A stretch of 64,000 bases of DNA from Corallococcus sp. NCRR (GTDB lineage: Bacteria; Myxococcota; Myxococcia; Myxococcales; Myxococcaceae): positions 2,666,001-2,730,000 of the forward strand of contig NZ_CP114039.1 of the NCBI RefSeq assembly GCF_026965535.1, written 5' to 3'. Below the pieces are notes generated by a model. That model made no database searches. It was not told the DNA's origin and saw only the letters and a program-made list of their open reading frames with translations. Each line of letters begins with the position of its first letter. The stretch's first letter is position 1. Positions 1 to 64,000 of this stretch are shown here, piece after piece. Position numbers and translations under genes: made by a program.

Positions 1-1
1 C

Positions 2-1408
2 GTGGGGTCCAAGAAGTTCACCGAGTCCGTCATCCTCGGGGAGATGGTGACGCAGGTGGCGAAGGACGCGGGCGCGCGGGCGTCGCACCGGCGCGAGCTG
101 GGCGGCACCACGGTGCTGTGGGAGGCGCTGCGCCGGGGCGAGCTGGATGTCTATCCCGAGTACACCGGCACGCTGCGCCAGGAGTTGCTCGTGGGCCGCG
201 CGCTGCCGGACGACGACGCGCTGAGGAAGGCGCTCGCGGACGAAGGCCTGCGGATGAGCGCGCCGCTGGGCTTCAACAACACCTACGCGCTGGGCATGAA
301 GGAAGCGGAGGCCCAGCGGCTGGGCATCCGCCGCATCTCCGACTTGAAGGCGCACCCGGAGCTGCGCGTGGGCTTCAGCAACGAGTTCATGCAGCGGGGC
401 GACGGCTGGCCCGCGCTGCGCGACGCGTACGGCCTGCCCCAGCGCGACGTGCGCGGCCTGGACCACGACCTGGCGTACCGGGGCATGGAGAGCGGGGCCA
501 TCCAGCTCACGGACCTGTACTCCACGGACGCGGAGATCGCCGCCTACGGCTTGCGCGTGCTGGAGGACGACCGGCACCACTTCCCCGCGTACGACGCCGT
601 GCTCCTCTACCGCGCGGACCTGGAGACCCGTGCGCCCCAAGTGGCCCAGGCGCTGCGCCGGCTGGAGGGCTCGCTGACGGAGGCGAAGATGGTCCAGCTC
701 AACGCCCGCGCGCGGCTGGAGCATGTGCCGGAGGCCCAGGTGGCGGCGGACTTCCTCCAGGCTTCATTCGGCCTGACGACGGAGGTGCGCACGGACGGGC
801 GGGGGGCACGCATCTGGCAGCGCACGCGCGAGCACCTGTTCCTCGTGGGGCTGTCGCTGATGGCGGCCATCGCGCTCGCCATCCCGCTGGGTGTGGTGGC
901 CGCTCGACGTCCGCGCCTGGGGCAGGGCGTGCTGGGCCTCTCCAGCGTCATCCAGACGGTGCCGTCGCTGGCGCTGCTGGTGTTCATGATTCCGCTGCTG
1001 GGTATCGGCTCGAAGCCGGCCATCGCGGCGCTGTTCCTCTACAGCCTGCTGCCCATCGTGCGGAACACGGCGGCGGGGCTCCAGGGCATCCCGTGGGAGG
1101 TGCGCGAGTCCGCGGAGGCGCTGGGCCTGCCGTCCGGCGCGAGGCTCTGGCGCATCGAGCTGCCCATGGCGGCGGCCTCCATCCTCGCGGGTATCCAGAC
1201 GGCGGCGGTCATCAACGTGGGCACCGCCACGCTGGGCGCGCTGGTGGGCGCGGGCGGCTACGGCCAGCCCATCCTCACCGGCATCCGCCTGGACGACGTG
1301 GGGCTCATCTTGGAAGGCGCGGTGCCCGCGGCGGTGCTCGCGCTCGCGGTCAGCGGCCTCTTCGAGGCGGTGGCGCGCGTGCTGGTGCCTCGCGGGCTGC
1401 GCGGCTGA
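2..1408 (+). CDS. Glycine betaine/osmoprotectant ABC transporter, substrate-binding and permease fusion (5' truncated)
   Basis: The product imports a quaternary-ammonium osmoprotectant (OpuC/ProX-type). The visible 468 residues hold a substrate-binding domain (about 1-260), with GSKKFTES near the first visible residue and an ELDVYPEYTGT segment typical of the family. A BPD_transp_1 permease domain follows (about 275-468) with several membrane helices and an EAA loop (EVRESAEALGLPSG). The GTG at base 2 is merely in frame. The true start and export signal probably lie before the window. A binding domain placed before the permease in one chain is a known but less common arrangement. No ATPase gene is seen downstream, because the next gene converges 3 bases away, so the ATPase should lie upstream. 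Confidence 0.88.
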   Translation: MGSKKFTESVILGEMVTQVAKDAGARASHRRELGGTTVLWEALRRGELDVYPEYTGTLRQELLVGRALPDDDALRKALADEGLRMSAPLGFNNTYALGMKEAEAQRLGIRRISDLKAHPELRVGFSNEFMQRGDGWPALRDAYGLPQRDVRGLDHDLAYRGMESGAIQLTDLYSTDAEIAAYGLRVLEDDRHHFPAYDAVLLYRADLETRAPQVAQALRRLEGSLTEAKMVQLNARARLEHVPEAQVAADFLQASFGLTTEVRTDGRGARIWQRTREHLFLVGLSLMAAIALAIPLGVVAARRPRLGQGVLGLSSVIQTVPSLALLVFMIPLLGIGSKPAIAALFLYSLLPIVRNTAAGLQGIPWEVRESAEALGLPSGARLWRIELPMAAASILAGIQTAAVINVGTATLGALVGAGGYGQPILTGIRLDDVGLILEGAVPAAVLALAVSGLFEAVARVLVPRGLRG

Positions 1409-1411
1409 GCG

Positions 1412-2386
1412 CTACACCGGCTCCACGTGGGAGGCCGGCTCGGCGGCGGGCTCCAGGCGCGGTGCGTCCTCCGCGAGCCCCGCCGCGCACAGCCGCACCA
1501 CGCACATCCACACGCAGTCCGCGAGCAGCAGGTGCACCAGCTGCATCGTCACGGGCGCCAGCAGCACCAGGTTGATGATGCCCGCGCACAGCTGCGCGAC
1601 GTACACGCCGGTGAGCCACGCCGAGGCGCGCCGCACGTCCGGCGAGGGCCGCAGCCGCGCCACCTGACGGCCGCCGAACACCAGCAGCGCGCCCATGGCC
1701 ACCGCGATGGCCGGGTGGAACACGCGCAGGCGCAACAGCACGTGCGCCGTCTCGGACAGGTCCTGCTCGAAGCCGTGCGTGAGGCTGGTGGCGGGGAAGA
1801 GCGTGTCGCCCAGCGCGGCCACCGCGCCGCTGATGCCCAGCACCAGCATGCCGACGATGCTCCCGCCCAAGAGCGCGCCCACCACGCCCTGGCCCTGGAG
1901 CACCATGCGCGCGCGGCCCTTGGAGGCCCACACCACCAGCGTCTGCGCGCCCACCAGGAGGAAGGTGTTGGTCAGGTGCACGCCCATCCACACCGCGCGG
2001 CCCAGGCGCGCGTCCTGCGCCACGTACTTGAGCAGCACGATGCCCGCGCCCACCAGGCCTTCGGTGAGCATGAACACCAGCGCCCAGAACGCCGCCTTGC
2101 GGCCCGGGTGGCCCTTGGGGAACTCGCGGCGGCCCCAGACGTAGAGGGCGACGGCGAGCAGCGTGGCCAGGCCGCTCGTCACACGGTGGGTGTACTCGAT
2201 GAGGGTCTGGAGGGAGGGCGCGCGGGGCAGCACCTCGCCGTTGCAGACGGGCCAGTGGTCACCGCAGCCCGCGCCGGAGCCGGTGGCGCGCACGAACGCG
2301 CCCCAGAGGATGACGCCCAGGCTATAGAGGAGCACGCCCTGGCTGAACCACTGGAAGCGGCGGGTCGCGGCGGTGGGAAGGGTCAT
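1412..2386 (-). CDS. ctaA: Heme A synthase (COX15/CtaA family)
   Basis: This 324-residue integral membrane protein oxidises the methyl group of heme O to the formyl group of heme A for aa3-type cytochrome oxidases. It shows about eight hydrophobic helices, an N-terminal GSGAGCGDHWPVC segment, and the family ExxH signature in IEYTHRV. Further helix histidines (GVHLTN, FHPAIAVAMG, QLVHLLLAD) match the heme ligands of CtaA. The ATG follows a strong GGGAGGGAA ribosome binding site. The 3' end nearly abuts the converging transporter gene. No cytochrome oxidase genes are in view. Confidence 0.88.
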   Translation of the reverse strand: MTLPTAATRRFQWFSQGVLLYSLGVILWGAFVRATGSGAGCGDHWPVCNGEVLPRAPSLQTLIEYTHRVTSGLATLLAVALYVWGRREFPKGHPGRKAAFWALVFMLTEGLVGAGIVLLKYVAQDARLGRAVWMGVHLTNTFLLVGAQTLVVWASKGRARMVLQGQGVVGALLGGSIVGMLVLGISGAVAALGDTLFPATSLTHGFEQDLSETAHVLLRLRVFHPAIAVAMGALLVFGGRQVARLRPSPDVRRASAWLTGVYVAQLCAGIINLVLLAPVTMQLVHLLLADCVWMCVVRLCAAGLAEDAPRLEPAAEPASHVEPV

Positions 2387-2533
2387 CGTTCCCTCCCACT
2401 ACCGCATCCGTTCACAGGGAACCACCGAGCGCCTGTGTCCGGCTGCCCACCGCGCGCCAATGGCTCAACACCTGCGCTTATGGGGCCACCCACGACAGTC
2501 CCCAACCCCGGGGGAAGTTGTTAGCGTCACCTC

Positions 2534-3661
2534 GTGCCCCGAGACCGCGAAGCGCCCCCTGCCTCCTCGCCCCCTCACGATGCGGCCGAGCGCCTGCGTC
2601 GGCTGGAGGCGGCCATCGAGGAGGGACGTGCGCGCAAGGACGCGGCCCTGGAGGGGTGGGTGCGCAGGATGGGCCGCCTGCCCACCGAGAAGGAGCGCGA
2701 CCGCTGGGAGCGGGAGTGGGAGCGCGGCGCGGAGCGGGAACGCCAGCGGTGGGAGAAGCAGTGGGAGCGCGAGTCGAAGGACGCCCTGCGCCGCGCGGAG
2801 CGGCAGGCCAAGCGCGACGCGTACATCGCGCAGCAGCAGGCGCACCGGGACGCGAAGCGCGCGGAGAAGGCGGCGCGGGAGGAGGCCGCGCGCAACCCGG
2901 TGGTGGGCGTGGGGCAGCTCGTCGTCGCGCTGGCGTGCGTGGCCACGGTGGTGCGATTGCCGCAGCAGTACTGGTGGCTGGTGTTCGTGGCGCTCGCGTT
3001 CTTCAAGGGCGCCGCGAAGCACCTGCGCCCGAGCAACAACCCCTTGCTGACGCGCGTGGAGGAGCCGCCCACGCCGGTGCCGCCCCAGCAGGTGAAGGCC
3101 CCGGAGGTGCCGGTGGATCCGCGCCTGACGCGCGTGGACGCTGTCTGCGAGAAGCTGCTCGCGGAGCTGCGGGCGGGGAGGGGCGTGTTGCAGGAGATGG
3201 TGCGCTCGCCGGATCGCACCGTGCAGGACCTGCGCAAGAGCTGCCACGAGCTCGTCCGCCGCGAGCGCGAGCTGCGCACGGTGGCGCCGCCGGAGGACGT
3301 GCAGCGGCTGGCGGACGAGCGCAAGAAGCTGGAGACGCGCTGGGCCTCGGAGGAGGACGTGGTGGTGCGCGACCGGCTGCGCGCGGCGTTGCAGGTGCTG
3401 GATGAGCAGGTGCGCCAGCGCGCGGAGTTGACGAAGGCGGCGGACCGGCTGGAGGCCGAGTTCACGCGGCTCGCGTACACGCTGGAGAACCTCTACGCCC
3501 AGGTGCTGCGGGTGCGCTCGGCGGACGCGGCGGACGCGGACGTGGCCGGCGCGGGCCTGCGCCACAGCGTGGAGCAGCTGGGCGCGGAGGTGGACGCCGT
3601 GACATCCGCGCTGGAAGAGGTGCACGGCGCGCCCGTGGATGGCCGGGTGCGCACGCGCTGA
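2534..3661 (+). CDS. Membrane-anchored coiled-coil protein, function unknown
   Basis: This is a 375-residue protein from a GTG start that I do not recognise. The N-terminal 120 residues are extremely charged (Arg/Glu-rich, with WEREWERG-like periodicity) and should form a long helix. Two closely spaced hydrophobic stretches (about 133-165, around VALACVATVVRL and WWLVFVALAFF) look like a membrane hairpin. The C-terminal 200 residues are again heptad-like coiled coil. A membrane-tethered structural or scaffold role is inferred from architecture only. It is transcribed away from ctaA and converges with the aldehyde dehydrogenase with no gap. Confidence 0.75.
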   Translation: MPRDREAPPASSPPHDAAERLRRLEAAIEEGRARKDAALEGWVRRMGRLPTEKERDRWEREWERGAERERQRWEKQWERESKDALRRAERQAKRDAYIAQQQAHRDAKRAEKAAREEAARNPVVGVGQLVVALACVATVVRLPQQYWWLVFVALAFFKGAAKHLRPSNNPLLTRVEEPPTPVPPQQVKAPEVPVDPRLTRVDAVCEKLLAELRAGRGVLQEMVRSPDRTVQDLRKSCHELVRRERELRTVAPPEDVQRLADERKKLETRWASEEDVVVRDRLRAALQVLDEQVRQRAELTKAADRLEAEFTRLAYTLENLYAQVLRVRSADAADADVAGAGLRHSVEQLGAEVDAVTSALEEVHGAPVDGRVRTR

Positions 3662-5068
3662 CTATTCGCCCGCGTGCTTCGACGGCGGCGGTGCGCCGGA
3701 CGCGCCGGTGATGCGGACGGTCTTGGCGTTGACGAACTCGCGGATGCCCAGGTCGGCCAGCTCGCGGCCGTGGCCGGAGTGCTTCACGCCGCCGAAGGGC
3801 AGGCGCGCGTCGGACGCGACGAGCGCGTTGACGAACACCATGCCGGCCTCGATGCCGTCGATGAGCCGGCGCTGTTCGTTCGCGTCCTGGGTCCACACGC
3901 TGGCGCCCAGGCCGAAGGGCGTCGCGTTGGCCAGCTCGATGGCGTGCTCCAGGTCGCGGGCGCGCAGCAGCGTGGCCACGGGACCGAAGAGCTCGTCATG
4001 GAAGGCGGGGGCCTTGGGTGGCGGATCCGCCAGGACGGTGGGCGGGTAGAAGTTGCCGGGGCCGCCCTGGGGCTTGCCGCCCAGCAGGAGCCGGGTGCCG
4101 GCCTTCACGCTCTCCTGCACCTGGGCATGCAGCCCTTCGAGGATGCCGGGCGTGGCGAGGGGGCCCACGTCGGTCTTTGGATCCATGGGGTCGCCGACCA
4201 CCATGGTCTTCATGCGTTCGACGAAGCGGCGTTCGAACTCCTGGGCGATGGGCTCGGCGACGATGAAGCGCTTGGCGGCGATGCAGGACTGGCCGTTGTT
4301 GATGAGGCGCGCGGACACGGCGGTGTGCACGGCCTTGTCCAGGTCCGCGCTGGGCATGACGATGAACGGATCGCTGCCGCCCAGCTCCAGGACGACCTTC
4401 TTGATGGCACGGCCCGCGGCGGCGCCGACCGCGCGTCCGGCGCCCTCGCTGCCGGTGAGGGTGACGGCCTTCACGCGAGGGTCTTCGATGACGCGGTTCA
4501 CCTCCGACGTCTCGATGAACAGCGATTGGAAGGCGCCTTCCGGGAAGCCGGCGGTGCGGAAGATTTCTTCGAGTGCGATGGCGCACTGGGGCACGTTGCT
4601 GGCGTGTTTGAGGAGGCCCACGTTGCCGGCCATGAGGGCGGGGGCGGCGAAGCGCACGACCTGCCAGAAGGGGAAGTTCCACGGCATGATGGCGAGCACG
4701 GGGCCCAGGGGCTGGTAGCGCACGAAGGCGGTGTCGCCGTCCACGTCGATGGGCGTGTCGCGCAGGAGCTTCTCGGCGCGGGTGACGTAGTAGCGGCACG
4801 CGGTGGCGGACTTGATGGACTCCGCCTTGGCGGCCTCCAGCGGCTTGCCCATCTCCTCCGTCATCATGCGGCCGAAGCGGTCGGCCTCGACCTCGAGGAT
4901 TTCAGCGGCGCGGCGCATCCAGCGGGCGCGGTCAGCGAAGGACGTCTCGCGGTAGGAGCGGAACGTGTCCGCGGCCCGTTGCAGCTTGCGCTCCAGCTCC
5001 GCGGACGAGAGCACGTCGAACGTGCGCAGCGTCTTGCCGGTGGTGGGGCTGATGGTGGCGATGGCCAT
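3662..5068 (-). CDS. gabD: NAD(P)-dependent aldehyde dehydrogenase, succinate-semialdehyde type
   Basis: This 468-residue ALDH-superfamily enzyme is predicted to oxidise succinate semialdehyde to succinate. It shows the cofactor-loop segment IMPWNFPFWQV, the catalytic glutamate in LELGGSDPF (about residue 230), the nucleophilic cysteine in NNGQSCIA (about 265) and the C-terminal PFGGVKHSGHGRE motif. Length and the compact N terminus fit the GabD/YneI (Sad) group better than the two ALDH3-like enzymes at 20.5-23.4 kb. Substrate assignment rests on family resemblance only, and no GABA transaminase gene is adjacent. Confidence 0.85.
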   Translation of the reverse strand: MAIATISPTTGKTLRTFDVLSSAELERKLQRAADTFRSYRETSFADRARWMRRAAEILEVEADRFGRMMTEEMGKPLEAAKAESIKSATACRYYVTRAEKLLRDTPIDVDGDTAFVRYQPLGPVLAIMPWNFPFWQVVRFAAPALMAGNVGLLKHASNVPQCAIALEEIFRTAGFPEGAFQSLFIETSEVNRVIEDPRVKAVTLTGSEGAGRAVGAAAGRAIKKVVLELGGSDPFIVMPSADLDKAVHTAVSARLINNGQSCIAAKRFIVAEPIAQEFERRFVERMKTMVVGDPMDPKTDVGPLATPGILEGLHAQVQESVKAGTRLLLGGKPQGGPGNFYPPTVLADPPPKAPAFHDELFGPVATLLRARDLEHAIELANATPFGLGASVWTQDANEQRRLIDGIEAGMVFVNALVASDARLPFGGVKHSGHGRELADLGIREFVNAKTVRITGASGAPPPSKHAGE

Positions 5069-5092
5069 GTGCGGGTGCCTCCAGTGCGAACG

Positions 5093-5305
5093 TCACCGGG
5101 TGATAACAGGCCACACTCCCGTGACAATGCCTCCGGAGTACGAGCGTCCAGGGGCGTACGCCAGCAAGTGGACGTTGTTCGTGCCCGGGGGCAGGAGCTC
5201 ACGAAGCGGAGACGGGAGCACGAGTCCATACCGCTGCTCGAACGCATCCAGAACCGCGTTGCTCAGCAACGGTCCACCCTCGGTCGTCCGCATGCGCTGA
5301 ACCAT
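5093..5305 (-). pseudogene. SUKH/SMI1-KNR4-like fragment
   Basis: A 70-codon reading frame lies in the gap between the aldehyde dehydrogenase and the ExbD genes. Residues about 14-38 (NAVLDAFEQRYGLVLPSPLR) match the opening helix-turn of SUKH (SMI1/KNR4) domains, which are common immunity proteins. The rest of that domain (about 80-100 more residues) is missing. It is therefore likely a remnant, or a short gene with a diverged end. The remaining 361-base gap (5069-5429) shows nothing else apart from the ribosome binding site for the downstream gene. Confidence 0.35.
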
Positions 5306-5429
5306 ATGTCTCGTGCGGAGAATACGAACATCCCCCGTGACCGAACCATGACCGAACCACCGAGTGCCCAAGGCCAACGCATCCTCGGCCCCGTGGTCCC
5401 ATGGTGTCCGACGCACAGGGAGGTCGTGC

Positions 5430-5843
<414 letters not shown>

Positions 5844-5854
5844 GGAGGACCGCC

Positions 5855-6289
5855 ATGCACGCAAGACGCCCCGTCGTGGTGAAGCCCCAGCCCGGTCTCC
5901 AGTCCGAACCCAACGTCACGCCGCTCGTGGACGTGGTCCTCGTCCTGCTGATCATCTTCATGGTCGTGATGCCGCTGATGCGTGGCGAGTTCGCGCTCCA
6001 GCTCCCCTCTGCCGGGGACCCGGGCGCCTACGCCATGTCCCCCGAGGACCTGCCCCCAGGCCTCATCCGGCTCACGGCGGAGGGCGCGCTCCTCATCGAC
6101 GGCGACCCGGTGAGCGAAGCGGACTACATCCCGCGCCTGCGGGCCTTCCTGGCGGCCCGCCCCAAGGGCCAGCGCGGCCTGTACTTCCAGCCTGACGCCC
6201 GTGCCCCCTACACCCGGCTCATCGCCGCCCTCGACGGCGCGAAGCTCGCGGGCGCGGAGAGCCTGGGCCTGACCTTCACGAAACCCTGA
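5855..6289 (+). CDS. ExbD/TolR-type biopolymer transport protein (copy 2)
   Basis: This 144-residue paralogue of the preceding gene shares the NVTPLVDVVLVLLIIFMVV helix with its conserved aspartate, but its periplasmic part is clearly diverged (QLPSAGDPGAYAMSPEDLPP). An AGGAGG site overlapping the end of the preceding gene decides the ATG at 5855. Paired ExbD genes are common in myxobacteria and probably assemble as a heterodimer on one ExbB pentamer. That heterodimer idea is inference. Confidence 0.88.
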   Translation: MHARRPVVVKPQPGLQSEPNVTPLVDVVLVLLIIFMVVMPLMRGEFALQLPSAGDPGAYAMSPEDLPPGLIRLTAEGALLIDGDPVSEADYIPRLRAFLAARPKGQRGLYFQPDARAPYTRLIAALDGAKLAGAESLGLTFTKP

Positions 6290-6363
6290 GCACCTGGAGC
6301 CTGTCCGACACTCGCCGCGAAAAGCCCGTGGCCAGCCCGCACCCGCTGTCTTAAGTCACGGCC

Positions 6364-7092
6364 ATGTCACGAGGGCCATGGCGGTGGGTGTCGGGTTGGG
6401 ATGCGATGGTGACGCGGCCCCTGGGGCTGCTCCTGCTCGTGGTCGCGTGCGTCCTGGGCTTCGTCGTCCTGTCCGACGAGGTGCATGAAGGCGACACGCA
6501 GGACATCGACGAGCGCATCGTGCGCTCCCTGCGCCGTGAAGAAGACCCCGCGCGCCCCCGGGGCCCGTGGTGGCTCTCGGAGACCGCTCGCGACGTGACG
6601 TCCCTGGGCGGCTTCCCCGTCCTGGCGATCCTCACCGCGGCCGTGTGCGGCTTCCTCGTGGTGGCCCGCCGCTACCGCACCAGCCTCTTCGTGCTGTCCT
6701 CCATCGTCGGCGGGTGGATCCTCAACGCGCTGCTCAAGAACCTGTTCCACCGCCCGCGCCCCTCGGTGGTGCCCCACCTCACCGAGACCATGTCCACCAG
6801 CTTCCCCAGCGGCCACGCCATGCTGTCCGCCATCACCTACCTCACGCTGGGCGCGCTCCTGGCCCAGTTCGCGGAACACCGCCGCGTGAAGGTCTACCTC
6901 CTCACCGTGGCCCTGGTGCTCTCCGTCCTCGTGGGCTGCACCCGCGTCTACCTGGGCGTGCACTACCCCACGGACGTGCTCGGCGGCTGGGTGGCCGGGC
7001 TCGCATGGGCCCTGTTCGTCACCGTCGCCGCCCGCACCGTGCGCCGCCGCAGCCCCGCCCTTCAAGAAGAGGCCCAGCGCCCCGTGGAATGA
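6364..7092 (+). CDS. PAP2-family membrane phosphatase
   Basis: This 242-residue membrane protein has the three-part phosphatidic-acid phosphatase signature: KNLFHRPRP, SFPSGHAM, and TRVYLGVHYPTDVLGG with the catalytic histidine. It has an N-terminal helix and four or five further hydrophobic helices. Members dephosphorylate phosphatidate, undecaprenyl diphosphate or phosphatidylglycerophosphate, and the substrate cannot be told from sequence. The active-site loops should face the periplasm. The gene is separated from the deacetylase-family gene by 108 bases and may be cotranscribed with it. Confidence 0.88.
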   Translation: MSRGPWRWVSGWDAMVTRPLGLLLLVVACVLGFVVLSDEVHEGDTQDIDERIVRSLRREEDPARPRGPWWLSETARDVTSLGGFPVLAILTAAVCGFLVVARRYRTSLFVLSSIVGGWILNALLKNLFHRPRPSVVPHLTETMSTSFPSGHAMLSAITYLTLGALLAQFAEHRRVKVYLLTVALVLSVLVGCTRVYLGVHYPTDVLGGWVAGLAWALFVTVAARTVRRRSPALQEEAQRPVE

Positions 7093-7200
7093 GCCTTGCG
7101 CCCACGGCCTCCACGCGTGATGAAGGGGCCACCACTCCTGACTCCCCGTGCCCCTCCTCTCCTTGAACCTCCGCCCCTTCCAGCCGCCCGAGAGGCGCGG

Positions 7201-8997
7201 ATGATTCAGGCGTGGCTCTGGAAGCTGGGCCTGGGACGCGGCCGGGTGCACGTCTTCTACGACGAGGCCTACCGGCTGCCCCTCTCCGGCATCGAGTCCT
7301 CCGTGGGCATCGAGCCGCGCGGCACCGACTTCACCACCTGGTACCTGCTGGAGTCCGGCGTGGTGCGCGCCGCGGACGTGCGCCACCCCGTGCCCGTGTC
7401 CTACGCGCAGCTCGCGCGCGTGCACGACGCCCGCTACCTGGAGTCCCTCGCCGACCCCTCGATGCTCGCGCGCATCTACGCCACCGACCCGTCCGAGGTC
7501 CCCGTGGACGCGCTCCTGGACAGCGTGCGGCTCGTGTGCGGCGGCACGCTGGGCGCGGCCCGGCTGGCGCTCGCGCGGCAGACGCCCGTGGTCAACATGG
7601 CCGGCGGCTTCCACCACGCGCGCCCGGACAAGGGCGGCGGCTTCTGCACCGTCAATGACATCGCCGTGGCCGTGGCGGACCTGCGCGCCTCCGGCTTCGA
7701 GGGCTCCGTGGCCGTGCTGGACCTGGACGCGCACCCGCCGGACGGCACCGCCGCGTGCCTCGCCGGACAGCCGAAGACGTGGATCGGCTCCGTGTCCGGC
7801 AGCGACTGGGGCGTGCTGCCCCCCGGCGTGGATGAGACCCGCGTGCCGGACGGCTGCGACGACGTCACCTACGTGCAGAAGGTGAAGGACCTGCTCGCGC
7901 GGATGCCCGCCTCCGACATCACCTTCGTCATCGCGGGCGGGGACGTGCTGGCCGGGGACCGCTTCGGGCGCGTGGGCATCACGCTCCAGGGCGCGCGCAA
8001 GCGCGACGTGGCCATCGCCGCGGCGCTGCGGGGCCGGGCCAGCGTGTGGCTGCCCGGGGGCGGCTACCACGCGGAGTCCTGGAAGCTGTTCGCGGGCACC
8101 GTGCTGGTGCTCGCGGGCCTGGGCCACCAGCGCATCACCGCGCGCTACGACCCGTTGAGCGCGCGCTTCCAGCGCATCGCGCACCTGTTGGATCCGGAGA
8201 ACGGCAACACCGGCGGCAAGGCGCCGCACTGGGAGCCCTTCTCGCTGGAGGACCTGGAGGGCCCGCTGCGGCTGGGGCCGGAGGTCCAGCCGCGCGTGCT
8301 GGGCCACTACACCGCGCAGGGCATCGAGTACGCGCTCTTCCGCTACGGCCTGCTGTCGTACGTGGAGCGCCTGGGCTACAGCCGCCTGCGCGTGCAGGTG
8401 GCCTCCACCGGCGGCACCGGCGACCGCATCATGGTGCTGGGCCACGCGGGAGGCCGCGAGCACCTGCTGTCGGACTCGGTGGTGGAGAAGAAGGAGCTGC
8501 AGGGCGAGACCTTCCTCTTCGCCAACTGGCTGTCCCTACGCCACCCGCGCGCGCGCTTCAGCGACAAGCGCCCGCAACTGCCCGGCCAGGAGGTGCCCGG
8601 CCTGGGCCTGTCGCGCGAGACGACGGAGGTGCTGCTCGCCATGGCCCAGCGCCTGGGCCTGGCGGGCGTGGCCTTCCGGCCCATGTGGTACCACCTGGCC
8701 GTCGTCGCGCGCGGCCGCTTCCACTTCGCCACCCCGGAGCGCCAGGGCCGCTTCGAGGCGCTGATGCGCGACCTGTCCTCGCTGTCGCTCGTGGAGGCCA
8801 CGCGCGCCGTGGCCGAAGGGCGCGTGCGCCTCAATGGCCAGCCGTACCCGTGGGAGCCGGACGACATGGTCTGCCGCCTGTCCCCCGTCTCCCTGGACGC
8901 GGAGGCCGTGGAGAAGGAGCGCGAGCGCTGCCACTTCACCGTGGAGCCCGCGCCGGAGCCCACGGCCGCTCCGCCGGTGAAGCCCGAGCCCCTCTGA
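7201..8997 (+). CDS. Histone deacetylase-family (arginase fold) protein with an extra C-terminal domain
   Basis: This 598-residue protein starts with a deacetylase domain (about 1-320). Visible catalytic elements are GGFHHA (His pair, about 134-139), the metal-binding DLDAH (about 174) followed by PPDGT, a second metal aspartate in GGDVLAGDRFGR (about 246) and a GGGY active-site tyrosine (about 286). Typical bacterial acetoin-utilisation or polyamine deacetylases are 310-380 residues, so roughly 270 residues at the C terminus are additional. They do not match a family I know. The ATG at 7201 is preferred because the 35 upstream in-frame codons are proline-rich and unlike an HDAC N terminus. 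The likely substrate is an acetylated lysine or polyamine. Confidence 0.82.
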   Translation: MIQAWLWKLGLGRGRVHVFYDEAYRLPLSGIESSVGIEPRGTDFTTWYLLESGVVRAADVRHPVPVSYAQLARVHDARYLESLADPSMLARIYATDPSEVPVDALLDSVRLVCGGTLGAARLALARQTPVVNMAGGFHHARPDKGGGFCTVNDIAVAVADLRASGFEGSVAVLDLDAHPPDGTAACLAGQPKTWIGSVSGSDWGVLPPGVDETRVPDGCDDVTYVQKVKDLLARMPASDITFVIAGGDVLAGDRFGRVGITLQGARKRDVAIAAALRGRASVWLPGGGYHAESWKLFAGTVLVLAGLGHQRITARYDPLSARFQRIAHLLDPENGNTGGKAPHWEPFSLEDLEGPLRLGPEVQPRVLGHYTAQGIEYALFRYGLLSYVERLGYSRLRVQVASTGGTGDRIMVLGHAGGREHLLSDSVVEKKELQGETFLFANWLSLRHPRARFSDKRPQLPGQEVPGLGLSRETTEVLLAMAQRLGLAGVAFRPMWYHLAVVARGRFHFATPERQGRFEALMRDLSSLSLVEATRAVAEGRVRLNGQPYPWEPDDMVCRLSPVSLDAEAVEKERERCHFTVEPAPEPTAAPPVKPEPL

Positions 8998-9012
8998 CGC
9001 CGCGGCGCCAGA

Positions 9013-9030
9013 GCCCGGTGGACGCCGGGC
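9013..9030 (+). terminator. GC-rich stem-loop after the deacetylase gene
   Basis: GCCCGG and CCGGGC form a perfect 6-bp stem around a 6-base loop, 16 bases after the deacetylase stop. No T-run follows, so termination activity is uncertain. Confidence 0.3.
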
Positions 9031-9048
9031 CCGTGGTAGTCAGGACGC

Positions 9049-9717
9049 GTGGACCTGGACGCGCAACGCCGTGAACAACACAAGCTGCGGCTGTCGTGGA
9101 TGCCGTGGCTCTACTTCAGCCTCAAGCCCCGCCACCGCGAGTGGGCGGAGGCCTGGCAGCGCGAGGTGCAGGACCGCCTGCGCGCGCTGGAGACGGTGGA
9201 TATCGCAGAAGGATGTTTCATCGCGCCGGAGGCGCGCATCTTCGCGGAGCCCGGCCGCACCGTGCGCATCGGGCCGGCGTGCAGCATCGGCGCGGACGCC
9301 TTCGTGCACGGGCCGGTGGTGCTGGGGCCGCGCGTCAGCCTCAACGCGCGCGTCAGCCTGGACGGCGGCGCGTGCGGCATCCGCATCGGGGAGGGCAGCC
9401 GCATCGCCACCGGCGCCACGCTCTACGCCTTCGACCACGGGCTCGCGCCGGACCGCCCCGTGCGCGAGCAGCCCGTCACCTCGAAGGGCATCGTGATCGG
9501 CCAGGACGTCTGGGTGGGCGCCAACGCGGGCATCACGGACGGTGTCACCGTGGGCGACCACGCAGTGATTGGCATGGGCGCCGTCGTCACCCGCGACGTG
9601 CCTCCGTGGGCCATCGTCGGTGGCGTGCCTGCACGCTTGCTCGGGGATCGCCGTCAACGCCCCCGTTCCGGAATTCCCGGGGGCTGGGAGCCTCCAGACT
9701 CCGAGGGAAACCCTTGA
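9049..9717 (+). CDS. Acyltransferase with left-handed beta-helix (hexapeptide repeats)
   Basis: This 222-residue protein of the LbH acyltransferase (maa/WbbJ-like) group has a GTG start. Imperfect [LIV]-G-x4 repeats run from about residue 55 to 200 (for example [16 protein letters not shown] and [18 protein letters not shown]). The loop histidine in YAFDHG matches the catalytic position, and [11 protein letters not shown] closes the helix as in sugar O-acetyltransferases. It probably acetylates a cell-surface sugar. The acceptor is unknown, and no polysaccharide genes are adjacent. Confidence 0.85.
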
Positions 9718-9733
9718 GTCCCGGGTGGGTCCA

Positions 9734-9763
9734 TTGACTTTGAAACATTCGAGCGCCTTATGC
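9734..9763 (+). promoter_or_regulatory. Candidate sigma-70-type promoter for the histidine kinase gene
   Basis: TTGACT at 9734 and TTATGC at 9758 are separated by 18 bases in an unusually AT-rich patch, about 105 bases before the kinase start. This is pattern evidence only. Confidence 0.35.
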
Positions 9764-9869
9764 TTCGGGCCGCGGTGAGACGGAAAGAGGGGTCGGGCTC
9801 GGACGCGCCGGGCGGTTTTCCCTCCAATCCAGATTTCATTCCGTTTCATCCGTGATGAAGGAGGCCGCG

Positions 9870-11969
9870 GTGGCGCAGGAGCAACGCGAAACGGGGGGCG
9901 CCGCTGCTCTGGGGCGGTCATCCGGGACGAGCGACCTCGTGGACACGCGTCGTTTCCAGCGCGCCGGATCGCTGTTGCGCGAGGCGCTCTTCGAACTGGA
10001 CGCGGCGGGCCGCCTCGTCCTGGCGACCCCCGCCTGGGAGCGCCTGGTCGGAGCGCCCGTGCACGCGTGGCTCGGCCGCTCGCTGGTGGAGTTGTTCCAC
10101 CCGGAGGACCGGGACCAGGCGCGGGTGCTGCTGCGCACGGCGCTGTCGCGCACGGACGTGCCCTCGCGGCTGGAGCTGCGGCTGTCGTCGGGCGGCACGC
10201 AGCCGCGCTGGGTGGAGATGTCCGCGACGGGGGACCCGGAGCACCTGGGCGGCGTGCTGGGCACGCTGGTGGACGTCACCCCGCGCCGCCTGGCGGAGGA
10301 GGCCGCCGCCACGCGCGAGCGCTACCTGGGCGCGATGGTGGAGGTGCAGCGCCAGCTGCTCGCGCCCGAGGCCTCCGTGGATGTGTACAACTCCATCCTG
10401 GAGCCGCTGGGCCGCGTCGCGGGCGCCAGCCGCGCCTACGTCTTCGAGTTCCACCGCGACGCCTCTGGCCGGATGCTCCAGTCCCAGCGCGCGGAGTGGT
10501 GCGCGGCCGGCATCTCGCGCGAGCTGGACAACCCGGACACGCAGGCGTGGCCCATCGACCAGGCCTTCACGCTCCCCCAACTGGAGCAGCTCCACCGGGG
10601 CGAGGCCGTGCAGGGCTCGCCGGAGGACTTCGGCGCGGACAACGCGCCGGTGCTCCTGGCGCAGGGCATCCGTTCGCTGCTGGTGCTGCCCCTGGTGGTG
10701 CACGGCGAGCCGTTCGGCTTCATCGGCTTCGACAACTGCGATGACGCGCGGCCCTGGTCGCACGTGGAGGTGAAGCTGCTGTCCGGCGCGGCCGGCGCGC
10801 TGTCGCTGGCGCTGGAGCAGCACACCACGGACGCGCTGCGCGTGCGCACGGAGACGGCGCTGCGCCGCACGGAGGCCGGCTTCCACCTGCTCATCGAAGG
10901 GTTCCCGGACCCCGTGGTGGTGCACACCACGGACGGCATGCTCCTGTCGGTGAACCCGGCCATGGCCAACTACCTGGGCTACCAGGACCCGGCGGAGCTC
11001 CTGGGCCGGCACCTCCTGGGGCTGGTGCGGCGCGAGGACCAGGAGGTCGCGCGCCGCCACCTGGAGGAGGCGCAGGACGGGGCGCTGGCCGCCCGCTCGC
11101 ACGAGGTGCCGCTGGTGCGCCGCGACGGGCAGGTGGTGAGCGCGGACCTGGTGACGCTGGGCGTGCTCTTCGACGGCGTGCCCGCGCGCGTGACGGTGGC
11201 GCGCGACTTCACCGAGCGCAAGCACATGCAGGCGCAGCTCATGCTGGGGGACCGGCTGGCCTCCATGGGCATGCTGGCCGCGGGCATCGCGCACGAACTG
11301 AACAACCCGCTGTCCTACGTGCTCTCCAACCTGGAGTTCCTGCACCGCGCGCTGGGCCCCATGCCCCGGCCCCTGGGCGCCGAGGAGCTGCTGGAGTACC
11401 AGCAGGTGCTGGACGACGCGCGCGAGGGCTCCGAGCGGATGCGCCAGATCGTCCGCCAGCTCAAGGTCTTCTCCCGCGTGGACGACGCGCACGAGGAGGC
11501 GGTGGACCTGCACCGCGTGCTGGACTCCGTGGCGCAGATGGCGGCCAGTGAAATCCGGCCGCGCGCCCGGCTGGTGAAGCAGTACGGCAACGTGCCGACG
11601 GTGCGCGCCAACGAGGGCAAGCTGTTCCAGGTGTTCCTCAACCTGGTCATCAACGCCGCGCACGCGATTCCAGAGGGCTTCACGGACGAGCACGAGATCC
11701 GCCTCATCACCCGCGTGGACGAAGACGGCCGGGTGCTGGTGGAGGTTCGCGACACGGGCCGGGGCATCGCGCCGGAGCTCTTGCGCCGCATCTTCGACCC
11801 CTTCTTCACCACCAAGGCGCCGGGCCAGGGCACCGGCCTGGGCCTGTCCATCTGCGACACCATCGTGCGCGCGCTGGGCGGCACCATCACCGCGGAGTCC
11901 ACGCCGGGCAACGGCGCCACCTTCCGCGTCACCCTGCACGTCGCCGCGCGGCCCGCACACGTGGCCTGA
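9870..11969 (+). CDS. PAS/GAF sensor histidine kinase
   Basis: This is a soluble two-component kinase of 699 residues. In order it has a PAS domain (about 25-125), a GAF domain (about 150-310), a second PAS domain (about 325-445), a HisKA dimerisation domain with phospho-accepting His475 in AHELNNP, and an HATPase_c domain (INAAHA N-box, DTGRGI, FDPFFTT, GTGLGLS). A strong AAGGAGG five bases before GTG 9870 decides the start. ATG 9855 and GTG 9852 are in-frame alternatives inside or before that site. No response regulator is adjacent, so it is an orphan kinase, as is common in myxobacteria. Confidence 0.9.
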   Translation: MAQEQRETGGAAALGRSSGTSDLVDTRRFQRAGSLLREALFELDAAGRLVLATPAWERLVGAPVHAWLGRSLVELFHPEDRDQARVLLRTALSRTDVPSRLELRLSSGGTQPRWVEMSATGDPEHLGGVLGTLVDVTPRRLAEEAAATRERYLGAMVEVQRQLLAPEASVDVYNSILEPLGRVAGASRAYVFEFHRDASGRMLQSQRAEWCAAGISRELDNPDTQAWPIDQAFTLPQLEQLHRGEAVQGSPEDFGADNAPVLLAQGIRSLLVLPLVVHGEPFGFIGFDNCDDARPWSHVEVKLLSGAAGALSLALEQHTTDALRVRTETALRRTEAGFHLLIEGFPDPVVVHTTDGMLLSVNPAMANYLGYQDPAELLGRHLLGLVRREDQEVARRHLEEAQDGALAARSHEVPLVRRDGQVVSADLVTLGVLFDGVPARVTVARDFTERKHMQAQLMLGDRLASMGMLAAGIAHELNNPLSYVLSNLEFLHRALGPMPRPLGAEELLEYQQVLDDAREGSERMRQIVRQLKVFSRVDDAHEEAVDLHRVLDSVAQMAASEIRPRARLVKQYGNVPTVRANEGKLFQVFLNLVINAAHAIPEGFTDEHEIRLITRVDEDGRVLVEVRDTGRGIAPELLRRIFDPFFTTKAPGQGTGLGLSICDTIVRALGGTITAESTPGNGATFRVTLHVAARPAHVA

Positions 11970-12176
11970 GTCAGGCCCGCATTCCGCGTCCATGCGGCGG
12001 AGCGGGCCGCCCGTCCGCTGCCGCGAAATGGACTGAATCCGCCGCGCTCCGGTGTTCGAGTGTGGAGCGTCGGACGGCCCGCCCTCGCGTGCGCTGCCCC
12101 CCAGGGGGCGAAGGCGTCACGCTTCGGCCTCGCCGCCGCCGGGGGCCTCCTCTTCCTGGAGGCCGTGGAGGATGCC

Positions 12177-14261
12177 ATGCGCACGCTGAATGCCCGCCTC
12201 GCTCCCGTGCTCGGGTTGCTGCTGGGCTGCGTGCTGGCGCTGGGGCCGGGCGCCTCCCGCGCGCAGGAGGGAGCGCCGCCGGCTCCCGTGGAGGCTCCGG
12301 CGAACACGAACGCGTGCGCGGGCTCGTCGAACTTCCTCATCGGCGCGGCGCGCTCGGACATCACCGGCCCCGCGGCGGAGGTGGGGATGATGGGCTACGG
12401 ACAGGTGGGCCAGAAGACGGAGGGCATCCACCTGCGGCTGTTCTCGCGGGCGTTCGTCATCGCCTCGCCGTGCAACGGCCGCCGCGTGGCCTTCGTCAGC
12501 GCGGACCTGGGCATGGTGTTCCAGGCGGTGAAGCAGCAGGTGGTGGAGCGGCTGCGCTCGAAGCTGGGCGACACCTTCTCCGACGACAACGTGCTGCTCA
12601 GCGCCACGCACACGCACTCCGGGCCGGGCGGCTTCAGCCACTACACGTTCTACAACCTGACCACCTTCGGCTTCGTGCCCCAGAACTTCGAGGCCATCGT
12701 CTCCGGCATCACGGACTCCATCCTCCGCGCCAACGCGCGCCTGGCGGAAGGGTCGCTGCGGCTGTCCTCCGGCGACCTGCACGGCGCCAGCATCAACCGC
12801 TCACCGGAGGCCTACCTGCGCAACCCGGAGGCCGAGCGCACCCGCTATCCCGACAACGTGGACACGCGCATGACGCTGCTCCGGATGACGGGGGCGGACG
12901 GGCGCGAGCTGGGGCTCATCAATTGGTTCGCCGTGCACGCCACGTCCTTCGGCAACACGAACACGTACATCAGCGGCGACAACAAGGGGATGGCGGCGCA
13001 CACGTTCGAAGTGGAGAAGGGGGGACGGACGCCCGGCGGCCCGGACACCTTCGTCGCGGCGTTCGCCAACTCGAATGAAGGCGACGTCACGCCCAACATC
13101 CTGGGCGGCACGAACGGCGGCGGCGCGAACGACTTCGAGGACGCGGCCCTCTCCGCGAAGAAGCAGTCCGACTTCGCCGAGCACCTGTGGTCCACCGCCG
13201 GGATGCCGGTGATGGGCGGCGTGGACTACCGGCACACCTACGTGAAGATGGACGCGGTGGACGTCGCGCCCTCGTTCGCGGACGGCGGCGCGCACCGCAC
13301 CTGCCCCGCGGCCATCGGCCTGTCCATGATCGCCGGCGCGGAGGACGGGCCCGGCTTCGGCGCGGAAGGGGCCACGTGCGAGTCCGTGCACGACGTGTGG
13401 AGCCAGTTCACCTGCGCCGCCGTCACCACGCCCTGCCAGGGGGAGAAGCCCATCATCCTGGAGATGGGCACCATGAAGCCCTACCCGTGGTCCCCGGAGG
13501 TGCTGCCGCTCCAGGTGGTGACGGTGGGGCCGCTGGCGCTGGTGGCGGTGCCCTTCGAGATGACCACCATGGCGGGCCGCCGGCTGCGCGACACGGTGCG
13601 CGCGCAGCTCCAGGGCGCGGGCGTGACGGACGTGGTCATCGCGGGGCCGGCCAACGCCTACTCGGGCTACGTGGCCACGCGCGAGGAGTACGCGCGCCAG
13701 GATTACGAAGGCGCGTCCACGCACTTCGGCCCGTGGACGCTGGCGGCGTTGCAGCAGTCCTTCTCGGGGCTCGCGGCCTCCTTGCGCGAAGGGGCGGCCG
13801 TGGCGCCCGGCCCCACGCCGCGCGACCTGCGCAAGGCGGTGGTGGGGCTTCAGCCCGGCGTGGTGTTCGACGACAAGCTGCTCTGGGTGGACTTCGGCGC
13901 CGTCGCGGAGGAGGCAAAGGCGGCCTACGCGCGAGGCGACACGGCGAGCGTCACCTTCTGGGGCGGCCATCCGCGCAATGACCTGAAGCGGGGCGGCACC
14001 TTCCTGCGCGTGCAGCGGCGGGAGGCGGATGGCACGTGGCGGGACGTGGCGAACGACGGGGACGGCGCCGCGCTGTACCACTGGCAGCGCGAGTACTGCG
14101 TGCCCACGCTCGCGTGCTCACAGGTGCGCATCACCTGGCCCATTCCCAAGGACACGCAGCCGGGCACGTACCGGCTGGTGCACGAGGGGAACTGGAAGTC
14201 CGGCTGGGACGGGCGCATCCACCCGTACTCGGGGAGCTCGCGCCCGTTCACCGTGAAGTAG
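12177..14261 (+). CDS. Secreted neutral/alkaline ceramidase
   Basis: This 694-residue enzyme hydrolyses ceramide to sphingosine and a fatty acid. A signal peptide covers about residues 1-29 (hydrophobic core VLGLLLGCVLAL, cleavage near SRA-QE). Family landmarks are GAARSDITGPAAEVGMMGYG at the mature N terminus, the zinc-site HTHSGPGG (about 146), NRSPEAY with the serine nucleophile region, and AVHATSFGNTN (about 252). The C-terminal 150 residues fit the immunoglobulin-like domain of bacterial ceramidases. GGAG lies just before ATG 12177. Myxobacteria make sphingolipids, so the substrate may be their own or that of prey. The gene converges with the Cys-rich lipoprotein, 8 bases apart. Confidence 0.92.
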   Translation: MRTLNARLAPVLGLLLGCVLALGPGASRAQEGAPPAPVEAPANTNACAGSSNFLIGAARSDITGPAAEVGMMGYGQVGQKTEGIHLRLFSRAFVIASPCNGRRVAFVSADLGMVFQAVKQQVVERLRSKLGDTFSDDNVLLSATHTHSGPGGFSHYTFYNLTTFGFVPQNFEAIVSGITDSILRANARLAEGSLRLSSGDLHGASINRSPEAYLRNPEAERTRYPDNVDTRMTLLRMTGADGRELGLINWFAVHATSFGNTNTYISGDNKGMAAHTFEVEKGGRTPGGPDTFVAAFANSNEGDVTPNILGGTNGGGANDFEDAALSAKKQSDFAEHLWSTAGMPVMGGVDYRHTYVKMDAVDVAPSFADGGAHRTCPAAIGLSMIAGAEDGPGFGAEGATCESVHDVWSQFTCAAVTTPCQGEKPIILEMGTMKPYPWSPEVLPLQVVTVGPLALVAVPFEMTTMAGRRLRDTVRAQLQGAGVTDVVIAGPANAYSGYVATREEYARQDYEGASTHFGPWTLAALQQSFSGLAASLREGAAVAPGPTPRDLRKAVVGLQPGVVFDDKLLWVDFGAVAEEAKAAYARGDTASVTFWGGHPRNDLKRGGTFLRVQRREADGTWRDVANDGDGAALYHWQREYCVPTLACSQVRITWPIPKDTQPGTYRLVHEGNWKSGWDGRIHPYSGSSRPFTVK

Positions 14262-14269
14262 CGCGCCCC

Positions 14270-15088
14270 TCAGTCGCAGGAGCCGTCCGGGTTGCAGCGC
14301 TTCTCGCACTTCTTGCAGGACTCGCCGCCCTTGCCGCACTGGTTCTTGTTGGGGGCGGGGATGCAGCTGTTGCCGTCGCAGCAGCCCTTGCAGGTGGTCG
14401 GGTCGCACTTGCAGAAGCCGTTGATGCACGCGAGCCCCGGTCCGCACGCGCCTCCCAGACCGCAGAAGCACTTGCCGCCGCTGCAGCGGTTGGCGTTGAT
14501 GTCGCAGGCCGGGCCGGTGCCGCAGCCGCAGGTGCCGCGGTCGGTGCAGGTGTCCGCGCGGACCGTATCGCAGACCTCGCACGCGACGCCGCCCACGCCA
14601 CAGGTGCGGAAGGTGCGGGACGTGCACACGCCATCGCGGCAGCAGCCGTCCGGACAGTCCACGCAGAAGGTGCCGCCGGTCGAGCCGGTCAGCCGCACGG
14701 TGACCTCCACCTCGTAGCCGTCGCGCACGGTGGCGGTGGCCTCGCCGGTGGCGACCGTGGCGTCGCCGCGCAGGCCGTCCACGCGGACGGTGGCCTGGGT
14801 GCCGTTGGTCGCGCCGTCCAGGAGCACGCGGAACGTCTCACCGTTCACGAGCGCGCGGCTGGAGTCCTCGGGCAAGAGCGACGTGGGCACGGTGGCGCCG
14901 TCCGCGGTGGCGGCGACGCGCAGCCGGGTGAGGTTGAGCGAGGGCTCGAACTCGGCGGTGACGAAGAGCGCGGTGCCGGACGCGGCGGCGGGGTCACGGC
15001 AGGCGGCCAGGGACGCCAGCGCGAGCAGGCCGCTGCACAGGAGGAGCCGGGCGAGGGTCCGGCCGGGGGTTGCTCCCACGGAAGTCAT
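14270..15088 (-). CDS. Cysteine-rich lipoprotein, function unknown
   Basis: This 272-residue protein has a lipoprotein signal (lipobox LASLAAC, about residues 23-30), a beta-rich domain with an immunoglobulin-like pattern (about 40-135) and a C-terminal 135 residues packed with about 35 cysteines in CxCG, GxxC and CC groups. The tail resembles small disulfide modules seen in many large-genome myxobacterial surface proteins. An exported, disulfide-stabilised surface protein is inferred. No enzyme motif was found. Confidence 0.78.
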   Translation of the reverse strand: MTSVGATPGRTLARLLLCSGLLALASLAACRDPAAASGTALFVTAEFEPSLNLTRLRVAATADGATVPTSLLPEDSSRALVNGETFRVLLDGATNGTQATVRVDGLRGDATVATGEATATVRDGYEVEVTVRLTGSTGGTFCVDCPDGCCRDGVCTSRTFRTCGVGGVACEVCDTVRADTCTDRGTCGCGTGPACDINANRCSGGKCFCGLGGACGPGLACINGFCKCDPTTCKGCCDGNSCIPAPNKNQCGKGGESCKKCEKRCNPDGSCD

Positions 15089-15273
15089 GATGGTGTGGGA
15101 GGGTAATGGTTCCTCCGTCGTGAAGTGGAAGTCATGTGGGACGCGAGGGTGATGGCGTTGGACATCGGACGCTCACGTCCGGTGTGTCACCGGCCGTGTT
15201 TCTCGCATGGCACCCGGGGCAGGAAGGCCGCAGCATGCGGATGCGCGCACGACCCGAGGGAGGCGGCAACGGC

Positions 15274-15768
15274 ATGGTGGTCATCGTCATGGGCGTTTCA
15301 GGCACCGGGAAGTCCACGGTGGGCCGGGCGCTCGCGGACCGGTTTGGGTGGACCTTCGTGGACGCGGACGACCTGCACTCGGTGGAGAACCGCCGGAAGA
15401 TGGCCGAGGGCACGCCGCTGACGGACGTGGACCGGCAGCCCTGGCTGGAGCTGCTGCGCGCGAGGATGGAGAAGGCGTTGGATGCGGACGAGGACCTGGT
15501 GCTGGCCTTCTCCGGCCTCAAGGCCTTCTACCGCGCCAGGCTCACCGTGGACCCCGCGCGCGAGCGCTGGGTGTACCTGCACGCGCCCGCGTCCGTCATC
15601 CGCGAGCGGCTCCAGAAGCGCCTGGGGCACTTCATGCCGGCGGCGCTGCTCGACAGCCAGTTGGAGACGCTGGAGGTCCCCGGCGACGCGTTCACCGTGG
15701 ACGTGACGCCGCCGCCCGGCGAAATCGTCGAGCGCATCGTGACGGGGCTGGCGTTGGAGCCCAGATAG
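15274..15768 (+). CDS. gntK: Gluconokinase
   Basis: This 164-residue P-loop kinase phosphorylates gluconate to 6-phosphogluconate for the pentose phosphate or Entner-Doudoroff route. It has a Walker A motif GVSGTGKST (residues 7-15), the gluconate-site DADDLH...NRRKMAEGTPLTD.DRQPWL pattern and FSGLKAFYRARL, where family members usually have SALK. Length is close to the usual 165-175. ATG 15274 follows GAGGGAGG by 9 bases. Another in-frame ATG at 15235 would add 13 residues with no family match. Confidence 0.9.
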   Translation: MVVIVMGVSGTGKSTVGRALADRFGWTFVDADDLHSVENRRKMAEGTPLTDVDRQPWLELLRARMEKALDADEDLVLAFSGLKAFYRARLTVDPARERWVYLHAPASVIRERLQKRLGHFMPAALLDSQLETLEVPGDAFTVDVTPPPGEIVERIVTGLALEPR

Positions 15769-15903
15769 GGCGCTTGGCCTGCAGAGTGACTCGTCCAACG
15801 AATGTCAGAGGGAGTGACCAGAATGGCCGCCCGCTTACGCTTGACCACATCCCGGCCGTAGAGGGTGCCGATTATCGTTTCTGACGTTATATTGCTCGCG
15901 ACT

Positions 15904-16758
15904 ATGTCGACTTCCGCAGCACTCCCTCCCGTTTTCTCTCTGCCCACTGGAAGTGGGCTGCTCTCGTTGTTGCTCGAGAAGGTTTTTTCGCTCGTGGCGG
16001 GGGACCGGATATCGGCACAAGATCGGGCACTCATCGAGCATGTTCGGGAACTGAGCGGTACCTTTGGCGCTTATGTCCTCGAAGCCCAAGATCGCGATGA
16101 CCTGATTGTCAGGCTTGATCAAGTCGTCGGGGATCCCCAATTCTATTTGGCGCAGATGCTCCTGATGCAGGAGGTCGAAGCCCCAGGGACGCTGTCCAGG
16201 CGAGTTGATGGACTCGCCTTGGAGAGCGGCGACGTGGTTCCCCAGTCGATGGTGAATGCTATGGGGGCCTCGTCGAAGCCTTACTTGCGCGACCTCTATC
16301 GACGCCTCCCTGAAATCATGAGGTGCTTCGGTCTGTTCCTGCGACAGACACCGCACGTGACTGAGACTGCGGCCGCTGTGCTTCAAAATGAAGATTGGGA
16401 CCCTCTCGCGTTTCTCAGTGCACCTGATGTATCCGTGCCTGCGGCAGAGGCGCTTCTTGCGTGGATGAGACTGGGTGTCCTTCAGTTGGCTTCTATTGCG
16501 CTGCTTTCCCATCAGGTTGTTGCTGAGCCTTGGCTCAAGATTGCCATTGCCGAGCTACTAGCGACTTCGAGCAAACGCAGCTTGGCCCTCCTGGCAGCCT
16601 TGTCTAAAGCCGAGGTTTCAGTGGACCTCCTACCTGCGGACGAGCGGCTGAGTCCCGCCGCACTTGATCGACAAGTGGAGGCCGTGCAGGCGGCCTATGC
16701 GCGATTCAACATGGCTGCGGAGCAATCGGGTGAACCGGTATTCCCCTCCGCCTCCTAA
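15904..16758 (+). CDS. Hypothetical helical protein in a compositionally atypical two-gene island
   Basis: This 284-residue protein from ATG 15904 is not recognised. It is mostly predicted helix, with a hydrophobic N-terminal segment (LLSLLLEKVFSLVAG) and further amphipathic helices. No catalytic motif is apparent. Codon use is clearly less GC-biased than in flanking genes (many A/T third positions), which suggests transfer. It overlaps the start of the PemK/MazF-like gene by about 29 bases, so the two are probably translated together. A partner or antitoxin role is possible but is inference from context only. Confidence 0.72.
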   Translation: MSTSAALPPVFSLPTGSGLLSLLLEKVFSLVAGDRISAQDRALIEHVRELSGTFGAYVLEAQDRDDLIVRLDQVVGDPQFYLAQMLLMQEVEAPGTLSRRVDGLALESGDVVPQSMVNAMGASSKPYLRDLYRRLPEIMRCFGLFLRQTPHVTETAAAVLQNEDWDPLAFLSAPDVSVPAAEALLAWMRLGVLQLASIALLSHQVVAEPWLKIAIAELLATSSKRSLALLAALSKAEVSVDLLPADERLSPAALDRQVEAVQAAYARFNMAAEQSGEPVFPSAS

Positions 16759-17149
16759 ACCGCAGTTGCGCGATCGTGGCGTGGTGATGGTCGAGGTGGG
16801 GGGGAAGTCTCGTCCCGCCATCGTCGTCCGCCGTTTTCCTGAAGAACAACGTGTGGTCGTGCTGTATGGCACGGGAACCAAGCGCGTTGAGTTGGCCGGG
16901 ATCGAAGTGCCGAGTAATTCAGCGGCGGGCAAAGCGCTTCGGCTAACCAAGGACACGTTCTTCTACGCCACGAGTTTGCGCAGCGTCCGTTTGGGCCATG
17001 TCACAGCGACAGCAGGGCTTTGCCCGCCCGAACTCTTCTTGCAAGTGCGTTATTTGGTCGAGGGCGCATTGGCGATTCTTTCCTCGTCCGCTCAAGAGAA
17101 AGACTTGTCGGAGGACGCCCGGCCTCGTCCGGTTCAGGCTCCTGAGTAG
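16730..17149 (+). CDS. PemK/MazF-like protein, possible toxin
   Basis: This gene encodes about 139 residues. The segment DRGVVMVEVGGKSRPAIVVRR resembles the opening strands of the MazF/PemK SH3-like barrel (family pattern RGDVxxVxx..GxRPAlVl). LGHVTATAGLCPPELFLQVR resembles its closing strand and helix. The basic residue after RPAIVV and a serine/threonine in the second half are in roughly the right places for an mRNA interferase, but identity is low. GTG 16730 has GGAG 7 bases upstream. ATG 16697 and TTG 16664 are in-frame alternatives. Base composition is atypical like its upstream partner. A non-toxic homologue is quite possible. Confidence 0.55.
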   Translation: MNRYSPPPPKPQLRDRGVVMVEVGGKSRPAIVVRRFPEEQRVVVLYGTGTKRVELAGIEVPSNSAAGKALRLTKDTFFYATSLRSVRLGHVTATAGLCPPELFLQVRYLVEGALAILSSSAQEKDLSEDARPRPVQAPE

Positions 17150-17174
17150 GCCTGAACACCAAGTGGATGGCGCC

Positions 17175-17801
17175 TCAGCGCACGGGCTCGACGGTGGCGC
17201 CCAGGCGCTCCAACAACTCGCGGTACCAGGTGAAGGCGCGCTCGGTGTGGCCCTTGAGCTCCTTCGTGCCCCACAGCAGCGTGAGCGTGCGCCGCGTGGT
17301 GCCGTCCGTCTTGGTGCGCTGGGCGTCCTTCACCGCGTTGGCGCACGGGCCCTGCGCGTCGAAGAGGCACAGCAGGCCCTCCAGGTCGATGGCCTGCCCG
17401 GAGGCGTTGAAGACGTAGCGGTCGCCCTGGATGGCGGTGGAGACGCGGAACGGCGCCTGGGCCTTGTCCAGGTCCACCACGCTGATGGGCAGGCCGCTGT
17501 GCAGCGATACGGCGTTGCAGGCGTCCACCGCGGCGTTGATGGTGCCCAGACTTCCGTCGCCGGAGGCCCGCACCAGGTACTCGGACGCGGGCTTGCCCCG
17601 GCCCGTGGGCTTGTAGCCGCCGTGGCGGAGCAGGTCGCGCACGGCGCCCCGGACGGCGTCGTCGCTCTGGAGAGGCGCGGTGGCGCCGGGCTTCAGCAGG
17701 GCCTGCAGCCAGTCGGGCGCGGGCAGGTCCCCCAGGGGGGCGGGCCAGGAGGAGGTGAAGGCGACGAGGTCGAGGAGGGGATGGTTGTCGACGGTCAGCA
17801 C
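17175..17801 (-). CDS. B3/4 domain protein (PheRS beta-like tRNA-binding/editing domain)
   Basis: This 208-residue protein has a GTG start. It resembles stand-alone B3/4 domains, which are related to the editing module of phenylalanyl-tRNA synthetase beta. Landmarks are GYKPTGRGKPASEYLVRA, INAAVDACNAVSLHSGLPIS and DLEGLLCLFDAQGPCANAVKD in the expected order. Members are thought to act on mischarged tRNA or free amino acids, but the function is not firmly known. It is transcribed divergently from the cupin gene with a 76-base shared upstream region. Confidence 0.75.
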   Translation of the reverse strand: MLTVDNHPLLDLVAFTSSWPAPLGDLPAPDWLQALLKPGATAPLQSDDAVRGAVRDLLRHGGYKPTGRGKPASEYLVRASGDGSLGTINAAVDACNAVSLHSGLPISVVDLDKAQAPFRVSTAIQGDRYVFNASGQAIDLEGLLCLFDAQGPCANAVKDAQRTKTDGTTRRTLTLLWGTKELKGHTERAFTWYRELLERLGATVEPVR

Positions 17802-17877
17802 GGCGGCACTCTATGCCACGCGCTGGTAGGGTAGGGATGGCTGCTGTCCCCTTCGTTCCCCTCCTGGAGCCTTGCGC

Positions 17878-18240
17878 ATGCCCACGCTCATCCCGAAGCC
17901 CATCCGCGTGACGGCGGTGGGCAACAAGCCGAAGCTCATCGACGAGTACGTGGGCCGGGTGAACTCCAAGACGTCCAACATCAGCGTGGCCCACATGCGC
18001 AGCCCCGGTGGGTGGGAGGAGCCGGGCCAGACGCCCGAGTTCCGTGAAATCACCCTGGTGCTCGCGGGCACGCTGCGGGTGGAGCACAAGGGCGGGGTGA
18101 TGGACGTCCACGCCGGCCAGACGGTGGTGTGCGAACCCGGCGAGTGGGTCCGCTACAGCACCCCCGACGAGGAGGGCGCGGAGTACGTGGCCATCTGCAC
18201 CCCGGCGTTCTCCCCGGGCACGGTGCACCGGGACGCCTGA
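17878..18240 (+). CDS. Cupin-domain protein
   Basis: This small 120-residue single-domain cupin shows REITLVLAGTLRVEHKGGVMDVHAGQTVVCEPGEWVRYSTP in spaced motifs (quoted in parts: REITLVLAGTLRVEH, then DVHAGQTVVCEPGEW), forming the two cupin halves. The usual metal histidines are only partly present. A sugar-binding or regulatory cupin is therefore as likely as an enzyme. GGAG 8 bases upstream sets ATG 17878. Confidence 0.8.
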   Translation: MPTLIPKPIRVTAVGNKPKLIDEYVGRVNSKTSNISVAHMRSPGGWEEPGQTPEFREITLVLAGTLRVEHKGGVMDVHAGQTVVCEPGEWVRYSTPDEEGAEYVAICTPAFSPGTVHRDA

Positions 18241-18267
18241 GCCTCGCGTTTCAAGCCGGGCGGAATC

Positions 18268-18291
18268 CCGGGCGGGGGCCTGCCCGCCCGG
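18268..18291 (+). terminator. Strong GC stem-loop after the cupin gene
   Basis: CCGGGCGGG and CCCGCCCGG form a perfect 9-bp stem with a 6-base loop, 27 bases after the cupin stop. There is no T-run. Such stems are the usual terminator shape in very GC-rich genomes. Confidence 0.5.
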
Positions 18292-18399
18292 CCGCGTGGA
18301 AGGACCTGGAGCCGTTGGGGGTTCGGAAGCATCCCTCCGGCGGGCGGCTCATGGCATAAGGGCGCGCCGCCTGATTTCCCGGGCCTTTTCGGTACGCAC

Positions 18400-20022
18400 A
18401 TGATCCGTCTCGACAACATCGGCAAGCAACACGGTCAGCAGATCCTCTTCATCGAGGCGTCGGCCGCGCTCCACAAGGGCGAAAAGGTGGGCCTGGTGGG
18501 CCCGAACGGAGCGGGCAAGACGACGCTGTTCCGGATGATGACCGGCCAGGAGTACCCGGATGAGGGACAGGTCTCCATCGACCGCGGCGTCACCATTGGC
18601 TACTTCAGCCAGGACGTCGGTGAGATGAACGGCCGCAGCGCGGTGACCGAGGTCATGGACGGCGCGGGCCCGGTGAGCAAGGTCGCGGCGGAGATGAAGG
18701 ACCTGGAAGCCGCCATGGGGGACCCGGACCAGGCGGACAACATGGAGAAGCTCGTCGAGCGCTACGGCGTCGCGCAGGGCCGCTTCGAGGAACTGGGCGG
18801 CTACGCGCTGGAGGGCCGCGCGCGCGAAATCCTCGCGGGCCTGGGCTTCAGCGAAGAGATGATGGACGGCGACGTGGGCAAGCTGTCCGGCGGTTGGAAG
18901 ATGCGCGTGGCCCTGGCCCGTATCCTCCTGATGCGGCCGGACGCCATGTTCCTGGACGAGCCCTCCAACCACCTGGATATCGAGTCACTCATCTGGCTGG
19001 AGAGCTTCCTCAAGGGGTACGAGGGCGCCCTGCTGATGACGTCGCACGATCGCGAGTTCATGAACCGCATCGTGACGAAGGTGGTCGAAATCGACGGCGG
19101 TTCGCTGACGACGTACTCGGGCAACTACGACTTCTACGAGGGCCAGCGCGCGCAGAACGAGGCGCAGCAGCAGGCGCAGTACGAGCGCCAGCAGGCGATG
19201 CTCGCGAAGGAGATCAAGTTCATCGAGCGGTTCAAGGCCCGCGCGTCGCATGCGGCGCAGGTGCAGAGCCGGGTGAAGAAGCTGGAGAAGATCGAGAAGG
19301 TGGAGCCGCCGAAGCGCCGCTCCACGGTGCTCTTCGAGTTCCAGCCTCCGCCGCGTTCAGGTGACGACGTGGTGAACCTGAAGAGCGTGAGCAAGGGCTA
19401 CGGCAAGCGGACCATCTACGACGGCCTGGACTTCCTGGTGCGCCGCGCGGAGCGCTGGTGCGTGATGGGCGTGAACGGCGCGGGCAAGTCCACGTTGCTG
19501 AAGCTGGTGACGGGGACGACGCAGCCGGACGAGGGCTCGGTGGCGCTGGGTGGCAGCGTGAAGATGGGTTACTTCGCGCAGCACGCGATGGACCTGCTGG
19601 ACGGAGAGAAGACGGTCTTCGAGCAGCTGTCGGACGCGTTCCCGAGGGCGGGGCAGGGCTCGCTGAGGGCGCTGGCGGGCTGCTTCGGCTTCAGCGGCGA
19701 CGAGGTGGAGAAGAAGTGCCGGGTGCTGTCGGGAGGAGAGAAGGCGCGTCTGGTGATGGCGCAGATGCTCTACGACCCGCCGAACTTCCTGGTGCTGGAC
19801 GAGCCCACGAACCACCTGGACATGGGCACGAAGGAGATGCTGATCACGGCGCTGTCGCGCTACGAGGGCACGATGCTGTTCGTGTCCCACGACCGGCACT
19901 TCCTGGCAGCGCTCTCCAACCGCGTGCTGGAGCTGACGCCGGACGGCATCCACAAGTACGGCGGCGGCTACACCGAGTACGTCGCGCGCACCGGCCAGGA
20001 AGCCCCGGGCCTGCGCAGCTGA
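18400..20022 (+). CDS. ABC-F family ATPase
   Basis: This 540-residue soluble protein has two ABC ATPase domains and no membrane segments, as in ABC-F ribosome-acting factors (EttA, YbiT, YheS group). The first domain has Walker A GPNGAGKTT (about 33-41), signature LSGGWKMR and FLDEPSNHLD. A charged linker helix (ERFKARASHAAQVQSRVKKL) forms the P-site tRNA interaction motif region. The second domain has GVNGAGKSTLLK, LSGGEKARLVMAQML and LDEPTNHLD. Subfamily cannot be fixed by eye. A role in rescuing or tuning stalled translation is inferred from the family. Confidence 0.9.
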   Translation: MIRLDNIGKQHGQQILFIEASAALHKGEKVGLVGPNGAGKTTLFRMMTGQEYPDEGQVSIDRGVTIGYFSQDVGEMNGRSAVTEVMDGAGPVSKVAAEMKDLEAAMGDPDQADNMEKLVERYGVAQGRFEELGGYALEGRAREILAGLGFSEEMMDGDVGKLSGGWKMRVALARILLMRPDAMFLDEPSNHLDIESLIWLESFLKGYEGALLMTSHDREFMNRIVTKVVEIDGGSLTTYSGNYDFYEGQRAQNEAQQQAQYERQQAMLAKEIKFIERFKARASHAAQVQSRVKKLEKIEKVEPPKRRSTVLFEFQPPPRSGDDVVNLKSVSKGYGKRTIYDGLDFLVRRAERWCVMGVNGAGKSTLLKLVTGTTQPDEGSVALGGSVKMGYFAQHAMDLLDGEKTVFEQLSDAFPRAGQGSLRALAGCFGFSGDEVEKKCRVLSGGEKARLVMAQMLYDPPNFLVLDEPTNHLDMGTKEMLITALSRYEGTMLFVSHDRHFLAALSNRVLELTPDGIHKYGGGYTEYVARTGQEAPGLRS

Positions 20023-20098
20023 GATGTACCGGACGCCCAGGGCGTAGAGACGCTCTGGGCGACCCCGCTGGGCCAACTGTCCGTTCTTCGCGTACCGC

Positions 20099-20347
20099 GT
20101 GTCATTTCAGGACGTGGTGGAGAACTCCGGTCACCGGACGGTGCGGGTCATCCTGGATGAAGGCTTCCAGCCCAAGCTGCTCTCCATCGACGTGCCCCCG
20201 CAGGTCCGGCTCGAAGAGGTGACGCGCTTCCTCATTGAGCAGGATGTCCAGTGGGAGCACGCGGACCCGACCTGCGCCGACCTGCATCCGAACGAGAAGT
20301 GTGCTGAGCGCCAGGATCAGCGCGCTCGTTTGCAGGCGCAGGCGTGA
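20099..20347 (+). CDS. Small hypothetical protein
   Basis: This 82-residue protein has a GTG start and is not recognised. The first 60 residues look like a compact alpha/beta fold (TVRVILDEGFQPKLLSIDVP, then VRLEEVTRFLIEQDVQWEH), and the tail is charged. Codon third positions are GC-rich as expected for a real gene. It is tandem with the ABC-F gene, 76 bases downstream. A true gene is more likely than not. Confidence 0.5.
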   Translation: MSFQDVVENSGHRTVRVILDEGFQPKLLSIDVPPQVRLEEVTRFLIEQDVQWEHADPTCADLHPNEKCAERQDQRARLQAQA

Positions 20348-20476
20348 TGAAGCGCATCCGCTCCTTGAGGCTCAGCGCGAGCAGCACGCGTTCCCGGGGT
20401 GTCATCGCGGCCAGTCGCTCGAACTGAGCTCTCCGCGCCGCGTCCGCGCTCTTGCTGGGGCGCTGTCGGAGCTCAT
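20345..20476 (-). pseudogene. Frameshifted small gene fragment downstream of the aldehyde dehydrogenase
   Basis: A strong GGAGGGGAGG site precedes ATG 20476 directly after the dehydrogenase stop, but that frame ends after 24 codons. One frame over, the same DNA reads RRAQFERLAAMTPRERVLL and then ALSLKERM, a helical pattern that looks like a genuine small protein and uses typical codons. A single-base shift near 20450-20470 would join them. It overlaps the opposite-strand small gene at its far end. This could be decay, a sequencing error or coincidence. Confidence 0.3.
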
Positions 20477-20489
20477 CGTGCCTCCCCTC

Positions 20490-21929
20490 CTATTCGAACA
20501 GCTTGCTCGCGAGCCGGGCCAGGCGCTGGGCCTTGCCTCGGTAGGGCGGGAAGAAGAGGTTCGTGAAGGCCGTGCGGCCCTGCCGCACCACCGCGCGCTC
20601 GTGGCTGAAGGCCTTGAAGCCCGCTTCACCGTGGTACGCGCCCAGGCCGCTCTGTCCCACACCGCCAAACGGCAGATGCGGGTTCACGTTGTGCAACACC
20701 ACGTTGTTCACCACCGTGCCGCCCGCGCTCGTCTCCTTCAGCAGGCGCTCCACCGTGGCCTCTTCGTGGCTGAAGACATACATGGCCAGTGGCTTGCCCC
20801 CCGCGCGCACCTGCGTCACCACTTCATCCAGGGATTCGAAGCGCAGCACCGGCAAGAGCGGGCCGAAGATCTCCTCGTCCATCACCGCCGACTCCGGCGT
20901 CACGTCCGCCAGCACCGTCGGCGCGATGTAGCGCGTCTCCGCGTGCACGCCGCCTCCCGCCACCACCCGCGCGCCTCCCGCCACGGATTCATCCAGCAGC
21001 CGGCACACGCGCTTGTACGCGCCGTCATCCACCATCCGGCAGAAATCCGGCGTCGCGCGCCGCGCCTCCTCCGTCTTCCCGTAGAAGCGCTCCAGCGCGG
21101 ACTTCATCCCCGTCAGCAGCGCCTCCTCCTTCGATGCGTGCACCCAGACATGGTCCGGCGCGATGCACGTCTGGCCTGCATTGAGGAACTTGCCCCAGAC
21201 AATCCGCTCCGCCGCCGCGTCCACGTCCGCGGACGCATCCACGATGACCGGCGACTTGCCGCCCAGCTCCAGCGTCACCCCCGCCAGGTGCCTCGCCGCC
21301 GCCTCCATCACCCTGCGCCCCACGCGCGGCCCGCCCGTGAAGAAGAAGTGGTCGAACGGCAGCCGCAGCAGCGCCTCGCCCACGTCCGCGCCGCCCTCCA
21401 CCAGCGCCACCTCATCCTGCGGAAACACGTCCCGCAGCAGCTGCGCCAGGAAGCGCGCCGTGCCGGGCGTCTTCTCGCTGGGCTTGCACAGGACGGCGTT
21501 GCCCGCCGCCACCGCCGCCACCAGCGGCGACACCAGCAGGTGGAACGGGTAGTTCCACGGCGCCAGGATGAGCACCACGCCCTTGGGCTCCGGGTGCACC
21601 TCGCTCTTCGTGCCCGTGAGCAAGAGCGGCGCGCCCACCTTGCGCGGCTTCATCCACGCCTTCAGGTGCTTCTGCACGTGCGCCAGCTCCAGCAGCACCG
21701 GCAGGATCTCCGTCGCCTCCACCTCCGCGGGCGGCTTGCGGAAGTCCTCGTGCAGCGCGTCCGCCAGCTCCTCACGCCGCTCCAGCAGCAGCGCCTTGAG
21801 CTTCTCCAGCCGCGCGAGGCGCTCCTTCGGCCCTGTCTTCGCCAGCTCCCAGCGGCGCGCCTGGAGGCGGTCGAACACCGCCTGCAGGTCTCCCGGGACC
21901 AGGGCCTCCTCCACTGACACCACGCGCAT
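20490..21929 (-). CDS. Aldehyde dehydrogenase, ALDH3/coniferyl-aldehyde type (copy 1)
   Basis: This 479-residue enzyme oxidises hydrophobic or fatty aldehydes to acids. It shows LAPWNYPFHLLVSPL, the FFTGGPRVGR cofactor turn, the catalytic glutamate in LELGGKSPVIV (about residue 210), the nucleophile in NAGQTCIAPDH (about 244) and PFGGVGQSGLGAYHG near the C terminus. The latter run is typical of the ALDH3 group, which lacks the long N-terminal arm. It lies 27 bases after a paralogous gene and is the last gene of a tetR-ALDH-ALDH operon. Confidence 0.88.
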   Translation of the reverse strand: MRVVSVEEALVPGDLQAVFDRLQARRWELAKTGPKERLARLEKLKALLLERREELADALHEDFRKPPAEVEATEILPVLLELAHVQKHLKAWMKPRKVGAPLLLTGTKSEVHPEPKGVVLILAPWNYPFHLLVSPLVAAVAAGNAVLCKPSEKTPGTARFLAQLLRDVFPQDEVALVEGGADVGEALLRLPFDHFFFTGGPRVGRRVMEAAARHLAGVTLELGGKSPVIVDASADVDAAAERIVWGKFLNAGQTCIAPDHVWVHASKEEALLTGMKSALERFYGKTEEARRATPDFCRMVDDGAYKRVCRLLDESVAGGARVVAGGGVHAETRYIAPTVLADVTPESAVMDEEIFGPLLPVLRFESLDEVVTQVRAGGKPLAMYVFSHEEATVERLLKETSAGGTVVNNVVLHNVNPHLPFGGVGQSGLGAYHGEAGFKAFSHERAVVRQGRTAFTNLFFPPYRGKAQRLARLASKLFE

Positions 21930-21956
21930 GCCGGTTCCTCTCTCCCGCCCCGGGAC

Positions 21957-23408
21957 CTACTCCAGCATCCGGGTCGCCTTGGAAGCCCATTCCTGGGTCT
22001 TTCCCCGATACGGCGGGAAGAACACCGCGGCCAGCGACTTCATCCACTGAACCATCACGGCCCGCTCATGGCTGAACGTCTTGAAGCCGTAGTGCCCGTG
22101 GTAGTTCCCCAACCCGCTCATCCCCACCCCGCCAAACGGCAGGTTCGGGTTCGCCACGTGGATGAGCACGTTGTTCACCACCACCCCGCCGGACGTCGTG
22201 TGCTGGAGCACCTCCTCCACCATCTTGGAGTCCTGCGAGAACACGTACAGCGCCAGCGGCTTCCCGCCTTCGTTGATGTGCGCGTAGACCTCCTCGCGCC
22301 GCTCGTACGTCAGCACCGGCAACACCGGCCCGAAGATTTCCGCCTCCATGATGGGCATCCGCGTCGTCACCCCGGACAACACCGTGGGGGCCACGTACCG
22401 TGACGGCGCGTCCGCCGTGCCGCCCGCCTCCACCTTCGCTCCCGCTGCGACCGTGCGGTCGAGCACCTCCTTGAGCCGCCTCCAGGCCGCCGGGTCCACC
22501 ACCCGGGCGAAGTCCGGGCTCGCCTGACGCTCGGCCTCCGTCGCGCCGTAGAAGCGCGTCAGCACCGCCTTGAACGCCTCCAGGAACGCCTGCTGCTTCG
22601 ACGCCGGCACGTAGATGTAGTCCGGCGCCACGCACGTCTGGCCCGCGTTGACGAACTTGCCCCACGCCAGCGCCTCCGCCGCCGCCTTCAGGTTCGCCGA
22701 TTCGTCGATGATGACCGGCGACTTGCCGCCCAGCTCCAGCGTCACGCTGGACAGGAACTTCGTCGCCGCCGCCATCACCTTGCGGCCGATGTTCGGGTTG
22801 CCCGTGAAGAAGAAGTGGTCGAACGGGTGCTGGAGCAGCGCCTCCGCCACCTCCGCGCCACCCTCGAACACCGCGACCTCGTTCTCCGGGTACACGTCCC
22901 GCACCAGCTTCGCCAGGAAGCGCGACGTGTGCGGCGTCTTCTCACTGGGCTTGAGCATCACCGCGTTGCCCGCGGCGATGGCCGCGATGAGCGGCGCCGC
23001 CAGCAGTTGGAACGGGTAGTTCCACGGCGAGAGGATGACCACCACGCCCTTCGCCTCGAAGCGCACGTGGCTGGACGCGCCCTTGAGCGTCAGCGGCGTC
23101 GCCACCCGCTTGGGCTTCATCCACGACTTCAGGTGCTTCACCGTGTGGTTCAGCTCCTCCAGCGTCGGGTGGATCTCCGTCAGCTCCACCTCCATCGCCG
23201 GCTTGCGGAAGTCCTGGTGGACGGCCTCCGCCAACTGCTCGCGCCGCGCGATGATGGCCTCGCGCAGCTTGCGCAGCCGGGCGATGCGCTCCGCCGCCGT
23301 GCTGCGCGACAGGTTCCAGCGGTTCGCGCGCTGCGACTCGAACACCGCGCGGATGCGGTCCACTTCAACCGAGGCCTGGGGAAGGAGGGACGCGACGGCT
23401 TCCAGCAT
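21957..23408 (-). CDS. Aldehyde dehydrogenase, ALDH3/coniferyl-aldehyde type (copy 2)
   Basis: This 483-residue paralogue of the downstream gene has the same landmarks: LSPWNYPFQLLAAPL, LELGGKSPVII, NAGQTCVAPDY and PFGGVGMSGLGNYHGH. The two products are alike along their whole length, so the pair arose by tandem duplication followed by moderate divergence. It lies 33 bases after the TetR-family gene and is very likely cotranscribed with it. Substrate ranges of the two copies probably differ (inference). Confidence 0.88.
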   Translation of the reverse strand: MLEAVASLLPQASVEVDRIRAVFESQRANRWNLSRSTAAERIARLRKLREAIIARREQLAEAVHQDFRKPAMEVELTEIHPTLEELNHTVKHLKSWMKPKRVATPLTLKGASSHVRFEAKGVVVILSPWNYPFQLLAAPLIAAIAAGNAVMLKPSEKTPHTSRFLAKLVRDVYPENEVAVFEGGAEVAEALLQHPFDHFFFTGNPNIGRKVMAAATKFLSSVTLELGGKSPVIIDESANLKAAAEALAWGKFVNAGQTCVAPDYIYVPASKQQAFLEAFKAVLTRFYGATEAERQASPDFARVVDPAAWRRLKEVLDRTVAAGAKVEAGGTADAPSRYVAPTVLSGVTTRMPIMEAEIFGPVLPVLTYERREEVYAHINEGGKPLALYVFSQDSKMVEEVLQHTTSGGVVVNNVLIHVANPNLPFGGVGMSGLGNYHGHYGFKTFSHERAVMVQWMKSLAAVFFPPYRGKTQEWASKATRMLE

Positions 23409-23441
23409 GACAGAGCTCCGTTTCAGGAAATGCGCAAAGGG

Positions 23442-24113
23442 TCAGCGGGCTTCGAGCCCGCGAAGGAGGGTGGTGATGGCCGCCGTCAGCTCGGCGGAGA
23501 AGTCCACGCGCAGGGGCGCCATGTGCGGCAGCGTCAGCACCTCGCGCGCCACGGGCGCGATGTCCGCCATCTGCCGCAGGCCCGTCATCAACGCGTGCAC
23601 GTGGCGGATGAGCTGGACCGCGGACTCCGGCGTGAGGAAGGACAGCCGCGCCTGGAGCAGCGCCGCCGTCGTCCCCATGGACACGAGCACGCGCTCCTTG
23701 AAGGCCTGCGCCTGCGCCACCGTGACGTTCTGCTCCAGCACCGTCTGCGCCAGCGCCAGGAGCCGCGTGAAGGTCTCTTCACCCTCCAGCGACCCGGCCA
23801 CCGTGCGCGCCAACTGGTGGCCCGTCCACGTGCCGCCTTCCGCCAGGAGCCCGTTCAGCTTCGCGAACCACGCGGTGAGCAGGTCGTCCAGGAGCGCCAG
23901 GAACAGCGCCTCCTTCGTCGGGAAGTAGAGGAACACCGTCCCCTTCGCCAGGCCCGTGCGCGCCGCGACGTCCGCCATCTTCACCTCGGCGAACGACGTG
24001 GCCTCGAACAGCGCCCGCGCCGCGTCCAGCAGCTCCCGCCGTCGCGCTTCCTTGTCCTCGTCCCGCCGCGCCCGCAGCGGCATGACCCGCTTCTCGGCCA
24101 GTGCTCCCACCAT
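23442..24113 (-). CDS. TetR/AcrR-family repressor of the aldehyde dehydrogenase operon
   Basis: This 223-residue regulator has an N-terminal helix-turn-helix (about 25-70: LLDAARALFEATSF, VKMADVAARTGLAKGTVFLYF, TKEALFLALL), followed by a helical ligand-binding domain. ATG 24113 is given. ATG 24083 (213 residues) fits the usual spacing before the DNA-binding domain equally well. The gene heads the ALDH pair on the same strand. A perfect 15-base palindrome lies just upstream, so autorepression relieved by an aldehyde or fatty ligand is likely. Confidence 0.87.
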   Translation of the reverse strand: MVGALAEKRVMPLRARRDEDKEARRRELLDAARALFEATSFAEVKMADVAARTGLAKGTVFLYFPTKEALFLALLDDLLTAWFAKLNGLLAEGGTWTGHQLARTVAGSLEGEETFTRLLALAQTVLEQNVTVAQAQAFKERVLVSMGTTAALLQARLSFLTPESAVQLIRHVHALMTGLRQMADIAPVAREVLTLPHMAPLRVDFSAELTAAITTLLRGLEAR

Positions 24114-24126
24114 GACCCGGAGTTAA

Positions 24127-24141
24127 ATGACCGCCGGTCAT
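24127..24141 (-). promoter_or_regulatory. TetR-family operator palindrome
   Basis: ATGACCGCCGGTCAT is a perfect 7-1-7 palindrome. On the minus strand it sits between a TTGACC -35-like hexamer (24149-24144) and a TTTAAC/TAACTC -10-like stretch near 24119-24128, the classic position for a repressor site. The TGACCG...CGGTCA core is common for AcrR-like regulators. Confidence 0.65.
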
Positions 24142-24236
24142 CGGGTCAAGCCAGTGCCTGGGTCTCCTTCCACCGCAAGACGTTCCCGAGGGGTAGGGGA
24201 TGGTGTCGTGTAATCCCATGTGCGACGCTGGGTGAC

Positions 24237-24866
24237 ATGATGAGGCCCATCGACGCGGAGCTGCTGTCGGGGAGCGCGCTGTACCAGGAGGTGGTGCTGC
24301 GCAAGCTGGCCCACGCGCGCGAGTCGGTGTGGATGGCCACCGCCAACGTGAAGGCCATGTACGTGGAGCGCTCGAAGGGGGCGTTCGTGCCGCTCCTGGA
24401 GGTGTTGGACGGGCTGGCCGCCCGGGGCGTGGCGCTGCGGCTGTTGCACGCGGAGCTGCCCAGCCGGCCGTTCCGGGCCGCGTTCGACGCCCGCTCCCGG
24501 CTGGTGAAGGGTGGGCTGGAACTGAAGGTGTGCCCGCGCGTCCACTTCAAGGCGGTGGTGGTGGACGGCGCCTGGGTCTACCTGGGGAGTGCCAACCTCA
24601 CCGGTGCGGGCCTGGGGGCCAAGGGCGACGATGTCCGCAACTTCGAGCTGGGTTTCGTGACGGAGGACTTCGACACCATCGACCGGACGACGGCCCTCTT
24701 CGAGGCCGTGTGGAGCGGCGCCGAGTGCCGGGGATGCCGGCTTCGCGCGGTGTGTCCTGACCCCATCTTGCCCTCCGGCGGCGGACAGGCGAAGAAACGG
24801 GGACGGGACGCGGTGCGTTTGGGGAAGTCCCGCCGGCTGCGACGTCCACGGGAGGACTCGACATGA
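24237..24866 (+). CDS. Phospholipase D-like protein with a single HKD motif
   Basis: This 209-residue protein has one PLD-type motif, HFKAVVVDGAWVYLGSAN (H-x-K-x4-D then GSAN, about residues 102-120). A single motif suggests a homodimer, as in Nuc/BfiL-type nucleases or phosphodiesterases. After the PLD fold comes a small Cys cluster (CRGCRLRAVC), possibly metal-binding, then an Arg/Lys-rich tail. A nucleic-acid substrate is therefore more likely than lipid. ATG 24237 is adjacent to a second ATG. It is divergent from the TetR-family gene. Confidence 0.8.
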   Translation: MMRPIDAELLSGSALYQEVVLRKLAHARESVWMATANVKAMYVERSKGAFVPLLEVLDGLAARGVALRLLHAELPSRPFRAAFDARSRLVKGGLELKVCPRVHFKAVVVDGAWVYLGSANLTGAGLGAKGDDVRNFELGFVTEDFDTIDRTTALFEAVWSGAECRGCRLRAVCPDPILPSGGGQAKKRGRDAVRLGKSRRLRRPREDST

Positions 24867-24912
24867 CGCTGCACTTCGCGCCGCGCGACGCGCCCTGGGG
24901 GACCAAAGCGGG

Positions 24913-26310
24913 GTGACGCCTCCAACCTCCAGCGCGTGGGACGACGCGAACGCGGATGTCCAGGCCCGCCGTCGGGTCCGGCGGCGCACGTATTGGTGGT
25001 GCGCTCTGCTCATCGCGCTGGGCTCGCTCATGCACCCGCTCATCCTGGGCGGCTTCCGCGCGGACTTCCTCGCGGCGCACTGGGTCTGGGCCGGGGCGTT
25101 CCTCGCACTGGGTGCCGCGGTCGGCGCGGGGTGGCTGCGTGCGCCCTTCAGCGGCATCGCGGCGGGCACCGTCAGCCTGACGGCGCTCACCGTGAGCATC
25201 CAGCTCACCGGAGGCCTGGAGAGCCCGCTGTTCCCCGCCTTCTACACGGTGCCCCTCCTGGTCGCCGTCTTCGTCCCGGGCCAGCGCCTGCCGGTGTGGT
25301 CCGCCATTGGTGGCACGCTGGTGGCGGTGGGGCTGATGACGTGGCTGTCGCATGTGCCCTGGCCGGTGTTCGTCAGCCAGTGCCTCAGCCTCGTCTTCGT
25401 GTTCGCGGTGTCCGCGCACGGCGCGGAGGCCTTCCGCAAGCTGCGCGCGGCCGAGCGTAACGCGCACCTGGAGCGCGTGGAGGCCCTGCGCCAACTGGCG
25501 GAGAGCGAGTCGCGCCGTGTGCGCGTGGAGCGCCAGCGCGCGGAGGTGGAGCGGTTGGTGGTGGTAGGGCAGCTGGCCGCGGGCGTGGCCCATGAGGTGA
25601 ACAACCCGCTCGCGTACGTGAAGTCGAACCTGCACTACCTCCAGGAGGAATGGGCGCGCGGCGCGCCCGAGGACCTGGAGGACATGCGGCGCGTGCTGGA
25701 CGAGACGCAGCAGGGCGTGCTGCGCATCCAGCAGATCGTCACCGACCTGCGCCTGTTCTCGCGCGAGGCCCCGGACGAGCTGGAGTCGTGTGACGTCGCG
25801 CAGGCGCTGGCAGAGGCGCAGCGGCTGGCCTCGGTGCGCCTGCGCAGCCTGGGCGTGGTGGACCGAGACGTCGCACAGGGGCTGTCCCCCGCGCGCGTCA
25901 CGGCCCGCCACCTGGTGCAGGTGCTGGTGAACCTGCTGCTCAACTCCGCGGACGCGCTGGAGGCCGCGCGCTCCAGCAAGCCCGCGCACGTGACGCTGCG
26001 CGCGCGCATGGAGGACGGCCGCGTGCGGGTGGAGGTGGAGGACAACGGGCCCGGCATCCCCGAGGCCGCGCTGCCGCGCCTCTTCGAGCCCTTCTTCACC
26101 ACGAAGCCGCCCGGCAAGGGCACCGGCCTGGGCCTGGCGCTCTGCCGCGACTACGTGGCGCGCGCGGGCGGCACCCTGGACGCGGAGAACCGCGCCGAAG
26201 GCGGTGCTCGCTTCATCCTCCGGCTGCCCGTCGCCGGTACCGCATCCCCCCCTGTGCACCGCGAAGCGCCAGCGCCCGTGGACGCGAACGCGGAGCCCGC
26301 GGCCGAGTAG
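24913..26310 (+). CDS. Membrane-bound sensor histidine kinase
   Basis: This 465-residue kinase has a GTG start. The N terminus has five or six membrane helices (about 28-165) with only short loops, so it senses a membrane or intramembrane signal. A coiled coil (about 170-215) leads to HisKA with His227 in AHEVNNPLAY, then HATPase_c (LLNSADAL, DNGPGIP, FEPFFTTKPPGKGTGLGLA). The C-terminal 30 residues are Pro/Ala-rich. No partner regulator is adjacent. Confidence 0.87.
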   Translation: MTPPTSSAWDDANADVQARRRVRRRTYWWCALLIALGSLMHPLILGGFRADFLAAHWVWAGAFLALGAAVGAGWLRAPFSGIAAGTVSLTALTVSIQLTGGLESPLFPAFYTVPLLVAVFVPGQRLPVWSAIGGTLVAVGLMTWLSHVPWPVFVSQCLSLVFVFAVSAHGAEAFRKLRAAERNAHLERVEALRQLAESESRRVRVERQRAEVERLVVVGQLAAGVAHEVNNPLAYVKSNLHYLQEEWARGAPEDLEDMRRVLDETQQGVLRIQQIVTDLRLFSREAPDELESCDVAQALAEAQRLASVRLRSLGVVDRDVAQGLSPARVTARHLVQVLVNLLLNSADALEAARSSKPAHVTLRARMEDGRVRVEVEDNGPGIPEAALPRLFEPFFTTKPPGKGTGLGLALCRDYVARAGGTLDAENRAEGGARFILRLPVAGTASPPVHREAPAPVDANAEPAAE

Positions 26311-26325
26311 CCCCTTTTCAGTGCT

Positions 26326-26700
26326 TCATCGCTCCAGCGCGTGCGCCACCTGACCCAACAGGCGCAGGCGCGGAGAGTCCAGCTTGCGCACGGTGCGCAT
26401 CAGGCGCCGCACCTCCGGACGCTCGCGGTACTCCGGCGGATCCTCCGCGAGCTGCGGCGCGCCGTCCTCCGTCACCGCCGCCGTCGCGCTCAACCCGAGC
26501 AGCACATCCGAGGAGCAGCTGAGCACGAGGCACAGCTTCCGCAACGTCCGCACGCTGGGCAGCATGTGCCCGCGCTCCAAACGGCCGTACACCTCGGTGG
26601 CGATGCCGACGCGCTCGGCGACATCGGCCTGCGTCAGCTCCAGCCGCTGCCGGGCCACTCGCACCGCGTTTCCAATGAGGGTTGCCAGTCGCTGTTCCAT
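26326..26700 (-). CDS. XRE-family transcriptional regulator
   Basis: This 124-residue protein has an N-terminal Cro/C1-type helix-turn-helix (about 10-65: RQRLELTQADVAERVGIATE then RLERGHMLPSVRTLRKLCL). A Pro/Glu-rich linker follows, then a short C-terminal helix. ATG 26700 is chosen because the longer in-frame extension has no helix-turn-helix similarity. It converges with the histidine kinase gene. A 9-base inverted repeat lies in its upstream region. Confidence 0.82.
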   Translation of the reverse strand: MEQRLATLIGNAVRVARQRLELTQADVAERVGIATEVYGRLERGHMLPSVRTLRKLCLVLSCSSDVLLGLSATAAVTEDGAPQLAEDPPEYRERPEVRRLMRTVRKLDSPRLRLLGQVAHALER

Positions 26701-26727
26701 GGCGTGCAAAACCTGTCGAAAGAGGAG

Positions 26728-26769
26728 CTTCTCCCCCCGCTTTTCAGACGGAGAGGTACCGGGGAGAAG
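26728..26769 (-). promoter_or_regulatory. Inverted repeat upstream of the XRE gene
   Basis: CTTCTCCCC (26728-26736) and GGGGAGAAG (26761-26769) are perfect inverted copies 24 bases apart, 28 bases before the XRE start codon. It could be an operator or leader hairpin. Only the symmetry is observed. Confidence 0.35.
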
Positions 26770-27066
26770 TCGCTGCCTTGCGTGACCTCGTGAGACACAG
26801 ATTACGAGTGGGGTCTGACATCCCCGGGCGTGCGGACAGGGCCCGCAAACCCTCGACAATCCGCCGTTTCCGCCGTTCCGGCGCGCGCGTTTGGCAAGGC
26901 TTCCCGGGTGTTTTTTCTTCGCGCGTCACGCGCGCCGAACCGGGGTGGTAGGCGCGCGCGCTCGCGCCCCTCCCACGACGTCACGGGAAGGGCTTGAGAG
27001 GTCGCCCGACGTGCCAGGTTGCTTCGTGCGATTCGCGACGGCTTCCAAGGGTCCGGGGAGACCGCG

Positions 27067-27093
27067 CGCTTCCGGCGGGACATGCCGGAAGCG
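27067..27093 (-). terminator. Stem-loop terminator of the nitronate monooxygenase gene
   Basis: CGCTTCCGGC and GCCGGAAGCG form a perfect 10-bp stem with a 7-base loop, about 33 bases past the stop codon. No T-run follows. Confidence 0.55.
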
Positions 27094-27125
27094 GGGCTCG
27101 ACACCCGGGTTGCTTCCGTGCGGCT

Positions 27126-28016
27126 TCAGGATTCGGACGGCAGCGCGGCGCGGGCTTCGGAGTACTCACGCACCATGCGCTCGACGACGGTCGCGGCGGG
27201 CAGCACGTCCTTCACGAAGGCCACGCCCTGGCCCGCGCTCCAGGTGTCCTTCCACGCCTTGCCCTGGCCCGCGCGGAAGCGCTCCAGCGCGCTCTTGATG
27301 AAGTTGCCGTGCACACCGGTGACTTCCTTCGTGTACTCCAGGTCCTCGGGCCCCGAGTCCACCAGCGCCTGCTTGTAGTCGGGCGCGGCGCCGGCCTCCT
27401 CCGTGGCCAGGAAGCGCGTGCCCACGTACGCGCCATCCATCCCCAGCGCGAGCGTGGCGGCCAGGTGGCGCCCCGTGGACAGCGCGCCCGCGAGCACCAC
27501 CGGCACGCCCAGCTCCGCCTTGAGCCACGGGCCCAGCACCATGGGGCTCAGGTTGCCCGCGTGGCCTCCCGCGCCGCTGCCCACCGCGACGAGCGCGTCC
27601 ACGCCGGCCTTCACGGCCTTCTCCGCGTGGCGCAGCGAAATCACGTCGCTCCACACCTTGCCGCCGTACGCGTGCACGCGCTCCACGATGGGCGTGGGGT
27701 CGCCCAGGCTGGTGATGACCAGCGGCACCTTGCGCTCCACCGTCGCGGCCACGTCCTCCTCCAGGCGCTCGGCCCACTTGAGGATGAGGTTCACGCCGAA
27801 GGGCACGTCCTTGGGGAACGTGCTCAGGAAGTCCCGGTACGCCTGCGCGGTGCGGTAGTTGAGCGACGGCACCGCGCCAATGGCGCCCGCGCGCCCGGCG
27901 GCCTCCAGGAGCGCCGCGTTGGACACCAGGAACATGGGGGCGGCGATGATGGGATAGCGGATGCCCAACATCTGGGTCACCGCGGTGTCGATGCGCGAAG
28001 GGGCCATGTGACGCAT
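27126..28016 (-). CDS. Nitronate monooxygenase/FabK-like flavoenzyme
   Basis: This 296-residue FMN-binding TIM-barrel protein belongs to the NMO (2-nitropropane dioxygenase) family. Landmarks are YPIIAAPMF at the first strand, GAIGAVPSLNYR, DALVAVGSGAGGHAGN (the phosphate/flavin loop with the catalytic-region histidine), VVLAGALSTGRHLAATLALG and DGAYVGTRFLATEE. Related enzymes oxidise nitronates or reduce enoyl-ACP (FabK), and the substrate is not determined. ATG 28007 is a plausible alternative start. It is divergent from pomY. Confidence 0.87.
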   Translation of the reverse strand: MRHMAPSRIDTAVTQMLGIRYPIIAAPMFLVSNAALLEAAGRAGAIGAVPSLNYRTAQAYRDFLSTFPKDVPFGVNLILKWAERLEEDVAATVERKVPLVITSLGDPTPIVERVHAYGGKVWSDVISLRHAEKAVKAGVDALVAVGSGAGGHAGNLSPMVLGPWLKAELGVPVVLAGALSTGRHLAATLALGMDGAYVGTRFLATEEAGAAPDYKQALVDSGPEDLEYTKEVTGVHGNFIKSALERFRAGQGKAWKDTWSAGQGVAFVKDVLPAATVVERMVREYSEARAALPSES

Positions 28017-28246
28017 TGGAGCATGCGTGCACGCGAGCGCGAGGCCGAAAAATCGGCCTGGGCGGCGTTGTCAATCACAGCGTGTCCCGGCGGGGGAAAA
28101 CCCCTGGTGTTTCCGTGGTTTACGTAGCACGTAGGGCTGACATAAGGTGCCTGCCCCGGCGGCGAGCCGGGAAACCGGGGAGTCCCTTCGGTGAAGCGAA
28201 CCGGGGAGCGCCGCCGAGCGCCTTCGCGGGGAGGCCAGAGCCAGTC

Positions 28247-30319
28247 GTGAGTGACGAGCGTCCGGACGCGCTGCTCAAGAGCGCACTCGAAAAGATCGTC
28301 TACTTCGAGGCCCGTGCGCAGCAGTTGCATGGCGAGCTGGCGTCCGCGCGCGACGAGCTTTCGCACCTGAAGGAGGACCTGGCGGCGGGGCACCAGCGTG
28401 AGCTGGACCTGCGCCGGGAGGTGGCGTCGCTGGAGGTGAAGAGCGCCCGCGCCCAGGCCGCGCACGAGGAGCTGTCGCGGCTCAATCAAGCGCTGCGGCT
28501 GGAGCGCGACCAGTTGATGGCGAAGCTGCTGGACGCGAGCCGGATCCACTCGTCCGGCCAGTCGCGCGCGATGGCGGAGGACGACGCCGACGAGCTGGGG
28601 TTCGACCTGGCGTCGTTCATCTCCCAGCTGCGCAGCGAGGTGATCCTCCGCGGGGATGTGCCGGCGGTGCGCGCGCCGTTCAACGGGCCCGCGGTGCCGC
28701 TGAAGGCCTCCGACCCGAGCGTGCCCTGGACGGAGCGTCCCTCGCCGGCCATTCCGCCCCGAGCCCCCGTGGCCGCGGTGGATTCGGGGCTGTCGCCGGT
28801 GGCGCGCGAGGCGCAGCGGCTGCAGAGCGAAGGCCGGCTGAGGGTGAGCCCGGAGCAGATGGCGGAGCTGTCCGGGCATTCGGGCAGTACCACGGACGAG
28901 ACGCTGTTCGGGTTCTCCGTGCGGGAGCTGTCAGCGGCGGACGCGGCGGCGCGGGTGCGGGCGGCGGAGCGGCTGAAGGCGCTGGCGCATCCGGCGGCGG
29001 CCCCCGCGCTGGCGGCGGCGCTGCACGCGGAGACGGACGCGACCGCGCAGGTGGCGCTGGTGCAGGCGTTCGCGGGGCTGTGCCGGGAGGAGGGCGCGTC
29101 GGTGGTGTCGCCGCTCCTGTCGTCGCCGGTGCCGGAGGTGCGCATCGCGGCGTTGAAGGCGCTGCTGGTGCTGGCGCCGAAGGACGCGGCGCCGCACCTG
29201 GCGCAGGCGATGAAGGACTCGGACCGGTCGGTGCGCCGGCGCGCGTCGCTGCTGGCCCTGGGGTTGGAGGGGGAGACGGCGCGGCGGCTGGGTGAGGACG
29301 CCATCCACGACACGGATCCGGAGGTCCGCGCGCTGGCGGCGCTGGCGCTGGGCGCGGGCCGGGGCGAGAACGCCCGGACGCTGCTGCTGGGCGCGCTGGA
29401 CGACGGCGAGGCGCGCGTGCGCAAGGCGGCGGCGCAGAGCCTGTCGCGCATCCTGGGCCACGACGTGTCCGCGGTGGTCGCGCTGGATGATGCGCACCGG
29501 CGCCGGGAGATCCGCCGGCTGGCGACGCTGCCCGTGAAGCCCGTGCGCGCGACGCTGGACGCGAAGCCCGTGTCCGTGTCCGTGGCCCCCGTGGTCGCGG
29601 AGGTGGCGCAGCCGGTGGCGGTGCAGGCCGCGCAGCCGGTGGCCGCGAATGTCGCGCCGCAGGTGAGCGCGCAGCCCCTGCCTTCGATTCCCGAGCACAC
29701 CGCCGTGCCGGTGTCGCTCGCTGACATCGCCGCGAACACCTCGCAGTGGACCGCCACGCCCGTGGCCGCCCCCGCGCTCGCGGTCGCCACCGTGGGCGCG
29801 GCCCGCTCCGCACCCGCCGTGATGCACGGTGCGGCTCCGGCTCCCGCGCGGGTCGCGAACGGCGGGCCCGTATCCTTCGCTTCGGGCCCTGCCGCGCCGC
29901 CCTCGCGCCCGGTGGCCTCCGTTCCCCCCGCGCCCGTGCCGCCGCATGCCGCGCCCGTGCCGCCGCATGCCGCGCCCGTGCCGCCGCATGCCGCGCCCGT
30001 GTCGCAGGCCGCGCCCGCGCAGCCCGCCGTGCGGCGGACGCCCGTGCAGGCCGCGCTGGTCGCCATGGGCGCGCCTCCTCCCGCCCGGGCTCCGGCGCCC
30101 TCCGCCCAGCCGCCGGTTCCTCCCAAGCGCGGGCCCTCTCCCGTGGAGGCGCTGTGTGGGGCGATGTTGCAGGAGGTGCGGGTCGCTGTCCGAGGACGCT
30201 CGCTCGCCGAGCTGACGTCCGGGCTGTCCGCTCCGGCGGAGCTCGCCCAGGAGGCTGTTGCCCTGCTGGTGGCCCGAGGGGCCATCGTGCGAAGGGGGCA
30301 CAAATACTTCGCCGCTTGA
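28247..30319 (+). CDS. pomY: PomY, HEAT-repeat cell-division site protein
   Basis: This 690-residue protein has the three-part PomY layout: an N-terminal coiled coil (about 1-110), a HEAT-repeat domain (about 225-410, helices such as EVRIALKALLVL in register) and a long Pro/Ala-rich disordered tail (about 430-620) ending in a folded Ala-rich segment. In M. xanthus PomY (about 680 residues) forms condensates on PomX clusters and promotes FtsZ ring formation at midcell. Identification rests on architecture plus the directly downstream pomZ and pomX. GTG 28247 is chosen because the 77 upstream codons are not coil-like. The tail contains perfect 21-base repeats. Confidence 0.85.
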   Translation: MSDERPDALLKSALEKIVYFEARAQQLHGELASARDELSHLKEDLAAGHQRELDLRREVASLEVKSARAQAAHEELSRLNQALRLERDQLMAKLLDASRIHSSGQSRAMAEDDADELGFDLASFISQLRSEVILRGDVPAVRAPFNGPAVPLKASDPSVPWTERPSPAIPPRAPVAAVDSGLSPVAREAQRLQSEGRLRVSPEQMAELSGHSGSTTDETLFGFSVRELSAADAAARVRAAERLKALAHPAAAPALAAALHAETDATAQVALVQAFAGLCREEGASVVSPLLSSPVPEVRIAALKALLVLAPKDAAPHLAQAMKDSDRSVRRRASLLALGLEGETARRLGEDAIHDTDPEVRALAALALGAGRGENARTLLLGALDDGEARVRKAAAQSLSRILGHDVSAVVALDDAHRRREIRRLATLPVKPVRATLDAKPVSVSVAPVVAEVAQPVAVQAAQPVAANVAPQVSAQPLPSIPEHTAVPVSLADIAANTSQWTATPVAAPALAVATVGAARSAPAVMHGAAPAPARVANGGPVSFASGPAAPPSRPVASVPPAPVPPHAAPVPPHAAPVPPHAAPVSQAAPAQPAVRRTPVQAALVAMGAPPPARAPAPSAQPPVPPKRGPSPVEALCGAMLQEVRVAVRGRSLAELTSGLSAPAELAQEAVALLVARGAIVRRGHKYFAA
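29930..30001 (+). repeat. Three perfect 21-base tandem repeats within pomY
   Basis: The unit begins GCGCCCGTGCCGCCGCATGC and is 21 bases long. It occurs three times without change plus a partial fourth copy, encoding APVPPHA repeats in frame. The repeats sit in the disordered tail, and copy number is likely to vary between strains. Confidence 0.9.
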
Positions 30320-30371
30320 GGCAAGGTGCTGCATCCCGCCCAGGCCTCACACGTCATCCGAAGGGTCGTTC

Positions 30372-31334
30372 ATGGAAGCGCCGACGTACAGCTCGAAGCA
30401 GGTAGCCGAGATGCTCGGCGTGACTGCGAAGTCCATCCCCACGGACCTGCGCAAGGACGCCTACGGCCCGGAAGACGTGTGGGAGCTGCGCACGACGCTC
30501 AACAAGTTCCCGCCCACCGCGGGCCTGCGCAAACAGCTCTTCCTCAACTTCAAGGGCGGCACCGGCAAGACGTCCCTGTCCACGTCCTACGCGTGGCGCC
30601 TGGCGGAGCTGGGCTACGCGGTCCTCCTCATCGACCTGGACAGCCAGGGCCACGCCACCAAGTGCCTGGGCTACGAGGGCGAGGACTTCGAGAAGACGCT
30701 CCTGGACGTGCTCGTCCGCAAGACGCCGCTCGCGCAGGTGGTGCAGAAGTCCACCCTGCCCAACCTGGACTTCATCCCGTCCAACCTGAGCATGTCCACG
30801 GTGGACCTGGCGCTGATGCCCATGGCCGGCCGTGAGTTCAAGCTGCGCAACGCGCTCAAGGACGTGGAGGCGCAGTACGACTTCATCGTCTTCGACGCGC
30901 CTCCGTCCTTCGGCCTGCTCAACCTCAACGCGCTGATGGCCGCGAACGACCTGTTCGTGCCGGTGCTCGCGGACTTCCTGTCCTTCCACGGCCTCAAGCT
31001 GCTGTTCGAAACGGTGCAGAGCCTGGAGGAGGACCTGAACCACGTGCTGGACCACGTGTTCATCGTGGTGAACTCCTTCAACGCCACCTTCAAGCTGGCG
31101 AAGGAGGCGCTGGAGGCGCTCCAGACGCACTACCCCGAGTACCTGCTGCCCACCATCATCCGGCAGTGCACCAAGTTCGCGCAGGCCTCCAGCGAGGGCC
31201 GCCCGGTGTTCGTGGCGGACCCCACGTCCAAGGGCGCCAACGACATCCAGGCCATGCTGGACAACGTGCTGCCGCGCCTGGTGGCCGCGCACGCCGCGGC
31301 GGTGAAGGCCGGCACCGCGACGAAAGCCGGCTGA
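30372..31334 (+). CDS. pomZ: PomZ, ParA/MinD-family ATPase positioning the division site
   Basis: This 320-residue ATPase uses the nucleoid as a track to bring the PomX/PomY cluster to midcell. The deviant Walker A motif is KGGTGKTS with Lys66, and the hydrolysis aspartate is Asp90 in LLIDLDSQGH. Both numbers equal those reported for M. xanthus PomZ. An unusual N-terminal 50 residues (SSKQVAEMLGVTAKSIPTDL) look like a MerR-type helix-turn-helix relic. FDAPPSFG is the switch II region. ATG 30372 is 52 bases after pomY, and pomX follows after 8 bases, so the three form one operon. Confidence 0.93.
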   Translation: MEAPTYSSKQVAEMLGVTAKSIPTDLRKDAYGPEDVWELRTTLNKFPPTAGLRKQLFLNFKGGTGKTSLSTSYAWRLAELGYAVLLIDLDSQGHATKCLGYEGEDFEKTLLDVLVRKTPLAQVVQKSTLPNLDFIPSNLSMSTVDLALMPMAGREFKLRNALKDVEAQYDFIVFDAPPSFGLLNLNALMAANDLFVPVLADFLSFHGLKLLFETVQSLEEDLNHVLDHVFIVVNSFNATFKLAKEALEALQTHYPEYLLPTIIRQCTKFAQASSEGRPVFVADPTSKGANDIQAMLDNVLPRLVAAHAAAVKAGTATKAG

Positions 31335-31342
31335 GAGTTCCC

Positions 31343-33016
31343 ATGAAGAAAGCCTTCGAACAGAACGTGTCCCGCGCGAAGCCGCGCCTCCGTCTGGGGG
31401 CGCTGACGGGTGCCCTCGACCCGGCCGACCCCACGGGGACCGCCGCCACGCCGGAGCCCACCGCTCCGGAAGCGCCCGCGCCCGTCGCCGAATCGCCGGA
31501 CCTGTCCTCCGAGGTGCGCTCGCGCATCGAGCGCCGCGCCGGCCCGCGCCCCACCGCCGCCGAGGCGATGGAGGCCGCGCTGAACGCCCCGCCCCGGCAC
31601 GCCGCGCCGCCCCCCGCCGCGCAGGGGCTGCCGGCGGTGACGGCGCCCTCGTTCTCGCCGGTGTCGCACGCGCTGTCCGCGCTGGTGTCCCCGGAGGCCG
31701 CCCGCGTGGAGGAGGAGGCTCCGCCCGAGCCGTGGATGGATGCGGACTCTCAGGCGACCGCGTCCGATTGGAACGTGGCGCAGGAGAGCGCGCCCGAGGA
31801 GTCCGTCTGGGACGCGGACGCCGTGCCGCCGGTGTCGCACCGCGAGGTGGCGGAGGCCGTCGCCGCGTCCGCGTGGAACGTGTCCGTCGCGCAGCAGCGC
31901 GAGTCCGTGGTCGAGGCCTTCGGCCGCGAGCCCCTGGGCGCCGAGCCGACCCCCACGCACGTGGAGCCGCCCCCGCCCGCCGCCGCGCACTGGGATGCGC
32001 TGACGGCGCGTCCGGCGGCCGCGACGCACGTGGACGCGATGCGCGTGGCGCCCCTGGCCCACTCCGCGACGCACGCGGAAGCCGCCGCGCCCGTCACGTT
32101 CGCGTCTCCGCCCCCGCCCCCGGCGATGGCGCAGGCGGAAGCCCCCCGGGGAATGCCGGCCACCTTCGCGGGCCCGCCTCCCGGAGTACAGTTCGATGGA
32201 CGGATGGGCGTTCAGGCCCTCCGCATGCCTTCCGAGGCCGAGCCCATGACGACGTACGCTGCCGTCCAGGCCTCCACCGTCACCACCACCGAGACGGTGG
32301 CCCGACAGGAAGCCGCGCCCGCCCCCGTCGAGGTGCAGACGCCCGCGCCTCCCCGCGAGGACGACTCCGAATCCCGCCGCGAGAAGCTCAAGGCCCGCCT
32401 CAAGGCCGTGCGCGAGAACCCGCGCCCGGAGCCGCTGCCCGCCACCGTCGCGGAAGCCGGCCAGCGCGCCGTGGAGCGCATCACCCACCTCCAGGCGGAG
32501 CTCACCAAGGTCAAGGCCGCCAACCTCACGCTCACCCAGGACCTGGAAGTGGCCCGCCGCCAGGCGGAGAAGGCCACCGAGGAGGCCCGCCTGCGCATGG
32601 ACGAGGCCCGCCGCCTGTCCGCGGAGATGGAAGGCCGCGTGAAGCTGCTGGCCGACCTGGAGCGCGAGCTGGCCTCCCTGGAAGGCGAGCGCGACGAAGC
32701 GCTCCTGTCCCTCCAGGAGTCCCGCCAGGCCCTCCAGGCCGCCGCGAAGGAGCACGAAGCGCTGGAGCAGGTCGTCACCAAGGGCAAGCTGGCCCTGGCC
32801 GACAGCCTGGCGGAAGAGGAGCGCCTCGCCGTGGAGCTGGAGGGCGCCAAGGACGAGTCCGCCTCCCTGCGCCGCGCCGTGGAGACGCTCCAGGGCGAGC
32901 GCGACGTGCTGGCCCAGCAGGTCGCGTCCCTCACCGCCGAGCGCGCCGAGCTGCTGGAGGCGCGCAAGGCCCTGGAGTCCGTGCACCGCGCCCTGAGTCA
33001 GGCCACGGTGCGCTGA
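31343..33016 (+). CDS. pomX: PomX, scaffold and PomZ ATPase-activating protein
   Basis: This 557-residue protein carries the signature N-terminal peptide MKKAFEQNVSRAKPRLRLG, whose Lys13 and Arg15 are the residues that stimulate PomZ in M. xanthus. An Ala/Pro-rich disordered region follows to about residue 335. The C-terminal 220 residues form a continuous coiled coil (for example KLKARLKAVRENPRPEP, then ITHLQAELTKVKAANLTLT) that builds the filamentous scaffold. The M. xanthus protein is, from memory, about 404 residues, so the disordered linker here is roughly 120 residues longer. It converges with the M48 protease gene, 3 bases apart. Confidence 0.9.
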   Translation: MKKAFEQNVSRAKPRLRLGALTGALDPADPTGTAATPEPTAPEAPAPVAESPDLSSEVRSRIERRAGPRPTAAEAMEAALNAPPRHAAPPPAAQGLPAVTAPSFSPVSHALSALVSPEAARVEEEAPPEPWMDADSQATASDWNVAQESAPEESVWDADAVPPVSHREVAEAVAASAWNVSVAQQRESVVEAFGREPLGAEPTPTHVEPPPPAAAHWDALTARPAAATHVDAMRVAPLAHSATHAEAAAPVTFASPPPPPAMAQAEAPRGMPATFAGPPPGVQFDGRMGVQALRMPSEAEPMTTYAAVQASTVTTTETVARQEAAPAPVEVQTPAPPREDDSESRREKLKARLKAVRENPRPEPLPATVAEAGQRAVERITHLQAELTKVKAANLTLTQDLEVARRQAEKATEEARLRMDEARRLSAEMEGRVKLLADLERELASLEGERDEALLSLQESRQALQAAAKEHEALEQVVTKGKLALADSLAEEERLAVELEGAKDESASLRRAVETLQGERDVLAQQVASLTAERAELLEARKALESVHRALSQATVR

Positions 33017-33019
33017 AGG

Positions 33020-34006
33020 CTACTTCGCGTCCTTCGCCACGCCCGTGGACTTCTTCACGGGCCCCACGACGGCGAAGGCCGCGGGCAGGGCCGGCCGCTG
33101 GAGCGACGCGACGTCCATCCGCGCGAGCGGATCCGCGTTGCTCCGCCGCGCCTCGACGAGCTGGGCAATCTGCTTCTTGCGGTCGCTCACGCTGGGGTGG
33201 TTCGCCAGGATTCCGCCGCCCCCGGTCGTCTGGCCGAGCAGCCGCGAATACTCGCCTGGGTCGTAGCCCGCGGACAGCAGCAGCTCCACCGCGAGCGCGT
33301 CCGCCGCCAGCTCCTCGTCCTTGCGGTGGCCCTTGCCGGCGAGCTCCACGGTCCCTTCGACCATCTTCGCCATCAGCCCCGTGTCCGAGTCCAGGTCCAG
33401 GCGGCCGTCCGACCGGCTCGCGCCCACCACCTTCGAGGCCACCGTCGACACGACCGCGCCCGCCACCGCGGCGCCCTTGCACGTGCTCACCTTCACGTCG
33501 ACGTACTGCCGCAGCGCGTGCTTGAGCACGACGTGGGCAATCTCATGCGCCAGCACGCCCGCGAGCTGCGCCTCGTTGTCCACGCCCTGGAGCAGCCGGC
33601 GCGTGACGAACACGTAGCCACCGGGCGCGGACAGGGCGTTGAAGTTCTCCGCGTCCTTGAGCACGCCGAACGTCCAGCTCAGCTCTGGCCGGGGGGACTG
33701 CATCGCCAGGTTGCGGCCCACCGTGTTGACGTAGGTGTTCAGCTTCTCCTCCGCCGCGCCTGACAGCATCAACCCGCTGCCCTGGCGGGCCCAGTGGATG
33801 GCCAGCGCGCTGCCCAGCGCGTACTCCTCCTGGATGGCCGGCGCCACCTTCAGCTTGTCGCAGGACCCCACCTGCTCCGCCGCGGCCGCCACCCGGTTCG
33901 CGTCCTCGCCCAGGTTCGCGGCCCTCAGGCCCTTCGCCACCTGCGTGCAGGACGTGAGGCTCAGCCCCAGGCCCACCGCCGCCAGCATCCCCATGCGCGA
34001 GCGCAT
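33020..34006 (-). CDS. M48-family zinc metalloprotease lipoprotein
   Basis: This 328-residue peptidase has a lipoprotein signal (SLTSC at about residues 16-20). The zinc site is HEIAH (about 153) with a third ligand glutamate in RKDEELAADALA (about 225), the M48 HExxH...E pattern, and SAPGGYVFVTRRLL before it. BepA-like periplasmic proteases of this family handle outer-membrane protein quality control. The start codon overlaps the preceding stop (TGATG on the minus strand), so translation is coupled to the SH3-like gene. Confidence 0.88.
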   Translation of the reverse strand: MRSRMGMLAAVGLGLSLTSCTQVAKGLRAANLGEDANRVAAAAEQVGSCDKLKVAPAIQEEYALGSALAIHWARQGSGLMLSGAAEEKLNTYVNTVGRNLAMQSPRPELSWTFGVLKDAENFNALSAPGGYVFVTRRLLQGVDNEAQLAGVLAHEIAHVVLKHALRQYVDVKVSTCKGAAVAGAVVSTVASKVVGASRSDGRLDLDSDTGLMAKMVEGTVELAGKGHRKDEELAADALAVELLLSAGYDPGEYSRLLGQTTGGGGILANHPSVSDRKKQIAQLVEARRSNADPLARMDVASLQRPALPAAFAVVGPVKKSTGVAKDAK

Positions 34007-34575
34007 CACTTCACCGCCTTCTTGGCCTGAGGCTGGGGGCCCAGCTTCGTGTTGGGCGCCACCACCGGGAACAGCCCGGCCTGCTTCACGTGCGCATCGA
34101 TCTCCGCGGGCGTGACCTTGAGGGCCAGGCCCTCCAGCTTCTGGATCTGCGCCACCGCGTCCGCGTAGTCGCCGCCCTTCTCCTTGCCGTACTTCTCCGC
34201 GCCCGGGCTCAGCGCCTTCACCGCCGCGCCGCTGGACACGAAGGCGGACGGGTCGATGCCGCGCGTCTTGCCGTCCTTGGACACCAGCTCCATGTCGGGC
34301 GGCTTCGTGGACAGGTTCGTCTGGAACACGTAGCCGGCCTTGCCTCCGGGCTCCGTCACCTGGTGCCACTGCGCGTTCTTCGGGTCCGCGCCCCGCCACG
34401 TCACCTGCTGCCCGGGCTGGAGCACGGCCACCACGTCCGCCGTGGGCACCGCGCTCTTGAGCACGCGGGTGTTGCGCGCCTTCACGTAGAGCTTCTCGTC
34501 CTTCTTCACCGCCCACGCGGCCGTCGCCGGCAGCCCCAGCGCCAGCAGCACGACGCCCCAGGTCCATCGTCTCAT
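34006..34575 (-). CDS. Exported SH3-like domain protein
   Basis: This 189-residue protein has a signal peptide (GVVLLALGLPATAAWA). A bacterial SH3-like domain follows (about 30-95: LYVKARNTRVLKSAV, QPGQQVTWRG, GYVFQTNLS), then a helical tail ending in a Lys/Gln-rich stretch. SH3b domains usually bind peptidoglycan or cell-envelope peptides. ATG 34575 is preferred with GGGGAGG 7 bases upstream. Its stop overlaps the M48 start by one base. It is probably one operon with the cyclase gene 27 bases upstream. Confidence 0.78.
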   Translation of the reverse strand: MRRWTWGVVLLALGLPATAAWAVKKDEKLYVKARNTRVLKSAVPTADVVAVLQPGQQVTWRGADPKNAQWHQVTEPGGKAGYVFQTNLSTKPPDMELVSKDGKTRGIDPSAFVSSGAAVKALSPGAEKYGKEKGGDYADAVAQIQKLEGLALKVTPAEIDAHVKQAGLFPVVAPNTKLGPQPQAKKAVK

Positions 34576-34602
34576 CGTCATCCTCCCCAACCTGATACGC
34601 CG

Positions 34603-36945
34603 TCACTTCTCCAGATTCGCGACGCCATCGAACTTCTCCGGGGGCGTCTCCAGATACTCGCGGCACCGCTCCAGCAGCTTCGCCGTGGGCCCATCCTCCG
34701 GCACCTTCGCGGCCTCCGCCTCCAGCACCGCCGCGGCCTCCGCGAAGCGGGCCTCCCGGTACAGCGCCAGCGCCTCGTGGTAGCGCGCCACCGTGTGCCG
34801 GGTGGCCGCGTCCAGCTGGCCCTTGAGCGCGAGCAGCTCATACACCGTGACGGCCTCCGTCTTGCCCGCCACCCGCACCCGGTCCAGCTCGCGCACCTCG
34901 ATGTGCTCCTTCGCCAGTTCGTACGTGCGCGGGCCAATCATGATGACCGACCCGTAGGCCTTGTTCGCGCCCTCCAGGCGCGCGGCCAGGTTCATGCCGT
35001 CGCCAATGGCCGTGTAGCTGAAGAGCTGGTCGCTGCCGAAGTTGCCCACGAAGTTCACCGCGCTGTTCACGCCGATGCGCGTGTACACGTCCGGGAAGCC
35101 CTTCTCGCGGAAGTCCACGCGCAGCGCGTCCACCGCCGCCTTCGCCGCCAGGGCGCCCCGGCACGCGCGCACGGCGTGGTCCTCCTGGGCCATGGGCGCG
35201 CCGAAGAGGCACACCACCGCGTCGCCAATGTACTTGTCCAGGCACCCGCCCTCGCGCAGCAGCGCCCCGCTCACCGCCGTGAGGTACGTGTTGAGGATGC
35301 GCACCAGTTGGCGCGGGTCCTCCTTGAAGCGCTCGCTGAAGGTGGAGAAGCCGCGGATGTCGCTGAAGAACGCGGAGATCTCCTTGTTCTCCCCATCCAG
35401 GCGCGGCAGCTGCCGCGAGCGGATCATCTGCTCCACCAGCTTCGGCTCCATGAAGCGGTGGAACGCCTGCCGGATGAACTGCGTCTCGCGGTTGGCCACC
35501 AGGTGGTTGAACGCCAGCGCCGCCACGCTCGCGCCCACGCCCGCCAGCGCGGGCATCGCCATCAGCACGTGCGTGTGCGCTGACTTGAGCATCAGGCCCG
35601 TGAGCACGTGCAGCACCAGTACCAGCGCCACCGGCCAGGCCACCTCCAGCGGCGTCCAGCGCGCCGTCATCAGCAGCACCGCGGACACCAGCGCCACGAA
35701 GAACGTCAGGCCCAGGTCCACGCCCGGGGGCGCGCGGGTGATGAACGTCCCCGACAAGAGCGTGTCCACCACCGTGGCCTGCTTCACCAGGCCGGGCTCG
35801 GTGGGGGAGAAGGGCGTGGCCTTGATGTCATTGAGGCCCACCGCCGTCCCGCCAATGACGACGACCTTGTCCTGGAAGAGGGCTGGGTCCAGCTCCAGGG
35901 CTTCTCCCCTGGAGCGGTGGATCCAATCGTTCAGCACGGCGAAGAGGGTCACCGTCCTGAAGCGCTGTTCCAACGAACCGCCGTAGTCCAGCGCGGCGCT
36001 GCCGTCCGCGTTCACGCGCCACGTGCGCTCGCCCAGGCGGAGGGTGCGGCCAGAGAACGTGACCTCCTTCGCGCCCAGCAGGTCCGCCATCATGCGCACT
36101 GGCAGCGTCACGTAGGTGTTGGCGCCGTCCGTGTACGCGAAGCGCGTGCGGCGCATGGCGCCATCCCCGTCCGCCTCCATGTCCACCAGCCCGACCCCGT
36201 TCACCGCGCCCACCAGCGCGGGCGCCGGAGGCACCGGGGAGCGGGGCTCCGGTGGCGGCTTCGATGGCATCTCCCCCAACCTGGGCAACGCCTTCCCATC
36301 CACCCGGCGCACGGGGAAGGCGAGCGCCCGCGCCAGGACCTCGGGCGTCAGCACGGGCGTGGCCGGGGTGGGTGCGTCCTCGAACTCCTCCGGGAAGGAG
36401 CCGTCCTCTGGCGGGCTGGCGGCGGGCGCGGCCTCGGGAGCGGTCAGTGGCACGGGGGCCTGGAGGTCCACGCGGGCGACCCGCTTCGCCGACTCGCTGG
36501 TGGACATTCCCACGTAGAAGGGGAGGCCGGTCTCACGCAGCACCTGCGCGAAGCCCAGGTCGGTGGACTCGTCGGCCGTCCGCTCGTCCATCACCGCGTC
36601 GAACAGCACGGCCCTGGCTCCCTGGGCCTGCAACTCCTGCGCGATGCGCGCCCACAGCGTGCGCGTGTACGGCCAGTTGCCGAAGTTGAGCCGGAGCTGC
36701 GAGTCCTGGCTGATCTCATCCAGGGTGCGCTGGTCGATGGCCACCACGACCACCTGCCTGGACTTTTCCCGGCCACCGGTGAACCGGACCAGGGCCTGGT
36801 CGTAGGCGATGTGCTCCGTGCCCTCGAGGACCTTCGCCTCCTCGCACGCCCACGCGGCGAGTGTGGCCGCCAGCGCGATTCCCAGCATCACGCGGCCGTG
36901 ATGGCGCCAGCGCTCCTGGATCAGCTTCCACGTCTCACCCGCCAC
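34603..36945 (-). CDS. CHASE2-domain adenylate/guanylate cyclase
   Basis: This 780-residue protein starts with GTG after GGGGAGGGG. Following one membrane helix it has a large extracytoplasmic CHASE2 domain (about 40-395, containing VVVVAIDQRTLDEISQDS and VVIGGTAVGLNDIKATPF). Three membrane helices follow (about 400-470), then a class III cyclase domain (about 520-700) with SAFFSDIRGFSTFSE (metal aspartate), KYIGDAVVCLFG and GIGVNSAV-like strands. A C-terminal tail has tetratricopeptide-like helices. It makes cAMP in response to an envelope signal. The substrate-selecting residues were not checked. Confidence 0.9.
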   Translation of the reverse strand: MAGETWKLIQERWRHHGRVMLGIALAATLAAWACEEAKVLEGTEHIAYDQALVRFTGGREKSRQVVVVAIDQRTLDEISQDSQLRLNFGNWPYTRTLWARIAQELQAQGARAVLFDAVMDERTADESTDLGFAQVLRETGLPFYVGMSTSESAKRVARVDLQAPVPLTAPEAAPAASPPEDGSFPEEFEDAPTPATPVLTPEVLARALAFPVRRVDGKALPRLGEMPSKPPPEPRSPVPPAPALVGAVNGVGLVDMEADGDGAMRRTRFAYTDGANTYVTLPVRMMADLLGAKEVTFSGRTLRLGERTWRVNADGSAALDYGGSLEQRFRTVTLFAVLNDWIHRSRGEALELDPALFQDKVVVIGGTAVGLNDIKATPFSPTEPGLVKQATVVDTLLSGTFITRAPPGVDLGLTFFVALVSAVLLMTARWTPLEVAWPVALVLVLHVLTGLMLKSAHTHVLMAMPALAGVGASVAALAFNHLVANRETQFIRQAFHRFMEPKLVEQMIRSRQLPRLDGENKEISAFFSDIRGFSTFSERFKEDPRQLVRILNTYLTAVSGALLREGGCLDKYIGDAVVCLFGAPMAQEDHAVRACRGALAAKAAVDALRVDFREKGFPDVYTRIGVNSAVNFVGNFGSDQLFSYTAIGDGMNLAARLEGANKAYGSVIMIGPRTYELAKEHIEVRELDRVRVAGKTEAVTVYELLALKGQLDAATRHTVARYHEALALYREARFAEAAAVLEAEAAKVPEDGPTAKLLERCREYLETPPEKFDGVANLEK

Positions 36946-37228
36946 GGCCCCTCCCCACGAGGTCCACGGCGAGACGCTACTCCGGGCAATGCCCCCTCGG
37001 CACGTGCGGGGACGGACGGAATTGGACCTTCATCCATGAGGGTCCGGAGAGTCCCGTGAAGCAGGAGTCCCAGCGAGCCGTTGCCGCCCCTGGAGGCCTG
37101 CGGGCGACGCCTGCACGTCTGTTGCCGTTGGGTGAAGGCCCCCAACCTTCATGCCCATGGGGACCCGAGGCGGTGAAGCCCACCGCCCGCGCTCAATGCC
37201 TGTCCCTGCCCCAGTAAGGAGTCACCTC

Positions 37229-38434
37229 GTGGCCTTGGACCTGTTCAAAGAAAAAGGCACTCCCGTCGAGCGCCAGTCCTTCACCTGGAAGGACATGGTG
37301 CGGCGGCCCTACAGCAAGATGGACGACGACGCCTTCACCCGGACGCGCGTCATCCTGATGAACGGCATTGAAGCGGATGCCCTGCGCATGAAGCACATCT
37401 TCGCGCGGCTCAACCTGGAGCTGCGCCCGCACCTGGCGCTGGTGCGCCGCGCGGAGCACCACCAGCAGACGCTGGTGAACTGGCTCACGCCGCCGGACCA
37501 GAAGGTCATCGAGACCACGCTCGGCTTCGAGCAGCTCGCCATCGAGGTGACGGCCAGCGTGGCCATCCACGAGCCCGACCCCTATCTGGCCCAGACGTAC
37601 CGGTTCGGGATGCTGGAGGACTTCGACCACCTGTACCGCTACTCCGCGCTCTATGACCGGCTGGAGGGCCAGGACCCCAACAACATCACCCAGTCCTATA
37701 CGGACATCATCCCGGGCCGCCCCACGGCCGTGGAGCACCGCCATCCGCTGGATGACCTGCGCCGCCCCTACGACCGCAAGACCGCGGATCCGCTGTCCAA
37801 GCTGCACGCGATGACCATCACCGCGTCCGAGTTCCAGACGCACGACTACTACATGACCGTGGGCCCCACGTTCACGGACCCCGTCGCGCGGCAGCTCTAC
37901 GCGGAGATCGCCTCCATCGAGGAGCAGCACGTCACCCAGTACGGCTCGCTGATGGACCCGGCCGAGTCCCTGCTGGAGAAGTGGATGCTCCACGAGGCCA
38001 TGGAGGTCTACAACTACTACTCGTGCCTCGCGTACGAGACGAACCCGCGCATCAAGGAGGTGTGGCAGCGGTTCGTGGACTACGAGCTGGGACACCTCCA
38101 CTACGTGATGGACCTGTTCAAGAACCTGGAGAAGCGCGACCCCGCGGAGGTGCTGCCGCGCGCGCTCCCGGAGCCCATCGCGTTCAAGGAGCACCGTGAG
38201 TTCGTGCGCAAGGTCCTCTCGCAGGAGGTGGACATGCGCTCGGACGGCACCGAGTACGTGGACAAGTCCCAGCTGCCGCCGGACCACCGAACGCTCGCGT
38301 ACCAGGCGCAGCTGAACTCGGAAGGGTCGCCCTCGGAGACGGCGGCGGCTGGATACAAATGGAGGCCGGGCACGGAGCTCGCCGCGAAGGCGGAGCGCAT
38401 GGGCTCGGTGCTGGAGGGGAGGAGGCTGCAATGA
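37229..38434 (+). CDS. Ferritin-like domain protein (first of a coupled pair)
   Basis: This 401-residue protein has a GTG start and TAAGGAG 7 bases upstream. The helical body carries several ExxH-type pairs (RRAEHHQQ, EEQHVTQY, EAMEVYNYY, YELGHLHYVM) that could form a di-iron site in two four-helix bundles. This matches large bacterial ferritin-like proteins that are poorly characterised. Iron storage or oxidase activity is inference. The last codons overlap the next gene (ATGA), so the two products are made together. Confidence 0.75.
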   Translation: MALDLFKEKGTPVERQSFTWKDMVRRPYSKMDDDAFTRTRVILMNGIEADALRMKHIFARLNLELRPHLALVRRAEHHQQTLVNWLTPPDQKVIETTLGFEQLAIEVTASVAIHEPDPYLAQTYRFGMLEDFDHLYRYSALYDRLEGQDPNNITQSYTDIIPGRPTAVEHRHPLDDLRRPYDRKTADPLSKLHAMTITASEFQTHDYYMTVGPTFTDPVARQLYAEIASIEEQHVTQYGSLMDPAESLLEKWMLHEAMEVYNYYSCLAYETNPRIKEVWQRFVDYELGHLHYVMDLFKNLEKRDPAEVLPRALPEPIAFKEHREFVRKVLSQEVDMRSDGTEYVDKSQLPPDHRTLAYQAQLNSEGSPSETAAAGYKWRPGTELAAKAERMGSVLEGRRLQ

Positions 38435-39201
38435 GCAAGGACACCATCGCCGACGTGGGCATGAACCGCACCGGCATCAAGACGTCTCCCGTGGACAGCA
38501 AGGACATCATCGCGGAAGCGGAGCGCGCGCAGCCCAGCAGCCCGGGCGACGCTCGGGCCATCGCGGAGGTGCGCAAGCAGTACATGCGCGAATCCGGTGA
38601 CGGCCTGGGCCGCGTCCCGCCGCCCTCCAGCCTCAAGGGCATGGCGAAGACCGCGGTGGACATGCTCAAGGGCGGCAAGCCCACCGTGCTCATCGACAAG
38701 CTGGGCGAGCGGCTCGCCTTCGAGCGCAGCGGCGTCCGGCTCTACGAGGGCGCGCTCTCCAAGCTGGACGTCTTCGGCAGCTGGGAGGGAGGGCCTTCGC
38801 GGGAGCTGCTCACGAAGATCCTCGACGACGAGCTCAGCCACTTCGCCCTCCTGACGGAGGCCATGGAGAAGCTGGGCGCGGACCCCACGGCGGTGACGCC
38901 GTCGGCGGACCTCACCGCGGTCATCTCCATGGGCGTGCCCGCGGCCATCTCCGACGCGCGCACCAACCTGCGCCAGGCCATGCAGGCGCTGCTGGTCGCG
39001 GAGCTGACGGACAACGCGAGCTGGGAGCTGCTCATCGACCTGGCGCGCGGCCTGGGCCATGACTCGCTCGCGGACCGCTTCCAGCTGGCGCTGGACGCGG
39101 AGGCCGAGCACCTGGCGCTCGTGAAAGGCTGGCTGGCGGCGGGCGTGGCCACGGAGGCACGCGCGCCCATGGAGTCCGCGTCCGTCCCCGCGCAGCCCTG
39201 A
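38431..39201 (+). CDS. Ferritin-like domain protein (second of a coupled pair)
   Basis: This 256-residue protein has a disordered N-terminal 75 residues followed by a four-helix bundle. Ligand-like pairs are FERSGVRLYE, DDELSHFALL, AELTDNASWELL and DAEAEHLALV, the ExxH pattern of rubrerythrin/ferritin-like enzymes. A GGAGGGGAGGAGG site lies at the end of the preceding gene, and the 4-base ATGA overlap indicates translational coupling. A heteromeric di-iron complex with the first protein is a reasonable guess. Confidence 0.77.
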   Translation: MSKDTIADVGMNRTGIKTSPVDSKDIIAEAERAQPSSPGDARAIAEVRKQYMRESGDGLGRVPPPSSLKGMAKTAVDMLKGGKPTVLIDKLGERLAFERSGVRLYEGALSKLDVFGSWEGGPSRELLTKILDDELSHFALLTEAMEKLGADPTAVTPSADLTAVISMGVPAAISDARTNLRQAMQALLVAELTDNASWELLIDLARGLGHDSLADRFQLALDAEAEHLALVKGWLAAGVATEARAPMESASVPAQP

Positions 39202-39297
39202 GGACGGCCGGGCAGGCAGGCGGACGTGGCAAGCCGTTGTGCGAGGACACAGCTTGTGGGCTCGCACGACGGCTTCGTCATGTCTGGAGGCAACGAT

Positions 39298-39828
39298 ATG
39301 CAGCTCAGCGAGCTGGGTGGCTCCGAGGGCCTGGAACACAACGCCACGCTCAACCGTGAATCGCTGGTGGCGCTGGGCGCCTTCGGCGCGCTCACCGCGG
39401 GCGCGGTCTTCGTCAGCGCGCGGAGCACCCGCGAGGCCGTGGAGAGCCGCTGGTACAGACAATTGAAGAAGCCGCCCTTCCAGCCGCCGCGCCAGGCCTT
39501 CGGGCCGGTGTGGACGGCGCTCTACGGGCTCATCGCCGTCTCCGGCTGGCGCATCTGGGGCTCACCCGCGGGCGCCGAGCGCTCGCGCGCGCTGGGCCTG
39601 TGGTTCATTCAGCTGGGGCTCAACGCCGCGTGGTCCCACCTGTTCTTCCGCAAGCGCCAGCTCAAGGCCGCGGCCGTGGAGAACTGGGCGCTGTTGGGCA
39701 GCATCGCGGCGTATACCGCCGCCGCCAGCCGGGTGGACCGCAAGGCGCCGTGGTTCATGGCGCCGTACCTGGGCTGGGTGTCCTTCGCCAACGTGCTGTC
39801 GACCGACATCGCCCGGCGCAATGCCTGA
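39298..39828 (+). CDS. tspO: TspO/MBR-family membrane protein
   Basis: This 176-residue protein has five membrane helices and the TspO signatures WYRQLKKPPFQPP, AFGPVWTALYG, LGLNAAWSHLFF and MAPYLGWVSFANVL. TspO binds tetrapyrroles and cholesterol-like ligands and modulates porphyrin and stress responses. GGAGG 7 bases upstream decides ATG 39298. ATG 39280 would add 6 residues. The N-terminal 25 residues before the first helix are an extension. Confidence 0.87.
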   Translation: MQLSELGGSEGLEHNATLNRESLVALGAFGALTAGAVFVSARSTREAVESRWYRQLKKPPFQPPRQAFGPVWTALYGLIAVSGWRIWGSPAGAERSRALGLWFIQLGLNAAWSHLFFRKRQLKAAAVENWALLGSIAAYTAAASRVDRKAPWFMAPYLGWVSFANVLSTDIARRNA

Positions 39829-39851
39829 CGCCGGGCGTCTGTCCTCGCGCG

Positions 39852-40034
39852 CTAGTTGCGCATGCGCGAGGGGGGAGCCGCGTTGTTGAACGACAGCACC
39901 GCGGCGAAGTAGCGCGCCTGGTTCTCCGAGGTGCAGCGCACCTCCTGGATGCGTCCACCGACCTTCACCCGGACCACCCACCCGTCGTTGTCCTGGCTGA
40001 TGGGGGACTCGCTCTTCATCGTCATGTTCTCCAT
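39852..40034 (-). CDS. Small conserved-looking 60-residue protein
   Basis: This 60-residue gene has a strong GGGAGGG site 9 bases before the ATG and GC-rich third positions. The product is soluble, with a beta-rich core (DNDGWVVRVKVGGRIQEVR) and one helix (SENQARYFAAVLSF). It is not recognised. It converges with tspO, 23 bases apart. Confidence 0.65.
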   Translation of the reverse strand: MENMTMKSESPISQDNDGWVVRVKVGGRIQEVRCTSENQARYFAAVLSFNNAAPPSRMRN

Positions 40035-40178
40035 GGCTCTTCACCCTCCCTTGCGCCCGGGTAGAGCAGGGGGCGTGCCAGGGCTGGGAAGCGTGGGATT
40101 CCAGCCCTTTGCATGGTGCGTTTGTCGGGGGCGGGGAGGCGGAGGTGAAGTTCTTTCAGGCGGGGCGCCATCGCGGCT

Positions 40179-42122
40179 TCAGTGGAGGTGGCGATCGGGC
40201 CACACCTGCGGGAGGACGGGCCGCACGGCGGCGAGTGTCGGCAGCGCGACGTAGAAGGTGGACCCCCGGCCCGCCATGCTCTCCACCCAGATGCGGCCGC
40301 CGTGGCGCTCCACGATGTCGCGGCTGATGTAGAGGCCCAGGCCCAGCCCGCCGTAGGAGCGCGTGGAGGCGTTGCGCGCGCGGAAGTAACGGTCGAAGAG
40401 CTGCTGCTGCTGGTCCTCCGGGATGCCGATGCCCGGGTCCGTCACGGACAGCACCGCGACGTCTTCCGTCAACGACAGCCGCACGCGGATGGTGCCGCCG
40501 TCCGGGCTGTACTTGAGCGCGTTCTCCAGCAGGTTGGAGACGACCTGCTCCAGGCGGAACGTGTCGCCGTGGACGGAGATGGGCTCCCGGGGGCGTTCGA
40601 AGTCGAAGGTGTGGTTGCCCTTCTGGCCTTCCATGCCGGCGAGCGTGTGCTCCACCAGCAGGTCGAAGCGGGTGGCCTCCGGGTGCAGGGCCAGCCGGCC
40701 GGCCTCGATGCGCGAGGCATCCAGCAGGTCGTTGATGAGGCCGGTGAGGCGCGTGAGCTGGTGCCTCGCGTGGCGCAGCACGCCGGGGTCCAGGTTCTCG
40801 CCGCGCTCCAGGCGGCGCTCCAGCGTGGCCAGGCGCAGGCTCAGGGGCGTCAGCGGCGTCTTCAGTTCATGGCTCGCGATGGAGAGGAAGTCGTCGCGCA
40901 CGCGGATGGCCTCCTGGGCCTCGCGGTACAGGTGCGCGCGCTCCTCCTCCGCGCGTCGGCGCTCGGTGATGTCCTCGACGAGGACGCCTACGCCCAGCAC
41001 TCGGCCGTCGGGGGTGCGCACGGGATAGAAGCTGCCCTGGAAGTAGCGCCGGGGGCCGGGGACGCCCAGGTCCTGGTCGGAGACGGACTCCTGTTTCACC
41101 AGCGGCTCACCGGTGCGCAGCACGTAGCGGGGCCCCTGCTCCGCGATGGCGCCCGGCTCGCCGAGCACCTCCGGCAGCGTCCGGCCCGGATGTTTCTCCG
41201 CCGGGACGCCATTGATGCGCGCGAGCGTCTCGTTGACGCGCACGTAGCGCAGGTTCGTGTCCAGGAAGCCGATGCCCACCGGCGCGCTGCGCACGAGCAG
41301 GTCCAGCTGGGCCAGGTTCTCCTCGCGCTCGGCCTCCACGCGGCGGCGCTCGGTGATGTCCTCCACGATGCCGACGCCGCCCTCCACGGTGCCATCCTCC
41401 GCGTAGCAGGGGGCGAAGCGGATGCGCACCGGTATCTCCTTGCCGGTGGTGAGCGCGCGGTAGACGCCTTCGTAGTCGCAGGGGCGGCCGGCCAGTGACT
41501 CGCGCACGCAGGTCATGATGCCCTCGTCGCGCAGCGTGAGCAGTTGCAGGCCCACCAGGTTGCGCTTCGACGTGCCGATGAAGCTCGCGAAGAGGTCGTT
41601 GCACGCGGTGATGACGGGGTTGCGGTCGAAGTGGAAGATGCCCAGGGGCGCGTTCTCCACGAGCAGCCGGTAGAGCCGGTCCACCGTCTGCTGATGCGAG
41701 GCCACGCCGGAGCCACTGGAGATGTGCTCCACCGGCTCCTCCAGCGAGTCGATGACCTCATGCAGCCGGCGCAGCGTGAAGACGATGCGCTCATCTCCGT
41801 CCAGGCCGGCGGCGCCCACGGTGACCTCCACCTGGAGCTCCACGCCGTCGCGCCGCCGGGCGAAGACGCGCGTGGGCCGCCCGCCGAGCGCCTTGCGGCG
41901 AGACAGCAGGTAGCGCGGCAGGCTGAGGCCGTGGAAGTGGTGCAGGCGGGGCGGGAAGAGGTCGGTGACGGGCCTGCCCACGAGCTGCTCGCGGTCCCAG
42001 CCCAGCAGCCGCTCCGTCGCCGCGTTGACGTGCAGGATGCGCTCATCCGAGCCGCACGCGATGAAGGGGTCCACCGCTGCGTCCAAGACGGCTTCCAGCT
42101 CCCGTGCGGCTCCTCCGGCCAT
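40179..42122 (-). CDS. Multi-PAS sensor histidine kinase
   Basis: This 647-residue cytoplasmic kinase has three successive PAS/PAC modules (about 10-125, 150-265, 275-390), a coiled linker, a HisKA domain with His418 in ASHELKTPLTPL, and HATPase_c (LLENALKYSPDGG, DPGIGIPEDQQ, GGLGLGLYISR). The first PAS contains the CGSDERILHVN...LGWDREQL core. PAS domains suggest redox, light or small-ligand sensing. It is an orphan with no adjacent regulator. It is divergent from the lipoprotein hydrolase gene. Confidence 0.9.
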   Translation of the reverse strand: MAGGAARELEAVLDAAVDPFIACGSDERILHVNAATERLLGWDREQLVGRPVTDLFPPRLHHFHGLSLPRYLLSRRKALGGRPTRVFARRRDGVELQVEVTVGAAGLDGDERIVFTLRRLHEVIDSLEEPVEHISSGSGVASHQQTVDRLYRLLVENAPLGIFHFDRNPVITACNDLFASFIGTSKRNLVGLQLLTLRDEGIMTCVRESLAGRPCDYEGVYRALTTGKEIPVRIRFAPCYAEDGTVEGGVGIVEDITERRRVEAEREENLAQLDLLVRSAPVGIGFLDTNLRYVRVNETLARINGVPAEKHPGRTLPEVLGEPGAIAEQGPRYVLRTGEPLVKQESVSDQDLGVPGPRRYFQGSFYPVRTPDGRVLGVGVLVEDITERRRAEEERAHLYREAQEAIRVRDDFLSIASHELKTPLTPLSLRLATLERRLERGENLDPGVLRHARHQLTRLTGLINDLLDASRIEAGRLALHPEATRFDLLVEHTLAGMEGQKGNHTFDFERPREPISVHGDTFRLEQVVSNLLENALKYSPDGGTIRVRLSLTEDVAVLSVTDPGIGIPEDQQQQLFDRYFRARNASTRSYGGLGLGLYISRDIVERHGGRIWVESMAGRGSTFYVALPTLAAVRPVLPQVWPDRHLH

Positions 42123-42344
42123 GCTTCGCTCCTGGTGGGAACCGGCACGCGTTCTGTGCGCCGCGTGGCGGCCCTGCCGGGCGGTGGGGGCTCCCCGGCG
42201 TTGGCGGGCGCGCGTCTTGGCGCCCGTGCGCGTTCCCTTTGACTACAGGTACACACTGTGAGCCGAAGCGGCGCGATGAAGCCGGAAGGCCGGGCGCTGA
42301 CAGCACCCCTGGAGGCCGGGCGGGCAGGCGGGTACAGGAGGGGC

Positions 42345-43070
42345 ATGCGCGAACTCCGAACCGCCGCCGTGCTGCTCGCCGCGATGTTGGGAATGGGCTG
42401 TGCTGGCAACCGGGGCGCGCCTCCGGTGGCGCCGGGCCCGCTCGTCTACAGGAGCGAGGCGGTGGGCGCTCCAAAGCCCGAGGCGCTGCTCGTGGCCCTG
42501 CACTTCTCGGGTTCCACGCCCGCGTTCTGGGACGTGCCCATCCAGTCGCTGGGCATCCCGGTGCGCACGCTGCTGCCCCAGGGCCCGAGGCCCCGCCGTG
42601 ACGGCTTCACGTGGTTCCAGGCCGACCACGAGGAGAAGACGTGGGAGGGGAAGACGGAGGACGTGGAGCGCATGGCGGAGCGGCTCGCGGAGTTGATCCG
42701 CGAGGTCCGGGCGGAGCATCCGGAGATCCACCGCGTCGTGGTGACGGGGTTCTCCTACGGAGGAGACCTGGCGTGGATGCTGGCCATCCGGCACCCGGAA
42801 CTGGTGGACGCGGCGATGCCCATGGGGACGCGCCTGCTGGGCGACCCGGGGCAGGAGCAGCCCGTGGCTCGGAGGGTGCGGGTGCTTCAGGGAGAGCAGG
42901 ACGCCATCATCCCCGTGCAGCACACGCGCGAGCGGGTCGCGGAGCTGAAGGGCCGGGGCGTCCCCATCGACCTGAGGACCTATCCGGACCTGGGCCACGA
43001 CGTGTCACCCGCGTTGCTCGAGGACTGGCGCGAGTTCCTGCGCCAGTCATTGCAGGGCCCAATCGACTGA
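42345..43070 (+). CDS. Lipoprotein alpha/beta hydrolase (carboxylesterase-like)
   Basis: This 241-residue protein has a lipobox (LGMGC) after a short signal. The serine hydrolase triad is visible: nucleophile in GFSYGGDLA, aspartate in GEQDAIIP and histidine in LGHDVSP. It resembles the phospholipase/carboxylesterase or dienelactone hydrolase group. AGGAGG precedes ATG 42345. It is probably anchored to the periplasmic face of a membrane. The substrate is unknown. Confidence 0.85.
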   Translation: MRELRTAAVLLAAMLGMGCAGNRGAPPVAPGPLVYRSEAVGAPKPEALLVALHFSGSTPAFWDVPIQSLGIPVRTLLPQGPRPRRDGFTWFQADHEEKTWEGKTEDVERMAERLAELIREVRAEHPEIHRVVVTGFSYGGDLAWMLAIRHPELVDAAMPMGTRLLGDPGQEQPVARRVRVLQGEQDAIIPVQHTRERVAELKGRGVPIDLRTYPDLGHDVSPALLEDWREFLRQSLQGPID

Positions 43071-43130
43071 CGGCTTGGGCTGCGTGCGACCGCGCGTCGC
43101 AACGCGCCCGCGTAAGGCCTTCCTCGCCGG

Positions 43131-43284
43131 ATGCGGCGGCCTGGCACCAACGCTCGGGCGGCGTGGAGCCATGCTTCGCCGCGTGAATGCGCACAGGCCT
43201 CCGCCAGATGCAGCGGCTTAGCGCCGACGCTTGGGCTGCGTGCGGCCTCTCTTCGCCGCTTGCTTGCGCACGGGCTTCCGCTTG
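43131..43284. repeat. Two degenerate 77-base tandem repeats at the 3' end of the aminopeptidase gene
   Basis: 43131-43207 and 43208-43284 align without gaps at 58 of 77 positions (75%). A third, more decayed copy with an indel appears to precede them from about 43072. The last copy contains the Lys/Arg-rich C-terminal codons of the aminopeptidase gene, so the repeats look like old duplications of that gene end. Confidence 0.6.
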
Positions 43285-45824
43285 GGGGCGGCGGGCTGCG
43301 CGTTCAGCGTGAGCGTCTCCAGCTTCTCGCGCAGGGTGCGCGTCTCCTGCTTGAGCGCGTCCAGTTCCTCGCGCAGCGACGCGACCTCACGGGCCTGGGG
43401 TGCGCCCTCGCGCAGGGCGCGCACGGCCTCGCGGGCATAGCGGCGGGTGCGTGGGTCGCTGAAGGTCGTGCCCTCCAGCGCGGGCAACAGGCGACGGTCG
43501 CCCAGCGTGGAGGCCGCGTCGCAGACCGCTAGCTGCACGCGGAACTGCGGGTCGCGCAAGAGCTGCGCGAACAGGTCCACCGCTTCGCGCTTGCGGTTCG
43601 CCACCTCCGCCAGCTTCGCCACCGTGCTCACGGCCGTGCGGCGCAGGAACGCGGGCTGGCCGTACGCCGTTCGTGCCACGGCCATCGGAAACGCGGCGGG
43701 GTCCTGCGTCTCCGCGAGCCCGTCCATCGCGCCCGCGCCGATGACGTCCTGGAACGACGGCCTCGCGGTGGCGGCCTCCAGCAGGGGCAGCGCATCCGGC
43801 GCGCGTACGCGGCCCAGGGCCCGGGCCGCCTCCGCCTCCACGAAGTAGCTGGCGTCTCCAGCCTCCAACAGCGCACGCAGGCTCCCGGCCGCCTCCACGT
43901 CGTGGCGGAACTCACCCAGCGCGGCGACGACGGCGCGGCGCACGCGCGGGTGCTCGGTGGCGACCGCATCCAGGAGCAGCGCGCGCGCCTCCGGCGTGCG
44001 GATGCGGCCCAGCGCCTTCGCGCACGCGGCGCGGGTCGCCCAGAACAGCTTCGCGTCCTTCAGCGCGCGGCCCAGCGCCTCCACCGACCGCAGGCCCCCG
44101 TCCTTGCCCAGCGCGTGCGCGGCCTCCGTGCGCGCGCGGGCCTCCGGGGCGTTCGCCAGCTCCTCGCGCCACAGCCCCACGGCCTTGTCCACGTCCAGCG
44201 TGCCCAGCACGTCGCGGCGAGGATCCACGCGCACCTGCGTGGGCGCGGCGGGGCAGGGCAGGTGGAAGCGGTGCTCCGCGTCCGTGAGCTCCAGCCGGTG
44301 GCGCGTGTCCTCGCCGTTCACCGTGACAGCCACCTCCAGCGGCAGCCGGAAGACAGGCGTGCCCGAATCCGTGCGCTGCGTCTGGCGCACGGTGATGCGC
44401 AGGCGCGCGTCGTCCGCCTCGTAGCGGACCTCCACCTTCAGCTCCGGGTGGCCGGGGGAGAAGACGTACTGGTCGAAGACCGGATCCAGGTTGTGGCCGG
44501 TGGCTTCTTCAAAGGCGCGCGCCAGGTCCACCGTCTCCACCACGCCGTGGCGGTGGGACGCGACGTAGTGGCGCAGGGCGCGCACGAAGAGGTCCTCCCC
44601 CACGCGGCGGCGCAGTTCGTGGAGCACCAGCCCGCCCTTCTCGTAGAGGTGGCGGTCGAACAGGTCCATGGGCGCCTGGAACTTCCGGGCGACGATGGGG
44701 CGCGCATAGCGCTCGCGCGTCTCGGAGAGGTAGGCCTCCAGGTCGAGCGCCCGGTGATGGTCGGCCTCGTCCCGGTTGTCGCCGCGCTCCTTCCAGAGCA
44801 CCTCGAAGTAGGTGGCGAAGCCCTCGTTGAGCCAGCCGTGGGGCCAGTCGCGGCAGGTGAGCAGGTCGCCGAACCACTGGTGCGCCAGCTCGTGGGAGAT
44901 GAGCGGCTCGGCGTTGTAGTCCAGGTGCGCCCGCGCATCGTGCAGCACGGTGTCCACCAGCGTGGTGGCCGTCGTGTGCTCCATGCCGCCCAGGATGAAC
45001 TCCGTGACGAACACCTGCGCGTAGCCGCTCCACGGGTAGGGCTCACCGGTGATGGACTCGTACGCGGCGATCATCTGGGGCGTGCGCGCCACGCACCGGA
45101 GCGCGTCCTCGCGGCGGCCCTTGGGGAACAGGTAGCGCAGCGGTGTGGTGCCGGCGGTGTCGGTGGCCTCGTCGAACTCTCCCACCACCAGCGTGACGAG
45201 GTAGGGCGCGTGCGGCTGCGCCATGCGGTGGTGCTGGGTGCGCCGCTCGCCGGTGGTGACGTCGCTGACGAGCACGCCATTGGACAGCGACGTCATGTTC
45301 GCCGGGAAGGTGGCGATGACCTCCGACGTGGCCTTCTGCGCGGGCGTGTCCAGGCAGGGGAACCAGCAGCGCGCGTCGATGTCCTGCCCTTGAGTCCACG
45401 CCTGGAGCGGACGGTCGGGGTAGCCCGCGTCGGGGCCCCAGAAGTAGAGGCCGCGGCGGGGGCGGGCGCGGTAGGTGAGCGCGATGTCGCACGCCTGTCC
45501 GGCTTCGAGCGCGCGAGGCAGCTCCACGCGCACGTGCGCGCCGGAGTTGGAGAAGGCGACGGAGCGGCCGTCGACGCGGGCCTCGGTGACGTCCAGGTCC
45601 ACGGCGTCGAAGGTGACGGTGGACACGGTGCGGACGGCGGACACGCGGGTGGTGCAGGTGCCGGCCAGGGCGCGCTGGGCGAAGTCCAGGTCCAGCTCGA
45701 TGCGCACGTGCTCGGCGCGCACGGGGCGGGGCGCGGCGTAGTGCTCGGTGGCGCCGGGGAGGCTGAACGGATGCGGGTCGGAGGACCCGGCGGCGGCAGG
45801 GGCGTGGCGGTGGCAGCAGCGCAT
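43218..45824 (-). CDS. M1-family aminopeptidase with C-terminal HEAT-like repeats
   Basis: This 868-residue zinc metallopeptidase removes N-terminal residues from peptides. The exopeptidase motif is GGMEHTT (about 275), and the zinc site is HELAHQWFGD (about 310) with the distal glutamate in WLNEGFATYFE. A beta-sandwich domain precedes them. The C-terminal third (about 610-830) is a set of HEAT-like helical repeats (for example RAVVAALGEFRHDVEAAGSL), then a coiled coil and a basic tail with KRGRTQPKRRR. ATG 45824 is chosen. No signal peptide is evident, so it is likely cytoplasmic. Confidence 0.9.
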   Translation of the reverse strand: MRCCHRHAPAAAGSSDPHPFSLPGATEHYAAPRPVRAEHVRIELDLDFAQRALAGTCTTRVSAVRTVSTVTFDAVDLDVTEARVDGRSVAFSNSGAHVRVELPRALEAGQACDIALTYRARPRRGLYFWGPDAGYPDRPLQAWTQGQDIDARCWFPCLDTPAQKATSEVIATFPANMTSLSNGVLVSDVTTGERRTQHHRMAQPHAPYLVTLVVGEFDEATDTAGTTPLRYLFPKGRREDALRCVARTPQMIAAYESITGEPYPWSGYAQVFVTEFILGGMEHTTATTLVDTVLHDARAHLDYNAEPLISHELAHQWFGDLLTCRDWPHGWLNEGFATYFEVLWKERGDNRDEADHHRALDLEAYLSETRERYARPIVARKFQAPMDLFDRHLYEKGGLVLHELRRRVGEDLFVRALRHYVASHRHGVVETVDLARAFEEATGHNLDPVFDQYVFSPGHPELKVEVRYEADDARLRITVRQTQRTDSGTPVFRLPLEVAVTVNGEDTRHRLELTDAEHRFHLPCPAAPTQVRVDPRRDVLGTLDVDKAVGLWREELANAPEARARTEAAHALGKDGGLRSVEALGRALKDAKLFWATRAACAKALGRIRTPEARALLLDAVATEHPRVRRAVVAALGEFRHDVEAAGSLRALLEAGDASYFVEAEAARALGRVRAPDALPLLEAATARPSFQDVIGAGAMDGLAETQDPAAFPMAVARTAYGQPAFLRRTAVSTVAKLAEVANRKREAVDLFAQLLRDPQFRVQLAVCDAASTLGDRRLLPALEGTTFSDPRTRRYAREAVRALREGAPQAREVASLREELDALKQETRTLREKLETLTLNAQPAAPKRKPVRKQAAKRGRTQPKRRR

Positions 45825-45967
45825 GGGGAAGGGGACTCTTCCGCAAGCCCGCCCCGGGGTCGAGCCGCTTCGAACCGGGTCTTGTCGGAATTCCTGGGTC
45901 CAGACCCAGGAGGTTGGGAGGGGAACGAATGGGGGCCGGAGCGCGAAGGCCCTAAGATGGGAGGACC

Positions 45968-46864
45968 GTGCAGGCCGTTCTCTACTTCTCCGACAAGCAG
46001 GTCCGCGAGAAGCTCTTCTCGTTCGTGGACGCGGCGCAGGGGCTGCTGCTGGTGGCGGGGGTGCGTCACGGCGCGGCCGTGACGCGTCCACCGCAGGCGC
46101 GCGAGCCCTTCGCGGCGCTGGAGGACCTGTTCGGACACGTGCTGTCGCAGGTCATCGTGGCGGACGAGGGCACCACGGAAGGCATGTGGAGGGATCCGCT
46201 GGGGGACCTGGGCGACCGGCTCTACCCGGACGACAAGAAGCGCGCCTACGCGGCGGCCACGGGCTACGTGCTGCTGGAGGGCGGCAAGCCGCGCGCGGTG
46301 GTGCGCAAGCACGCCAGCCCCGCGGAAGACCTGTGGTTCCTCCAGGAGGCGCTGAGCCGCCTGTCGCACGGCATCCCCGCGCCCGACCCGGAGAAACGCC
46401 CCGGCCACCGCCGCCCGGAGCCCGCGCCCCGAGCGCCGCCGCGCTACGGGCCCGTGAGCGACAGCGGAGCGCCGGAAGAACCCGCCGACCCCTGGCGCCG
46501 CTCCAGCGCCCGCGACGGAGGCCGGCAGGGAGCCTCCAGGACCCGCGACGACACGTCCTCGCGGGGAGGCACTGGAGGACGCCAGGGTTCCGGCAGGGCC
46601 CGCGCGTGGCAGGCCGACGAAGCCACGCCCCCGCGTGGCAGCCGCGCCGTCGCGGCCGAGCCCGAGACGAAGGACCCGTGGACGGTGCTGGGCATCGAGC
46701 GGGGCACTCCCAAGGACGAGGCTCGCAAGGCGTTCCGCGCGCTCATCGCGCAGTACCACCCGGACAAGGTGGCCCACCTGGCGCCGGAGTTCCACGCGCT
46801 CGCGGAGCGCAAGACGCGCGAAATCCTGGACGCGTGGGAGGCGCTGGAGCGCGACGCGGATTAG
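45968..46864 (+). CDS. Protein with a C-terminal J domain
   Basis: This 298-residue protein has a GTG start. A folded N-terminal domain (about 1-130, unrecognised) is followed by a disordered Arg/Pro/Gly-rich linker (about 140-235). The C-terminal J domain has DPWTVLGIERGTPKDEARKA and the essential HPD in YHPDKVAHL, then a terminal helix. J domains recruit DnaK. A C-terminal position is unlike DnaJ but occurs in DjlA-like and myxobacterial proteins. Its stop overlaps that of the converging DUF488 gene. Confidence 0.83.
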   Translation: MQAVLYFSDKQVREKLFSFVDAAQGLLLVAGVRHGAAVTRPPQAREPFAALEDLFGHVLSQVIVADEGTTEGMWRDPLGDLGDRLYPDDKKRAYAAATGYVLLEGGKPRAVVRKHASPAEDLWFLQEALSRLSHGIPAPDPEKRPGHRRPEPAPRAPPRYGPVSDSGAPEEPADPWRRSSARDGGRQGASRTRDDTSSRGGTGGRQGSGRARAWQADEATPPRGSRAVAAEPETKDPWTVLGIERGTPKDEARKAFRALIAQYHPDKVAHLAPEFHALAERKTREILDAWEALERDAD

Positions 46865-47252
46865 TGCACCGTGCGGCGCGGCTTCGTTCGCGCGGGGCGC
46901 TTCAGCCGGGCCTCCAGGTAGTCCTTCAACACCACGGCGTTGTTGTGCTCGGTGTCGCGGGCACCGAAGAGCAGGGTGACGCGGCCCTGGCGCGCGGCCT
47001 CCAGCAGCGGCTCCCATGCGTCGTGGTGCGCGTCCAGCTCGCGGGTGACCGGCGCCGGAACTCATCCCAGCGCGCCACGTCGTGGGCGAACCACCGCCGC
47101 AGCTCCGTGCTGGGCCCCACCTCGCGAGGCCAGCCGTCCAGATGGAGGTCCGCCTTCTTGAGCCCCCGAGGCCACAGCCGGTCCACCAGGAAACGGGTCC
47201 CCGCCCGAGGGTCCGGGCCGTGCTCGTCATAGACACGCTGGAGTCGAATCAT
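46861..47252 (-). pseudogene. DUF488-family gene broken by a single frameshift
   Basis: The first 67 codons from ATG 47252 match DUF488 (IRLQRVYDEHG, RFLVDRLWPRGLKK, PSTELRRWFAHDVARWDEF). The reading then passes into a non-homologous frame. One frame over, from about 47047 on, the DNA encodes the expected end: RELDAHHDAWEPLLEAAR, RVTLLFGARDTEHNNAVVLK and a stop at 46861. A one-base indel at about 47045-47052 therefore breaks the gene. Either a recent mutation or a sequencing error is possible. Intact members are about 115-130 residues and their function is uncertain. Confidence 0.85.
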
Positions 47253-47332
47253 CGTCGCGATCCCCCACAAGGCACGCTGCCCACGCGACGCGCGCGCGGG
47301 GAGCGCCCGGCGAGAACGCGGCGGCCCGCTGC

Positions 47333-48304
47333 TCAGGTCACCAGCGCGGGCGCCGGTGCGGCCAGCCGGAAGCGCGCGATGAGCGGCACGTGGTCGGACA
47401 GGCCGTGGAAGCGGCTGGTCAAATCTCCGAAGGGCCGCGTCTCCTCCGTGTCCACCCAGCTCACGCCGCCACCGGAGAACAGGTGGTCCAGGTGCATGCG
47501 CATGTGCATGAAGCCCGCGGTGGGGAAGGCGCGGGACAGGGCCGGGTTGATCTGCCCCACCGCCGCCTGCGCGCACGTCAGGTGCGCATCCCCCGTGAGG
47601 TAGCGGAACACCGGCGACGACGGCGGCGAGTTGAAGTCCCCGCACACCACGAACGGCTCCTCCTTCGCGTGCAGCCCGATGAAGCCCGCGAGCTTCTTCG
47701 CCTCGTGGAGCTGGTTGACGCCGCAGCCCATCTTGTCGCGCGTGGCCCAGAACTCGCGGGCGAACGGCGTGGGCAGGCTCAGGTGCGTGTTGAAGACGTG
47801 GAACGCGCGCTGGTCCGCGCGGCGGATGACGCGCATGTGCGCGCAGATGCGGCTCTGCTTGCGCTCCTTCAGGCCCTGCACGTGGTGGTGCGTGATGTGC
47901 TCCGGGGCCTGCACGTTGTGCTTGTCCACCTGGAGCGTGCGCGTGTTGACGAGCATCGCCAGCCCCGTCGTGTACAGCGACAGCTCCCCCACCTTGTAGT
48001 GGTGCGCGCGGAAGTAGAACGCCTCGTAGGGCATGTCCCTCCCCTGGAGGGCGAACGTCTCCTCCACGCGCTCCATGAAGGCTTCCAGCTGCGTCTCACC
48101 CGGGCGCGTGGGCCGGTGCACGATGTTGCTGCGCAGCGAGGAGGTCTCCACCTCCTGGAGACAGACGATGTCCGGCAGCGGGTCCAGGGTGGCCAATGCG
48201 GCGGCCACCCGGCGCTTGGGGCCCACGGTGCTCGCGAGCCCCCTCAGCATGTGGCCGAAGTAGCGGACGTTGTACGTGACGATGCGCAGCGCTGACGGCT
48301 CCAT
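47333..48304 (-). CDS. Endonuclease/exonuclease/phosphatase (EEP) family protein
   Basis: This 323-residue protein has the EEP fold motifs in order: TYNVRYFG (Asn), CLQEVE (metal glutamate), NTHLSLP (His), CGDFNSPPSS (Asp, Asn) and SDHVPLIARF (Asp-His). Members cleave phosphodiester bonds in DNA, phosphoinositides or sphingomyelin. No signal peptide is seen, so a cytoplasmic role is likely. The closest group cannot be fixed by eye. Confidence 0.86.
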   Translation of the reverse strand: MEPSALRIVTYNVRYFGHMLRGLASTVGPKRRVAAALATLDPLPDIVCLQEVETSSLRSNIVHRPTRPGETQLEAFMERVEETFALQGRDMPYEAFYFRAHHYKVGELSLYTTGLAMLVNTRTLQVDKHNVQAPEHITHHHVQGLKERKQSRICAHMRVIRRADQRAFHVFNTHLSLPTPFAREFWATRDKMGCGVNQLHEAKKLAGFIGLHAKEEPFVVCGDFNSPPSSPVFRYLTGDAHLTCAQAAVGQINPALSRAFPTAGFMHMRMHLDHLFSGGGVSWVDTEETRPFGDLTSRFHGLSDHVPLIARFRLAAPAPALVT

Positions 48305-48430
48305 GGTCCGGTCGCTACCTCCCCATGCCTCGCGGTGAAAGTGGGAAGCCCTGGGACGAACGTCCAGGCCTCCCCGCCCTCTTCACCATGGGATGCGCCC
48401 GCGCCATCCGCGATGTGCTGGCAGGCGGAC

Positions 48431-48469
48431 AAAGTGCCCGCCCGCCCGCCTGCTCACTGGGCGGGCTTT
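48431..48469 (-). terminator. Terminator of the HipA-DUF3037 operon
   Basis: GCCCGCCC and GGGCGGGC can pair, extended by AAA/TTT at the ends. On the minus strand the stem begins at the DUF3037 stop codon and runs into a short T-run (TTTG). Confidence 0.6.
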
Positions 48470-48852
48470 ACCCGCACCATCGTGTCCAGCAGGTGCTCCA
48501 GCGCGCGGTCCGGGTCGTCACACAGGCCCGCGTGCACCGGGCCCGTCTGGAGCATCGTGCTCCGCGGGGCCACCAGCCAGTGCCAGCGCTCCTTCTGCGG
48601 CAGCCGCCCAATGGGGCCCGCATCCTTCCCGCCCACGCACACGCGGCGGAAGCTCTCCAGGTGGCCCGCGAGCAGCTCCACGTCCGCGTCCGGCGACAGC
48701 GCCTTCAGCCGCGCCACGTCCAATTCCACGCGCGCGCCCAGGTAGCGGTGCTGCACGCAGAAGAGAACGACGCCCACGTTGATGAACTCCTCGCGCTCCA
48801 CGCGCGGCACCAGCCGGATGATGGCGTAATCAAACGAGCTGGGCGTGGGCAC
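48454..48852 (-). CDS. DUF3037 protein, partner of the HipA-like kinase
   Basis: This 132-residue protein matches DUF3037 (DYAIIRLVPRVEREEFINVG, VVLFCVQHRYLGARV, GPIGRLPQKERWHWLVAPR). Family members are repeatedly found next to short HipA-like kinases, and the gene overlaps the kinase gene by 23 bases here. It is likely translated together with it. Whether it is an antitoxin, substrate or regulator is not known. Confidence 0.85.
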   Translation of the reverse strand: MPTPSSFDYAIIRLVPRVEREEFINVGVVLFCVQHRYLGARVELDVARLKALSPDADVELLAGHLESFRRVCVGGKDAGPIGRLPQKERWHWLVAPRSTMLQTGPVHAGLCDDPDRALEHLLDTMVRVKPAQ

Positions 48853-49612
48853 GCGTCGCCTCCTCGATGAACGCCGGCGCCGCTTCCAGCCTGCGCATCA
48901 GCCACGTCACGTACGCCGCGCGGTGCTCCGCCGTGGACGCGAACGCGGGCTCCTGGCCCAGCCACGCCTCCGGAATGGACCCCACGATGCGCTCCACCAC
49001 CTCCCGCGTCACCCGCGCCTGGAGCAGGTCCCCGGCCTCCGCCAGCCCGTGCGCCCAGGGCAGCAGCACGTGGTCCTTGATGGGCGCGAAGCGCGTCTGG
49101 CTGCGCTCCTCCCAGCCGTCCCACGAGTGGTGGAAGTACATCGCCGCCCCGTGGTCGATGAGCCAGAGGTTGCGGTGCCACACCAGCAGGTTGGGGTTCT
49201 TCGGCGTGCGGTCCACGTTCGTCACGAACGCGTCGAACGCCACGATGGCGGACGCCACCTGCGCCTCCGGCACCGGCACCGCCAGCGGGTCGAACGTCAC
49301 CGAGCGCGGCAGGTAGTCCAGCGCCAGGTTCAACCCCGCGCTCGACTTGAGCAGCTCGCGGATTTCACTGTCCGGCTCGTTGCGCCCCAACGACACGTCC
49401 AGCTCCACGAACACCAGCTCCGGAACGCGCAGGCCCAAGACCCGCGCCAGCTCCCCCGCCAGCAACTCCGCGATGAGCGCCTTGGCCCCCTGGCCCGCCC
49501 CACGGAACTTCACGACATAGAGCCCCGCGTCGTTCGCCTCCACGATGGCGGGCAGCGAGCCCCCCTCGCGCAAGGGCGTCACGTAGCGCGTGGCGGTGAC
49601 CGTCCTGAGCAT
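48830..49612 (-). CDS. HipA-like kinase
   Basis: This 260-residue protein is shorter than HipA (about 440) and corresponds to the kinase core only. The catalytic loop is in FVTNVDRTPKNPNLLVW (about residues 130-145), with Asp and Asn as in HipA. The metal-binding loop is LIDHGAAMYF. The N-terminal phosphate loop region is VKFRGAGQGAKAL. HipA phosphorylates glutamyl-tRNA synthetase, but the target of this short class is unknown. ATG 49612 is chosen. No HipB-type antitoxin is adjacent; a DUF3037 gene follows instead. Confidence 0.82.
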   Translation of the reverse strand: MLRTVTATRYVTPLREGGSLPAIVEANDAGLYVVKFRGAGQGAKALIAELLAGELARVLGLRVPELVFVELDVSLGRNEPDSEIRELLKSSAGLNLALDYLPRSVTFDPLAVPVPEAQVASAIVAFDAFVTNVDRTPKNPNLLVWHRNLWLIDHGAAMYFHHSWDGWEERSQTRFAPIKDHVLLPWAHGLAEAGDLLQARVTREVVERIVGSIPEAWLGQEPAFASTAEHRAAYVTWLMRRLEAAPAFIEEATRAHAQLV

Positions 49613-49728
49613 CCCTCGTCCTCGACAGTTCCCGGGCACTCCGGGGGTGGCGGCTGTACCACGGCCCTGCCCGACGGGGGAAACACCCTGCACCTGACCG
49701 TGCTTCCCCTCGCGCATCGCTGATTCAG

Positions 49729-49757
49729 TTGCGCGCAATTTAATTGTGCACTACATA
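49729..49757 (+). promoter_or_regulatory. Candidate ohrR promoter
   Basis: TTGCGC (49729) and TACATA (49752) are separated by exactly 17 bases, with the OhrR palindrome between and overlapping them. The expected start of transcription falls close to ATG 49764, so the message would have little or no leader. Confidence 0.5.
49733..49749 (+). promoter_or_regulatory. OhrR operator
   Basis: GCGCAATTTAATTGTGC is a 17-base near-perfect palindrome (one mismatched pair) of the AATT-centred type bound by OhrR/MarR repressors. It lies directly before ohrR. Confidence 0.7.
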
Positions 49758-49763
49758 TTCCCC

Positions 49764-50207
49764 ATGTCGACGGATGACTTCCTCCGGCTGGACCTGCAGC
49801 TGTGCTTCCCGCTCTACGCGGCGTCGCGCGCGATGGTGCAGGCCTACACGCCGCTCCTGGCGAAGCTGGGGCTCACCTATCCGCAGTACCTGGTGATGCT
49901 GGTGCTCTGGGAGACGGACGGGGTGTCGGTGAAGGAGCTGGGGGAGAAGCTGTACCTGGACTCGGGGACGCTCACGCCGCTGCTCAAGCGGTTGGAGACG
50001 CTGGGCTTCGTGCGCCGCGAGCGCTCCACGGAGGACGCGCGGTCGGTGACGGTGTCGCTCACCGCGCAGGGAAAGGGGCTGCGCCGCAAGGCCGCGTCCA
50101 TCCCGGAGGCCATTGTCTGCCGCACCGGTTTGACGCTGGAGGAGCTGTCGCGGCTGCGCCGGGACATCCAGCGGCTGTTCGAAAAGGTTTCCTCACGCAG
50201 CGCTTGA
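49764..50207 (+). CDS. ohrR: OhrR, organic-hydroperoxide-sensing MarR-family repressor
   Basis: This 147-residue regulator has the redox-sensing cysteine in LDLQLCFPLYAASR near the N terminus, the OhrR hallmark. A winged helix follows (YPQYLVMLVLWE, VSVKELGEKLYLDSGTLTPL, LLKRLETLGFVRRERS). Oxidation of the cysteine by organic peroxides releases DNA. ATG 49764 is chosen because the ATG at 49746 lies inside the operator. It is followed by ohr 44 bases later, the usual arrangement. Confidence 0.93.
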   Translation: MSTDDFLRLDLQLCFPLYAASRAMVQAYTPLLAKLGLTYPQYLVMLVLWETDGVSVKELGEKLYLDSGTLTPLLKRLETLGFVRRERSTEDARSVTVSLTAQGKGLRRKAASIPEAIVCRTGLTLEELSRLRRDIQRLFEKVSSRSA

Positions 50208-50251
50208 GACACACGCGGTTTCCAACCCCGACGTCACGAAGGAGCAACACC

Positions 50252-50695
50252 ATGGCCCCGGTCCAGATCTCCCCGCTCTACTCCACCACCGCCATCACCC
50301 ACGGCGGCCGCAACGGCAAGCTCCTGCTGGACAACAGCCCGCTGAACAACCTGGAGCTGGCCATGCCGAAGCAGCTGGGCGGCTCCGGCAAGGAGACGGC
50401 CACCAACCCCGAGCAGCTCTTCGCCGCGGGCTTCTCCTCCTGCTTCGAGAGCGCGCTGCGCCTGGTCGCGGGCAAGGCCGGCAAGAAGCTGGATGAGAAG
50501 GCGGGCGTGAAGGCCACCGTCACCATCGGCAAGACGCCCGAGGGCGGCTTCGGCCTGGCGGTGGAGCTCACGGGCATCCTCCCGGGCATCCCCCGCGAGG
50601 AGGCGCAGCAGCTCATGGAGGCGGCCCACCAGGTGTGCCCGTACTCCAACGCCACGCGCGGCAACATCGAGGTGAAGGTCTCCGTCGCGGAGTAG
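50252..50695 (+). CDS. ohr: Ohr, organic hydroperoxide resistance peroxidase (OsmC family)
   Basis: This 147-residue thiol peroxidase reduces organic hydroperoxides. The two catalytic cysteines are in AAGFSSCFESAL (peroxidatic) and AHQVCPYSNATRGN (resolving), and the conserved arginine is in THGGRNGKLL. Length is standard. GAAGGAG 8 bases upstream sets ATG 50252. It is controlled by the OhrR gene just before it. Confidence 0.95.
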   Translation: MAPVQISPLYSTTAITHGGRNGKLLLDNSPLNNLELAMPKQLGGSGKETATNPEQLFAAGFSSCFESALRLVAGKAGKKLDEKAGVKATVTIGKTPEGGFGLAVELTGILPGIPREEAQQLMEAAHQVCPYSNATRGNIEVKVSVAE

Positions 50696-50721
50696 TCCTT
50701 CACCCGGCCCCTGTCGCGAGC

Positions 50722-51618
50722 TCAGGCGGCGGAGTCGTCGCGGGCGCTCGCGGCGGGGGCTGGCAGCAGCGCCAGCAGGTTGTTCTGGATGTTCTGGCAG
50801 ATGGTGTCGAGCGGCAGGTCGTTGTCGTCCGTGCCGAAGGGGTCTTCGATCTCGACGCCAATCTCCTCGATGCCAAAGAAGACATACGCGACGACGAACG
50901 TGGCCACGACTGTCACCCAGCCAAAGGTGTCCACCAGCGCGAAGGGCAGGGTGAAGCAGTAGAGGATGAGCGCGCGGCGCAGGTGCACCATGTACGCGAA
51001 GGGCATGGGCGTGCGGTGGATGCGCTCACAACCTCCCAGGTAGTCGATGAGCAGTTGGACGTTCTGGTCCAGCTGCATCTGCACGTACTCGGGATAGAGC
51101 CCCTGGCGGCGGCCCTCGTCCAGCACGGCCGTCATCCGGCGGGCCACGCCGAGGGGCACGTGCTGGGCCTTGAGCACGTCTGTCACCTCCCCGGAGGGCA
51201 GGGTCTCCGTGTGGGGCCCCACGTGCCGCTGCTGGCCGCGCAGCCACGCGGCGGTGGCGAAGGGGAACGCGGCCGTCCAGCGGATGAGCGCGGTGTAGAG
51301 CGCCGTCCTGCCCAGGAAGGGCTCCGAGGCGCGCACCAGGTTGCGCGTCTCGTTGACGATGCCGCCCCACAGCTTGCGGCCCTCCCAGAAGCGGTCATAG
51401 GAGGCGTTGGTGCGGAACACGAGCAGGAGGCTCAGCGAGATGCCGGCCAGCGTGTGCACCGTGGGGGGAACGCCCACGTTGCGCACGTGCTGGTGGAAGC
51501 CCACCACGGCCGCGGCCCAGACAACGCACATCAAGACTCGGCCGACGATCTCCTTCACCATCGAACCGCGCAGGTAGTGGAAGTAGCTCCACCAGCGATG
51601 CGGGTCATACTCAATCAT
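50722..51618 (-). CDS. Bestrophin-family ion channel
   Basis: This 298-residue membrane protein has the bestrophin pattern: GRVLMCVVWAAAVVGFH, LAGISLSLLLVFRTNASYDRF (the conserved NxSYxRFWEGR), ETRNLVRASEP and EEIGVEIEDPFGTDDNDLPL near the C terminus. Bacterial homologues form pentameric, often sodium-selective channels. It converges with ohr, 26 bases apart. Confidence 0.9.
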   Translation of the reverse strand: MIEYDPHRWWSYFHYLRGSMVKEIVGRVLMCVVWAAAVVGFHQHVRNVGVPPTVHTLAGISLSLLLVFRTNASYDRFWEGRKLWGGIVNETRNLVRASEPFLGRTALYTALIRWTAAFPFATAAWLRGQQRHVGPHTETLPSGEVTDVLKAQHVPLGVARRMTAVLDEGRRQGLYPEYVQMQLDQNVQLLIDYLGGCERIHRTPMPFAYMVHLRRALILYCFTLPFALVDTFGWVTVVATFVVAYVFFGIEEIGVEIEDPFGTDDNDLPLDTICQNIQNNLLALLPAPAASARDDSAA

Positions 51619-51790
51619 GCAGGGGATACCCTCCGGGACGGGAGGCGCATGCTAACCGCACCGCGACGCGTCGCGAGCAGTGCTTTGCGGGATTGCGGAT
51701 GACGGACGTTTCGGGTGATGGCCGGGCGTCGGGGGCTTCAGCTAAGGAGGAAGACGGTCCGTTTCATCCCTCGTCATGGAGGCGTTCCCC

Positions 51791-53623
51791 ATGCGTCGTC
51801 ACCTCACGCCCCTGCTGATGTTCCTCGCCGCCACGGCGAGCGGTTGCAGCTTCCTGCGCACGGACGTCCTCCTGGACACGCTCAACGCCCCGGACTCGCC
51901 GGAGCCGAAGGACATGCCGGTCCGCGTGCCGGCGGTGGAGCGCGTGGCGGGGCTGACGCGCGCGCAGTTGACGGACTCCTATCTGGACCCCGCGCGAGCG
52001 GGCGCGTGGATGGAGGCGCTGGGCGCGTCTCCAGAGGCCGTGCTGGACATGTCGGCGTGCCTGGTCCAGCACGCGGGCAACGACACGGCGTCCTGCTATG
52101 AGAACGATGGGCGCACGGGCTACGTCGACCGGACGGTGAAGGCGCCCGTGTGGGGCGTGGCGATGCCGGCGCAATCCCTCTCCACGGCGACGCCGGCCGA
52201 GGAGGAGGTGGACGCGGAGCGCTTCCTCGCGAACGCGATGGGGATTGGACCGTCGCTCGCGGCGTTGCAGCAGTCGCTGGAGGTGCCGCTGACGCGCGAG
52301 GTACTCGCGCAGGGCATCCAGCGGGGCGCGGCGTCCGCGGCGGCGTACGTGCGGGCGCGCTCGTGGCGCCGCGACCTTCAGCGGCCCAGCAACGCGGTGG
52401 TGCTGAGCGGCGGCGGAGCCAACGGCGCGTTCAGCGCGGGGGCCATGTGGCGGCTGTTGGGCATCCTGGAGCAGTGCCGGGGCAAGCCCGCGCCGGAGGG
52501 GTGCGGCGACGCGCGGATCGACCTGGCGGCGGGGACGAGCACGGGCGCGCTCATCAGCACGCTGGTGGACCTGTTCCACACGCCGGGCCAGGAGGCGAAC
52601 GCGCGGCGGCTCCTCCTGGGCAACTACACGTGCACGGTGGAGTCGGACCTGTACTGCGTGAACTCCACGTGGCTGTGGAACCTGGCGGAGGAGACGCGGG
52701 GGCTGGTGAAGTTCGACGGCGTCTACGCGAAGCTGGATCAGTTCATCCAGCCAGAGATGTTGCACAACGGCACGGAGCTGGTGTCGGTGTCGGTGGACTT
52801 CCAGACGGGCGACGTGTTCAGCGTGAGCGACCAGGACCCGGCGGACTTCAGGCCGGGCGCGTCGGACAAGATTCGCAAGGGCGGGATGGTGCACGCCATC
52901 GTGGCGTCCATCGCGGAGCCGGTGCTGTCGAACCCGGCGGGCAGGCTGCCGTCGGCGCAGGGTGACCGCACGGGGACGTACTACGACGGCGGCGTGCGCT
53001 CCGGGCTCCCGCTGCTCCAGGCGGTCCAGCGTGGCGCGGAGCGCGTGCTGGTGATTTCGACGGGAGGGATGAACCCGTCCCCGGCCATGGATCCCAAGAA
53101 CGCGATGAGCGTGCTGATGCGCACCATCGACCTGTTCGTGGCGCAGCCGCGCGTGGCCGAAGTGCAGCAGGCGGAGTTGCTCGCGGTGACGCGCCGGCTG
53201 GGCGAGTACAACGTCTGCACGCTGCGCGGCGCGACGGAGGACTTCTGCCGCCGCAAGGGCGGAGGCTTCCAGCCCCAGCTGGCGGGGCCGGGGGCGGGGC
53301 AGTCGGTGTGGATGGGCTCGGCGCGCTTCGACCAGGTGGCGAGCAGCTGGCGCAGCACGTGGATGTTCAAGCCGGAGACGGGGCTGGCGACGGCGAGCGG
53401 CTACTCGTTCACGCCGGAGGTGATGCAGCCGCTCTTCGTGGCGGGCGTGGAGTCCATGCAGAAGCGCTGCAAGGAGGTGCTGTCCCTGTTCGGCATCCAG
53501 GGCACGCTGGCGGCGAAGGAGTGCGCGCGCCAGCTGGTGGAGGTCGCGGACGAGGCGCGCGCGGCGCTCCCGTCCGTGGCGCAGTGCCGCGCGGACAAGC
53601 CGGAGCGCCGCTCGTGTGAGTGA
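51791..53623 (+). CDS. Patatin-like phospholipase lipoprotein
   Basis: This 610-residue protein has a lipoprotein signal (AATASGC). The patatin domain has the glycine-rich oxyanion loop GGGANGAFSAGA (about 207), the serine nucleophile in GTSTGALIST (Ser about 250) and the catalytic aspartate in YYDGGVRSGLP (about 399). The N-terminal 190 residues and C-terminal 130 are additional and carry several cysteines. GGAGG 8 bases before ATG 51791 favours this start over ATG 51776. It is probably an exported lipase acting on membranes, of its own cell or others. Confidence 0.88.
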   Translation: MRRHLTPLLMFLAATASGCSFLRTDVLLDTLNAPDSPEPKDMPVRVPAVERVAGLTRAQLTDSYLDPARAGAWMEALGASPEAVLDMSACLVQHAGNDTASCYENDGRTGYVDRTVKAPVWGVAMPAQSLSTATPAEEEVDAERFLANAMGIGPSLAALQQSLEVPLTREVLAQGIQRGAASAAAYVRARSWRRDLQRPSNAVVLSGGGANGAFSAGAMWRLLGILEQCRGKPAPEGCGDARIDLAAGTSTGALISTLVDLFHTPGQEANARRLLLGNYTCTVESDLYCVNSTWLWNLAEETRGLVKFDGVYAKLDQFIQPEMLHNGTELVSVSVDFQTGDVFSVSDQDPADFRPGASDKIRKGGMVHAIVASIAEPVLSNPAGRLPSAQGDRTGTYYDGGVRSGLPLLQAVQRGAERVLVISTGGMNPSPAMDPKNAMSVLMRTIDLFVAQPRVAEVQQAELLAVTRRLGEYNVCTLRGATEDFCRRKGGGFQPQLAGPGAGQSVWMGSARFDQVASSWRSTWMFKPETGLATASGYSFTPEVMQPLFVAGVESMQKRCKEVLSLFGIQGTLAAKECARQLVEVADEARAALPSVAQCRADKPERRSCE

Positions 53624-53629
53624 GGCGCG

Positions 53630-54865
53630 CTACCTGCCGCCGTCGATGACCCACTTGCCCCAGCCGGCGAGCGCGGTGCCGTCCTCGGGCACGCGCTTGC
53701 CCTTCGGCGGGACGCGGTAGACGGCGTCGGCGAGCGGGATGAAGCGGGCCTCGTCCGCGAGCCCGTTCATCGCGGCGCCCCAGGGGTCGGCGGCGTAGGT
53801 GGTGACCAGCACGCGGCGCTCGGCGCCCTCGCCCGCGGGCGCTTCCAGGACGAAGGCGGGGATGGGGTGCTGGGCGACGGTGAAGGTCTCCCGGCGCGGC
53901 GGCGCGGTGCCGGCGGCGACGGGGGGCCACTGCTGCGGTTGGCTGACGGCTTCGCTGACGGCGGCGAGCAGGGCCTCTTCCAGGGGCTGTGTTTCGGCGT
54001 CGCGGAAGTCGGCGCAGGGGGCGTCGCCGGTGGGGCCGGTCAGCTCCTTGCGAAGGACGAAGCCGCGCTCGGCGCCCAGGCAGACGCGGCGCACGGAGGA
54101 CGTGCCGGAGAGGTCCTGGCGCACGTCGTACCAGGTGCCCGGGCCCCAGGGCCGGTCGAGCGCGGGCACGGTGCCCTCGGCGTCGGAGCCCTGGCGGAAG
54201 GACACGAGCGTGAGCTGCTGGCTGCCGCTGGCGCCGAAGCCGGAGAGCGTGGTGCTGGCGTCGAGCAGGCCGTGGGTGAGGTACAGCGGGCCGGGCTCAT
54301 TGGCGTAGAGGCGGTTCTGGAGGGGGCCGTCGCTGGGGCGGCGGTCGTCCAGGAAGCGGCGGGCGTCCCAGGCGCGACCGGCGGCGGTGGTCTGTTCGGC
54401 GGAGCGCTGGCCGCGGTGTTCTTCCTTCCAGGGCTGCGTCTCCTCCATGCGCATGGGCAGCACGCGGGACTGGGAGAGGCGAGGGTGGGCCAGCGGTTTG
54501 CCCTGATCATCCGTGAAGGTGACGGTGAGCCACGCCCAGGGGGCCTGGACGGCGACGACCTCCAGCACGACATGGCCCGCCACGCCCACGCCGGTGTCCG
54601 CGCCCGGGCGGCCCCGGTGGGCGGAGAAGGCGTACTCCACGCGGTCGCCCACGCGGGCGCGCTGCCACGGTGAGGGCGAGGTGTCCGTGGTGGGAACGCC
54701 AGCGTCCAGCACGGAGGCCTCGGCCGGGGCGGAGGCGTCGGGCTGTTCGGTGGCGGTGGTGCCGTCGGAGGGGGAGACGGCACGGGGCTTCATGCTCTCG
54801 CAGCCGGTGCTCAAGAGGAGGGCGGAGCACAGCAGGAGGGGAGCGCGGAAGAGGGGGCGTCGCAT
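53630..54865 (-). CDS. Lipoprotein of a myxobacterial paralogous family (DUF6068-like), copy 1
   Basis: This 411-residue lipoprotein has lipobox LLSTGC. A Thr/Ser/Pro-rich stretch is followed by a beta-rich domain with WQRARVGDRVEYAF and then RPWGPGTWYDV and RRVCLGAERGFVLRK, which recur in the neighbouring gene. The family name is from memory and function is unknown. The C-terminal WGKWVIDGG ends the protein. The tandem paralogue lies 62 bases upstream on the same strand. Confidence 0.8.
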   Translation of the reverse strand: MRRPLFRAPLLLCSALLLSTGCESMKPRAVSPSDGTTATEQPDASAPAEASVLDAGVPTTDTSPSPWQRARVGDRVEYAFSAHRGRPGADTGVGVAGHVVLEVVAVQAPWAWLTVTFTDDQGKPLAHPRLSQSRVLPMRMEETQPWKEEHRGQRSAEQTTAAGRAWDARRFLDDRRPSDGPLQNRLYANEPGPLYLTHGLLDASTTLSGFGASGSQQLTLVSFRQGSDAEGTVPALDRPWGPGTWYDVRQDLSGTSSVRRVCLGAERGFVLRKELTGPTGDAPCADFRDAETQPLEEALLAAVSEAVSQPQQWPPVAAGTAPPRRETFTVAQHPIPAFVLEAPAGEGAERRVLVTTYAADPWGAAMNGLADEARFIPLADAVYRVPPKGKRVPEDGTALAGWGKWVIDGGR

Positions 54866-54927
54866 GGGGCCGCTAGATACACGGAGCGCCGCGCGGATCC
54901 GCGTGGGCGCTGTCCGCATGCGCGGGT

Positions 54928-56148
54928 TCAACGTGCGCTGGTCGACAGCTCGGGAACCCCCTCCAGCCAGGTGCCCCAGCGCAGGAGCCGGCTGTCCGAG
55001 TAGAACTTGCGCGGCGCTCCTTCTGACTGCTGGTAGAGCCCTTCCGAGAGCCGGTCGAAGCGCGCCTCCATGGGCAGCCCCCGGAGCACGGGACTCCACA
55101 GGTCCGTGGGATAGCTCTTGGAGCGCATCCAGTCGGAACCCTCGCCTCGGTTGGCGGGGGCTTCTTCGAAGAAGGCCACCACGGACTCCTGGCCCAGTTG
55201 GACCCGCACCTTCCTGGGGAGCGGGGCTCCGTAGTCACGAGGCGGCCAGGTGGGAATGTAGACGGAGTCGTTGACGAGGTTGATCAACGCATTCTCCAGC
55301 GAAACAACCTCCGCGCCCTGGAAGTCATCGCATCGGACGTCGTCCCGAGGTTTCTCCCAGACCTTGCGCAGCAGATAGCCCTGTTCCGCGCCCAGGCAGA
55401 CACGCTTCACACGGACGCTGCTGGTGCTGGAGCCCTCCAGCAACTCGTACCAGGTGCCCGGTCCCCAGGGGTTGCCCATGACGGGAGGGGTTCCCTGGAC
55501 CGTGCCCGAGCCTCGCTGGAACGACACGAGCGCGAGCGAATGGCCGGCGGACATGCTGAACCCGAACGCGTTGAAGTGCACCTCGATCAACCCGTTGGTG
55601 AGATAGAGCGGCCCGGGCGTCTTGGCGTAGAGCCGGTGCTGCGTGGGGCCATCCCCTGGAGAGTCGTCGCGGGCAATCCTTTGGGCGATCCAGTGCTGAC
55701 CGGCGGCGAAGGCCCACTGGCGGGTGGTGCTCGTGCTGCCATCCTCGATGGGGTCGGGGGGATTCGTAGGGGCCTGGCCCATGCGCATGGGCAGTACGAA
55801 GCCGTGGCTCAGGAACGGATGCGGATGGGGTTGGCGGTCATTCCGGGTCACCCGGATGAAGAGCCAGACCCAGGGGGAGCGGACCGCGATGACCTCCACG
55901 AAGAGCTGACCCGCCGAAGCGCTGGTCCCCCGTCGCGAACCGATCCGGTCCGCGTAGAAGGCATATTCCACGCGGTCCCCCACGCGCGCGTCCTGCCACG
56001 ACGTGGGCATTTGGTCCGAGCTGCTCCCTGGAGGAACCTCCGTCACGGTGCTGAAGCCCCGCGGCCTGGATGTCCCGCAGCCCATGAGCAAGATGAGCGC
56101 CCCCATGGCCCACGCGGTGAATCCCTGGCGAAAAGACTGTCGTTGCAT
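54928..56148 (-). CDS. Lipoprotein of a myxobacterial paralogous family (DUF6068-like), copy 2
   Basis: This 406-residue protein, with a lipobox in LILLMGC, shares the WQDARVGDRVEYAFYADR, NPWGPGTWYELL and RVCLGAEQGYLLRKV elements with its neighbour. Its codon use is less GC-biased than copy 1, and the two have diverged widely. ATG 56148 is chosen, and ATG 56172 would add 8 residues before the signal. It sits directly downstream of the Sit toxin/immunity pair on the same strand, which may or may not be meaningful. Confidence 0.78.
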   Translation of the reverse strand: MQRQSFRQGFTAWAMGALILLMGCGTSRPRGFSTVTEVPPGSSSDQMPTSWQDARVGDRVEYAFYADRIGSRRGTSASAGQLFVEVIAVRSPWVWLFIRVTRNDRQPHPHPFLSHGFVLPMRMGQAPTNPPDPIEDGSTSTTRQWAFAAGQHWIAQRIARDDSPGDGPTQHRLYAKTPGPLYLTNGLIEVHFNAFGFSMSAGHSLALVSFQRGSGTVQGTPPVMGNPWGPGTWYELLEGSSTSSVRVKRVCLGAEQGYLLRKVWEKPRDDVRCDDFQGAEVVSLENALINLVNDSVYIPTWPPRDYGAPLPRKVRVQLGQESVVAFFEEAPANRGEGSDWMRSKSYPTDLWSPVLRGLPMEARFDRLSEGLYQQSEGAPRKFYSDSRLLRWGTWLEGVPELSTSAR

Positions 56149-56208
56149 CTGGCGGAGACCCCCGTCTGCCATTGAGCCACGGACTGGCTTTCGGCGCCAG
56201 GGGACTTG

Positions 56209-56925
56209 CTACTCCACGGAGATCTCCCGGTAGACCACGTCACTGGGGCCCATCCGGTTCACGGTGTCGACGAAGCGCTCGGAGACGACGATGCGGGTCG
56301 TGTCTTCCACACCGAAAAGGTCGAGGCCCGTGGGAATGGACGCACCGAGCAGCCAGCGCTCCGGTGGGAGCGAGAAGCCATTGCGCCCGCAGTACTCGCA
56401 GGTGGGCACCCGGTCCCGGTCCTGGATGCACGCGGGGTGCAGCTTCACCAGGGAGCGCGCTTCCAGTTCGTACTGCGGCAGTTCCTTCGTGCGGCGGTTT
56501 CGCAGCTCCGCCCGGACCGGGATGATGCCTTTCAGCCCTGCCTCTTGAATTGACGCTAGCGTGTCCTCCCTTACGAGCACTTCCCAAGAAGGCCTCGCGG
56601 TGACAGGACCAAACCGGCCCATTGACGTGCCCACCAGGGGACCGAAACTACAGCCCGGCTCGATAGGAAGCTCCTGTGGCACGTATGGACGTACCAGGGC
56701 CGCACGCCGTGCGTACTCCTCCAAAGGCTGGGGCCATCCGTTCGTCAGCGAGTCGTTCTCTGTCAGGTTGGACAGGTCCACCGACGGATAGGCCAACATT
56801 CCGCTCCAGGGCGTGCAGCGGGGACAATCGATTCCCGGCAGGCACCACTTGCGCGTGGCCCGGTAGGTCCCGCTCCAGTGGACGTTGTCCAGATCGCGCG
56901 GCGTGGACAGCTCGAAGTAGCGCAC
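56209..56925 (-). CDS. SitI6-like double-CXXCG immunity protein
   Basis: This 238-residue protein has a GTG start and GGAGG in the end of the toxin gene. It has the paired zinc-ribbon layout of SitI6-family immunity proteins: CPRC in LPGIDCPRCTPW (about residue 34) and CEYCG in VPTCEYCGRNGFSLP (about 175). LAYPSVDLSNL, CSFGPLVGTSMGRFGP and VSERFVDTVNRM also fit. The first pair lacks the usual following glycine. It presumably neutralises the adjacent SitA6-like toxin. Codons are less GC-biased than in the surroundings. Confidence 0.85.
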   Translation of the reverse strand: MRYFELSTPRDLDNVHWSGTYRATRKWCLPGIDCPRCTPWSGMLAYPSVDLSNLTENDSLTNGWPQPLEEYARRAALVRPYVPQELPIEPGCSFGPLVGTSMGRFGPVTARPSWEVLVREDTLASIQEAGLKGIIPVRAELRNRRTKELPQYELEARSLVKLHPACIQDRDRVPTCEYCGRNGFSLPPERWLLGASIPTGLDLFGVEDTTRIVVSERFVDTVNRMGPSDVVYREISVE

Positions 56926-56928
56926 CCG

Positions 56929-57630
56929 TCAGTCCTCCACCGGAACGGGCGAGAGGTCCACCAACTGCCAATAGGTCATGGTCAAGCCAAAGAGACCGTA
57001 CTTCTGAATCATCAGGGTCGCGTAGTCGAAATGCATCTCCTGGTTCCCCGTCCGTCCCTGGCCATCGATGAAGGCTTGCCAATCCTGGTTCCAGGGACCT
57101 CCATTCGCTCCACGATGAATGCGTTTATGCAGGTCCGCATCGATGGCGATGACGTACTGATGGATGTCGATGCCCTTGGTGACGAAGTGGTTCTTGAACG
57201 CCTGCGGGAAGATGTGGTGCCGCTCCTTCGGGCGCTTCGCCCAATCCTCCATCGCCTTCTGCCGCTTCACCTCGCTGGGCAGCTTCTCGCGCGGATACCA
57301 CCGGAACACCATGACGGGTGTCGCATCGCCCGGTAGCCCCTGGGCACTGCCCCACGTCCGCTGGGGCCCGCTCCCCGGTGCCACGAACACCGGCGGCACG
57401 AGCGCGCTCCGCGTGCGCACCACGCGGCCTGGTTCCAGGTCCTCGCACCGGAACAGCGCGCAGGTCCCATCCACGCACCAGGGCGCGAGGCATTGGTCCT
57501 CGTCCCCATCCGCGCATTCACTTCCAGTCCCCGCCTCCGCCCACAAGGCCTCCGGCGAGAACGCCGGAGCGGATGACGTCGACGCACAGCTCCAGAGCAG
57601 CCCTACGAGCAGCCAGCACAGTCCGCGCAT
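56929..57630 (-). CDS. SitA6-like polymorphic toxin lipoprotein
   Basis: This 233-residue lipoprotein (lipobox LLWSC) matches the myxobacterial TIGR02269/SitA6 group. A short Cys-rich N-terminal module (CADGDEDQCLAPWCVDGTC) precedes a conserved middle (RTWGSAQGLPGD) and a C-terminal nuclease-like domain with RPKERHHIFPQAFKNHF, DLHKRIHRGANGGPWN and a final helix. HHIFP is typical of HNH/AHH-type nuclease toxins. Sit lipoproteins move between kin cells by TraA/TraB-dependent outer-membrane exchange and kill cells lacking immunity. The immunity gene begins 3 bases after the stop. Export system and activity are inferred from the family. Confidence 0.87.
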   Translation of the reverse strand: MRGLCWLLVGLLWSCASTSSAPAFSPEALWAEAGTGSECADGDEDQCLAPWCVDGTCALFRCEDLEPGRVVRTRSALVPPVFVAPGSGPQRTWGSAQGLPGDATPVMVFRWYPREKLPSEVKRQKAMEDWAKRPKERHHIFPQAFKNHFVTKGIDIHQYVIAIDADLHKRIHRGANGGPWNQDWQAFIDGQGRTGNQEMHFDYATLMIQKYGLFGLTMTYWQLVDLSPVPVED

Positions 57631-57754
57631 GCCTCTCCCGGAAATGACGCTCCGTGCAGCATGCCAGCGTCGCCACCCCCACCCGGAGTGGAACCCTGTC
57701 CCCTGGCGCTGCTAGACCATGGGCCGCAGTCACACCGCACCTGGAGCCCCGCGC

Positions 57755-59779
57755 ATGCCTTCGCCCCTGTCCATCCGCCGCGTCGTCCTCTACAAGCACG
57801 GCGTCGGCTACTTCGAGCGCCGGGGGAAGGTGACCGGCAGCGAGACCGCGCACCTGGACTTCAAGGCGCGCGACATGAACGACGTGCTCAAGTCCATGAC
57901 CGTGCTGGACCTGAACGGCGGCTCCGTGTCCGCCGTGAGCTACGACTCCACCAAGCCCCTGGAGCAGCTCCTCTCCGAAGCCACCATCCGCATCCCCGAA
58001 CACGGCAGCCTCACCGCGCTGCTCGGCCAGGTGAAGGGCGCCCGCGTCCGCGCCCGCGTCGGCGGCGCGCAGGTGGAAGGCGCCATCGTCGGCCTGGAGT
58101 CGCTGCCCGTCGTCCAGGGGGAAGCCAGCGTCGTGCGCCCCTTCCTCACGCTGCTCGTCGGCGCGTCGCTGCGCACCTTCGACGTGCTGGAATTGGGTGA
58201 GCTGGAGTTCCTCGATGAGGCCGTGCGCAAGGACCTGGAGTTCTACCTGGCCACCGTCATGTCCTCGTACAAGAAGGACTCCAAGCGGATGTCCATCCTC
58301 ACCGCCGGAGAGGGCTCGCGCGAACTGTTCGTCAGCTACGTGCTGGAGTCCCCCGTGTGGAAGACCAGCTACCGCATCCTCCTGGACGAAGGGCAACCGC
58401 CGCTGCTCCAGGGCTGGGCCATGGTGGACAACACCGGTGACGAGGACTGGGTGGACGTGGAGCTGTCCCTCATCGCCGGCCTGCCGGTGTCCTTCGTCCA
58501 CGACCTCTACAACCCCCGCTACCTGCGCCGCCCCGTCGTGGAGGTCCGCTCGGAGACCGGCGTCGCGCCCGTCATCCCGGAAGAGGCCTACGAGAGCGCC
58601 CCCGCCGAGCCCATGATGGAGTCCGCGGACGACGAGTCCTTCGGCTCCTCCGCGGACATGGCGTCCCCCATCATGCCCTCCATGGCCGCGCCCGCGGCGG
58701 CGCCCCGCATGATGCGGAGCAAAGGCGGCCCCATGATTGGCGGCGGACGCGGCGGCCTGCGCGAGACGCTGGAGCAGAGCACCGCCGTGACGACGCTGAC
58801 CAAGGAGGTGGGCGACCTCTTCGAGTACGGCGTGGACCGCCCCGTCACCGTGCACCGCAACCAGAGCGCGCTCGTGCCCATCCTGCACCGCCCGTTCGAG
58901 GGCCGCCGCGTGCTGCTCTACAACCGCGCCACGCGTGAGAAGAACCCGATGGCCTGCATCGAGTTCAAGAACACCACCGGCCTCACGCTGGAGGGCGGCC
59001 CCGTCACCATCACCGAGGACGAGACCTACGTGGGCGAGGCGATGCTCGACACGCTCAAGCCCGACGACACGCGCTTCGTCCCCTATGCTGTCGAGCTGTC
59101 CTGCGCCGTGTCCGTGGAGGAGGATCAGGAGGACGGCCCGGTGTTCCGCGCGCGGCTCAACCGGGGCACCCTGGTGGTGGAGTTCTTCCACCTGCGCCGC
59201 ACGAAGATCCTCGCGCGCAACAAGGCGAAGCGCCCCCAGGTGCTCTTCGTGGAGCACCCGCGCACCGGCTGGGAGTTGAAGGACACGGTCGCCCCCGCGG
59301 AGACCACGGACGGCTTCTGGCGCTTCAAGCGCGAGCTGGCCCCGAGCACCTCCGACACGCTCGTCATCACCGAGCGCACCAAGGGCCACCGCCAGTACTA
59401 CCTGGGCAACCTGGGGCTGGAGGAGGTGACGTTCTTCCTCGACTCGCGCTACATCGACCCGCGCGTCGCCCAGGCCCTGCGCGACGTGGTGGCCATGCGC
59501 GAGAAGCAGTCGAAGGTCGGCCAGGACCTCCAGCGCCTCAACGAGGAGCGCACCCAGCTCTTCAAGGACCAGGAGCGGATCCGCTCCAACATCGACTCGC
59601 TCAAGAGCGGCGCGTCCCAGCGTGAGCTGGTGGAGCGCTTCGTCACCAAGCTCAACGCGCAGGAGGACCGGCTGGAGATCATCGGCCGGGAGCTGGAGCG
59701 ACTCGAGCAGGAGCGCACCCGCCTGCAGGCGGAGGTGAACCAGCGCATCGAGTCGCTCTCCTACGAGGCAGACCTGTAG
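57755..59779 (+). CDS. DUF4139-domain protein
   Basis: This 674-residue protein starts directly with a beta-strand typical of the family (RRVVLYKHGVGYFERRG) and shows DUF4139 features (VWKTSYRILL, WVDVELSLIAGLPVSFVHDLY, TTGLTLEGGPVTI). A flexible Ala/Met/Pro-rich stretch (about 285-330) separates the halves. The C-terminal 90 residues are coiled coil. There is no signal peptide or membrane helix. GGAG 8 bases upstream decides ATG 57755. Function is unknown; fungal relatives include MuiA-like mucoidy-related proteins. Confidence 0.8.
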   Translation: MPSPLSIRRVVLYKHGVGYFERRGKVTGSETAHLDFKARDMNDVLKSMTVLDLNGGSVSAVSYDSTKPLEQLLSEATIRIPEHGSLTALLGQVKGARVRARVGGAQVEGAIVGLESLPVVQGEASVVRPFLTLLVGASLRTFDVLELGELEFLDEAVRKDLEFYLATVMSSYKKDSKRMSILTAGEGSRELFVSYVLESPVWKTSYRILLDEGQPPLLQGWAMVDNTGDEDWVDVELSLIAGLPVSFVHDLYNPRYLRRPVVEVRSETGVAPVIPEEAYESAPAEPMMESADDESFGSSADMASPIMPSMAAPAAAPRMMRSKGGPMIGGGRGGLRETLEQSTAVTTLTKEVGDLFEYGVDRPVTVHRNQSALVPILHRPFEGRRVLLYNRATREKNPMACIEFKNTTGLTLEGGPVTITEDETYVGEAMLDTLKPDDTRFVPYAVELSCAVSVEEDQEDGPVFRARLNRGTLVVEFFHLRRTKILARNKAKRPQVLFVEHPRTGWELKDTVAPAETTDGFWRFKRELAPSTSDTLVITERTKGHRQYYLGNLGLEEVTFFLDSRYIDPRVAQALRDVVAMREKQSKVGQDLQRLNEERTQLFKDQERIRSNIDSLKSGASQRELVERFVTKLNAQEDRLEIIGRELERLEQERTRLQAEVNQRIESLSYEADL

Positions 59780-61483
59780 CTACTTCGAGTCCGCGCGGAA
59801 CACCTCGCGGCCCGCCACCACCGTCAGCCGGACCTGCCCGGTGAGCAGGTCCGCCGGGGGCGCGTCCACGGGGTCCACCGACAGCGCCACGAAGTCCGCG
59901 TCCATGCCCGGCTTCAGCCGGCCGCGCTGCGCCTCCGCGAAGGACGCGTACGCCGCGCCCGCCGTGAAGCCCTCCAGCGCCTCTTCACCACTCAGGCGCT
60001 GGTCGGGGTGCCACCCGCCCGGCGGCTGTCCGCTGGCGTCCTGCCGCGTGCGCGCCGCGTACAGCCCCGCGAGCACGTCCGGCCGCTCCACCGGGAAGTC
60101 GCTGCCCAGCGCCAGCACGGCGCCCGCGGCCTTCAGCTTCTGCCACGCGTAGGCGTTCTGGATGCGCTCCGCGCCCACGCGCTTCTCCGCCCAGGGCATG
60201 TCGCTGGTGGCGTGCGTGGGCTGCACGCTCGCAATGAAGCCGTTCGCGCCCAGCCGCTGGATGTCCTCGGCCGTCATGATCTGCGCGTGCTCCACGCGAG
60301 GGCGCGCGTCCTTCGCCCCCGTGGCCGACAGCTCCCGCGACAGCGTGTCCAGCAGCAGCGTGTTGGCGCGGTCGCCAATCGCGTGCGTCGCCACCTGGAA
60401 GCCCCTGCCCACGAAGGCGTGCACGCGCGAGGCGTACTCCTCCGGGGACAGCAGCAGCAGGCCCCGGTGGCCGGGCTCGTCGCTGTAGGCCGCGCCCAGC
60501 GCCGCGCCCCGGCTGCCCAGCGCGCCATCCAGGGTGAGCTTCACCGCGCGCATCGTCAGGAGCTTCCCCTGGAACGGACCGTCCTTCAGGTACTGCACGC
60601 GGTCATCCGTCTGTCCGTCCGCCATGGCGTAGACGCGCAGGGGCAGGGTGCCCGCCTTGTCCCAGGCCTGGAACAGCCGGAACGTGCGCAGGTCCATGCC
60701 CGCGTCGTGCACGCCGGTGAGGCCCACGCGCGCGCAGTGCTCCAGCGCGGCCTTCATGCGCGCCTCGTGCTGCTCCTGCGTGGGCGGGGGCAGCGCCTTC
60801 AGCGCCAGGTCCATGGCGTTGTCGATGAGCACGCCGCTGGGGTCGCCCCCCGGCAACCGCTGGATGCTGCCGCCCTCCGGGTCCTTCGTGTCGCGGGTGA
60901 TGTTCGCGCGCTTGAGCGCCGCGCCGTTGAGCCACAGCGCGTGCCCGTCGATGCGCCACAGCGCCACGGGCGTGTCCTTCAGGTGCTCGCCCATGTCCGC
61001 GACGGTGGGGAAGCGCGGCGTGTCCCAGTCGTTCTGGTCCCACCCCTGACCGACCAGCCAGTCGCCCTGGTAGGCCGTGGCCGGGGCCTTCTCCAGCCGC
61101 TGGCGCACCTCCGCCAGCGACGTGGTGCTCTCCAGCCGCACGCCCGCGAGCGCCTGGCCCAGCCCCGCCAGGTGGCCGTGCGCATCCGTGAGGCCGGGGA
61201 CCACCGTCGCGTCGCCCAGTTCCACCACGCGCGCGGTGGCTCCCGCGGCGGCGAGCACCTCCTCGCGCGTGCCCACGGCCAGCACCTTGCCGTCCCGCAC
61301 GGCGAGCGCCTGGGCCTCTGGCTTCGCGGCATCCAGCGTGCGGATGCGTTGGGCCACGTACACCGTGGGCGCGTTCGCGACCACCTGCTCCGCGGGCGTT
61401 CCCTCCGGCACGCGCCGCGAGCAACCCGTGCCCGCACACAGGACCAGCGCCCCCAGCATCCAACCGAGACGTCCTCGCATCAT
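59780..61483 (-). CDS. Amidohydrolase lipoprotein (YtcJ/Amidohydro_3-like)
   Basis: This 567-residue protein has lipobox LCAGTGC. The metal-dependent hydrolase fold shows the HxH ligands in LTDAHGHLAG, TLDGALGSRGA (usual position of a bridging residue), ATHAIGDRAN, VEHAQIM and LGSDFPVERP. Members hydrolyse amide or ester bonds on the outside of the inner membrane or in the periplasm. ATG 61483 is chosen; the adjacent ATG 61480 and ATG 61498 are alternatives. It ends directly after the DUF4139 gene's stop, converging. Confidence 0.85.
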   Translation of the reverse strand: MMRGRLGWMLGALVLCAGTGCSRRVPEGTPAEQVVANAPTVYVAQRIRTLDAAKPEAQALAVRDGKVLAVGTREEVLAAAGATARVVELGDATVVPGLTDAHGHLAGLGQALAGVRLESTTSLAEVRQRLEKAPATAYQGDWLVGQGWDQNDWDTPRFPTVADMGEHLKDTPVALWRIDGHALWLNGAALKRANITRDTKDPEGGSIQRLPGGDPSGVLIDNAMDLALKALPPPTQEQHEARMKAALEHCARVGLTGVHDAGMDLRTFRLFQAWDKAGTLPLRVYAMADGQTDDRVQYLKDGPFQGKLLTMRAVKLTLDGALGSRGAALGAAYSDEPGHRGLLLLSPEEYASRVHAFVGRGFQVATHAIGDRANTLLLDTLSRELSATGAKDARPRVEHAQIMTAEDIQRLGANGFIASVQPTHATSDMPWAEKRVGAERIQNAYAWQKLKAAGAVLALGSDFPVERPDVLAGLYAARTRQDASGQPPGGWHPDQRLSGEEALEGFTAGAAYASFAEAQRGRLKPGMDADFVALSVDPVDAPPADLLTGQVRLTVVAGREVFRADSK

Positions 61484-61651
61484 CCGCGCACCCGCCATGA
61501 CCGTTTGCCCGGGCAGGAAGGTCCCGGGACATCGCGCGCGGCACTCTGACGCACGCCCCGCGCGACGGCCAGTCTGGGATGCCTGCACGCCAGGCGTGGA
61601 CCGGGCCGCGCCGCGACGCACAATCCGTGCACGCGCCGCGTGAAAGGGCGT

Positions 61652-62308
61652 ATGGAACAGCGCGTGAGCACTGTGACCCCTCGCGGCATCTGTTTCGACC
61701 TGGACGGCACGCTGGTGGATTCGCTGCCGGACATCATCGACAGCTTCCTCCACGGCTTCACGCACCACGGCCTGCCCGCGCCCTCCGTCGCGGAGGTGAG
61801 AGCGCTCATTGGTCAGCCGCTGGAGGCCATGTACACGCGCTTCGCGCCCGAGCACGCCACCACGCTCTGCGTGGCCTACCGCGAGCACTACCCGCTCAAC
61901 TTCCACCGGCGCTCCCGGCCCTTCCCCGGCGTGGAGCGCGTCCTGCGCACGCTGCGCGAACGGGGCTACCTGCTCGCCGTCGCCACCACCAAGCGCGGCG
62001 ACATGGCGCGGCGCTTCGTGGACGCGATGGGGCTGGGCGGCCTGCTGCACCACGTGCAGGGCACGGACGGCTTCCCGCACAAGCCCGCGCCGGACGTCAT
62101 CCACCACGCCCTGAAGGCGCTGGACACCGGCGGCCTGTGGATGGTGGGCGACACCACGCTGGACCTGCGCGCGGGCCAGGCCGCGGGCCTCAAGACGTAC
62201 GCCGTCACCTGGGGCACGCACGCCCAGGAGGAGCTGGCCACCGCCTCGCCGGACGAGCTCCAGCCGGACCTGGAGCGGCTGCTGCACCACCTGCCGCCGC
62301 TCGTCTGA
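61652..62308 (+). CDS. HAD-family phosphatase (phosphoglycolate phosphatase-like)
   Basis: This 218-residue HAD subfamily IA enzyme has motif I GICFDLDGTLVDS, motif II AVATTKRGD, a lysine in GFPHKPAPDV and motif IV MVGDTTLDLRAG. It resembles Gph, which removes phosphate from 2-phosphoglycolate, but HAD substrates cannot be predicted by eye. ATG 61652 has a weak AAAGGG upstream; GTG 61640 and GTG 61664 are alternatives. Confidence 0.87.
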   Translation: MEQRVSTVTPRGICFDLDGTLVDSLPDIIDSFLHGFTHHGLPAPSVAEVRALIGQPLEAMYTRFAPEHATTLCVAYREHYPLNFHRRSRPFPGVERVLRTLRERGYLLAVATTKRGDMARRFVDAMGLGGLLHHVQGTDGFPHKPAPDVIHHALKALDTGGLWMVGDTTLDLRAGQAAGLKTYAVTWGTHAQEELATASPDELQPDLERLLHHLPPLV

Positions 62309-62373
62309 CAGCGTGGCTGGAGTCAGGCGACCCTTGGCCCCCCAGCATCCCGCTTGATTGAAAGGACGTGACC

Positions 62374-63294
62374 ATGAGGCGCCTCCACGCCTGTATCGCA
62401 CTGGTGCTCTTTCTCTCGGCGTGTGCCACTCCTGCGCCGAGCCGGAATGAGCTGACGGTCCAGAACCCGAAGCTTGCCAACCTCCAGCGAGCAGCGAAGC
62501 TGCCGTGGACGGATGGGGGACGGTGCGTCGTCCGCGAGGCCGCACAGCCTTGGCCCGCGTTGGTGGAGAAGTGCTATCGGACCCTCGACCGTGACCGAGT
62601 GGAGTTCCACGACACCACGGGAAGGTGCTCGGTCGCCTCAGCGGATGCCGCGACCGTGGGACTTGGGTTCTGCGTGCTGGCGGCCCCTGAGATTGCCGTG
62701 GGCGCCGTGATCGCGCTTGGCGTGGTGGTGGTCGGTGTCGCCATCAAGGAAGCGATTGATGCCTATGAGTTCCGCCATGCCTCCCCTGAGGAAGCAGGAG
62801 CCTCACGAGGAACGAAGGTGGCCTCCCGGGAAACCGAAGCGCAACGCAAGCCCAGGCTGAAGCCCGAGCCAGGGGGGCAGGACTGGCAGCCCCCGGTGCC
62901 GCCCGTGCCCGTGGGCCGGACGGGACGCGCCAGCTGTGAACCTGTTCCGGTGCCCCATGCGGGCGAGGACGACCCACATAATGAATGTGCCGACAAGTTC
63001 CCACCCAACCGTTACCCCGGGATGGACGTGCTCGTTGGCGGAGTGCGCTTCGATGCGCTGCAAGTTGGCGTGCGCAAGCTGTGGGAGATCAAGACCCATC
63101 GATTCGACACGTACCCTGGCTTCATCCGGCGGCGGGAGATTGAGAGGGAGTTGGAGCAAATACAAAAGGAGCGAGCTGCTGCTGCGGCATGTGGATATGA
63201 CTTCGTCATTGGGGTGAGCACCCAGGAGCACAAGGACGCGCTTATCGAAGTGGACTTCTCTCTGGATGTCGTCGTCACGGGGTGCGAACGATGA
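62374..63294 (+). CDS. Sit-type polymorphic toxin lipoprotein with PD-(D/E)xK-like C-terminal domain (SitA5/DUF6310-like)
   Basis: This 306-residue lipoprotein (lipobox LFLSAC) has a mid-protein hydrophobic stretch (APEIAVGAVIALGVVVVGVA) and a basic, Pro-rich linker. The C-terminal domain has GMDVLVGGVRFDALQ and LWEIKTHRFDTY, the D...ExK pattern of restriction-endonuclease-fold toxins. A long helix and a final strand with VSTQEHKDALIEVD follow. The family name is from memory. AAAGGA precedes ATG 62374. The next gene overlaps by 4 bases (ATGA), the usual toxin-immunity arrangement. It is likely a nuclease passed to kin by outer-membrane exchange. Confidence 0.82.
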   Translation: MRRLHACIALVLFLSACATPAPSRNELTVQNPKLANLQRAAKLPWTDGGRCVVREAAQPWPALVEKCYRTLDRDRVEFHDTTGRCSVASADAATVGLGFCVLAAPEIAVGAVIALGVVVVGVAIKEAIDAYEFRHASPEEAGASRGTKVASRETEAQRKPRLKPEPGGQDWQPPVPPVPVGRTGRASCEPVPVPHAGEDDPHNECADKFPPNRYPGMDVLVGGVRFDALQVGVRKLWEIKTHRFDTYPGFIRRREIERELEQIQKERAAAAACGYDFVIGVSTQEHKDALIEVDFSLDVVVTGCER

Positions 63295-64000
63295 CCAGGC
63301 GTAAAGCCCTCTCCCTCATTGTTTATGCGCCTCCGCTTGTCAGCAGGGATGGCCGCACGCTCGCCGTCGTCCATGGGATGGAGAAGGCGCTTCCCGGCCT
63401 GCGACTGGAGTGGGAAGTCGGCAAGGGAGTGCGACCCACCGTATTGTCGCAGCGCGACGCATGGCTCGCGGAAAGGACGCAGGACGGGAGATTCCCTCTG
63501 CTGTGCAACGGGGACGCGCGTTACCCCGTGACGGTGAACGGGAGGGGAAGACCTGGACTCCTCAGCCCAGGCGGTCAGTCCCTGTCTGAAGTGCATGCGG
63601 AACTGCCACTGGATGAGGCCGTGCTCGCGGCAGCGGCGGCTTTGCTTGAGGGCATGTCTGAGGGGGCGTGCTCGTTCTGGGGACATGCGTCGCCGTATGG
63701 CTACGGTTCGGAAGTCGCGCCGCAGTTTCGCCGATCGCCTCATGGGCCCGAGTTGGCACCCCGTGGGCTTCCCATGATCAGCCTGCCAGAAAAGCTCACC
63801 GCGCCTGAGATCCCCTGGTTCCTCGGGTGGCTGAACTATTGGTCTGCCGCTGCCGCGCGGGCCATCGGGTTCCCGGAACCGACCCGTGACGCCGAACTGC
63901 TTTCACGGGCTCGGCGCACGGCATCGGGCGGCTGGATCGTGCAGCTCACCGATGCGCCGCTCGACCTGGACAACCCCGCCCACCTGGACACGCTCAAGCG
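63291..64000 (+). CDS. DUF5953-like immunity protein (truncated at window end)
   Basis: The frame from ATG 63291 stays open for 236 codons to the window end. It contains elements I associate with DUF5953: SLIVYAPPLVSRDGRTLAVVHG, ALPGLRLEWEVG and WLNYWSAAAARAIGFPEP (each given in parts). It overlaps the toxin gene by 4 bases, so it is translationally coupled. It is the best candidate for the immunity factor against the upstream toxin. The C terminus lies outside the window. Confidence 0.8.
   Translation, partial: MTRRKALSLIVYAPPLVSRDGRTLAVVHGMEKALPGLRLEWEVGKGVRPTVLSQRDAWLAERTQDGRFPLLCNGDARYPVTVNGRGRPGLLSPGGQSLSEVHAELPLDEAVLAAAAALLEGMSEGACSFWGHASPYGYGSEVAPQFRRSPHGPELAPRGLPMISLPEKLTAPEIPWFLGWLNYWSAAAARAIGFPEPTRDAELLSRARRTASGGWIVQLTDAPLDLDNPAHLDTLK

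Follow-up and report, generated by a model that had tools for sequence, protein, structure and literature searches.

The closest described relatives of the operon studied here are PomX, PomY and PomZ of Myxococcus xanthus (MXAN_0636, MXAN_0634 and MXAN_0635, respectively), and published comparisons are drawn from excerpts of four papers (PMC13170346, PMC7993993, PMC10307791 and PMC11271474). These excerpts describe the PomZ variants D90A (a hydrolysis mutant), G62V and K268E, with K268 being required for DNA binding (PMC13170346), as well as a gD domain of PomY needed for PomY activation of PomZ in M. xanthus (PMC13170346) and a PomY helix, alpha5, which is proposed to bind the PomZ dimer. As far as the excerpts of the open-licence PMC papers searched go, Pom is placed in myxobacteria, and a 2024 paper states that Gemmatimonadota genomes ‘seem not to encode’ Min, MipZ, PomZ, MapZ or SsgAB (PMC11271474).

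The pom operon of Corallococcus

Judged by its sequence, the window, i.e. the whole stretch of 64,000 nucleotides analysed, encodes the standard PomX/PomY/PomZ system of a Corallococcus, and the local operon is ordinary. A first-pass annotation had placed a complete pomY-pomZ-pomX operon at positions 28247-33016 of the plus strand, and these coordinates are exact: three plus-strand ORFs follow each other in one run, in the gene order of M. xanthus as claimed, with pomZ starting 52 bp after pomY and pomX 8 bp after pomZ. The features are as follows.

28247..30319, plus strand: pomY, GTG start, 690 aa, with coiled-coil N-terminus, HEAT repeats, disordered linker and C-terminal gD (winged-helix)
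28295..28327, plus strand: PomY motif IVYFEARAQQL, residues 17-27, recognisable out to Gemmatimonadota (ILLLECRLEHL in locus L112)
28604..28633, plus strand: PomY motif DLASFISQLR, residues 120-129, C-terminal to the coiled coil
30044..30070, plus strand: PomY alpha5 helix VQAALVAMG, residues 600-608, fitting the alpha5 residues named in a 2026 paper
30128..30316, plus strand: PomY C-terminal gD domain, residues 628-690 (HMM E 2.5e-30; this PomY is itself among the 43 seed rows of the model)
30372..31334, plus strand: pomZ, ATG start, 320 aa, ParA/MinD-type P-loop ATPase
30372..30521, plus strand: PomZ N-terminal domain, residues 1-50, winged-helix-like by our reading, superposing with larger partition ParAs
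30552..30572, plus strand: PomZ Walker A KGGTGKT, residues 61-67, including K66
30639..30641, plus strand: PomZ D90
31343..33016, plus strand: pomX, ATG start, 557 aa, with N-terminal activating peptide, long Ala/Pro-rich linker and C-terminal coiled coil
31343..31408, plus strand: PomX N-terminal peptide (NPEP), residues 1-22, MKKAFEQNVSRAKPRLRLGALT, including K13 and R15
32423..33013, plus strand: PomX C-terminal coiled-coil region, residues 361-557

All three proteins matched those of M. xanthus along their full length, with global identities of 89.3% for PomZ (over 319 residues), 77.2% for PomX (over 399 aligned residues) and 67.7% for PomY (over 677 residues), the reference being record L093, titled Myxococcus xanthus AM003. 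The sizes expected from M. xanthus were found for PomY (690 versus 682 aa) and PomZ (320 versus 319 aa), but not for PomX (557 versus 404 aa), in which about 150 additional residues precede the coiled coil; length variation in the N-terminal part of PomX already features in the published excerpts. Both species also have in common the NPEP with K13 and R15, the Walker A motif, D90 and K268 of PomZ, and alpha5 and gD of PomY. The residues singled out by the annotation, i.e. K66 and D90 of PomZ and K13 and R15 of PomX, are all present in the translations, and the published functional residues kept in the window comprise D90, K268 and G62 of PomZ and K13 and R15 of PomX, while ‘K66’ as such finds no mention in the portions of the Pom literature searched for it. 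The window thus encodes a ParA/MinD ATPase carrying K66, D90 and K268, a PomX with a positively charged N-terminal peptide and a C-terminal coiled coil, and a PomY in which coiled coil, HEAT repeats (Pfam HEAT_2 1e-16 at residues 253-339; HEAT 6e-15), disordered linker with alpha5 and C-terminal gD are all present.

A second, closer pom cluster, which would have spoken against this assignment, was not found in the genome for pomZ or pomX: the PomX search gave one match, and for PomZ the seven further similar loci reach 24-34% identity (at most 34% over the core), apart from one 55-residue stretch with 44%. A merely Pom-like system that positions some cargo other than the division site would suit part of the evidence as well: the cargoes of ParA-family ATPases are diverse, the Pfam matches of the window proteins go no further than an unspecific ParA ATPase, HEAT repeats and weak coiled coils, and the function of the Corallococcus operon is predicted from its sequence. 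Considering the full-length matches to an M. xanthus strain, the shared gene order and the intact published functional residues, however, we regard such a system as extremely improbable here.

For the Corallococcus Pom system, we infer expression, localisation, ATPase activation and function from M. xanthus. By homology, ATP-bound PomZ dimers would bind the nucleoid, and PomX polymers would form a scaffold on which PomY condenses and recruits FtsZ. Stimulation of PomZ ATP hydrolysis by the PomX N-terminal peptide and the alpha5/gD part of PomY would then move the cluster to mid-nucleoid, where the Z-ring would form.

The AlphaFold2 model of the window PomZ (mean pLDDT 86.6; N-terminal domain block means 87-94) superposes as a whole, N-terminal domain included, on larger partition ParAs, i.e. 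V. cholerae ParA2 (7npd; Z 30.5, rmsd 2.5, 304 aligned, model 1..316) and plasmid partition protein A (3ez2; Z 28.1, rmsd 2.9, 303 aligned, model 1..309), whereas with chromosomal ParA/Soj of H. pylori (6iub; Z 32.4, rmsd 1.7, 249 aligned) only the ATPase core is in common and the alignment starts at PomZ residue 50. According to the model, PomZ therefore probably has an N-terminal winged-helix domain ahead of the ATPase core, as do the larger ParAs, which we take to be ‘type Ia’. In contrast to these, to which it is just 16-18% identical, PomZ has a shorter N-terminal part, and its gene has PomY and PomX as operon partners instead of an adjoining ParB partner. A MerR-type N-terminus, as suggested by Pfam, was rejected: among six N-termini, MerR_1 reached E 0.0019 (genome G005) and 0.12 (window), with no match in the other four. 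For this N-terminal domain, the superposition carries more weight than the weak Pfam matches.

The operon is flanked by the genes for a nitronate monooxygenase-like protein and an M48 peptidase. Neither inverted repeats nor an operator palindrome were found upstream of pomY or pomZ, the promoter scan returned no promoter, and the terminator scan returned one terminator-like site, on the minus strand, which is no more than chance.

Distribution of the pom operon

PomZ orthologues are clearly set apart from the remaining ParA-like proteins (E <=8e-92 versus 1e-49 or weaker). Complete pomY-pomZ-pomX operons were found in MAGs from two further Myxococcota classes, from Gemmatimonadota (L112 and others) and from Fibrobacterota (L143 and L147), genomes G005, G014 and G180 being among those with complete operons; every sequence from outside the Myxococcota is MAG-derived. 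The contig scan covered the best 80 of 155 PomZ relatives and implies no absence from further groups, e.g. Polyangia. PomZ occurs in 8 of 395 Gemmatimonadota genomes, the seven others being 65-70% identical to the query, and pomX and pomY adjoin it wherever the contig is long enough, while complete operons are present in 2 of 167 Fibrobacterota genomes.

The loci of both phyla combine a PomZ orthologue distinct from chromosomal ParA with an NPEP-bearing PomX downstream and a PomY (coiled coil plus HEAT) upstream, each homologous to its myxobacterial counterpart. In profile comparisons, Gemmatimonadota and myxobacterial proteins matched at 98.2% (E 5e-14) for PomX and 98.4% (E 1e-14) for PomY, as against 2.0% and 1.0% in the crossed PomX/PomY controls. 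The PomY match covers 85 columns, all within the HEAT part; Pfam gave no HEAT match in the Gemmatimonadota PomY of L112. The operons of G005 and G014 escape pairwise tblastn searches with PomX and PomY of the window and were found via neighbouring ORFs and profile comparison. Beyond the operon itself, the Gemmatimonadota loci compared have no flanking genes in common (E 1e-12, 7-20 kb per locus).

On the homology of its three genes, the pom operon is not confined to myxobacteria, and this range is what is new here. The annotation had also read the organism group from the operon: Corallococcus does fit, the closest PomZs in named records among the matches listed being those of C. interemptor, C. 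exercitus and C. carmarthensis (98%), but with entire pom operons also present in MAGs from other phyla, the operon alone no longer marks the group.

Myxobacterial contigs mis-binned into MAGs of other phyla would produce a similar picture: the operons outside the Myxococcota come from MAGs in every case, and odd record titles do occur among the matches listed (one ‘Gammaproteobacteria’, two ‘Proteobacteria’ and one ‘Comamonas sp.’ with a myxobacterial PomZ). However, the Fibrobacterota loci have a GC content of 43 and 45%, compared with 69-75% in Anaeromyxobacter-group loci, and their pom genes are host-like in GC3 (L143: 0.37-0.39, flanks 0.35-0.42; L147: 0.38-0.46, flanks 0.38-0.52). For Gemmatimonadota, the recurrence of PomZ in eight genomes at the identities given above argues against mis-binning, and the gene beside the L112 operon, the sole flank tested, matches its best other Gemmatimonadota homologue at 63% and its best Myxococcota homologue at 53%. 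Because of the host-like GC3 and this Gemmatimonadota-like flank gene, we consider contamination very unlikely and the operons as belonging to Fibrobacterota and Gemmatimonadota.

In a tree of 55 PomZs without outgroup, Fibrobacterota and Anaeromyxobacter group together (100/99) and the Gemmatimonadota form one clade (100/99). A ParA-rooted tree was dropped, as its outgroup branches reached up to 10 changes and one row (L003) was a motif-picked ORF beside the matched ParA; therefore, the unrooted tree, which retains the groups of the rooted one, was used and no root is claimed. The AU test does not reject a tree in which the Fibrobacterota fall beside the Anaeromyxobacter rows instead of among them (p 0.193). 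Since the Fibrobacterota copies branch with Anaeromyxobacter, their pom operons most likely came from an Anaeromyxobacter-like donor through horizontal transfer. If true, such whole-operon transfer would make a positioning system swappable between distant hosts. In addition, the choice of the division site in Gemmatimonadota, which is left open in the excerpt of PMC11271474, becomes open to testing in a small fraction of this group.

Activation of PomZ in systems without gD

Our gD model was built on 43 of the 74 PomYs, which match it by construction, and 16 more match outside the seed. The domain is missing in all seven Gemmatimonadota-clade PomYs and in some Myxococcota, and alpha5 was not recognised in Gemmatimonadota loci; the two Fibrobacterota PomYs have gD (E 2-3e-11), with alpha5 not recognised. 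A hidden gD is not to be expected, because in 14 of 14 gD-less loci counted pomY ends at most 51 bp ahead of pomZ or overlaps it. One PomY row without gD (L073) was left out of this count, as a gap of 152 bp separates it from pomZ and the row looks like a reading-frame break.

The PomX NPEP, on the other hand, is present at 81 of 83 loci, and the unique NPEPs carry F5 and P14 in 54 of 54 cases and K/R13 and K/R15 in 53 of 54 each. At locus L111, pomX starts without an NPEP.

Because PomY there has neither gD nor a recognisable alpha5, we propose that PomX may be the sole PomZ activator in gD-less Gemmatimonadota and some Myxococcota. Taken as one reading, a standard Corallococcus Pom system in the window, a Pom range beyond the myxobacteria and activation by PomX alone in gD-less lineages appear highly probable. 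It is tempting to speculate further, with slightly less than even confidence, that Pom is a transferable cassette for division positioning, not peculiar to myxobacteria, which Chitinispirillaceae (Fibrobacterota) acquired as an entire operon and which is present in a minority of Gemmatimonadota, a phylum reported to lack the known division-site selectors. In this view, PomX would be the only activator of PomZ in gD-less forms, and M. xanthus, with its two activators, would have elaborated on a simpler core mechanism.

The expectation that PomZ would lose its alpha5-binding residues along with alpha5 did not hold: in lineages that have neither alpha5 nor gD, the alpha5-contact residues of the published model are 0.88 identical to M. 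xanthus, versus 0.62-0.73 for other columns, and the NPEP-contact residues 0.67-0.85. Since this cleft is conserved without alpha5, it may have another ligand there, which counts against activation by PomX alone. Such systems could keep two activators, with a different, unrecognised PomY segment binding the conserved cleft, and a nine-residue helix such as alpha5 could diverge past the motif test used. Nevertheless, in M. xanthus the alpha5 part and gD are each insufficient by themselves, according to the published excerpts, and the 14 loci leave no space for a hidden gD, so that we lean against a second activator while considering it possible. Natural PomYs without gD and alpha5, for which we favour PomX as sole activator, provide a clean test of the 2026 model, in which this region is how PomY activates PomZ.

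The lack of both elements from PomY in several lineages would also suit distant operons that descend from Pom but place a cargo other than FtsZ, e.g. chromosomes or another large complex. In the Gemmatimonadota clade, K268 is replaced by Q in four of six PomZs (two of these being near-copies), and the excerpts leave open which part of PomY acts on FtsZ. Distant PomYs, however, retain the coiled coil and part of the HEAT region, and a CC-HEAT variant of M. xanthus PomY colocalises with constrictions in most cases in the published excerpts, which makes another cargo unlikely. Of the short PomY motifs, a DLAxFIAELR-type pattern was found in 53 of 74 PomYs, with looser versions in some others.

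The pom operon of the window

The window carries pomY, pomZ and pomX, in that order, as one uninterrupted run on the + strand with two − strand genes on its flanks, i.e.:

28247-30319, + strand, pomY (GTG start, 690 aa)
30372-31334, + strand, pomZ (320 aa)
31343-33016, + strand, pomX (557 aa)
flank of the operon, − strand, nitronate monooxygenase-like gene
flank of the operon, − strand, M48 peptidase gene

ORF reading reproduced exactly the extent (28247-33016) and the gene order given by the first-pass annotation, and the residues named there are present, i.e. K66 (within KGGTGKT) and D90 in PomZ, and K13 and R15 in PomX, both inside MKKAFEQNVSRAKPRLRLGALT. Alignment, as suggested, to the proteins of a record titled M. 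xanthus AM003 (L093) showed global identities of 89.3 % (PomZ), 77.2 % (PomX, with 399 residues aligned) and 67.7 % (PomY). The claim of M. xanthus-like gene sizes held for two of the three genes; PomX has 557 aa versus the 404 aa published for M. xanthus, and length variation of the PomX N-terminal part has already been described (PMC7993993). PomY contains HEAT repeats (Pfam), carries at residues 600-608 the sequence VQAALVAMG of alpha5, the helix proposed to bind the PomZ dimer, and ends in the C-terminal gD domain (HMM, E 2.5e-30; the window sequence is among the model's seeds). The PVPPHAA repeats of the disordered PomY linker are encoded by about four tandem copies of a 21-bp unit (29928-30017).

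A closer second copy elsewhere in the genome (a single contig of 9,787,125 bases), named earlier as a point that would count against this reading, was found for neither PomZ nor PomX: PomX gave a single match, and the seven other PomZ-like places showed 24-34 % identity, bar one 55-residue match (44 %). Among the best 80 of 155 relatives, the closest named PomZ sequences are from Corallococcus (98 %). Locally, the operon is ordinary and was correctly read. The record titled Comamonas sp. KCTC 72670 (L096) also has a pom operon of myxobacterial type; its PomZ shares 90 % identity with that of the window, and the title therefore looks wrong.

The structure of the window PomZ was modelled from 42 sequences (mean pLDDT 86.6; 87-94 in the first five ten-residue blocks). 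Along its entire length the model can be superposed on larger partition ParAs, i.e. 7npd (Z 30.5, rmsd 2.5, 304 aligned, model 1..316) and 3ez2 (Z 28.1, rmsd 2.9, 303 aligned), its N-terminal domain (30372-30521) falling on the N-terminal part of these proteins. Residues 1-50 are therefore predicted to form a winged-helix domain like that of these ParAs. In PMC13170346 the closest structure to PomZ is H. pylori ParA, and the available text of that paper mentions neither 'PomZ N-terminal' nor 'N-terminal extension'.

Range of the Pom system

The Pom family is wider and more variable than described in the available texts of PMC7993993, assigning PomX and PomY, with PomZ, to Cystobacterineae, of PMC13170346, placing Pom in myxobacteria, and of PMC11271474, according to which PomZ is seemingly not encoded in Gemmatimonadota genomes. 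Across 179 Myxococcota genomes (completeness at least 80 %), a clear gap separates the PomZ orthologues, with 58-100 % identity and E-values of at most 8e-92, from the remaining ParA-like proteins, whose E-values are no lower than 1e-49. The orthologues occur in all nine sampled families (f1-f9) of the window's order, not in every genome: the survey found none in 11 genomes of the order (G022, G033, G038, G043, G049, G072, G131, G135, G141, G146 and G147), for which incompleteness and loss are alike possible. Beyond the window's class, the survey identified orthologues in G005 (1/9 genomes of its class) and G014 (2/4, with G180); the neighbouring ORFs make up complete pomY-pomZ-pomX operons in all three genomes, and the G005 and G014 copies gave no match when PomX and PomY of the window served as pairwise tblastn queries.

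The G014 locus (L040, 51 % GC, on a contig shared with L074) encodes at 9816-12323 a PomX of 835 aa with a QQQLLE repeat run in its linker, and adjoins genes which we take to be squalene/hopanoid-type. In L046 (G149), a defence-like pair of genes, AAA_15 ATPase and DUF3226, sits between pomZ and pomX (3183-4918); the best PADLOC models for the ATPase were PDC-M38A (1.6e-54) and AbiLi (6e-54), with no PADLOC match for the DUF3226 gene.

In the cross-phylum scan (one genome per species; best 80 of 155 relatives), PomZ orthologues were found in records titled Gemmatimonadetes (L082, L085, L112, L123 and L144), Fibrobacter (L143) and Chitinispirillaceae, phylum Fibrobacterota (L147), as well as Gammaproteobacteria (L133, with a PomZ almost the same as that of L144). 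Both Fibrobacterota loci are complete pom operons with PomX starting as MRKAFDANVPKLKPRLRPAM; in Gemmatimonadota pomX directly follows pomZ with a 4-base overlap, PomX starting, for example, as MRNRFNDSVPARKPKTQIGRVL or MKGRFNDNVPSRKPRTRIGKVL. At E 1e-60, PomZ was present in 2/167 genomes of the phylum of L143, both already known, and in 8/395 evenly drawn genomes of the phylum of L112. In five of these eight (G183, G185, G186, G366 and G412) pomY and pomX adjoin pomZ; in G188 pomY is broken off by the contig end, and in G382 and G721 the contig is cut inside pomZ. We found no report of PomX with Gemmatimonadota, or of PomZ with Fibrobacter, in the open-licence PMC literature.

As to contamination, GC content is 43 and 45 % in the two Fibrobacterota loci, versus 69-75 % in Anaeromyxobacter-group loci, and the GC3 of the Fibrobacterota pom genes (0.37-0.39 in L143, 0.38-0.46 in L147) compares with 0.35-0.42 and 0.38-0.52, respectively, in their flanks. 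For Gemmatimonadota, the check covered one gene of one locus: a neighbour of the L112 operon, presumably pseudouridine-synthase-like, matches 148/150 genomes of its phylum (itself included; best other identity 63 %) versus 136/146 Myxococcota genomes (best 53 %). The Gemmatimonadota pom loci compared share no common flanking genes.

PomZ phylogeny and probable transfer

In an unrooted maximum-likelihood tree of 55 PomZs, whose groups recurred when ParA rows were included, both Fibrobacterota PomZs branch with the Anaeromyxobacter group (support 100/99) and are nested in it (99/96); a position outside this group was not rejected (p 0.193). Since they lie among myxobacterial PomZs either way, and in 2/167 genomes of their phylum, the sequences point to acquisition of the Fibrobacterota operon by horizontal transfer. 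Of 11 sequences compared, the five of the Anaeromyxobacter group are also the nearest to Fibrobacterota PomX and PomY (39-48 % versus at most 35 %). The Gemmatimonadota rows, L133 included, form a single clade (100/99), which groups (100/98) with L120, with L074, L075 and L076 (the last titled 'Proteobacteria' SZUA-336) and with family f9. A single clade of Myxococcaceae, Delta, Anaeromyxobacter and f9 rows was rejected (p 1.7e-5).

PomX and PomY homology and the activation of PomZ

Profile comparison matched PomX of the Gemmatimonadota clade (5 sequences) to that of myxobacteria plus one Fibrobacterota (7 sequences) with 98.2 % probability (E 5e-14), and likewise PomY (4 versus 5 sequences; 98.4 %, E 1e-14) across 85 HEAT columns. 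Crossed PomX-PomY controls reached 2.0 and 1.0 %, and coiled-coil or Ala-rich composition therefore does not explain the match. The N-terminal activating peptide of PomX (NPEP) is present at 81/83 loci, five of them by ORF reading, the automatic pattern having been limited to peptides with K/R2 and F5. F5 and P14 occur in 54/54 unique peptides, and K/R13 and K/R15 in 53/54 each, the exceptions being L159 (M13) and L120 (L15); a 55th peptide (L126), offset by one residue, was omitted. A contig edge cuts L132 before the NPEP could show, and the pomX frame of L111 (4892 onward) starts without it, possibly by an assembly frameshift.

PomY is more variable. Among 74 rows (near-copies within genera included, most picked by the N-terminal motif), 71 carry that motif and 59 gD (E 3e-11 or better; 43 model seeds and 16 beyond the seed). 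The HMM did not find gD in 7/7 Gemmatimonadota-clade PomYs (L082, L085, L112, L123, L133, L158 and L159), nor in those of L074, L075, L076, L079, L089, L090 and L091; L073, likewise without gD, resembles a reading-frame break and was not counted. In each of the 14 loci counted, pomY and pomZ overlap or are no more than 51 bp apart, which leaves no room for a concealed gD between them. The exact alpha5 motif occurs in 17/74 PomYs, i.e. the window, L096 and 15 records of Myxococcus, Corallococcus, Pyxidicoccus and Citreicoccus, with weaker matches in L097 (Hyalangium) and L087 (a Myxococcaceae MAG).

In M. xanthus, the alpha5 part alone or gD alone is insufficient for PomZ activation by PomY (PMC13170346). 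Because gD-less PomYs, by this published map, should not activate PomZ while the PomX peptide is retained, we propose that the latter would be the single PomZ activator in gD-less systems. A DLAxFIAELR-type motif C-terminal of the coiled-coil part matches in 53/74 PomYs, with looser forms seen by eye in other rows (e.g. L123, L133, L143 and L158); since the M. xanthus CC-HEAT part does not bind PomZ (PMC13170346), it is no obvious substitute.

The PomZ residues themselves count against a single activator. Those contacting alpha5 in the published model are 0.88 identical to M. xanthus in the gD-less groups (6 Gemmatimonadota-clade, 3 L074-type and 1 other PomZ row), compared with 0.62, 0.62 and 0.73, respectively, for other columns and 0.73, 0.67 and 0.85 for NPEP-contact residues; the latter reach 0.54 in Fibrobacterota and 0.60 in the Anaeromyxobacter group. 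The conserved cleft may be kept for something else, or bound by another segment. In place of K268, the DNA-binding lysine of M. xanthus PomZ, 4/6 Gemmatimonadota-clade PomZs have Q, L075 has T and three other Myxococcota rows have R.
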